IMG/VR virus record: IMGVR_UViG_3300030202_003502
Location: 1 to 25,651 of that record
Direction: 5' to 3' (one strand)
DNA from: a virus
Length of the DNA: 25,651 bases
Below the pieces are notes generated by a model. It saw nothing but the letters and a program-made list of their open reading frames with translations. It was not told where the DNA came from and made no database searches. Both the position numbers and the translations under genes were made by a program. Shown here piece after piece: positions 1 through 25,651 of this stretch (positions within the stretch are counted from its first letter, which is position 1; the number at the start of each line of letters is the position of its first letter).

Positions 1-403
1 AAATAAATCCTCCGTCTACAGTTCCACCTGATGGAATTACTTTATATGCATTAACATCTAATGTAGTATTTCCTGTTAAAATTAAGTCCCACCATTGTAA
101 AGTTGCTACCGAATTAGTTTGTATAGATTCTGAAATAGTTTTGTTTATTGCATATCTTAACGCTGCTTCAGTTGTTAAACTTTGACCTGTTGGTGTTTGG
201 GGATTATTTACATTTAAATTTTGCCATTCTAATTCAATAGCTGTATCATTTGCATATAACAATTTCATAGTTGTAAGTAAAAGAGAAAGAGTTTCTTCTC
301 CAACCTGTATACTTTTTGTTGTGAGTGAATATTCTAAAGATATAATGTTATTAGATGGTGCTAAGTATTGGTTGCCATCTACATTTAATATTTCTATATA
401 CAT
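1..403 (-). CDS. Partial hypothetical protein, possible virion component
   Basis: An ATG at 403 opens a frame that stays open to the window edge, giving 134 residues and no stop, so the C-terminus is missing. The protein begins MYIEILNVDG and is rich in Thr, Asn, Leu and Ser, with few charged residues and no signal peptide or membrane helix. A Trp-Trp pair (LQWWDLIL) sits near residue 104 and a Gly-rich turn (PSGGTVDGG) near the cut end. This composition is typical of beta-rich phage structural proteins, but I recognise no family. It starts 9 nt after the stop of the Nudix gene and is probably cotranscribed with it. The reading frame is well supported; the virion role is only a composition-based guess. 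Confidence 0.7.
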   Translation of the reverse strand, partial: MYIEILNVDGNQYLAPSNNIISLEYSLTTKSIQVGEETLSLLLTTMKLLYANDTAIELEWQNLNVNNPQTPTGQSLTTEAALRYAINKTISESIQTNSVATLQWWDLILTGNTTLDVNAYKVIPSGGTVDGGFI

Positions 404-412
404 TTGATTAAT

Positions 413-859
413 TTATTTTAAAAGTCCTTTATTTGCTAAGTTACTTATTACTGATATCTGAGATTTCATAACTCTTTTCATAGCTTCTTTATAGTCCATA
501 AAGCCAGCCCAGTCTATTTCTTCAACTTGCAATTGTCCTTTAGGAACTTTAAGTTCTTTTAAACCTAGTTGTGATAAATCATCTATTTTTACAATGTAAT
601 AATAAACAATCTTACTATACCCATGCTTTCGTGCGCTTACAACAAATGTATGTTCAGTTTTATCAATCATTGAAAATGGAATGTCTAGCCCTATCTCTTC
701 TTTAGTTTCTCTACGAGCAGTATCTAACCTTGATTCACCTTTATCAATTCCACCTTTAGGAATTCCATAAGACCCATACCACTTTCTCCCAGTAGTATGA
801 CCTAATAAAACTTTACCTTGATAAACTATTGCTAAACCTGCCGATTGTTTTGTTTCCAT
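413..859 (-). CDS. Nudix hydrolase
   Basis: This 148-residue protein is one compact Nudix domain. The Nudix box spans residues 36-58: G36, five residues, E42, seven residues, then R50-E51 and E54-E55 with G57-L58. Only the usual aliphatic position after RE is changed (Thr52). The E54/E55 metal ligands are intact, so hydrolysis of a nucleoside diphosphate linked to another group is likely. The substrate cannot be read from the sequence; phage Nudix proteins act on oxidised dNTPs, ADP-ribose derivatives, dinucleoside polyphosphates or RNA caps. It lies 3 nt after the lipoprotein gene and 9 nt before the partial gene at the left edge, so it appears to be part of an operon. The family call is firm, the substrate is open. 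Confidence 0.93.
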   Translation of the reverse strand: METKQSAGLAIVYQGKVLLGHTTGRKWYGSYGIPKGGIDKGESRLDTARRETKEEIGLDIPFSMIDKTEHTFVVSARKHGYSKIVYYYIVKIDDLSQLGLKELKVPKGQLQVEEIDWAGFMDYKEAMKRVMKSQISVISNLANKGLLK

Positions 860-862
860 ATT

Positions 863-1414
863 CTATTTATTCACCTTGATTAATATATCTATATCGTGCG
901 GAGCTTCTTCATCACCGCCAAAATAAGGATAGAGAAAATAATTATTTCCCGTGCCTCTACAATCTTTATCTAATTGAATTGTTTCGTTATCTATTGAAAG
1001 AAAGTAGTAATTATCATGTAGATAGATTTCATATGTATATGATTTATTTAATTCAACATTCATTATCTTCGCAAAATCAAATTCACCATCTTCATGTTTA
1101 AACCAATGTATTTCTAAATTTCCATTTATCCATCTCCAACCAAACCTAATTGAGTTTTCCATGTGGCGGTCTCCGCATGTACTTACACCAAAGAGTTTAT
1201 TAATGTCATATTGATTTTCTTCCTTTTGAGATGTATAGATGGCCGTGCTATCAAAAATAGCATTAAAGACTAAACTGTTGCCTTTGAATTTTTTATATGA
1301 AAATGTAGATCGGTGAGTTCCCTTTTTAATTGTATACTTCCTATAACCATTTTCGTCTACCTTTTTACAACCAAAGAGAAAACACATAAGTATCAATATT
1401 TTTATTTGTCCCAC
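863..1414 (-). CDS. Predicted lipoprotein
   Basis: This 183-residue protein opens with a short hydrophobic segment ending in a lipobox (LFGC, Cys16), so signal peptidase II processing and a lipid anchor are predicted. The start is probably GTG at 1414: the first ATG in frame (1387) would leave only six residues before the Cys, too short for a signal peptide. The mature part is beta-rich and has four more Cys after the lipidation region (KK follows Cys16; a TCGD and a KDCRG segment lie later). Aromatic residues are frequent (FGWRWINGN, YPYFGG), reminiscent of jelly-roll or lectin-like folds, but I recognise no family. It overlaps the preceding membrane-protein gene by 13 nt. Together with its two upstream neighbours it forms an envelope-directed group, possibly acting on the infected host's surface. 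Confidence 0.8.
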   Translation of the reverse strand: MGQIKILILMCFLFGCKKVDENGYRKYTIKKGTHRSTFSYKKFKGNSLVFNAIFDSTAIYTSQKEENQYDINKLFGVSTCGDRHMENSIRFGWRWINGNLEIHWFKHEDGEFDFAKIMNVELNKSYTYEIYLHDNYYFLSIDNETIQLDKDCRGTGNNYFLYPYFGGDEEAPHDIDILIKVNK

Positions 1415-1680
1415 CAGTTCATCTGTTTAAGCCTACGGTATATTGAATAAGGCTGTAAAATTATTCCTGCTAAAAAACCATACACTGCTATAAATGTTCC
1501 GATGACTGGCCAAATAGGTATCCAGCCTTCTACGTATTCTTTAATTACTGGACCTGGTACATAAAATGCCATAAAGATACCAAATAAGGTACCTATAACT
1601 TTTAATATTCCTCTACCATTTTTAAAATAGTGATCTCCAAAAACCCATTGGAAATAACTTGGTGCGTTTTCTTTTTTCAT
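1402..1680 (-). CDS. Small two-helix membrane protein
   Basis: This 92-residue protein has two predicted transmembrane stretches, roughly residues 24-44 (ILKVIGTLFGIFMAFYV region) and 56-77 (IWPVIGTFIAVYGFLAGII region). They are separated by a short loop with PGPVIKEYVEG, and the C-terminal tail is basic (YRRLKQMNWWDK). No signal peptide or catalytic motif is visible. It starts 2 nt after the stop of the secreted-protein gene and its end overlaps the lipoprotein gene by 13 nt, so the three are very probably translated from one message. Two helices with a basic tail would also fit a holin, but the neighbours do not form a lysis cassette, so I leave the function unknown. Confidence 0.75.
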   Translation of the reverse strand: MKKENAPSYFQWVFGDHYFKNGRGILKVIGTLFGIFMAFYVPGPVIKEYVEGWIPIWPVIGTFIAVYGFLAGIILQPYSIYRRLKQMNWWDK

Positions 1681-1682
1681 AT

Positions 1683-3233
1683 TTAGTTTTTTATTGATTT
1701 AGTTACTTCTCCGTTGTTCCAAATATTAATGTGTAAACCGCGAGTGTTTTCATTAATGTCTTGTCCCATTTGGTTTACTATTCTTACTATATTTATTTTA
1801 GATTCTTTAGGCTTTAGTGAGATAGCATTAAATTCTTCAAACATACCGTCATAATCAGTCTGTCTTAACTTGTAATAATTCCATCCTTGTAGAATGTTAT
1901 GATCAATTAATCTATATGTCATAAGTTGATTATTATTTCCTGCTCCATCAATTCTTTCTATTTCTGCCCATTCATATCCATCCGTTGAGTGATACATTGT
2001 AAAGTAATCATTATTTACTTGCGATGCGACTTCCCATTCAAGAACAGCATAAGGTGAAATATCATCCACCACTTCTCCAGTAAATGATAATAGAGTTATA
2101 GGTAATGCTCCTCCGCCTGATTGAAATAGGAATCTAATGTTAGGTCTTATACTTGACTGAGTTCCACTCCCTGTAGGATAGGCACCATCTGCGTATTTGT
2201 ATGCTCCTCTATTTGTGGATGTAGTATAATCAAATATTGGATATGGGTTAATATAACTCCCATCTCTATTTTCCATTTTTACAAAAAGATTATTTACATT
2301 ATTATAGTCAAAAGGTTGTTGAAGAGTTATTGTTGTCCAACCTGGAGTAAATGTAACCGAACCATCATAGACTAAAGTATATTCCGATACAGAAATTTCA
2401 GATGTTAAAGTTTCATCTGGGCTGCTTGGAAATGCAGAAGATGTTGTATGTCCTACATATATTTTTTGATTTGTTAGAGTAGAACTTGCAGGTGAAGCAG
2501 CATCTACATAAAATGAAAGAGTTTTAAGAGTACCTGTTTTATTTATTTCACTCTGAGTATATATCATACCAGACCAACTATAATCATAATAACCATAAGA
2601 TGGTATAAGAGAAGTGTTTGAAGTTCCTGTTCCTATTGTAGCCTGTTCATATCCTGCAGGCATTTCAGTTACAAGAATATTGTCTATCTTAGCACCATAG
2701 TCCCATGTCGCAGTATATCTAAAGTCAATAGAGTATTTTTCATTAGGTGTTACAGTTACCTCTCCACTATATGTCCCAGATCCTGATGCTCCAGTATTTA
2801 CCAATTCTTCTATTGCTGCTCCTGCTTCATTATATAGTTTAATAATTAATGTACTTCCTGTGTAGTCCGTAAAGGCCCAATCAAAAGATATATTTATTGA
2901 ACTTTGGGTTGCTGTAAATTCTTGAGTGGCAAAACTAATATCCTGTACACATGATGAACTTCCATAATCAACACTTGCATAATTTCCAGTTATGCTAGAG
3001 TTTGTACCATATCCTCCTGAAGAACCTACTCTCCAAATATCTGTTGATGCACAGCTGCTATGGGAGTTCCATTCGTATTTCCAAAGAGGGTCAGATGTTG
3101 TTGTTGAAGTTATATAACCTATTGGTGATGATTCAAAATCATTGGTATATAATGTTGTACTTTGAGAATATGCATTACATAGTATAATAAGATTAGTAAT
3201 ACACAATATAATAAGATTGGTAATTGTTTTCAT
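1683..3233 (-). CDS. Secreted protein resembling type IX secretion cargo
   Basis: This 516-residue protein has a Sec signal peptide (about residues 1-24, likely cut after NAYSQ). A first beta-sandwich-like region (about 27-190) has the look of a carbohydrate-binding or MAM-type module. A second region (about 195-370) resembles repeats common in flavobacterial surface proteins. Then comes the stretch starting PITLLSFTGEV, with WEVASQVNNDYF, HSTDGYEW and WNYYKLRQTDYDG, a pattern I know from the module just before Bacteroidota type IX sorting domains. The last ~40 residues (VRIVNQMGQDINENTRGL, then an NNGE turn and a Lys-rich end) fit a short type A sorting domain. The family knowledge is from memory; secretion through the host's type IX system is inferred. 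It heads an envelope-directed gene group and has a structured leader. Confidence 0.85.
   Translation of the reverse strand: MKTITNLIILCITNLIILCNAYSQSTTLYTNDFESSPIGYITSTTTSDPLWKYEWNSHSSCASTDIWRVGSSGGYGTNSSITGNYASVDYGSSSCVQDISFATQEFTATQSSINISFDWAFTDYTGSTLIIKLYNEAGAAIEELVNTGASGSGTYSGEVTVTPNEKYSIDFRYTATWDYGAKIDNILVTEMPAGYEQATIGTGTSNTSLIPSYGYYDYSWSGMIYTQSEINKTGTLKTLSFYVDAASPASSTLTNQKIYVGHTTSSAFPSSPDETLTSEISVSEYTLVYDGSVTFTPGWTTITLQQPFDYNNVNNLFVKMENRDGSYINPYPIFDYTTSTNRGAYKYADGAYPTGSGTQSSIRPNIRFLFQSGGGALPITLLSFTGEVVDDISPYAVLEWEVASQVNNDYFTMYHSTDGYEWAEIERIDGAGNNNQLMTYRLIDHNILQGWNYYKLRQTDYDGMFEEFNAISLKPKESKINIVRIVNQMGQDINENTRGLHINIWNNGEVTKSIKN
3177..3224 (-). repeat. 24-bp tandem duplication within a signal peptide
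   Basis: The stretch 3177-3200 is repeated as 3201-3224 with 21 of 24 positions identical. It is in frame and gives the repeated octapeptide TNLIILCI / TNLIILCN in the signal peptide of the secreted protein. The duplication lengthens the hydrophobic core. Confidence 0.85.
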
Positions 3234-3375
3234 AGCTTTGCTTTTTTAGGAGGGATATCCTAAAAGAAGCATAATGCTCACTTAACACACTAAGGGGAAA
3301 TTTCGTTTTATCGACTTATCTTCTGCTTCTTTTAATCACCCTTTATTTAATTATATATAGGAATCTCAAAATTGT
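3234..3375 (-). promoter_or_regulatory. Intergenic leader region with promoter-like AT stretch
   Basis: This 142-bp gap separates the envelope group from the upstream genes. It holds the hairpin described separately and, near 3342-3360, a minus-strand CTATATATAATTAAATAAAG stretch that resembles the TATAA-T-AATAAA motifs found before other genes in the window. A separate promoter for the envelope group is plausible. No further genes are visible in it. Confidence 0.4.
3240..3270 (-). promoter_or_regulatory. Leader hairpin next to the secreted-protein start codon
   Basis: On the minus strand GCTT-C-TTTTAGGA pairs with TCCTAAAAAAGC around a TATCCC loop, giving 12 base pairs with one bulged C. 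The base of the stem lies 6 nt before the ATG at 3233, so the hairpin could limit ribosome access. No U-tract follows it, which argues against an intrinsic terminator. An 8-codon frame (ATG at 3272, stop at 3246) lies in the same hairpin. The structure is seen in the sequence; the regulatory role is inferred. Confidence 0.5.
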
Positions 3376-3843
3376 TTAATGAACTTGCTTTGCTCCTAAA
3401 CTAATGAGTTTTTTAAGAGAAAATGATTTATGACCACCTATTGATTTTGAACCGGTAGCTTTTTCGTTAATTTCATCTAAAATATTTTCTGTCGGGATTG
3501 TATAAATTGATAAGATCTTTACTCCTTCGGTTACTAAGAAGTAACAGTTTTGAGTTTCTTTAATCTTATTCATTTTATTTTCAGAGAGCCAATGAAACTG
3601 AAATGATCCACCTTCTTTGGCTGCTTTATATTCAGTAGGGTATTCTACATTATTAATCATTTCATATGCATCAGCACCATAAGGTTTAGACGCCCAATCA
3701 TGACCTAACATATTTGCCGCATTCACTTCTATAAATTTTTTATTTCTAAAATAATCGCTAATGCCTAATTCATTTGCCATTTCTTCTATCTCTTCTAATT
3801 TTGTTTGCATATTATTTAAAAGAGTTTCTGCTGTTCGTATCAT
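3376..3843 (-). CDS. Hypothetical protein, possible PD-(D/E)XK-like nuclease
   Basis: This 155-residue protein starts with a helical segment (residues 1-40, LLNNMQTKLEEIEEMANELG) and continues into an alpha/beta region. The segment GADAYEMINNVEYPTEYKAA contains an Asp followed about 14 residues later by E-Y-K. This spacing is compatible with the D...ExK core of PD-(D/E)XK nucleases, and the following strand FQFHWLS and the NCYFLV strand also suit that fold. I cannot confirm it without a profile search. It is the first gene after the two UVR-motif proteins (11 nt after the stop at 3855) and is followed by a 142-bp gap before the secreted-protein gene. The gene is solid, the nuclease suggestion is weak to moderate. 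Confidence 0.75.
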   Translation of the reverse strand: MIRTAETLLNNMQTKLEEIEEMANELGISDYFRNKKFIEVNAANMLGHDWASKPYGADAYEMINNVEYPTEYKAAKEGGSFQFHWLSENKMNKIKETQNCYFLVTEGVKILSIYTIPTENILDEINEKATGSKSIGGHKSFSLKKLISLGAKQVH

Positions 3844-3854
3844 CTTATCTAGGT

Positions 3855-4160
3855 TTAATCGTTATTATTTTCTTTTGCTTCTTTTTCTAAAATACCAATC
3901 CACTTTCTTGCTTGCCCACAGAGTTCGTATTCTTCCATCTCTTCACATCTTCCTACATTTAGTTCTAATGCTTCAAGATATCCTCCCTTTTGGCAAGTTA
4001 TCTCCATGTTTAATTTTTTTAAAAAGCCAACATTAACTACGTCAACATCTGCTTCTAATCCGGCAATTACAGCCTTTACTGTGGCCAACGAAACTTCATG
4101 AGCTCTTAGCTTACATTCTTCTTCTAATTGGTCCATGTTATCTGAATTAAATTCTATCAT
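3855..4160 (-). CDS. Small protein with C-terminal UVR-like motif
   Basis: This 101-residue protein is mostly helical and acidic. Residues about 72-92 (CEEMEEYELCGQARKWIGIL) resemble the UVR motif, which forms a helical hairpin in UvrB, UvrC, McsA and ClpC and mediates protein contacts. Four Cys are present (in EECKL, ITCQKG, GRCEE and LCGQ), without a clean zinc-site spacing. The start at 4160 overlaps the end of the preceding gene (4147) by 14 nt. That preceding gene ends in the same motif, so the two may be diverged duplicates or partners. Function is unknown; contact with a Clp-type ATPase is only a speculation, prompted by the UVR-like linker in the phage ClpC-like protein. Confidence 0.75.
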   Translation of the reverse strand: MIEFNSDNMDQLEEECKLRAHEVSLATVKAVIAGLEADVDVVNVGFLKKLNMEITCQKGGYLEALELNVGRCEEMEEYELCGQARKWIGILEKEAKENNND

Positions 4161-4476
4161 TAAATTTTTGTTTTATTTGGTTACATATGTGGCACTTTTC
4201 GTATTCTTCCATTTCTACGAAAATCTTAATCATATTGTCGATCATATTATTTACGGCTTTCTTTGTTAAAGTTTTATCCGCTATTAAACAATTGATTTGT
4301 AACACAGCTTCATTAATATCTAATGTTTCAAAATCATCATAGAATTTTAAAGCCTGTTCTCTAGCCCATTCCTTTTTTTGTGATTCCATATCTTTCTGTG
4401 CATATATTTTTGCGATCTCATCGTCATCAAATTCTGAATCTTCGTCATTATCAAATTCCCAATCATTCGTGTTCAT
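4147..4476 (-). CDS. Small acidic protein with C-terminal UVR-like motif
   Basis: This 109-residue protein begins with a very acidic stretch (residues 3-21, rich in Asp and Glu). It continues as helices and ends with VEMEEYEKCHICNQIKQKF, which matches the UVR-like end of the next gene (EMEEYELC...). The CHIC pair adds two nearby Cys. No enzyme motif is present. It is the first gene after a 107-bp gap that contains one copy of the 39-bp promoter-like element, so it probably begins a transcription unit that continues through 3855 and 3376. The gene is supported by the overlap arrangement and the shared motif; the role is unknown. Confidence 0.75.
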   Translation of the reverse strand: MNTNDWEFDNDEDSEFDDDEIAKIYAQKDMESQKKEWAREQALKFYDDFETLDINEAVLQINCLIADKTLTKKAVNNMIDNMIKIFVEMEEYEKCHICNQIKQKFNDRI

Positions 4477-4494
4477 CTTACAATATATTTATTA

Positions 4495-4533
4495 TTCAAT
4501 TAAATAATAACAAGAATGAAATACTTCTGAAAG
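4495..4533 (-). promoter_or_regulatory. Promoter-like 39-bp element, copy A
   Basis: On the minus strand this reads CTTTCAGAAG, ten variable bases, then TTGTTATTATTTAATTGAA. It lies 18 bp before the ATG at 4476. It matches copy B (21152-21190) without gaps at 32 of 39 positions. The differences show no third-codon-position bias, so a DNA or RNA signal fits better than a coding remnant. Confidence 0.6.
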
Positions 4534-4583
4534 ATGATCACTGTACTTGTATAGATTGTAGTGATACATTTTAGGATATGAAA

Positions 4584-4916
4584 TTAATCTGCGAAAAACT
4601 TAAGTAGTGCAATAGAGATCCCTACCGCTGCCTGAACAATTAAGAATACTGTTACGGCTTGTGTCTTGAATGTCTTTAAATCAGAAACGTCTTTAATAGT
4701 TTCTTTAAGTTGAGTAGGTGATGCAACTTCATCAACGGCTTGTTTCCAAAGTCGAAGTTCTCTGTAATTTTCTTCTTTACCTTTTAATTCGACAATTTCT
4801 TTTTTAAGACTTTGGATCTCTGTATTTAAATTTGAGATTCCATCGTTAAGTCTTTCTAATTCGTTTATTACAAGTTTAGAATATTCATTCCATCCATTCT
4901 GTTTGCTATCCGACAT
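4584..4916 (-). CDS. Coiled-coil protein with C-terminal membrane helix (XhlA-like architecture)
   Basis: This 110-residue protein has a coiled coil at about residues 14-55 (repeating Leu/Ile at heptad spacing: INELERL, ISNLNTEIQSL, EIVEL). A charged linker follows, then a hydrophobic segment at about 86-107 (AVTVFLIVQAAVGISIALLKF) and a three-residue tail. An N-terminal coil with a C-terminal membrane helix is the layout of the XhlA family of phage lysis accessory proteins, and of some other tail-anchored proteins. The sequence is too generic to decide between them. Its ATG overlaps the stop of the PAS gene by one base (TAATG), so translation is probably coupled. Confidence 0.75.
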   Translation of the reverse strand: MSDSKQNGWNEYSKLVINELERLNDGISNLNTEIQSLKKEIVELKGKEENYRELRLWKQAVDEVASPTQLKETIKDVSDLKTFKTQAVTVFLIVQAAVGISIALLKFFAD

Positions 4917-5434
4917 TACAACATCTTTTTTATTTCACTCATCTTAGTATCGTTGCATCTTTCATTGCATGCGATGATTTTCTCTAACTCTTTAATCTTC
5001 TTTGCCTGTTCTATATAAGTCGTAATGTCAAAGGCACAACCTGTAACTCCGGTTATATTTCCTTTAAGGTCAATTAAAGGAGCACAGTGTGAATGCCATA
5101 CTCTACCTTCCCATTCAAAATCATACTCAACGGTAATTCCTTTTAGACATTCTTGATGTTTTTGGATAGGTAAAAGATTGGCATCTTCAGTTTCAAAATA
5201 TTCAAAAAGACTCTGTCCTACAACTTCATTATCAGTTTTACCTAATCTTTTTAAACCAGGTCCAGCAGATAAAGTAAATGTCATATCTGTATCCACAGCC
5301 CAGATGACCAAATCAGCTGGACAATTTTCAAATACTAATTTAATTAAACGATCCCTTTCCCAAAGTTCCGAATCTCTTTTAATTAAACTCTCCGTTAATT
5401 CTTTTAAATAGGATAGTTCATGGCTACCTGGCAT
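4916..5434 (-). CDS. PAS-domain protein
   Basis: This 172-residue protein has an N-terminal helix, a PAS domain at about residues 29-145 and a short C-terminal coil with Cys residues (IIACNERCND). The PAS fold is indicated by LVIWAVDTDMTF, an LGKTDNEVVGQSLFEYF segment like the 'G...e.iG.s..d.f' signature, and a PAC-like end (GCAFDITTYIEQ). No kinase, cyclase or DNA-binding domain is attached, so any signal must pass through protein contact or oligomerisation. PAS domains bind small ligands, haem or flavin; no ligand is evident here. It is translationally coupled (TAATG) to the coiled-coil membrane protein downstream, hinting that the two work together. Confidence 0.85.
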   Translation of the reverse strand: MPGSHELSYLKELTESLIKRDSELWERDRLIKLVFENCPADLVIWAVDTDMTFTLSAGPGLKRLGKTDNEVVGQSLFEYFETEDANLLPIQKHQECLKGITVEYDFEWEGRVWHSHCAPLIDLKGNITGVTGCAFDITTYIEQAKKIKELEKIIACNERCNDTKMSEIKKML

Positions 5435-5444
5435 AAAAATTATA

Positions 5445-5648
5445 TTATTTTCTTTTAGGTAATTTATTTATTCTTTTGACAGTAGTCTTTTTTTCTGTAT
5501 CTGCTGTCTTATTCCATAGATCTCGAATAGATTGCCTAGTAGTCTTTGGGCTTGATGAATTATCTTGTGCAGTTTTTCTCTGATTAGATTCTGCTATTCT
5601 ATTTCTATTTCCTTTGTTTTTATTACAACCACATCCCATAATTACCAT
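5445..5648 (-). CDS. Small basic protein with Cys-rich N-terminus
   Basis: This 67-residue protein is strongly basic and low in hydrophobic residues after an N-terminal MGCGCNKNKGNRNR. The ATG at 5648 would overlap the stop of the preceding gene and give MVIMGCGC. The ATG at 5639 gives a protein starting MGCGC with no overlap; I consider that start slightly more likely. The protein looks disordered and could bind nucleic acid or a metal, but I recognise no family. The stop is 10 nt before the PAS gene. Confidence 0.65.
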   Translation of the reverse strand: MVIMGCGCNKNKGNRNRIAESNQRKTAQDNSSSPKTTRQSIRDLWNKTADTEKKTTVKRINKLPKRK

Positions 5649-5845
5649 TTATTTTTAGGACATCTTTCAGTATCCCATCTTGCCTTTTTATGAAGTATAC
5701 ATCCACAATTAGAACATATGTCAATTTCCCTATCTTCGCAATTATGACATTCAATTAATCTATTTACATAATCTTCAAAGGAAACTTCTTTCCCCCATAG
5801 TAAATACTTAATATATGCTTTTATGAATCTAAATACTCTGTTCAT
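5642..5845 (-). CDS. Small zinc-binding protein (DUF6171-like Cys pattern)
   Basis: This 67-residue protein has a basic, partly hydrophobic N-terminus (residues 1-18) followed by six Cys at 33, 36, 44, 47, 49 and 62. They are arranged CxxC, CxxCxC and a final CP near the C-terminus (RCPKNKW). The pattern 'CSNCGCILHKK ... CPKNKW' is one I know from small phage and bacterial zinc-ribbon proteins such as DUF6171; the name is from memory. Two Zn sites or one Zn ribbon are likely. It ends 7 nt inside the next small gene if that one starts at 5648. Function is unknown. Confidence 0.8.
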   Translation of the reverse strand: MNRVFRFIKAYIKYLLWGKEVSFEDYVNRLIECHNCEDREIDICSNCGCILHKKARWDTERCPKNKW

Positions 5846-5878
5846 ATATTATTTATATGAGGAAGAATAATTGAATTT

Positions 5879-6679
5879 TTAGCAGGCTCCTGCTGTATTG
5901 AATTCTAAGGATGGGTCTGTAGTTTCTAAAGATAAGTTAAAGTTTACCATCATAGGTGTTGATAGTGATACACTTCTTTTTCTATTTGGATTAGCACTAT
6001 TAATAACTTGAACAACTACCATAATCATATCCTCTGTGCCTAAACTATATCCTAATATGTCAATTAAATCAATTTCAAAATTCATACACCCTATTCCTGT
6101 CGAAGAACCCACACCTGCACTATTTACTAGAGTTGAATATACACCTAGACATGTTGGAATAAGTGGTGTTAAAGCAGGAGAAGTGTTAACATTGTCTAAA
6201 CATGGGTAGTGGTAAATGTAAATATTAGTGTAATGATTATTTGGAGGAACCCCTATATGGCCATTAAAATAAATTTTGGTTACATTACTATAAGGTATAG
6301 GTCTTAATGAACCTCTTTCTGTTGCCCAATCAAAAGAAGAAAAGTTAAGTAGGTTAAGAGTCCATTGAGGCGTGTTCCAATTTGCATAAGCACTAAAACC
6401 TTCAATTGGTCCTCCATAGTATGTATTTTTACTAGTGACCGCACCACCACCTATTTGATGAGATTCTGTTAACCAAGTTTTAATTTGTGGAATTAATTTA
6501 TTTTCCCATTGCTTAGTAACTTCATTGTAAACTAATTGTTCACCTTCCTGTGGGTCTACAATTAATACATCATCGTTATCATTGAGTTCAAGAGGACCAC
6601 TCAACCAAACATTTTCGGTATTATTTCCATTATTGCTTAATAAAGGTGGATATACTTTATACTTTTTTCTCTTGATCAT
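5879..6679 (-). CDS. Putative virion surface or tail-fibre-like protein
   Basis: This 266-residue protein starts with a basic segment (MIKRKKYKVYPPLL). It then has a short 'DDVLIVDPQEGEQLVYNEVTKQWEN' type segment at about residues 35-60, a form common at the junction between trunk and tip in phage fibre or appendage proteins ('LVYN..T..W.N'). The rest is beta-rich, with many Asn, Thr, Tyr and Ser and no signal peptide, fitting a receptor-binding or decoration domain. It overlaps the ClpC-like gene by 23 nt. I do not recognise the C-terminal family. The structural role is inferred from composition and the junction motif. Confidence 0.72.
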   Translation of the reverse strand: MIKRKKYKVYPPLLSNNGNNTENVWLSGPLELNDNDDVLIVDPQEGEQLVYNEVTKQWENKLIPQIKTWLTESHQIGGGAVTSKNTYYGGPIEGFSAYANWNTPQWTLNLLNFSSFDWATERGSLRPIPYSNVTKIYFNGHIGVPPNNHYTNIYIYHYPCLDNVNTSPALTPLIPTCLGVYSTLVNSAGVGSSTGIGCMNFEIDLIDILGYSLGTEDMIMVVVQVINSANPNRKRSVSLSTPMMVNFNLSLETTDPSLEFNTAGAC

Positions 6680-8684
6680 TTCCAGTTATTAATAATTTTC
6701 CTTCTTTGGTTCCTTTAATGTCAATGGTATCACCTTCATTAATTTCGCCTTTAAGAATAGCGGTTGCGATAGGATCTTCTATTAATTTTTCAATGGTTCT
6801 ATTTAGCTGTCTTGCTCCACATGAATCATCATAGCCTTCTTTAATGATTATTTTATATGCTGAGCGATTTACCTTTAAATTATATTCTCCAACTTCTTCT
6901 AAATTTTCTGCTAGATTTTTTAATTCTATTTTAAGGATCTTTGTCATATCCTCTTCATTTAATCTATTAAAGATAAGTATTTCATCTAACCTATTTAAGA
7001 ATTCAGGAGGGAATTGATTTTTAAGAGCTTTCTTTAAAATTTCGTTTTCTTCTTGAGTCTTTCTTGCATTAGAACCAAAGCCTATACCTGGACCAAAATC
7101 TTGTACCTTTCTTGCACCAGCATTTGAAGTTAAAATAATAAGACAGTTTCTAAAATCTATTGTTCTTCCTAATGAATCTGTTAAGAAACCATCATCCAAC
7201 ATTTGGAGCATTACATTAAAGATCTCTGGATGAGCTTTTTCAACTTCATCGAATAATACCAATGAATGCGGTTTTCTTCTCACCTGCTCTGTTAGTTGTC
7301 CACCTTCTTCATATCCTACATAACCTGGAGGAGAACCTATTAATCTTGATATAGAATGTTTTTCACTATATTCAGTCATATCAATTCTAACCATATCATC
7401 CGGTGAACCAAACATATAATTTGCCAATTCTTTAGCCAATTGAGTTTTACCAACTCCTGTAGGTCCTAAGAACATAAAGTTTCCAACCGTTCTATCCTTC
7501 TTTCTAATTCCTACGCGGTTTCTTTGTATATGTGTTGATATTTTATCAACTGCTTCTTTTTGGCCTATGACAATTGAATTTAAAGCAGCAGGCATTTTTA
7601 ACAATTCTTTATGTTCCTTTTCTCCTATTTTTGTAACAGGTACTCCAGTGCTTTTTGAAACAACATTTAATATATCTGCTTCTGTTATATCTAAAAAGTT
7701 ATTTTTTAAATCTTCTTTCCATATAGCATAAGCAGTTTTAATTTTACTTTCTATCTGTAGTATTTCATCACGATGTTTAGCAGCTGATTCATAATCTTGT
7801 CTATTTACAGATTCTACTTTTTCGTCAACCTTTTTTGATTTACCCTCTTCCATCTTTTTGATTTTCTGAGGTACCTTCATTTGGGTTAAATGTTTAAAAG
7901 AACCAACTTCATCCATTATATCAATTGCTTTATCAGGAAAGTATCTATCGGTTACATACCTATCCGCCAATTTAACAATAAGATCAATATTTTCATCGGT
8001 ATATTTTACGCAGTGGTGATCTTGGTATCTTTCTCTAATGTTAGAAAGTATAGTGATAGTATCTTCTAATGATGGAGGATCTACTGTTACTTGTTGGAAT
8101 CTTCTGTCTAATGCTCCGTCAGTTTCAATGTTTTCTCTGAATTCATCAAAGGTAGTTGCACCTATACATCTGATTTCCCCACGAGCCAATGCAGGTTTAA
8201 TAATATTTGAAGCATCTAACGACCCGGATGCACCACCTGCACCAACCATAGTATGCATTTCATCTATAAAAATAATTATGTCTTTATTCTGAATAAGCTC
8301 TTCCATTATCGCTTTCATTCTTTCTTCGAATTGACCACGATACTTTGTCCCAGCTACTAAACTTGACATTTCTAATCCATACACTCTTTTGCCTTGTAAA
8401 CTTACAGGAACCTTTCCTTCAATTATTCTTAAGGCTAATCCTTCAACTATTGCTGTTTTACCAACACCAGGTTCTCCTACAAGAACAGGATTGTTTTTCT
8501 TTCTCCTTCCTAAGATTTGGATAACTCGATGAATCTCATCTTCACGACCAATGACTGGATCAAGTTTATTCTCTGACGCCAACTTTGTGATATCTTGTCC
8601 GAAATTATCTAAAGCAGTAGTTTTTTTAGAACCTCCTTTATCCTTTTCTTTAAAGAAATCATCTTCTGGATATATTTCCCCCAT
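6657..8684 (-). CDS. ClpC-like AAA+ unfoldase lacking the N-domain
   Basis: This 675-residue protein has both AAA+ rings of the class I Clp family. D1 has Walker A GEPGVGKT (70-77) and Walker B ending FIDE (about 139-142). D2 has Walker A GPTGVGKT (407-414), Walker B LVLFDE (475-480) and the C-terminal GARQLNR segment. The middle region is short, with a UVR-like QDYESAAKHRDEI (296-308), as in ClpC; the long ClpB coiled coil is absent. An IGF tripeptide (534-536) lies where ClpA/ClpC carry the ClpP-docking loop, so docking to host ClpP is likely. The usual ~150-residue adaptor-binding N-domain is missing and only ~25 charged residues precede D1. It starts 2 nt after 8687 and overlaps the next gene by 23 nt. 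No ClpP gene is in this window. Confidence 0.95.
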   Translation of the reverse strand: MGEIYPEDDFFKEKDKGGSKKTTALDNFGQDITKLASENKLDPVIGREDEIHRVIQILGRRKKNNPVLVGEPGVGKTAIVEGLALRIIEGKVPVSLQGKRVYGLEMSSLVAGTKYRGQFEERMKAIMEELIQNKDIIIFIDEMHTMVGAGGASGSLDASNIIKPALARGEIRCIGATTFDEFRENIETDGALDRRFQQVTVDPPSLEDTITILSNIRERYQDHHCVKYTDENIDLIVKLADRYVTDRYFPDKAIDIMDEVGSFKHLTQMKVPQKIKKMEEGKSKKVDEKVESVNRQDYESAAKHRDEILQIESKIKTAYAIWKEDLKNNFLDITEADILNVVSKSTGVPVTKIGEKEHKELLKMPAALNSIVIGQKEAVDKISTHIQRNRVGIRKKDRTVGNFMFLGPTGVGKTQLAKELANYMFGSPDDMVRIDMTEYSEKHSISRLIGSPPGYVGYEEGGQLTEQVRRKPHSLVLFDEVEKAHPEIFNVMLQMLDDGFLTDSLGRTIDFRNCLIILTSNAGARKVQDFGPGIGFGSNARKTQEENEILKKALKNQFPPEFLNRLDEILIFNRLNEEDMTKILKIELKNLAENLEEVGEYNLKVNRSAYKIIIKEGYDDSCGARQLNRTIEKLIEDPIATAILKGEINEGDTIDIKGTKEGKLLITGNDQEKKV

Positions 8685-8686
8685 AA

Positions 8687-8929
8687 TTACTTGTTTCTTT
8701 GTATTGTATTTATTTCATCATCGAATATTTGATTTACCATTTGAATAGAAACTGCCGTAGGCTTTCCACCTTCCCATTGCAAAGGTAAACTTAAAAGTAG
8801 ATTAGAAAATTCATCAGAATAAAAAAGAGCATCAGGTTTACTGATAAATTCAATAACTCCTGATGCTCCCTTCTGTGTATATTGTGAAATCAAACTTTCT
8901 TTACATAAATGTCTTTTATGAAATCCCAT
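8687..8929 (-). CDS. Hypothetical 80-residue protein
   Basis: A small mixed alpha/beta protein with no recognised motif. It begins MGFHKRHLCKESLISQY and contains a hydrophobic stretch near LLLSLPLQWEGGKP. It lies 5 nt after the preceding gene and 2 nt before the ClpC-like gene, so it is very likely translated in the same operon and may be an adaptor or substrate-handling partner, but nothing in the sequence proves this. Confidence 0.7.
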   Translation of the reverse strand: MGFHKRHLCKESLISQYTQKGASGVIEFISKPDALFYSDEFSNLLLSLPLQWEGGKPTAVSIQMVNQIFDDEINTIQRNK

Positions 8930-8934
8930 TTAAT

Positions 8935-9516
8935 TTACTTTTTAGATGTTTTAGTCTCTTCCTTTTCAGTTTCTTTAGTTTCCTTTACATCTTCAATTAA
9001 ATCTCCACGATCAAGTTTATCATCTAACATAGCTAATGCTTGGTGAGCATCTCTTAATGCTTCATTATCGGAGTGTACCTGTTTAACAGCTTCTGATATA
9101 GGTTGTCCTATGACAGCCATTAATTCAACAAATTGTTTTGCTTCATAAAAACCTTTACCTTTCATTGTAGTTAGCATTTGCCATAATGTAGAAACATTAA
9201 TACTTCGTAAAACAATGTCTCCATTCCAATCATCTTCTTTGGTTTTTGGTTTTTCTTGTCTTACATTATTGTAAAGCATAATTAAACCTGCAGAAGTAGT
9301 ATGAGTCCATTCACAGTCTTTTTCTAAGAATTTACAAAATCTACCATATACACCTTTGTCTTTAAAGTTAACGATGTATTCTCTTTCTTGCATTTCTTTA
9401 AGAAGCTTTTCATTTTCTTCCATTAAAAGTTTATGTTCCTTTTGAACATCACTTCTCTTTTCTTTCTGAGTTTCTGGTTTTTCCATCTCAATAACTGGTG
9501 TTTCTTCCTTTTTCAT
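8935..9516 (-). CDS. Hypothetical coiled-coil protein with charged ends
   Basis: This 193-residue protein has a Glu/Lys-rich N-terminus (residues 1-48, coiled-coil-like HKLLMEENEKLLKEMQERE). A central ordered region follows (about 50-160, including the aromatic VYGRFCKFLEKDCEW and WQMLTTMKGKGFYEAKQFVEL). The tail is Lys/Glu-rich and repetitive (KETKETEKEETKTSKK). There is no membrane helix and I recognise no family. It sits between a zinc-ribbon protein (8 nt upstream) and an 80-residue protein (5 nt downstream), all in one cotranscribed run leading to the ClpC-like gene. Confidence 0.75.
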   Translation of the reverse strand: MKKEETPVIEMEKPETQKEKRSDVQKEHKLLMEENEKLLKEMQEREYIVNFKDKGVYGRFCKFLEKDCEWTHTTSAGLIMLYNNVRQEKPKTKEDDWNGDIVLRSINVSTLWQMLTTMKGKGFYEAKQFVELMAVIGQPISEAVKQVHSDNEALRDAHQALAMLDDKLDRGDLIEDVKETKETEKEETKTSKK

Positions 9517-9524
9517 ATTTGTAA

Positions 9525-9755
9525 TTATTTTGTTATTATTTTACTTGTTGGATCAAAGTCTTTGTTTACATGACCGCATTTAGCGCAGGCCATTGATTCT
9601 AAAGGCCATAAATGTTCTTCTCCATCTGGAGAAACTAATCGGCTGACCTTTCTTAAAAATGTAATTGCGACGAATGTATTATTTCCACACTCATCACATT
9701 TAATTTCTGTCGTCTTGTTGATATCCATTGGGATAGGTTGTTGCTGTCCTTGCAT
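9525..9755 (-). CDS. Small zinc-ribbon protein
   Basis: This 76-residue protein has two CxxC knuckles, C20-C23 (CDECGN) and C57-C60 (CAKCGH), about 33 residues apart, which is the layout of a four-Cys zinc ribbon. The loop between them contains VAITFLRKVSRL and an SPDGEEHLWPLE segment. Similar short zinc-ribbon proteins occur in large T4-like phages, but I cannot assign a role. It begins 6 nt after the stop of the 51-residue frame at 9762. Confidence 0.8.
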   Translation of the reverse strand: MQGQQQPIPMDINKTTEIKCDECGNNTFVAITFLRKVSRLVSPDGEEHLWPLESMACAKCGHVNKDFDPTSKIITK

Positions 9756-9761
9756 AGTAGA

Positions 9762-9917
9762 TTATATATTATTTAATTTTTCAACTATTTTTTCCTTTTC
9801 TTTTTTAATATCTTCAAGATAAGGGCCCCAACCTGCATCATTCATTGATAATTCAACCTCTATCTCTCTTAGCCTTTCTGTTAAGATGTCGTATTCATTT
9901 GATGGGATTGCGTTCAT
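9762..9917 (-). CDS. Small helical protein, 51 residues
   Basis: An ATG at 9917 opens a 51-codon frame closed by TAA at 9762. The product starts MNAIPSNEYDILTERLREIE and ends in a Lys/Glu-rich helix (KKEKEKIVEKLNN). It is a plausible helical protein with a central NDAGWGPY turn. It fills what would otherwise be a ~195-bp gap and has one of the best promoter-like motifs in the window just upstream (9926-9943). It stops 6 nt before the zinc-ribbon gene. No family is recognised. Confidence 0.7.
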   Translation of the reverse strand: MNAIPSNEYDILTERLREIEVELSMNDAGWGPYLEDIKKEKEKIVEKLNNI

Positions 9918-9925
9918 ATTCCTTA

Positions 9926-9943
9926 ATTTATTATTATACAATC
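9926..9943 (-). promoter_or_regulatory. Promoter-like motif, GATTGTATAATAATAAAT
   Basis: This 18-mer on the minus strand lies 8 bp before the ATG at 9917. It is identical over all 18 bases to the motif before the 81-residue gene (14553-14570). Its core GTATAATAATAAA recurs with small changes before other genes here. Confidence 0.6.
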
Positions 9944-9951
9944 AAACTTAT

Positions 9952-10308
9952 TTATTGTTTAAGAACTCCACCAACATTTTCACGAGAAATATCAGATTCG
10001 TTTAATTCAGTCCAATAAATTTCGTAGGCAATGCATGATTCATTGCTGTTATTGATAAATCTATGATTCTCCCCAGGTTTAATTGAAGTTGATTGACCAG
10101 TACTTAATGGTGTAACATCTACAAGATCATAATCATTTTTCCATACTTCTATATTTAAAGATCCATGTTCAATATAAAAAAGATTGTGTTTATGGTTATG
10201 TTTATGTTTAGAACAGTAACCGCCTGGTTTAATTTCTATCCTATGTATACTAACATTGTTTTTTCCAAACAGATGTTTAGTTATGCCCCAAACCTTTCCT
10301 TGTATCAT
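9952..10308 (-). CDS. Cupin-fold protein
   Basis: This 118-residue protein is a single cupin domain. The first motif, KPGGYCSKHKHNHKHNLFYI-E-H-G (residues 28-49), has the spaced His pair H35/H37 and Glu47 expected for metal binding; two extra His are inserted. The second motif has PGENHRFIN with its His. Such small cupins are often isomerases or epimerases, or are found with polysaccharide genes. Its position just after the glycosyltransferase block suggests sugar processing, but the substrate cannot be read. A promoter-like motif precedes its ATG, so it may be expressed apart from the glycosyltransferases. Confidence 0.88.
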   Translation of the reverse strand: MIQGKVWGITKHLFGKNNVSIHRIEIKPGGYCSKHKHNHKHNLFYIEHGSLNIEVWKNDYDLVDVTPLSTGQSTSIKPGENHRFINNSNESCIAYEIYWTELNESDISRENVGGVLKQ

Positions 10309-10312
10309 TTAG

Positions 10313-10328
10313 TTTATTTTTATACAAT
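10313..10328 (-). promoter_or_regulatory. Promoter-like motif, ATTGTATAAAAATAAA
   Basis: The minus strand reads ATTGTATAAAAATAAA, ending 4 bp before the cupin ATG at 10308. It differs from the 18-mer class mainly by A for T after TATAA. Confidence 0.5.
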
Positions 10329-10344
10329 AGTAGCTTATGATTGT

Positions 10345-11076
10345 TTAATGATATAAGTCTAAATTTTGCCTTACATCTTTACCATTTTTTAAACCTTTAA
10401 TAGGAAAACTTACTCCTTTAAAATGAAAAACAAAACTTTTTAATGCAAGAGTAGGAGGTTCTTTTAATCTTTGCTGTAAATCAGTTTCTTGCCCTACATT
10501 TATTAATTTAGGATCAAATAAATTATTAGCATTAAATTCCGATTGTATAATTTTTTTATTCATCCCAAAAATAAACCCATTAAAGTTGGAAATTTTAATT
10601 GATGTATTAGCTGACTGTTCTATGTATTTTTGTATATGCAGAAATTTATTATGATTAGATGCTGTATTAATTAAATTAGGATAATACTTATCTATTGACT
10701 GTTCTTTCCAATTATGCCCAGCTCCTTTCTTAGTACTTAGAGGAACAACCATACTATTAGTTTTAAGCAAGGATATCATTTCGTTTAAACTTCCTTGTGA
10801 TAAAAGTATATCATTATTTGAAATAATTAAATTATCATAATTTTTATTTTTAAACATCCGATAAGCTATGTTCCAACTTTCAGTTAAACCTTTAGGTATT
10901 TCTCTTCCCTTAAAGAAGTATTTACTTTCATTTAAATATTTAACTGTACCGTCGGTGCTTACATCGTCAATAAATATTATGTCTATTCCAGTTAGGTTAA
11001 TAGACCTTAAGGATTCAATTAAAAGTTTAGTATATTTTAATTGATTATATGTTGTTATTGCTAATAATGTTTTCAT
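10345..11076 (-). CDS. Family 2-like glycosyltransferase
   Basis: This 243-residue protein shows a GT-A fold. The nucleotide-binding start is LLAITTYNQLKYTKLLIESL, followed by IDIIFIDDVSTDGT (about 33-46), the common GT2 'DD.S.DGT' turn. An NLIISNNDILL stretch near residue 84 sits where the metal-binding DxD motif lies in this fold. No membrane helix is seen, so it is a soluble enzyme. The ATG overlaps the end of the preceding GT92-like gene by 4 nt (ATGA), so translation is coupled. Donor and acceptor are unknown. It is the last glycosyltransferase of a five-gene block. Confidence 0.85.
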   Translation of the reverse strand: MKTLLAITTYNQLKYTKLLIESLRSINLTGIDIIFIDDVSTDGTVKYLNESKYFFKGREIPKGLTESWNIAYRMFKNKNYDNLIISNNDILLSQGSLNEMISLLKTNSMVVPLSTKKGAGHNWKEQSIDKYYPNLINTASNHNKFLHIQKYIEQSANTSIKISNFNGFIFGMNKKIIQSEFNANNLFDPKLINVGQETDLQQRLKEPPTLALKSFVFHFKGVSFPIKGLKNGKDVRQNLDLYH

Positions 11077-11873
11077 TTTATTCTATGTAATAATTTATGT
11101 AAACTTAAATCTTGCTTACCACCTTGAAATTTATTCCAAAAATCTTCGGTTAATGTCGAAATACGCTTTTCTCTAGCATTTCCACCACCTCTTTTTTTCT
11201 TATGTTCAAAATCTTCACGGCTTCTTGTTATGTAATGATTTAGTTGGATATAATCATATGTAATATTATGATTAAATGCACCATTAGATGTAGCTTTACC
11301 ATCAGGTAAAATACCGTTTGCTAATTTGATTTCTTTTTCATTTACACAAAACTTATCTTTATGATATGCAAATGAATGAGGGTCCAAACTTCTAATTACA
11401 CATTTTGGTTGAACTATTGATTTAATGTGGCAATTATCACTAACTTCTTTTGCATATGTATAACTTTCAATGACACTTTTTTGTTTTTTAGTATGACCTG
11501 AAGAACCGAAGCATTTCCAATTTATACCAACCCCACCATATCTTTCATAATTTTTTAAAAAGTCCTTTAAACAATTCTTTTTCTTTAAAACTAAAAATTC
11601 ATCAGTATCTATAAAGCCTATCCAATGATTATTGTTTCCATATTTATTTATGCAATCATTATATGCTCTGCATTGAGATCCTCGAGTCACAGATACCCAC
11701 GGTATTACTTTAACATTGTTAAATTCTTTTAGGTCCAATGCTAAAGGTTTTGTAGAATTATTATCATAAATGTAAAAATAATCTACGCCTAACTTTGTAT
11801 GATATTGAATATTTTCTTTTAAATACTCATTTTCATTTTTTGACATTATACATAAACTTAAATAATTCTTCAT
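11073..11873 (-). CDS. GT92-like glycosyltransferase
   Basis: This 266-residue protein has the features of the GT92 / Glyco_tranf_2_4 group. The start YLSLCIMSKNENEYLKENIQ and HTKLGVDYFYIYDNNS are typical of these enzymes, which recognise 'vd.f.iYDn.S'. A DTDEF metal-binding motif lies near residue 89, and GVGINWKCFGSSGH follows in the usual place. A late HYITRSREDFEHKKKRGG segment also fits this family. Both ends overlap neighbours by 4 nt (ATGA type), so the block is translated as a chain. The linkage made is unknown; related enzymes build cell-surface or secreted glycans. Confidence 0.88.
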   Translation of the reverse strand: MKNYLSLCIMSKNENEYLKENIQYHTKLGVDYFYIYDNNSTKPLALDLKEFNNVKVIPWVSVTRGSQCRAYNDCINKYGNNNHWIGFIDTDEFLVLKKKNCLKDFLKNYERYGGVGINWKCFGSSGHTKKQKSVIESYTYAKEVSDNCHIKSIVQPKCVIRSLDPHSFAYHKDKFCVNEKEIKLANGILPDGKATSNGAFNHNITYDYIQLNHYITRSREDFEHKKKRGGGNAREKRISTLTEDFWNKFQGGKQDLSLHKLLHRIK

Positions 11874-12793
11874 CTTATGTTTCCTATTTTTTTACCTTGT
11901 GATGTAATTACTAATCCTAATAATCTTTCTACTGCATGCGTATATGAAGGCTGATGAATATTACCAGGTTCTAATAAATTTACGATTTCTTTAATGTTAA
12001 TATTTTTAAAGATGTTTCTATAAATATTATCTTTAACCCAAAACATTGTTCCTACAGCGAATGCTCCCGTCGGTGGTATGTGTCCTAGATTAAATTTAGT
12101 TGTAAGTTTTTTTGCATAATCTAAATTTTTTGTATCTGACATAAGTTGTACAGAATTACTAAAACCTTCCTTTACTTCTCCCCACATCTCAAATTTATCT
12201 TTAGTGGATAAAGCACTCATTATATGTGAAGGCTTAAATATCCCTTCCAATAATCTTTTTCTCCAAGTATCACCACCTTTTAAATGAGGGCTCTTTTTAT
12301 CATGACAAAAAATAAACCAGTCATTTAAATTTTCTTTTGAATTATCTAAGTATTCTTTTAAGCATATTAACTTACCTCCTATATCTTTACCTTTATTAGG
12401 AACTACTCTTACTTTTGCATCTGGGAATTCTTTAAGAATTAATTTCTTTCTTAATTCTAAATTATCTTTAGTAGAATAATCCGGTAAAGATACCCAAACT
12501 TCCTTTTTACATTTAAGATTATTGATGTGATCAAAAATTTCAGTTATTAAATCAGTGTAGTATATGTGACAAAAAATTACCACCTTAGTATCACTATAAT
12601 CAAATTCTTTATTAGTATGAGATATTTTAATTGTGTGATTTCTTGTAATTGTATTGTTGCCTCGAGGTACATGGACTGACTTTGGGTTTCGGGGTGTGTA
12701 TCTAATTGACTCCCTTCTTGGTTCTTTAGGCTTAACTATTTTTCTTTCAACACTTAATTTAGTAAGCTTAGTCCTTATCTTTTTTCTTTTCAT
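11870..12793 (-). CDS. RgpF-like (rhamnan synthesis F) glycosyltransferase
   Basis: This 307-residue protein has a basic, Pro/Arg-rich N-terminus (1-55, not seen in typical members) and then a domain matching the rhamnan-synthesis F family (PF05045). The signs are VVIFCHIYYTDLITEIFDHIN, PNKGKDIGGKLICLKEYL and FIFCHDKKSPHLKGGDTWRKRL. In that family the 'N.GrDi.pfL' and 'KkS.h...g..Wr..l' stretches are hallmarks. The bacterial relatives transfer rhamnose or related sugars to surface polysaccharide. It starts next to the preceding gene with no gap (stop at 12794) and overlaps the following gene by 4 nt. Confidence 0.88.
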   Translation of the reverse strand: MKRKKIRTKLTKLSVERKIVKPKEPRRESIRYTPRNPKSVHVPRGNNTITRNHTIKISHTNKEFDYSDTKVVIFCHIYYTDLITEIFDHINNLKCKKEVWVSLPDYSTKDNLELRKKLILKEFPDAKVRVVPNKGKDIGGKLICLKEYLDNSKENLNDWFIFCHDKKSPHLKGGDTWRKRLLEGIFKPSHIMSALSTKDKFEMWGEVKEGFSNSVQLMSDTKNLDYAKKLTTKFNLGHIPPTGAFAVGTMFWVKDNIYRNIFKNINIKEIVNLLEPGNIHQPSYTHAVERLLGLVITSQGKKIGNIR

Positions 12794-13489
12794 CTATCTA
12801 CTTTTTCTTCCACCACCATAATGATCAATTGAGTGTTCAGTTAGTCTTAAATGTTTGTATCCCATTTGATGTAAATGATTACCAAAATCTCTATCCAAAT
12901 GAATTAAGTGTTTGAAACTTGGTCTATTTATATATTCTATTAAATTAGGCCTCCAGAGACTATATAAAAATGGTACTCCGCAACCACCAACATTATTAAT
13001 AGGACCTAACTTAGGATGTCTTTTGTATGAAGGATCTCTATGCCAATGATTGTGTGTAGGATAGCAAAATTTACCTTGCCATTTATACATAGGTGTTACC
13101 GATGCTATTTGATTAGGAAGTTCTTCATTATATACACGCAACATAGCAGTTAAACATTTCATATTAGGAACAGCGTCAGTTTCAATAATTTGTACAACAT
13201 CTGGAATAAAAGATCTATCCCTTTCGTTCCACCCTGTCCAAATAGCGTCCTTTAAAGATTTTTTAATATTAGAATGTACAAGCTTAACCCAAGGAAATTC
13301 TTGATCAGCACGATACATTAAATTAACAACATCACTTGTTGAGTGGCTATTAACTAACATAACCTTTACATGCTCTTCTCTGAATAATGTAAAGTAATTA
13401 TTTTCTACGAATCTTAATAATCTTTGTACCCCTTCTTTGTAATTGTGTACGGGAATTATGACTAAGATTTTTTCTGGTATTTCTTTCAT
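12794..13489 (-). CDS. Family 2-like glycosyltransferase
   Basis: This 231-residue protein has the GT-A beginning ILVIIPVHNYKEGVQRLLRF, a VKVMLVNSHSTSD turn near residue 43, and IIETDAVPNMKCL near residue 101 with a DxD-like ETD. A His/Gly-rich end (HYGGGRKSR) follows. The N-terminus needs the ATG at 13489, which lies 92 nt inside the end of the upstream gene. A shorter start would delete the core GT strand, so I keep this start. The overlap is out of frame with that gene. Function within the sugar block is unknown. Confidence 0.85.
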   Translation of the reverse strand: MKEIPEKILVIIPVHNYKEGVQRLLRFVENNYFTLFREEHVKVMLVNSHSTSDVVNLMYRADQEFPWVKLVHSNIKKSLKDAIWTGWNERDRSFIPDVVQIIETDAVPNMKCLTAMLRVYNEELPNQIASVTPMYKWQGKFCYPTHNHWHRDPSYKRHPKLGPINNVGGCGVPFLYSLWRPNLIEYINRPSFKHLIHLDRDFGNHLHQMGYKHLRLTEHSIDHYGGGRKSR

Positions 13490-14210
13490 TTAATGAAGTT
13501 GTGTTATTTTGAGATGGTGTTATTTTTGAAATGGTACCTCTCCCTCTATTTATACTTTTAGGAATTTCTTTTGAAATAGAATTGTAAAAATTTATTTGGT
13601 CATCCATATTTTTACTAAACCATTGTGACGCAGTACTCCCAGTCATATCCCATTTAAATCTAGCATTATGACCACCGCCACCACACAATCCTATTCCATG
13701 TTTTATTCCTATTGCCTTAATTTGATTCTTAGGAAAATTAACAGTCTTAACCAAACCTGTCTTATGTAAATGCATATCTAAAAAAGCATAATCATCAGAA
13801 CACCAATTTCCTTTAAACGGTAAATTTATCATGGTACAAAACAAAGAAGTTCTATTTCCGTGCTTCATATGTAAACGTCCATTAACCGCTATGTTGTAAT
13901 AGTAAGTTTCACCTACACCAAAAATAGCAGGCCTATTACTTTTTTCCCATTCTTTTAATAACCATTCTAAATATGTAGGATGATACCAATCGTCATCTTC
14001 CCAAAATACAGCAACATTAAAACCTTCCTTTGTAGCTTTTTCTACCCCTCTCCTCATTCTTTGTGTAATGTCCTTCTTATGTGATTCAGGTTTATAGTCC
14101 ATCCAAAAAATCTTATCAGGCTTTCTTGTTTGCCTTTGTAATAGGTTTTTACATTGTTTAATAAATTGAGGTCTATCGCCTCTTGTAGGAATTATTACTG
14201 CTACTTTCAT
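13398..14210 (-). CDS. Family 2-like glycosyltransferase with basic C-terminal extension
   Basis: This 270-residue protein begins MKVAVIIPTRGDRPQFIKQC, a GT-A strand, and has FWEDDDWYHPTYLEWLL at about residue 70-86 with a DDD metal site. Later segments such as GIKHGIGLCGGGGHN and WFSKNMDDQINFYN support an intact domain to about residue 210. The last ~55 residues are Ser/Arg/Lys-rich and low complexity. The final ~30 are read from DNA that in another frame encodes the N-terminus of the next glycosyltransferase (92-nt overlap). The tail could be a true basic tail or the result of a lost stop codon or indel. It is the first gene of the sugar block, just after a terminator hairpin. Confidence 0.82.
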   Translation of the reverse strand: MKVAVIIPTRGDRPQFIKQCKNLLQRQTRKPDKIFWMDYKPESHKKDITQRMRRGVEKATKEGFNVAVFWEDDDWYHPTYLEWLLKEWEKSNRPAIFGVGETYYYNIAVNGRLHMKHGNRTSLFCTMINLPFKGNWCSDDYAFLDMHLHKTGLVKTVNFPKNQIKAIGIKHGIGLCGGGGHNARFKWDMTGSTASQWFSKNMDDQINFYNSISKEIPKSINRGRGTISKITPSQNNTTSLNERNTRKNLSHNSRTQLQRRGTKIIKIRRK

Positions 14211-14228
14211 ATGATGTTAATATACTAC

Positions 14229-14257
14229 AAGAGCCGGTACTCGAGATACCGGCTCTT
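14229..14257 (-). terminator. Strong hairpin terminator of the 81-residue gene
   Basis: AAGAGCCGGTA and TACCGGCTCTT form a perfect 11-bp inverted repeat around a 7-nt loop, an unusually GC-rich structure for this genome. It lies about 23 nt after the stop of the 81-residue gene and before the glycosyltransferase block. On the minus strand only a short T-containing run (CTTGTAGTATATT) follows the stem, so termination without Rho is plausible but not ideal. The perfect palindrome could also work on the other strand. Confidence 0.7.
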
Positions 14258-14280
14258 TCCATATTATATATTAATACGAC

Positions 14281-14526
14281 CTATCCTGCAACCTCAGCCT
14301 TAGGTGCATCTTCAACTTCAGCAGTTGGTTCAGCATCTTGGTTAATTACTGCGTTTGGATCCTGTGTAGGAATAAAAACTTTAATTGCTTTAGCAACTAA
14401 TTCAGCATCTTCCAAGGTATAAGCCCCTTTTGATTGCGCGATTCTAGCAGCTTGAACTAATACGTTAAGTGCTTGTTGCTGATCCATTGTACCAGCATTT
14501 GGAGTTGTGTTTGTGTTTTCTGTCAT
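14281..14526 (-). CDS. Small acidic protein, possibly abundant
   Basis: This 81-residue protein has a Thr/Asn-rich N-terminus, a helical core QQALNVLVQAARIAQSKGAY followed by TLEDAELVAKAIKVF (about 17-52), and an acidic Pro/Ala-rich tail. I recall similar short 'LNVLVQA...KGAYTLEEA...A...F' proteins in marine T4-like phages, without a known function. It stands alone between its own promoter-like motif (identical 18-mer to 9926-9943) and a strong terminator. This suggests a separately controlled, possibly highly made product. No catalytic residues or Cys are present. Confidence 0.8.
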   Translation of the reverse strand: MTENTNTTPNAGTMDQQQALNVLVQAARIAQSKGAYTLEDAELVAKAIKVFIPTQDPNAVINQDAEPTAEVEDAPKAEVAG

Positions 14527-14552
14527 GATAGAAAGATTTAATTTTTGTTTTT

Positions 14553-14570
14553 ATTTATTATTATACAATC
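14553..14570 (-). promoter_or_regulatory. Promoter-like motif, GATTGTATAATAATAAAT
   Basis: Identical over 18 bases to the motif at 9926-9943, located 26 bp before the ATG at 14526, at a distance that leaves room for a 5' leader. Repetition of a perfect 18-mer at two gene starts is unlikely by chance even in AT-rich DNA. Confidence 0.65.
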
Positions 14571-14585
14571 GTGTTTTGTATTTGT

Positions 14586-15005
14586 TTACTCTACTACGAT
14601 ATTTGTTTTAACTTTTTTAGCAAAAGGTAAAGAAATAGTCAATAAACCATTTTCTACTTTAGCCTTAATGTTTTTAGCATTAATACCTTCTGGCATTGTA
14701 AAAGTTCTTTCATTTTTGTTAAGCCATTTTCCAGTTGCATTTTCACCAACTACGTTCTTAACCAATAAATGATTTTCATTTGTCGTTACTGTAACATCAT
14801 CTTTAGATAAACCTGGTACTGGAATTTCTACGGTATAACCTTCATCATTAGATTCTACGTGATATCCCGCTGTGTTGTTTAAAAAGTTTTCTACTCCATC
14901 AAAGGCAGTATCATTTGTAAGTTTGTTAAAAGTATCAAATACTTTGTCTAGGTTCCCAGTTCCTACTACTGGATAAAACCCATTAAAAAATCTGTTGTTT
15001 CTCAT
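14586..15005 (-). CDS. Small heat-shock protein (Hsp20 family)
   Basis: This 139-residue protein has an N-terminal region (1-48), then an alpha-crystallin domain at about 49-139. Family hallmarks are YTVEIPVPGLSKDDVTVT, HLLVKNVVG, the RTFTMPEGINAKNIKAKVENGLLTISLP stretch split by a loop, and a VKTNIVVE end. The conserved 'A.. .nGvLti..PK' region is present as 'NGLLTISLPFAKK'. Such proteins form oligomers that hold unfolding clients and are common in marine T4-like phages, where they may help virion assembly. It has a 185-bp upstream region with its own TATAA-type motif and repeated TGACA boxes, so it appears to be regulated on its own. Confidence 0.95.
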   Translation of the reverse strand: MRNNRFFNGFYPVVGTGNLDKVFDTFNKLTNDTAFDGVENFLNNTAGYHVESNDEGYTVEIPVPGLSKDDVTVTTNENHLLVKNVVGENATGKWLNKNERTFTMPEGINAKNIKAKVENGLLTISLPFAKKVKTNIVVE

Positions 15006-15190
15006 GTTGTTTTTAATTTTTTTAATTATACATTTTATTTTAAGAAAGTTTCAGAAAAACTCTCTGTTACTATATAATATATCAAAAATTGTACCAAAAC
15101 TGTAATTTTGACACATTGTCTGGATATTCTTTGGTTAACTGAAGATATGACATGGAAATATTTTTTAACCTGACATCATGTCATGGAAAT
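15006..15190 (-). promoter_or_regulatory. hsp20 upstream region with repeated TGACA/TGTCA boxes
   Basis: This 185-bp gap holds several related elements: a palindrome TGACAT-C-ATGTCA at 15171-15183, an inverted GACA-CAT-TGTC (15109-15120), and a 13-bp direct repeat ATGACATGGAAAT / ATGTCATGGAAAT (15147-15159 and 15178-15190, one mismatch, 31 bp apart). Near the gene, 15024-15033 reads ATGTATAATT on the minus strand, like the other promoter-like motifs. A palindrome plus repeated half-sites is what a dimeric regulator would bind; no regulator is identified. No gene above 23 codons fits. Confidence 0.55.
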
Positions 15191-15895
15191 TTACTTCTTA
15201 GCTCTACTAAATTTTTGTTCGTAAATTTCAATTAAATCATCAACAATCGGATCTCTATGATTATTGTAAAGTGTGACTGCTGCCATATTTTTAACTTTAT
15301 TGGCAGCCGTATACAAAAACTTAAAACCAGTTTCTCTCTTACTTTTTAAATCAACTTGACCATCATCTCCACATATAATCATCTTAGATCTTATACCTAC
15401 TCTCGTAGCAATCATCTCCATTTGATTATGAGTTACATTCTGAGCTTCATCAACAATAATACAACTATCGACAAATGTTCGCCCTCTCATAAATGCTACT
15501 GGAACAATTTCTATTTGACCTGATTCTATGAATGGATCAATTTTATCTTTACCATATAGCATATACATGTTTTGATAAATTGGTTGTACCCAAGGATCCA
15601 TCTTTTGGTGTAAATCTCCAGGTAAGAAACCTATTTCTTCTTTTGAAACCGTAGGTCTTGTAATTATTATCTTTTCGTAGTGTCTACGAAATAAACCGTC
15701 TAATGCTACTTGGCATGCAACTAATGTTTTACCACTACCTGCTTTACCTGCCAACATAGTGACAGTGTTAGCTAAAATAACTTCTTTAGCTTTCTTTTGT
15801 TCCTCGTTTAAGGAAATTTTAAATTTAATAGGATTCTTTACCTTTCTCTTTTCACGGAATATAGGTGCGTCATGTTTGTTTGCAGGCTTACTCAT
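15191..15895 (-). CDS. phoH: PhoH-like ATPase
   Basis: This 234-residue protein has a PhoH domain. Walker A is GKAGSGKT at 50-57; IIITRPTVSKEEIGFLPG (about 76-92) and CIIVDEAQN (145-153, D149-E150) are family hallmarks. The later MIICGDDGQVDLK stretch is the usual 'GD..Q.D' sensor. PhoH proteins are ATPases, and some are helicases, RNases or modulators of translation; a phosphate-starvation role is usual only by annotation. Phage copies are very common in marine T4-like phages. It starts 3 nt after the amidase gene stop and is followed by the hsp20 regulatory region. Confidence 0.95.
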   Translation of the reverse strand: MSKPANKHDAPIFREKRKVKNPIKFKISLNEEQKKAKEVILANTVTMLAGKAGSGKTLVACQVALDGLFRRHYEKIIITRPTVSKEEIGFLPGDLHQKMDPWVQPIYQNMYMLYGKDKIDPFIESGQIEIVPVAFMRGRTFVDSCIIVDEAQNVTHNQMEMIATRVGIRSKMIICGDDGQVDLKSKRETGFKFLYTAANKVKNMAAVTLYNNHRDPIVDDLIEIYEQKFSRAKK

Positions 15896-15897
15896 AA

Positions 15898-16644
15898 TTA
15901 AACTAATTTTTTGGATTCAACTTCTTCTATCATTTGGAAATGTATTTTGGCAACTCTATCTCTACCTTCTTCACTTAAAATAAGTTTTGATTCTCTCTTA
16001 TTTGTCATAAAGAAATTTTCGCTTAGAATTGCCGGCATGACCGTTTTTCGAAGTACCCAAAAATTAGATTCTTTATCTGCATCCCCATCACGAGTGTCTC
16101 TTCTCATTTTGTGATCGGGAAATTCTGCTTCTGCCTTTTCAGCAAGGACTTGTGCAACTTTATCTGATTTAGTTTCTCCTACCGATGTATATACTGACCA
16201 TCCATTAGCAGATTCTTTATTAAAACCATTAGCATGGACAGAAACATAAATACAAGGTTTACCGCCTTTATCATATTCTTTTCTCCAGATGTCGTTAGCT
16301 TTATCTGTTCGCTTTCGTAATGAGATATCTTCTTCGGTATCAACTAAGTTAATACATGATATCCCTTTCTCTTCACAGAGTTTTATTAATCTTTTAACAA
16401 CTGCTCTATTAAACTCACCTTCAAAAAGTTGAGTACCGTCTTCCCATTTAGGACTACGTTTTCCTGCTGTTTGGTATTCACCGTCGATTATCCCACCATG
16501 TCCTGGATCAAATAACCATAAATAATTAGATTCTTTCATAGGCTTTTTAGCAATGATTTTATTATTTATATCCCTTTTCTTTAATTCCTTAAAGAGATTA
16601 TACTTGCTTTTAAATAGTTTTAAAAATGTTAAATAAGGGTTCAT
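15898..16644 (-). CDS. N-acetylmuramoyl-L-alanine amidase (Amidase_3), endolysin
   Basis: This 248-residue protein has an Amidase_3 domain from about residue 41. Zinc ligands are H49 (DPGHGG), a Glu in LFEGEFN (E75 or E77) and H137 (VSVHANG); the catalytic Glu is E209 (ILSENFF). The reaction cuts the bond between MurNAc and the L-Ala of the stem peptide, lysing the wall. No signal peptide or cell-wall-binding module is present, so export would need a holin. The first 35 residues are basic and an ATG at 16539 (MKESNYLWLFDP) would also give an intact domain. The gene follows the membrane protein at 16646 by one base, an arrangement compatible with a lysis pair. Confidence 0.93.
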   Translation of the reverse strand: MNPYLTFLKLFKSKYNLFKELKKRDINNKIIAKKPMKESNYLWLFDPGHGGIIDGEYQTAGKRSPKWEDGTQLFEGEFNRAVVKRLIKLCEEKGISCINLVDTEEDISLRKRTDKANDIWRKEYDKGGKPCIYVSVHANGFNKESANGWSVYTSVGETKSDKVAQVLAEKAEAEFPDHKMRRDTRDGDADKESNFWVLRKTVMPAILSENFFMTNKRESKLILSEEGRDRVAKIHFQMIEEVESKKLV

Positions 16645-16645
16645 T

Positions 16646-17380
16646 TTAATATCTTGGTTTAATTGCAGATGAGTCTACATTCTTATCATCGGAATTTCTT
16701 TGAGCTATTCTTGTAGTGTCTTTTGATTTAACTTGTTTAGGATCAACTGTTACATTTCCTACTGTAGGTTTTTCTATTTCATCATCTGATTCATGAATCA
16801 TTTTTACAGCTAAATCGATCTGTTCATCCAATTCTACATCACCATCATCAAGATCTTTGACTATTTGATCCTCATCCCAGTTATCATCATCCTCATCCCA
16901 GTCTTCATCACTATCATTTAATTCTTCTTTATTCATATCTTTCTTTTTTTCAGGTCTGATATAATCAACCAATGATTTAATAAAGCCTAATGCAACTAAT
17001 GGTAAAACTGCTCCACTTATTATGGATAAGACTCTCTTTTGAAATAAAGGCTCTTCTTCTTGTAAGCCAAATAATTCTATCCAACCCATATACTCTTCTA
17101 AGTTAATATAGGCATGAAACGAATTAGCCATCATTTGAAAACTTGTTAAGAGTAAAAATAAACCCCAAACCATTGCTCGGTTAGTTTTTTCTAATATAAT
17201 TATTGCTCCTAATGAAGCAGCTGCTCCTAATTCAAAACCTATAGCTAATGACCAAGACATAAAACCTTCATGGCTTAAGTTAAAAAATGCTACAGAATTT
17301 ATCATAGAAATTGTAGCAACTAAAAAGTAGAGGCTACAGAATATGGCAATGATGCCGGTATGTACAATTTTATTTTTCAT
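16646..17380 (-). CDS. Membrane protein with acidic cytoplasmic tail
   Basis: This 244-residue protein has four likely membrane segments in its first ~140 residues (about 9-30, 43-63, 68-90 and 118-138), then an unstructured acidic tail with EELNDSDEDWDEDDDNWDED and a repeated pattern. A 21-bp tandem duplication (16868-16888 and 16889-16909, 19 of 21 identical) encodes part of that tail. It is next to the endolysin gene (1-nt gap), so it could be a holin or an anchor for it. Four helices plus a long acidic tail is unusual for a holin. I make no firm functional call. Confidence 0.8.
   Translation of the reverse strand: MKNKIVHTGIIAIFCSLYFLVATISMINSVAFFNLSHEGFMSWSLAIGFELGAAASLGAIIILEKTNRAMVWGLFLLLTSFQMMANSFHAYINLEEYMGWIELFGLQEEEPLFQKRVLSIISGAVLPLVALGFIKSLVDYIRPEKKKDMNKEELNDSDEDWDEDDDNWDEDQIVKDLDDGDVELDEQIDLAVKMIHESDDEIEKPTVGNVTVDPKQVKSKDTTRIAQRNSDDKNVDSSAIKPRY
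16868..16909 (-). repeat. 21-bp tandem duplication in the acidic tail
   Basis: The two 21-bp units match at 19 of 21 positions and are in frame, giving the repeated acidic DED-W-DE type motif. They are part of the preceding gene's coding sequence and look like replication slippage. Confidence 0.75.
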
Positions 17381-17394
17381 AATTTTAATTTAAG

Positions 17395-17919
17395 TTATCC
17401 GCAAATACCTGAAGTACAATCAAGATCATTTATTCTTGATGGAATTACTTCGGCTACCTTTAAACAAGATATCCCTTGGACTTCTTCATTTCCAGCAGTA
17501 TCTCTGTATGTTAATAGCATCTCAGCAAATATTGCACCCGGGCTCATCAATGAAGTACATTCTTTAGGTAAACATATTTTAACTAATCCTTCATTATGTA
17601 TATGTCCTGATGTATCGGTATATTGTAATACTTCTACTAAGAATCCTTTACACCCGGTTGGAACTTCAGGGTAATAAAAGTTTGCGATTGCGCATTCCAA
17701 TTCATCAAAAAGTAAAATTCTAAACTCATCATATAAATCTAAGTTTAAAGGTTTACCGTTTTTGTCAAAGAATTGTATTTCAACACAGGCAGTAGTACCT
17801 TGCATAATAATAACTATACATTCCACCTGAGCAAATATTGCTAAGCATACTGAGATTGCGCAACTTGGATCCCCCTTCTTAGGAGTAGGTACACCAGGTA
17901 TAATAGGTCTATTGGCCAT
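17395..17919 (-). CDS. Cys-rich putative virion or baseplate-type protein
   Basis: This 174-residue protein has no signal peptide. It has at least ten Cys (for example SCAISVC, VECIVI, TTACVEI, LECAIA, TGCKG, KICLPKECTS, ISCLK, LDCTSGIC). A segment 'MQGTTACVEIQFFDKNGKPL' followed by 'NLDLYDEFRILLFD' resembles the beta-rich upper-baseplate / BppU-type start, where 'v.rG.t..i.v.l.d.nG.p.dl' is common. The rest is mixed beta and turns. It lies 9 nt after the stop of the 101-residue gene and 14 nt before the membrane protein. The structural role is an inference from that pattern; the gene itself is well supported. Confidence 0.72.
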   Translation of the reverse strand: MANRPIIPGVPTPKKGDPSCAISVCLAIFAQVECIVIIMQGTTACVEIQFFDKNGKPLNLDLYDEFRILLFDELECAIANFYYPEVPTGCKGFLVEVLQYTDTSGHIHNEGLVKICLPKECTSLMSPGAIFAEMLLTYRDTAGNEEVQGISCLKVAEVIPSRINDLDCTSGICG

Positions 17920-17928
17920 GTCTAAATT

Positions 17929-18234
17929 TTAATTTTCTTTTTCTTCTAAGGCATTAATAGAAATTCTTTCCTTATCAGATATTTCTTCTATTCTTAAAGT
18001 TTTCCACGCAGGAACTTCTTTAATTAGTTTAATCATTTCTTCTGTGCTAATAACCGTTGCGGTTAAAGTATCCACTTCAGCCTGTAGTGTAATGATTTCT
18101 TTTTTAAGTTCTTTTCTAAGTTTTTTGTTTTCATTATTATGAGAACATGAATTACACTGTGATAATGCACTTAAGAAAAAGAATCCGTAGACTACATACA
18201 CAGCATTGGTTTTAAATAATTTATCAATCTTCAT
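17929..18234 (-). CDS. Membrane-anchored coiled-coil protein
   Basis: I place the start at the ATG at 18234, giving 101 residues. The frame is open further upstream to 18372, but that extra part is the shadow of the zinc-knuckle gene read in another frame, and 18234 gives an 11-nt overlap typical of this genome. The product has one membrane segment (about 12-30, VYVVYGFFFLSALSQC), a CNSC pair, then a coiled coil (about 38-75, KKLRKELKKEIITLQAEVDTL) and a charged tail. A single helix followed by an outward coiled coil also fits a spanin-like protein, but no lipobox partner is seen. Function is unknown. Confidence 0.7.
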   Translation of the reverse strand: MKIDKLFKTNAVYVVYGFFFLSALSQCNSCSHNNENKKLRKELKKEIITLQAEVDTLTATVISTEEMIKLIKEVPAWKTLRIEEISDKERISINALEEKEN

Positions 18235-18505
18235 TTTTAAATTTTTGATTAGGTTCGTTTTTTTGTCTTTCTTCAGGTGGTACTCTATGTATTGTATGAG
18301 TGCTCCACTGATCGTCACCTTCGCATTTACAATCTTCAGGAGCTTCGCCGCATCTTGGACAGTCTTCATCAACCTTATCCATATACTTTTCCACTTCCTT
18401 TTCTAACTTTTTATCGCTAGGAGATTCATGCTCTTTACCTGCAACTTTAACTACTTTGGTTTCACCTTCAGTTAAAAATTGCATGAAACTTTTAAAATAT
18501 TTCAT
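18224..18505 (-). CDS. Zinc-knuckle protein with capsid-targeting-like N-terminus
   Basis: This 93-residue protein begins MKYFKSFMQFLTEGETK. The opening 'F..F..FLTE|G' resembles the T4 capsid-targeting sequence (MKTYQEFIAEA in the internal proteins), which directs proteins into the prohead and is cut by the prohead protease at L/I-x-E. The ATP-grasp gene in this window begins with the same pattern. Later, C49, C52, C59 and C61 form a CPRCG...CKC zinc-knuckle-like site, and the rest is charged and helical. The N-terminal comparison is from memory and needs testing. The protein may be carried in the capsid. It stands between the nuclease gene (25-nt gap) and the coiled-coil gene. Confidence 0.75.
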   Translation of the reverse strand: MKYFKSFMQFLTEGETKVVKVAGKEHESPSDKKLEKEVEKYMDKVDEDCPRCGEAPEDCKCEGDDQWSTHTIHRVPPEERQKNEPNQKFKNED

Positions 18506-18530
18506 TTCCTGGTTTATTTTATATATTAGG

Positions 18531-19280
18531 TTAAAAAGGAGGTATGTCGCAGAATTCTTGGTGGAACCTTTTAACCTTGCTTAGAAATAGTTTACCGTAA
18601 TTCTTAATATCATTTACAGTCACCTCAAATATTTGTGGTACTCCATCATATTCATTACTTATCCAGATTTCTCCACCTTTAGGTTTTACGCCATGCATTT
18701 CCCAATAGGCTAAATAGTATGCAGAGATTTGTTCATAGTAATTATCAATCCAATCACGTTTTTTAGGTTTGTTTGCACTTTTAAAATCTAGAATGACTGG
18801 TCGCCCTTCAGCATCTCCGTAAATATTATCCACCCTACCTGCATAGCCTCCCATCTGGTGAGAGTATAGCATTTCTTCGACTGAAATAACACTGTGTATT
18901 CTATCAAATAGTCCACAGTTATAGAAATTTAAAAATAAACTTTTACCTACTCTAGTTTCATCTTCGGTAAAACTTTCTTCTTCAACAAAAGAAACTATTT
19001 TTTCTAATGCTTCTTCTCTTTTTTCCTTAGGTGTTGGTTTTTCTGATAAGATATAATACTCACAAAGCTGGTGCATTACGGTTCCACGGTTTGCTGAGAA
19101 TTTTGAAATACGATTTGCTTCAGCTTCACCTACTCTCTTTCTCCATTTGTCCAAACCGCTCTGATCTGCAAATGCTCCTAGGATAGTTGTAACCGAAGGG
19201 TATTGTGTACCTTCTTCAACGTTGTAATATCTTCTGCCGTTAATTTGTTCCGTTTTCCCTAGTGCTTCCTTTGTTGCCAT
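18531..19280 (-). CDS. PD-(D/E)XK exonuclease (RecB/MGME1-like)
   Basis: This 249-residue protein shows the RecB-type PD-(D/E)XK pattern. RGTVMHQLCE (H70) is the helix motif, GRVDNIYGD supplies D151, ILDFKSANK gives D165-x-K167, and YYEQISAYYLAY gives the QxxxY motif (Q184, Y188). All key residues are present, so an active metal-dependent nuclease acting on single-stranded DNA or DNA ends is expected, as in mitochondrial MGME1 and T4-like phage homologues, where it may process replication or recombination intermediates. Its start overlaps the preceding zinc-binding gene by 41 nt. Confidence 0.92.
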   Translation of the reverse strand: MATKEALGKTEQINGRRYYNVEEGTQYPSVTTILGAFADQSGLDKWRKRVGEAEANRISKFSANRGTVMHQLCEYYILSEKPTPKEKREEALEKIVSFVEEESFTEDETRVGKSLFLNFYNCGLFDRIHSVISVEEMLYSHQMGGYAGRVDNIYGDAEGRPVILDFKSANKPKKRDWIDNYYEQISAYYLAYWEMHGVKPKGGEIWISNEYDGVPQIFEVTVNDIKNYGKLFLSKVKRFHQEFCDIPPF

Positions 19281-19497
19281 ATAAATAGTTTTCTAATTCT
19301 TGTTGTGTTGGGTATCCTATCTCTTTACCACAATCTTTGCAATATTTCAATACTCTCCCACCTTCTTGTTGTTTAATCACTGACTCTGGATGTGAACATT
19401 CGTTTTGTAATTCTTCTAATTCTTTAGAAAGTTGTTGAATGTTTTTACTTAGGTCAGTTGTCTTTTTTACCAGATCAGGTCTATCAGACTGTTCCAT
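19240..19497 (-). CDS. Small coiled-coil zinc-binding protein
   Basis: This 85-residue protein has an N-terminal helical coil (residues 9-33, KKTTDLSKNIQQLSKELEEL) followed by C34, H36, C53 and C56 (ECSHPES ... YCKDCGKEI), a Cys-His plus CxxC site for one zinc. The end overlaps the exonuclease start by 41 nt in another frame, so the last residues are less certain. The overlap with the gene above (19467) is 31 nt. Coiled coil plus zinc site suggests a small protein-binding adaptor; no family is recognised. Confidence 0.75.
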   Translation of the reverse strand: MEQSDRPDLVKKTTDLSKNIQQLSKELEELQNECSHPESVIKQQEGGRVLKYCKDCGKEIGYPTQQELENYLYGNKGSTRENGTN

Positions 19498-19922
19498 GCT
19501 GTTTTTATATTTTCACTGTAACTTACAGTCAAGGAAAATAGAATTTTTAAAATAATAACCAATCCTGCCAACTTAAGCAAATTCCAAAAGAATTTACGCC
19601 AGCCTAAATAGTCTTTAGGGCCTGTTAATATTAAAAGATAAGCACCTGGTGCAACTTGTTCAATCTCAGGAAAAAGATAATCACTTATACCTAATTCAAA
19701 TAAGGTTTTGTCATAGTCCTTCAATTGCATTAAAACATAACCTTCATGCAAATCAGTTCTCTCCATCATTTCTTCTGGTAAGTTTATGACAGTATAAATT
19801 CTACCAATCCAATCAACTCTAAAATTATCTTTTTCTAAAGCTTCGGTTGATGCCCTGGCAATTTTTCTTATTTTGCGCCAAATTTTTATTTCTAAAAATA
19901 GTTCTCTAAAATATTTAAACAT
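19467..19922 (-). CDS. Single-helix membrane protein
   Basis: This 151-residue protein has a basic N-terminus (RELFLEIKIWRKIRKIAR) and a globular middle (about 30-110, GRIYTVINLPEEMM and APGAYLLILTGP). One hydrophobic helix follows at about 114-133 (LLKLAGLVIILKILFSLTV) and a short tail. The topology would leave the middle domain on one face of the membrane. No catalytic motif or known family is seen. It starts 32 nt after the sigma-factor stop and overlaps the zinc-binding gene by 31 nt. Confidence 0.75.
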   Translation of the reverse strand: MFKYFRELFLEIKIWRKIRKIARASTEALEKDNFRVDWIGRIYTVINLPEEMMERTDLHEGYVLMQLKDYDKTLFELGISDYLFPEIEQVAPGAYLLILTGPKDYLGWRKFFWNLLKLAGLVIILKILFSLTVSYSENIKTAWNSLIDLIW

Positions 19923-19954
19923 AGTATTTGTTTTGGTTAACTATTTCCTTGATA

Positions 19955-20611
19955 TTATGTATCGGATCCAACGGAAAATAATGGAAGTGTTTCAAGCTGT
20001 TTCTTAACAATTTTTCTCCCTCGGAAGATTCTATTCTTAACAGTTTGTAAACTAACATCCTTTTCTTCTTGCCCCATCATATCCAGGATATCGTTATATG
20101 ATTTATTATTTAGGAATCTTTCCACCATATATTTTTTGTACATAGGAGGTAGATTCGTTATTGCTTCTTTTACCAAACGATCTCTTTCTTCGATTTCATG
20201 TTCCTCTTCCCAGTGATCATGCTCAGTTACTTGTTCTTCACCATCAAATAAAGGATTAGAACTTTGAAATACAAACCCAGATCCACTAGCTTCTACTCCT
20301 TTATCAGCAAAGACATTTAAGCTTACCTTTTTATTTCTTGTCATTATGACTCCCATGCATTCATTGTATGCAATTCGGTATGCCCACGTTGTAATTTGGT
20401 AATCAGGATTAAATTGATCTATTTTAAAATAAACCTTTGTTAAAGTATTAGAAACAACATCATCAGTTGCATCCCAGTCCTTTAAGATACCGTAAACATA
20501 ATTACGAATACCCGGTCTCATTTTCTCATATAGTTCTTTAAACACCTTTTCGTTTTTAGTGTTTTTAAATTCTAATGCTAATTCTTTGTACGTTCTTTTA
20601 GAGTTCTTCAT
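19955..20611 (-). CDS. Sigma-70-family (ECF-like) RNA polymerase sigma factor
   Basis: This 218-residue protein has sigma region 2 at about 24-95 (ELYEKMRPGIRNYVYGIL, then DATDDVVSNTLTKVYFKID and TWAYRIAYNECMG) and region 4 at about 148-205 (AITNLPPMYKKYMVERF, KSYNDILDMMG, VSLQTVKNRIFRGRKIV). Regions 1 and 3 are missing, as in ECF factors, and a Glu/Asp-rich linker joins the two parts. It should bind host core RNA polymerase and select phage promoters, like T4 gp55 in role but not sequence family. The recurring TATAA-T/A-AATAAA motifs here are a candidate target. Its start overlaps the upstream phosphoesterase gene by 14 nt. Confidence 0.93.
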   Translation of the reverse strand: MKNSKRTYKELALEFKNTKNEKVFKELYEKMRPGIRNYVYGILKDWDATDDVVSNTLTKVYFKIDQFNPDYQITTWAYRIAYNECMGVIMTRNKKVSLNVFADKGVEASGSGFVFQSSNPLFDGEEQVTEHDHWEEEHEIEERDRLVKEAITNLPPMYKKYMVERFLNNKSYNDILDMMGQEEKDVSLQTVKNRIFRGRKIVKKQLETLPLFSVGSDT

Positions 20612-21143
20612 TGATAAAATCTTTTAATGTTGAAATTTTGATTGGTTTGAAACCCCAATGATCTGTACAGATGTTCACTCGTCTTTCTGCTTTCAAATCG
20701 GTAAGGTTATTAAATAATGAATGACCATGAATATGTAATGTTCCTGATTCTTTACCGCCCCAATCACGTAGAGGGTAATGGCTCATAACAACATCATGCA
20801 TCGGTAGTGTTAATATTTGATCTTCAATTATGGTAACATTAGGAAACTTTTCATATACATCCATTAAAGCATCATCGTCAGGGCCTAAGATAAAAAATAT
20901 TTTACCTTTAAGACTTGCTAATATTGATTCCGCTGTATGTGGATCCCATGCGAAATTTCCTAGGTGAAAAACTACATCGTTTTTCTTAACCGTTTTATTC
21001 CAAGATTTGATTATGTGGCTATTCATTTCAGCAATATCGGTAAATTCGTGTCGTTGTTTAGAGATCTGTAAAACATGTTCTCTGCCAAACCATGTGTCCG
21101 ATGTCACATAAAAATCTTTGAGTTTTTGCGGGTTGTTTTCCAT
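20598..21143 (-). CDS. Degenerate calcineurin-like metallophosphoesterase
   Basis: This 181-residue protein follows the phage/bacterial metallophosphoesterase pattern, but with changed metal ligands. The first motif is D16-T-W18 where D-x-H is usual. 'HLGNFAW' has N63 where GD gives Asp. 'LGPDDD' (87-91) replaces GNHD. The late motifs SHYP (121-124) and HIHGHS (137-142) remain. Two or three metal ligands are therefore changed, so ordinary two-metal phosphatase activity is doubtful and it may be a binding protein or have altered chemistry. It lies after copy B of the 39-bp promoter-like element and is coupled to the sigma-factor gene. Confidence 0.88.
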   Translation of the reverse strand: MENNPQKLKDFYVTSDTWFGREHVLQISKQRHEFTDIAEMNSHIIKSWNKTVKKNDVVFHLGNFAWDPHTAESILASLKGKIFFILGPDDDALMDVYEKFPNVTIIEDQILTLPMHDVVMSHYPLRDWGGKESGTLHIHGHSLFNNLTDLKAERRVNICTDHWGFKPIKISTLKDFINEEL

Positions 21144-21151
21144 AATTTAAT

Positions 21152-21190
21152 TTCAGTTAAATAATAATAAGTTTTGAATGCTTCTGAAAG
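21152..21190 (-). promoter_or_regulatory. Promoter-like 39-bp element, copy B
   Basis: The minus strand reads CTTTCAGAAG, ten variable bases, then TTATTATTATTTAACTGAA, 8 bp before the ATG at 21143. It matches copy A (4495-4533) at 32 of 39 positions without gaps. It lies in a 60-bp gap after the ATP-grasp gene and would drive the phosphoesterase and sigma-factor genes. Confidence 0.6.
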
Positions 21191-21203
21191 AAAAAATTCA
21201 AAA

Positions 21204-22202
21204 TTATTTAGGTAGAAGAGATTTCTTATACTCTTTTGGATAATCGGTTTTAATGTGACTATTATAGGACTCTTTTATTTTATCAATAAATTCCCTATCT
21301 TCCTTTGCTATTTTCTTATCGTAAAAATCTTCATGAATGGCTTCATATACTGATACGAGAGAATTGGATCCTAAACCACTACTTGCATTTGCTTCTATTA
21401 ACGATAAGCCTTCATTCTTTGTTGAAAAGAAATCTAAAGAGTATACATCCAATTTAACTTTGTCGTTAAAAGTTTTTGCCATTTCCATAAGCTCTTTAGT
21501 AAAAGGTAACTTATCTTTTTGTTCAATATAAACAAATGAAAGTTTTTCATCTCTACCTTTTGTCTCTATACTCTTATCATCTTTAATGATAGGTACTCTT
21601 TCATAAACAACAGCAAGTTTATCTTTAACAAATAAACCTCGATACTCTCTATCAAAATTTACAAATTCACTAAAGAGATCAAATTTACCTTTTGACTTTT
21701 TAAGATCATCAATAGTTTCAAACTTTTCAATACCTATACCGCTCATACCTTCTGCTGGTTTTGCTATTATAGGAAATTTAAGTTTTTCTGCTTCTTTAAT
21801 ATTAAATACTGTCTTTGGAGTTAAATCTGTACCATCTAAAGCTTTATGAAATTTTACCTTATCTCCAGATTTTTGTTGTTCGTCGGGTTTATTGTAAACA
21901 ACATTGTTGTGTTCTTTAATGTATTCATTAATAAACTTTGATGATTCTCCGCTTTTAGCTCCATAATAAAGAATAGGTCTATCAGGTTTTAAAGTTTCCT
22001 TTAATTTATCAAAGTCGGTATATTTACCATCCTTCTTTAGAATGTGCTCTTCATAAAATCTTTCGTTAGCATCTTCTGTAAGTTTTACAAGAGCTTTATT
22101 ATCAGTGTAAGATTTAACTGGAGTTAGTCTAAGAAATTGTACTTTTTTATTTAAGGATTCAAAACCTTCATTAATAAATTGACCAAAATTCTTTAATTGC
22201 AT
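21204..22202 (-). CDS. ATP-grasp enzyme with capsid-targeting-like N-terminus
   Basis: This 332-residue protein has an ATP-grasp core: FPIIAKPAEGMSGIGI (about 143-158, K148 binds phosphate), the following DLFSEFVNFDREYRG, D257 in LDVYSLDFF, and IEANAS with E270/N272 as Mg ligands. It resembles RimK or glutathione-synthetase-type ligases, which join an acid to an amine using ATP. The substrate is unknown. The start MQLKNFGQFINEGFES matches the zinc-knuckle protein at 18505 (F..F-I/L-x-E-G) and recalls T4 capsid-targeting sequences, with a possible prohead-protease cut after E12. If so, the enzyme is packaged and injected. Its ATG overlaps the preceding gene by 10 nt. Confidence 0.88.
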   Translation of the reverse strand: MQLKNFGQFINEGFESLNKKVQFLRLTPVKSYTDNKALVKLTEDANERFYEEHILKKDGKYTDFDKLKETLKPDRPILYYGAKSGESSKFINEYIKEHNNVVYNKPDEQQKSGDKVKFHKALDGTDLTPKTVFNIKEAEKLKFPIIAKPAEGMSGIGIEKFETIDDLKKSKGKFDLFSEFVNFDREYRGLFVKDKLAVVYERVPIIKDDKSIETKGRDEKLSFVYIEQKDKLPFTKELMEMAKTFNDKVKLDVYSLDFFSTKNEGLSLIEANASSGLGSNSLVSVYEAIHEDFYDKKIAKEDREFIDKIKESYNSHIKTDYPKEYKKSLLPK

Positions 22203-23128
22203 ACAATAGTGTTATTTTCCTTATTATATATTAGGTCATCAAAAGTACCGTTTACAGCTTCAATGATCCAGTCAATTAATCTATCGTTATGAAAATCATG
22301 CCTAAGCTTTTTTGTTCCGTTATCAATTTCTTTACATAAATAATTTATAGCTGGGTGAGTCTTGCTAGATTTATCAATTAGGTTTTCATTAACAATTGGG
22401 AAACCGTTTTCAAAAAACTTTTCAGTTAGCATTTCTTTTACCAAATCAAAATGTCTTTCATATAAATGTATTGAATGTACAATATGAGTATATGATCCTA
22501 GCTCTAAATCAGGATAATGTTTTTCTTTTAATAAGTTTAACATCTGTTGTTGTAATAAACAGAAGAATGCAATGTCAGTAGGTGTACCTAAGATAAGATC
22601 ATTCGATCTCATATCCACCGTAAAGTTTAATTTATTATCTCTTATTTGAAACAGCCCAGTTAAAGTACAAACAAAATCTTTATTTGTAGCAATCTGATGC
22701 TTAGGCATATTAAAATGCATTAGAGCTTGCCTTGTATCTTTATCATTGATTAAAGAATTAAAAGCCCATTCCCATTGTGTATAACCATGTTCATTCTTTT
22801 CAGTGAACAATAAATTACCGTATGCTGAATTTACAGTACCATCTCCGTTTTCAATATTTCTCCAAAACTTTGCAAACTTTTCAATAAAATCAACATCATT
22901 TCTACCAGAGAAATACCATAAGAGCTCAGCGCCAATGTATTTAAGTTGACTACTCCTTCTCTTATTTATATAAAGTGGATATGTAGGATCATTAATTACT
23001 AATGCTGCATTTGTTACTTCTTTGATTTTCATACCTCTTGGTGATGATTCAAATTCTGGGTTTTTATATACATCCTTAAGTACTCTTTCATAAACCTCAG
23101 CGAAAGTTTCTCCGTTATATGTTCTCAT
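22193..23128 (-). CDS. dCMP hydroxymethylase / thymidylate synthase family, probably dCMP hydroxymethylase
   Basis: This 311-residue protein belongs to the thymidylate synthase superfamily. The catalytic Cys is C154 in DFVCT, followed by IRDNK and MRSND (173-177). The nucleotide-base contact is D185 in PTDIA, where thymidylate synthases have Asn (N177 in E. coli), and HLYERHF matches the late His/Tyr pair. T4 gp42, the dCMP hydroxymethylase, has the same DFMCT, IRDKK, MRSND, an Asp at the base-binding position and HVYSRHF (compared from memory). The most likely product is 5-hydroxymethyl-dCMP. dUMP/dCMP choice and hydroxymethyl versus methyl transfer need testing. It overlaps the small gene before it by 14 nt and lies beside two nucleotide kinases. 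Confidence 0.85.
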   Translation of the reverse strand: MRTYNGETFAEVYERVLKDVYKNPEFESSPRGMKIKEVTNAALVINDPTYPLYINKRRSSQLKYIGAELLWYFSGRNDVDFIEKFAKFWRNIENGDGTVNSAYGNLLFTEKNEHGYTQWEWAFNSLINDKDTRQALMHFNMPKHQIATNKDFVCTLTGLFQIRDNKLNFTVDMRSNDLILGTPTDIAFFCLLQQQMLNLLKEKHYPDLELGSYTHIVHSIHLYERHFDLVKEMLTEKFFENGFPIVNENLIDKSSKTHPAINYLCKEIDNGTKKLRHDFHNDRLIDWIIEAVNGTFDDLIYNKENNTIVCN

Positions 23129-23303
23129 TATTTTTATATTTTTTTAAGGTTCTTTGTCTAGCTTCTTCCCACCTATCTCTAACTTCTTTATGTTTCCATT
23201 TCGGCTCATCACCTACTCTTTTTAACTCTTCATCGAACTTTGACTTAACATTAAGCTTATTCATCTCTTCATAAATTTCATAGTATAGATCTTCGTATGC
23301 CAT
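23115..23303 (-). CDS. Small charged helical protein, 62 residues
   Basis: This 62-residue protein is Lys/Glu/Arg-rich and helical (EDLYYEIYEEMNKL, RDRWEEARQRTLKKYKNN). It has no motif I recognise. It lies 1 nt after the dNMP kinase and overlaps the dCMP hydroxymethylase-like gene by 14 nt, so it is likely to be translated with them. It could be a small regulatory or binding protein. Confidence 0.65.
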   Translation of the reverse strand: MAYEDLYYEIYEEMNKLNVKSKFDEELKRVGDEPKWKHKEVRDRWEEARQRTLKKYKNNENI

Positions 23304-23304
23304 T

Positions 23305-23895
23305 TTATTTAAATAATTTTAATTGATCTTCTGGGAGTATCGGTTGATTAGCTTCCATAATAAATTGCTTAATTACATTAGATACTTCTTCGATACCCAT
23401 CTTACCGATATCTAATAACAATTTATTTTTAATTGTACTTTTTCTATGAGCACGAACAAAACCATCAATCTCACCTTTTACTTCTTCTTCATTTTTGTAA
23501 AAAGATTTGCCATCATCTCTTTTCATTATTAATGAAGGATCGGTTACAAGTGTTATGAGATATAAATCTTGTCTTAAAAATTCGGTATACTTTTTTTCAA
23601 TATCAAAAATGTAATCACCGAGATATCCACGGTATAGTGGACTATATACAGACTCACCTAGATGAGACCGGTTAAAGATATAATTAATACCATTAGGTGC
23701 AGACTTCATAATGTTAAACATTTCATCATACATCTTAATTGAATACTCTTTATGTTTTTTCTTATCTTCTTTAAAGGGGAGATTAAAATAATGAAACATA
23801 TGAAAACATTCGTTAGAAAAGTTTTTAATGATTTGTTTTATTTGTGTATCTTTACCTGTATTATCAGGACCTTCTATAATTATGAACTTATTCAT
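23305..23895 (-). CDS. Thymidylate-kinase-like deoxynucleotide kinase
   Basis: This 196-residue protein opens MNKFIIIEGPDNTGKDTQIK, a P-loop (residues 9-17) of the thymidylate-kinase type. It has NRSHLGESVYSPLYRG at about residue 72, near the usual DR-x-x-x-S position, and LITLVTDPSLIMKRDDGKS further on. The lid region is short. The reaction is probably phosphorylation of dTMP or another dNMP; next to a dCMP hydroxymethylase-like gene it may phosphorylate hydroxymethyl-dCMP, as gp1 does in T4, though gp1 is not of this family. A promoter-like motif sits directly before the ATG. Confidence 0.87.
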   Translation of the reverse strand: MNKFIIIEGPDNTGKDTQIKQIIKNFSNECFHMFHYFNLPFKEDKKKHKEYSIKMYDEMFNIMKSAPNGINYIFNRSHLGESVYSPLYRGYLGDYIFDIEKKYTEFLRQDLYLITLVTDPSLIMKRDDGKSFYKNEEEVKGEIDGFVRAHRKSTIKNKLLLDIGKMGIEEVSNVIKQFIMEANQPILPEDQLKLFK

Positions 23896-23896
23896 G

Positions 23897-23912
23897 TTTT
23901 ATTATTATACTT
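23897..23912 (-). promoter_or_regulatory. Promoter-like motif, AAGTATAATAATAAAA
   Basis: On the minus strand this core reads AAGTATAATAATAAAA and ends right before the ATG at 23895. It matches the class found before 9917 and 14526. Such a short leader would be unusual for a promoter, so it might instead extend the motif's AT-rich translation-start context. Confidence 0.4.
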
Positions 23913-23920
23913 ATTTTTTG

Positions 23921-24400
23921 TTAAAAGTTTGGATTGTCAATTTTAATATCATAATCTTTAAAATCTTTAAAATCTTGACTATCGCTATACATTCTTCGTT
24001 CTATTGTATCATTCTTATCTCCTCTTTGAGATAGCCTAGCTGCTCTTGTTGTAGTAGGAATATCTAAATACATTATGGTACAACTTTTTCTATCAACGGA
24101 TTGAATATGTGATACACCTTTAGGCGTCATAATAAACAAATTACATTGTTCAAGAAATTGTTTTTTAGTAGTACCATAAAACCAACCATTGAATTCTACA
24201 TACTCATACCAAATTCCATTTTCAATACCTTCAGTAAATTCAGATTCTTCCATGAAATAATAATCTTCTCCGTCAACTTCTCCGTCTCTACGCGGCCTTG
24301 TTGTATAGGAAACTCCATACTTAAAACCTCTACCTTGTAGGATCTTTCTCATATGATCTTTTCCAGCGGCAGCCTTACCTACCAAGATTATTTTATTCAT
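23921..24400 (-). CDS. Guanylate-kinase-like protein
   Basis: This 159-residue protein has a P-loop GKAAAGKD (8-15) and the GMP-binding SYTTRPRRDGEVDGEDYYF region split into two motifs (about 31-49), with EYVEFNGWFYGTTKKQF in the usual place for the GMP-binding domain. LSQRGDKNDTIERRM late in the protein fits the lid. It is shorter than bacterial Gmk (about 200 residues), and P-loop Asp15 replaces Ser/Thr in the last position, which is unusual but seen in phage and kinase variants. It should make GDP or dGDP for phage DNA synthesis. It overlaps the preceding small gene by 8 nt. Confidence 0.88.
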   Translation of the reverse strand: MNKIILVGKAAAGKDHMRKILQGRGFKYGVSYTTRPRRDGEVDGEDYYFMEESEFTEGIENGIWYEYVEFNGWFYGTTKKQFLEQCNLFIMTPKGVSHIQSVDRKSCTIMYLDIPTTTRAARLSQRGDKNDTIERRMYSDSQDFKDFKDYDIKIDNPNF

Positions 24401-24611
24401 CTTCTGCTACTTCAAAGGTATCAACTAATGTTTCTAAACAATCATTAGCTTCGGCTAATAATTTTGTTTGCTCTACCATCTCATCAATCATTTGTGGATG
24501 CTCTCCAATACCTACCGAGTTTGTAAAGTAAACTGAAAGAGTTGCTATTGCTTTTTGTCTTTGTGCTTCAAACTGAGCCTTAAGTGCGTCGTACATTAAA
24601 TTCTGTCTCAT
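24393..24611 (-). CDS. Small helical protein, 72 residues
   Basis: This 72-residue protein is mainly helical (MYDALKAQFEAQRQKAIATL, QMIDEMVEQTKLLAEANDCL) and acidic at its end. A short protein of this kind beside nucleotide-metabolism genes is common in T4-like phages, but I recognise no family. It starts 1 nt after the KTSC gene and overlaps the guanylate kinase by 8 nt. Confidence 0.7.
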   Translation of the reverse strand: MRQNLMYDALKAQFEAQRQKAIATLSVYFTNSVGIGEHPQMIDEMVEQTKLLAEANDCLETLVDTFEVAEDE

Positions 24612-24612
24612 A

Positions 24613-24840
24613 TTATTCTGTAATTAATTGTGTGTATTCGTAATTGTTTCTAATATTTTCAATAAAGTATTTACCGGTTGATTCTGCCATACAAAAATCT
24701 TCGTAAACTTTTGTTTCTACATTTTCATATTCGTAAATTTGACCGCCGTTAAATTTAACCTTTAAAGTATTCTTAGTAAAATCATAGAAACATTTTTCTA
24801 TCATCGAAGAATCAAAATTGCTCTCGTGTGTTGTAATCAT
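24613..24840 (-). CDS. KTSC-domain protein
   Basis: This 75-residue protein fits the KTSC domain (PF13619) almost end to end. It has SNFDSSMIEKCFYDFTKNTL, KVKFNGGQIYEYENV and AESTGKYFIENIRNNYEY, the 'S..i..i.Yd....L.v.F..G..Y.Y..V......... A.S.G.yf...Ir' pattern. KTSC proteins are widespread in phages and bacteria; their role is not established, though some occur near lysyl-tRNA synthetase or DNA enzymes. A TATAA-type motif precedes it, so it may be the first gene of the unit containing the kinases. Confidence 0.9.
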   Translation of the reverse strand: MITTHESNFDSSMIEKCFYDFTKNTLKVKFNGGQIYEYENVETKVYEDFCMAESTGKYFIENIRNNYEYTQLITE

Positions 24841-24849
24841 AATTTTTGG

Positions 24850-24864
24850 TTTATTTTTATACTT
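24850..24864 (-). promoter_or_regulatory. Promoter-like motif, AAGTATAAAAATAAA
   Basis: The minus-strand motif AAGTATAAAAATAAA ends 9 bp before the KTSC ATG at 24840. It is of the same class as those before 9917, 10308 and 14526 and would begin the nucleotide-metabolism unit. Confidence 0.5.
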
Positions 24865-24882
24865 ATGTTTTTGTGTTTTGTT

Positions 24883-25227
24883 TTAATCTTCTCTACCATA
24901 TTTATCATCTAATCTTATGATATCATCTTCACCAAAATAAGTCCCGGTTTGAACTTCAATGAATTCTATAGTTTCATCAGTTTCGTTCCAAGCTCTATGT
25001 TTGGTACCTAATGGAATTTTTATAGTTTGACCTGCTTCTCTAAAACAAGTATCACCATCTAAAATAATAGTAAGATTACCTTTAATGATTGTCCATGCTT
25101 CTCTTCTCTTAGTGTGGTATTGATAAGATAACATACCTCCAGGTTTAACCATTATTTTTTTAACTTTACATTCGTTATTTTCAAACAGGATATCATACCT
25201 ACCCCAAGGTCTTTCATTTTCTTCCAA
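24883..25227 (-). CDS. Mannose-6-phosphate-isomerase-type cupin
   Basis: This 114-residue protein is a single MannoseP_isomer cupin (PF01050-like), as in the C-terminal half of ManC. Hallmarks are RPWGRYDIL, CKVKKIMVKPGGMLSYQYH, the following KRREAWTIIKGN, and IEVQTGTYFGEDDIIRLDD with YGRED at the end. The H38/E44-region metal residues are present. No GDP-mannose pyrophosphorylase half is attached, so isomerase activity or another sugar role is possible. The start is TTG at 25227: no ATG lies in frame before residue 26, and TTG keeps the family N-terminus. TTG lies 1 nt after the topoisomerase stop. It may serve the glycosyltransferase block downstream. Confidence 0.88.
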   Translation of the reverse strand: MEENERPWGRYDILFENNECKVKKIMVKPGGMLSYQYHTKRREAWTIIKGNLTIILDGDTCFREAGQTIKIPLGTKHRAWNETDETIEFIEVQTGTYFGEDDIIRLDDKYGRED

Positions 25228-25228
25228 T

Positions 25229-25651
25229 TTAAATTGCCTTTTTAAGTGTTAGTAAATCGGTAACATACATATCTTTATGGTCCGTTGCCTTTAGTGTTTT
25301 GAGTGCTATCTTGCACCCTTTCATTTCTTCTAATAATTTTTGATACCTTTCTTTTGTTAAAGATTGAATTGCCATTGTTAAAAGATAATCATAAGATCCA
25401 TTTACCGTATCATAATCATTGGTTTCTAGATATTTAATAATCTTTTCTTTAGGTACATTATTTATTATCAGTCTTAATTCGATAATGTCTTTGATAAACC
25501 TAGCCTTGTTACTTATTAAGGCTAGATGCTTTTCTGTTTTATCAATTAAGTATTTTTTTCTTGTTTCATACCATCCTAATCTTACACATACAAAATGTTT
25601 AACTATATCCTCGACTTTATCAAATATTTTAAGTTTTCCATTTTCATCAAT
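25229..25651 (-). CDS. DNA topoisomerase II medium subunit, C-terminal part (gp52-like)
   Basis: This frame is open from the window edge to TAA at 25229, giving 140 visible residues of a larger protein. The end matches the C-terminal region of type IIA topoisomerase A-type subunits: DIVKHFVCVRLGWYETRKKYLI, then LALISNKARFIKDI, and near the end YDYLLTMAIQSLTKERYQKLLEE. 'Y.YLL.M.i.sLTkE....L' is the hallmark before the C-gate in GyrA/ParC and T4 gp52 (from memory). The full subunit would nick DNA through a Tyr upstream of this window. Partners (gp39/gp60-like) are not in view. Confidence 0.88.
   Translation of the reverse strand: MDENGKLKIFDKVEDIVKHFVCVRLGWYETRKKYLIDKTEKHLALISNKARFIKDIIELRLIINNVPKEKIIKYLETNDYDTVNGSYDYLLTMAIQSLTKERYQKLLEEMKGCKIALKTLKATDHKDMYVTDLLTLKKAI

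Follow-up and report, generated by a model that had tools for sequence, protein, structure and literature searches.

The window, a stretch of 25,651 bases comprising bases 1–25651 of a 79,201-base virus record (G000), encodes an ATP-grasp ligase whose N-terminus resembles the capsid-targeting sequence of T4 internal proteins, raising the question of whether this enzyme travels in the phage head. The first-pass annotation, made from the letters of the window alone, had noticed that the ligase and an unrelated small protein both have F-x-x-F, a hydrophobic residue, any residue, Glu and Gly at residues 6–14. Both N-termini are present in the sequence as claimed, on the minus strand (Table 1): MQLKNFGQFINEG of the ATP-grasp protein reads F6 xx F9 I N E12/G13, and MKYFKSFMQFLTEG of the small protein reads F7 xx F10 L T E13/G14. 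The INE/G of the ligase indeed fits the L/I-x-E cut motif with a small residue after it. Because dozens of otherwise unrelated proteins in a group of uncultured large and huge phages, the ligase among them, begin with a T4-like head-loading tag, the ligase is probably present in the virion and injected; we assign a probability of about 0.8 to the reading that a clade-wide, T4-like propeptide brings the ligase into the phage head and is usually cut off, and that the ligase is then injected.

Table 1. Features of the tagged loci and of the head module; positions are those of the window, or of the 79,201-base record where marked G000 (beyond the window).
Feature	Position	Strand	Remarks
Tagged ATP-grasp ligase, 332 aa	21204..22202	-	starts MQLKNFGQFINEG
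Putative capsid-targeting propeptide of ATP-grasp ligase, codons 1–12	22167..22202	-	MQLKNFGQFINE; predicted cut E12/G13
Small tagged protein, 93 aa, predicted cargo	18224..18505	-	starts MKYFKSFMQFLTEG; CPRC...CKC cysteine cluster
Putative capsid-targeting propeptide of small protein, codons 1–13	18467..18505	-	MKYFKSFMQFLTE; predicted cut E13/G14
Thymidylate synthase gene, untagged	22193..23128	-	PF00303, E 3.7e-24
Third tagged protein	G000 36182-36529		starts MVLKFKDFVNEEA
Major capsid protein	G000 54545-56293		T4-type head module
S77 protease and scaffold-like part, fused	G000 56474-58165		PF03420, E 2.6e-14
Portal	G000 58228-59880		T4-type head module
Putative capsid-targeting tag, further sequence form			MKHIKLFEQFINEA

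The last 10 bases of the thymidylate synthase gene are also the first 10 of the ATP-grasp gene. Elsewhere in the window are a phage-encoded sigma-70-family factor (19955-20611; Sigma70_r2 E 6.6e-9, phrog_1740) and, recognised by eye from the translations, a reading frame for a Clp-type AAA ATPase (6657-8684) and a row of glycosyltransferase-like frames (10345-14210).

Within the window alone, the significance of the motif is weak. In G000, two called N-termini matched the strict motif versus 0.16 expected (p = 0.011), in a gene set that lacked the small protein because a longer overlapping ORF had been called there. The ATP-grasp tag as a single observation is compatible with chance, because G000 should by chance contain approximately 1.5 N-termini that score as high in the matrix. 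Judging from the 79-kb record alone was therefore dropped, its statistics being too weak; the relatives make the signal strong. When a position weight matrix was trained on the phage LR756500 alone, it placed exactly the three tagged proteins at ranks 1–3 of all G000 N-termini, with the small protein at rank 2. The MKYFKSFMQFLTEG of this protein is in exact register with MKYIKEYEEFLNEA of relatives, and no homologue of it was found among named phages.

LR756500, a huge phage of 462 kb, is the closest named relative of G000 and has the closest capsid protein (56–58% identity), followed by those of Lak Prevotella phages, Tenacibaculum phage pT24 and metagenomic phages of 635–735 kb. A search of genome contigs returned a single, distant relative, and the host of the G000 phage is likely to belong to the Bacteroidota. 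In LR756500, 24 N-termini carry [FY]xxF[LIVM]x[ED] versus 1.3 expected (p = 3e-22), and about 30 proteins start in the form MKYIxEYEEFLxE[A/S]; the matrix built from the matching N-termini recognises approximately 35 tagged proteins in this phage. Enrichment like that in LR756500 was observed in contigs G001 (12 versus 0.16 expected), G003, G005 (9 versus 0.08 expected) and G006, and no enrichment was detected in PAU, pT24, S-PM2, crAss001 or the tested part of phiKZ. A DNA pattern for MKHI..[FY]E.F.NE matched at least 120 stretches in IMG/VR. In 22 further contigs (100–482 kb) that had been selected for carrying tagged or ATP-grasp loci, a stricter pattern gave 219 exact tags, and the same pattern reversed gave 1. 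The S77 protease scored over its cut-off in 16 of these 22, and the tagged contigs without a match may be incomplete.

Among 15 reference phages, the strict pattern occurred in LR756500 and was missing in the other 14, indicating that the tag is a trait of a phage group; a general trait of S77 phages was rejected on the same count. T4 is among the 14 because its own tag is shorter. The strict tag was absent from the related S77 phages PAU, pT24, Lak and the 635–735 kb records. The isolate Mel-JY01, which has one cargo-family relative in common with these phages, has no tag array, so no cultured model was found. Our literature search, by title and abstract and by sequence string and reaching few subscription journals and preprints, returned no description of the tag in these phages.

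The 50 unique tagged proteins that we compared fall into 41 body families and have only the N-terminus in common, by which gene duplication was rejected as the source of the tag. Information per position is high from residue 1 to 13, drops at residue 14 and is near zero beyond; likewise, only MKHIKLFExFxNE was conserved in an alignment of 108 further tagged proteins. The tag is usually 13 residues long (consensus MK[H/Y]IKLFEQF[I/V/L]NE), with positions 7 (F/Y), 10 (F), 11 (L/I/V) and 13 (E) among the most conserved, and Val is also used at the hydrophobic position of the L/I-x-E cut motif. At residue 14, 24 of the 50 proteins have Ala, Gly or Ser (48%; background 17%; p = 4e-7), as do 144 of 230 (63%; p = 1e-53) in a second set in which this residue was unconstrained. 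At the control residues 15–17, the same amino acids were near background. A conserved promoter or start region in the DNA was rejected as the explanation, because third codon bases in the tag region vary to the extent that codon usage predicts (identity 0.66 versus 0.71 expected). No enrichment of internal cut sites was observed in the tagged proteins overall (1.19 versus 1.40 per 1000 aa).

In T4, gp21 cuts after L/I-X-E, and a ten-residue stretch of IPIII is enough to direct packaging (PMC9026906). Residues 4 and 7 of the IPIII propeptide serve targeting and residues 8 and 10 serve processing, and Asp at position 10 blocks processing and keeps targeting (PMC9026906). When MKTYQEFIAE was aligned with MKHIKLFEQFINE, T4 positions 4, 7, 8 and 10 fell on tag positions 7, 10, 11 and 13, so that the likeness to the T4 capsid-targeting sequence suggested earlier holds position by position, mutation-mapped residues included. 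The motif applied to 269 called T4 ORFs returned IPII, IPIII and gp61.1. As in T4 IPI–IPIII, unrelated bodies follow a short putative propeptide at the N-terminus (MK..[YF]x[E]F[I/L/V]xE/[A/S/G]). The T-even internal proteins are diverse defence proteins with only the targeting sequence in common (PMC3012670), a pattern that the tagged proteins of this phage group match.

Gene context agrees with this likeness. The genome encodes a T4-type prohead protease, as the packaging proposal had called for: a Peptidase S77, the family of gp21, lies in the head module of G000 and is present in LR756500 too. Eight relatives have the order portal, protease-scaffold, capsid protein, and the order portal, protease, capsid is common to T4 and the tagged phages. 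In 7 of the 8, the gap between the portal and the protease-scaffold gene holds a tagged gene, or one with a slightly altered tag, for a protein of about 110–150 aa; this gap contained no gene in G000 and G025. In T4, core genes 67/68 occupy this position. A second short S77-like protein of approximately 130 aa accompanies the main protease in LR756500 (154840-155244), G011, G012 and G013. Two outcomes that the first-pass annotation had named as refuting, a genome lacking such a protease and an N-terminal motif without enrichment, did not arise: the protease is present, and the motif is strongly enriched in relatives. With the T4 positions matched as well, the capsid-targeting interpretation of that annotation is supported at the level of sequence, and a role as a T4-type capsid-targeting propeptide is very probable for the tag.

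We then consider the ligase. Pfam matches of the ATP-grasp protein to Dala_Dala_lig_C and RimK were weak and just over cut-off, and those to ATPgrasp_ST and R2K_2 (PF18299; 23.1 bits versus a cut-off of 26.2) were just under it, with the LR756500 homologue (39% identity) over the R2K_2 cut-off at 29.3 bits. The protein stayed below the curated cut-off of RimK (TIGR00768; 34.9 versus 143.4 bits) and that of the NCBIfam D-Ala ligase. An AlphaFold2 model built with 15 sequences reached a pLDDT of 85.2 and a pTM of 0.85 (pLDDT 38 with 3 sequences). The ATP-grasp fold is modelled with confidence from approximately residue 20 onward, and residues 1–4 and 10–14 have a pLDDT below 50; in the model, the tag thus sits outside the confident fold. 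Foldseek matched the model to 571 PDB chains at E ≤ 0.001, the best being ArgX (E 4.5e-13); ArgX/LysX, D-Ala-D-Ala ligase and RiPP ligases were at the top, and RimK was also among the matches. The phage protein has the same fold as the RimK, ArgX/LysX and R2K ligases, but is only 14–17% identical to them and carries the N-terminal tag in addition. RimK and ArgX join an amino acid to a carboxylate. In 15 homologues, K148, the glycine loop G152-S154-G155-G157, R188, D257 and E270 are invariant, and N272 is Ser in a second subfamily. Presumably these invariant residues have the catalytic roles known from the ATP-grasp family, and their conservation suggests that the enzyme is active.

An alignment-based scan found 23 loci homologous to the ATP-grasp gene, several of them near-identical to one another, and 22 had an intact start. 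The tag core ([FY]xx[FY] near the N-terminus) was present in all 22 full-length phage homologues. Glu occupies the cut position in 15 of the 22; the other seven are of the FKIND (LR756500) type or the FVYKEN group, so tag removal may not be universal. By analogy with T4, where Asp blocks processing but not targeting, these seven may be packaged uncut. In the second subfamily, in 17 contigs, an untagged alanine-dehydrogenase/transhydrogenase-like gene lies directly downstream of the ATP-grasp gene, and the ligase might therefore act on a product of the infected cell. This gene overlaps the ATP-grasp gene or starts within a few bases of it (L155:3900-4958, L033:5865-6917 and 15 others).

Most other tagged proteins have no recognised function. 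The tagged cargo of LR756500 includes a PNK3P phosphatase (PNKP-like), a DUF2201 metallopeptidase, a weak GNAT match and leucine-rich repeats; elsewhere we found a PAP2 phosphatase, cREC, ART-PolyVal and GNAT matches, a 2H protein with a below-threshold match to Acb1, and a cytidylyltransferase/NMNAT-like nucleotidyltransferase. The last (L155:1255-1833, L204:9681-10283) is NMN adenylyltransferase-like and might relate to NAD metabolism in infection.

The observations concern the tag (its conservation, its modularity and its cut-site statistics), the protease, the surroundings of the head genes and the fold of the ligase; from these we infer packaging, cleavage and injection of the ligase, and the kind of substrate it uses. 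Counting against this reading are the weak statistics in G000 alone, the lack of a tagged gene between its portal and protease, the seven homologues without Glu at the cut position, the related S77 phages without the strict tag, and the untagged alanine-dehydrogenase-like neighbour of the ligase gene. Residues 1–12 of the ATP-grasp protein would be a T4-type capsid-targeting propeptide, an amphipathic tag whose two aromatic anchors ([FY]xxF) bind the scaffold core during head assembly and thereby enclose the enzyme in the prohead. In most members, the S77 protease would cleave the [LIV]-x-E site behind its Glu, and the released ligase would remain in the DNA-filled head and enter the cell together with the DNA. 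There it probably links an amino acid, or an amine like it, to a carboxylate on a host protein or a small molecule, to aid take-over or to counter a defence; modification of host proteins or counter-defence is its most likely use. Jumbo phages carry R2K ligases, which were proposed to modify host proteins (PMC7824862). Packaging of the ligase in the head is highly likely, just behind the targeting role of the tag itself, and injection is likely. These gradings for tag, packaging and injection are judgements and were not computed.

The tag could also be real and the ligase work inside the prohead, on scaffold, capsid or an internal protein during assembly. Tagged genes do sit within the head-assembly module, and the product of the untagged alanine-dehydrogenase-like gene of the 17 contigs would act in the infected cell and could supply substrate during head building. 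However, ATP would have to get into the prohead interior, the PNKP, nucleotidyltransferase, GNAT and Acb1-like cargo suits a new host, and T4 Alt and IPI act after injection (PMC9026906); we therefore consider work in the prohead unlikely. Alt is itself an injected ADP-ribosyltransferase that is carried in the head and cleaved N-terminally at ITE-6 (PMC5694885). The proposed packaging of the ligase would parallel Alt in that an enzyme is carried in the head and cut at a similar N-terminal site, although the enzyme class and the N-terminal sequence differ.

Less probable still is that the N-terminus is another signal, such as a peptide for binding a host protein or for targeting a compartment, and that its likeness to T4 is convergent. 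Many S77 phages lack the tag, which would suit such a signal. The preference for A/G/S just after the Glu, the abrupt end of conservation, the agreement with functionally mapped T4 positions, the fact that the tag pattern also retrieves IPII and IPIII from T4, and the arrangement of the portal, protease and capsid genes all argue against it. That the two window proteins are alike by chance and the ligase is an ordinary cytosolic phage enzyme is very improbable, because the tag core is kept in every full-length homologue, at 33–48% identity to the window protein among those aligned, even if the score of the ligase tag is one that chance would supply in G000 alone.

Head loading of the ligase with subsequent injection may be part of a wider system. 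We somewhat favour the broader proposal that, in this group of uncultured large phages, the T4-like tag is a loading dock for injected proteins in general, with approximately 10–35 cargo types per genome, among them a dedicated ATP-grasp ligase, other enzymes and multi-unit cargo. The better-covered genomes have about 10–35 tagged proteins each, compared with three motif matches in T4; unlike in T4, the protease is fused to the scaffold, and enzymes and multi-unit proteins are among the cargo. In phiKZ and SPN3US, a gp21 homologue cleaves head proteins behind a Glu, as proposed here, but the propeptides of these ejection proteins are mostly long (up to >100 residues) and have the motif A-X-E (SPN3US) or S-X-E (phiKZ). 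A tag that predicts head loading makes hundreds of phage proteins without assigned roles into candidate injected factors that can be tested, and it begins to show what certain very large phages may hold in their heads in addition to DNA. An amino-acid ligase packaged in this way, if true, would add a new kind to the phage enzymes that act early.

Some large tagged proteins resemble fusions of units that are found elsewhere as single tagged proteins. Of 38 fusion junctions, which are partly redundant, 29 have an [LIVM]xE site where the units meet, versus 23% of random windows. If the tag is a general loading dock, the prohead protease would cut such multi-unit cargo into separate parts inside the capsid. 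In the polyprotein-like tagged proteins (L243:5722-8214, L163:4985-6289, L251:7127-8167 and others), internal sites of the ESVV[N/T]E/A type separate the units. Approximately 12 tagged proteins of LR756500 (L008, L014, L017, L018, L024, L025) have a common C-terminal end like NADDFGFFDN on differing bodies, which are leucine-rich repeats or unrelated.
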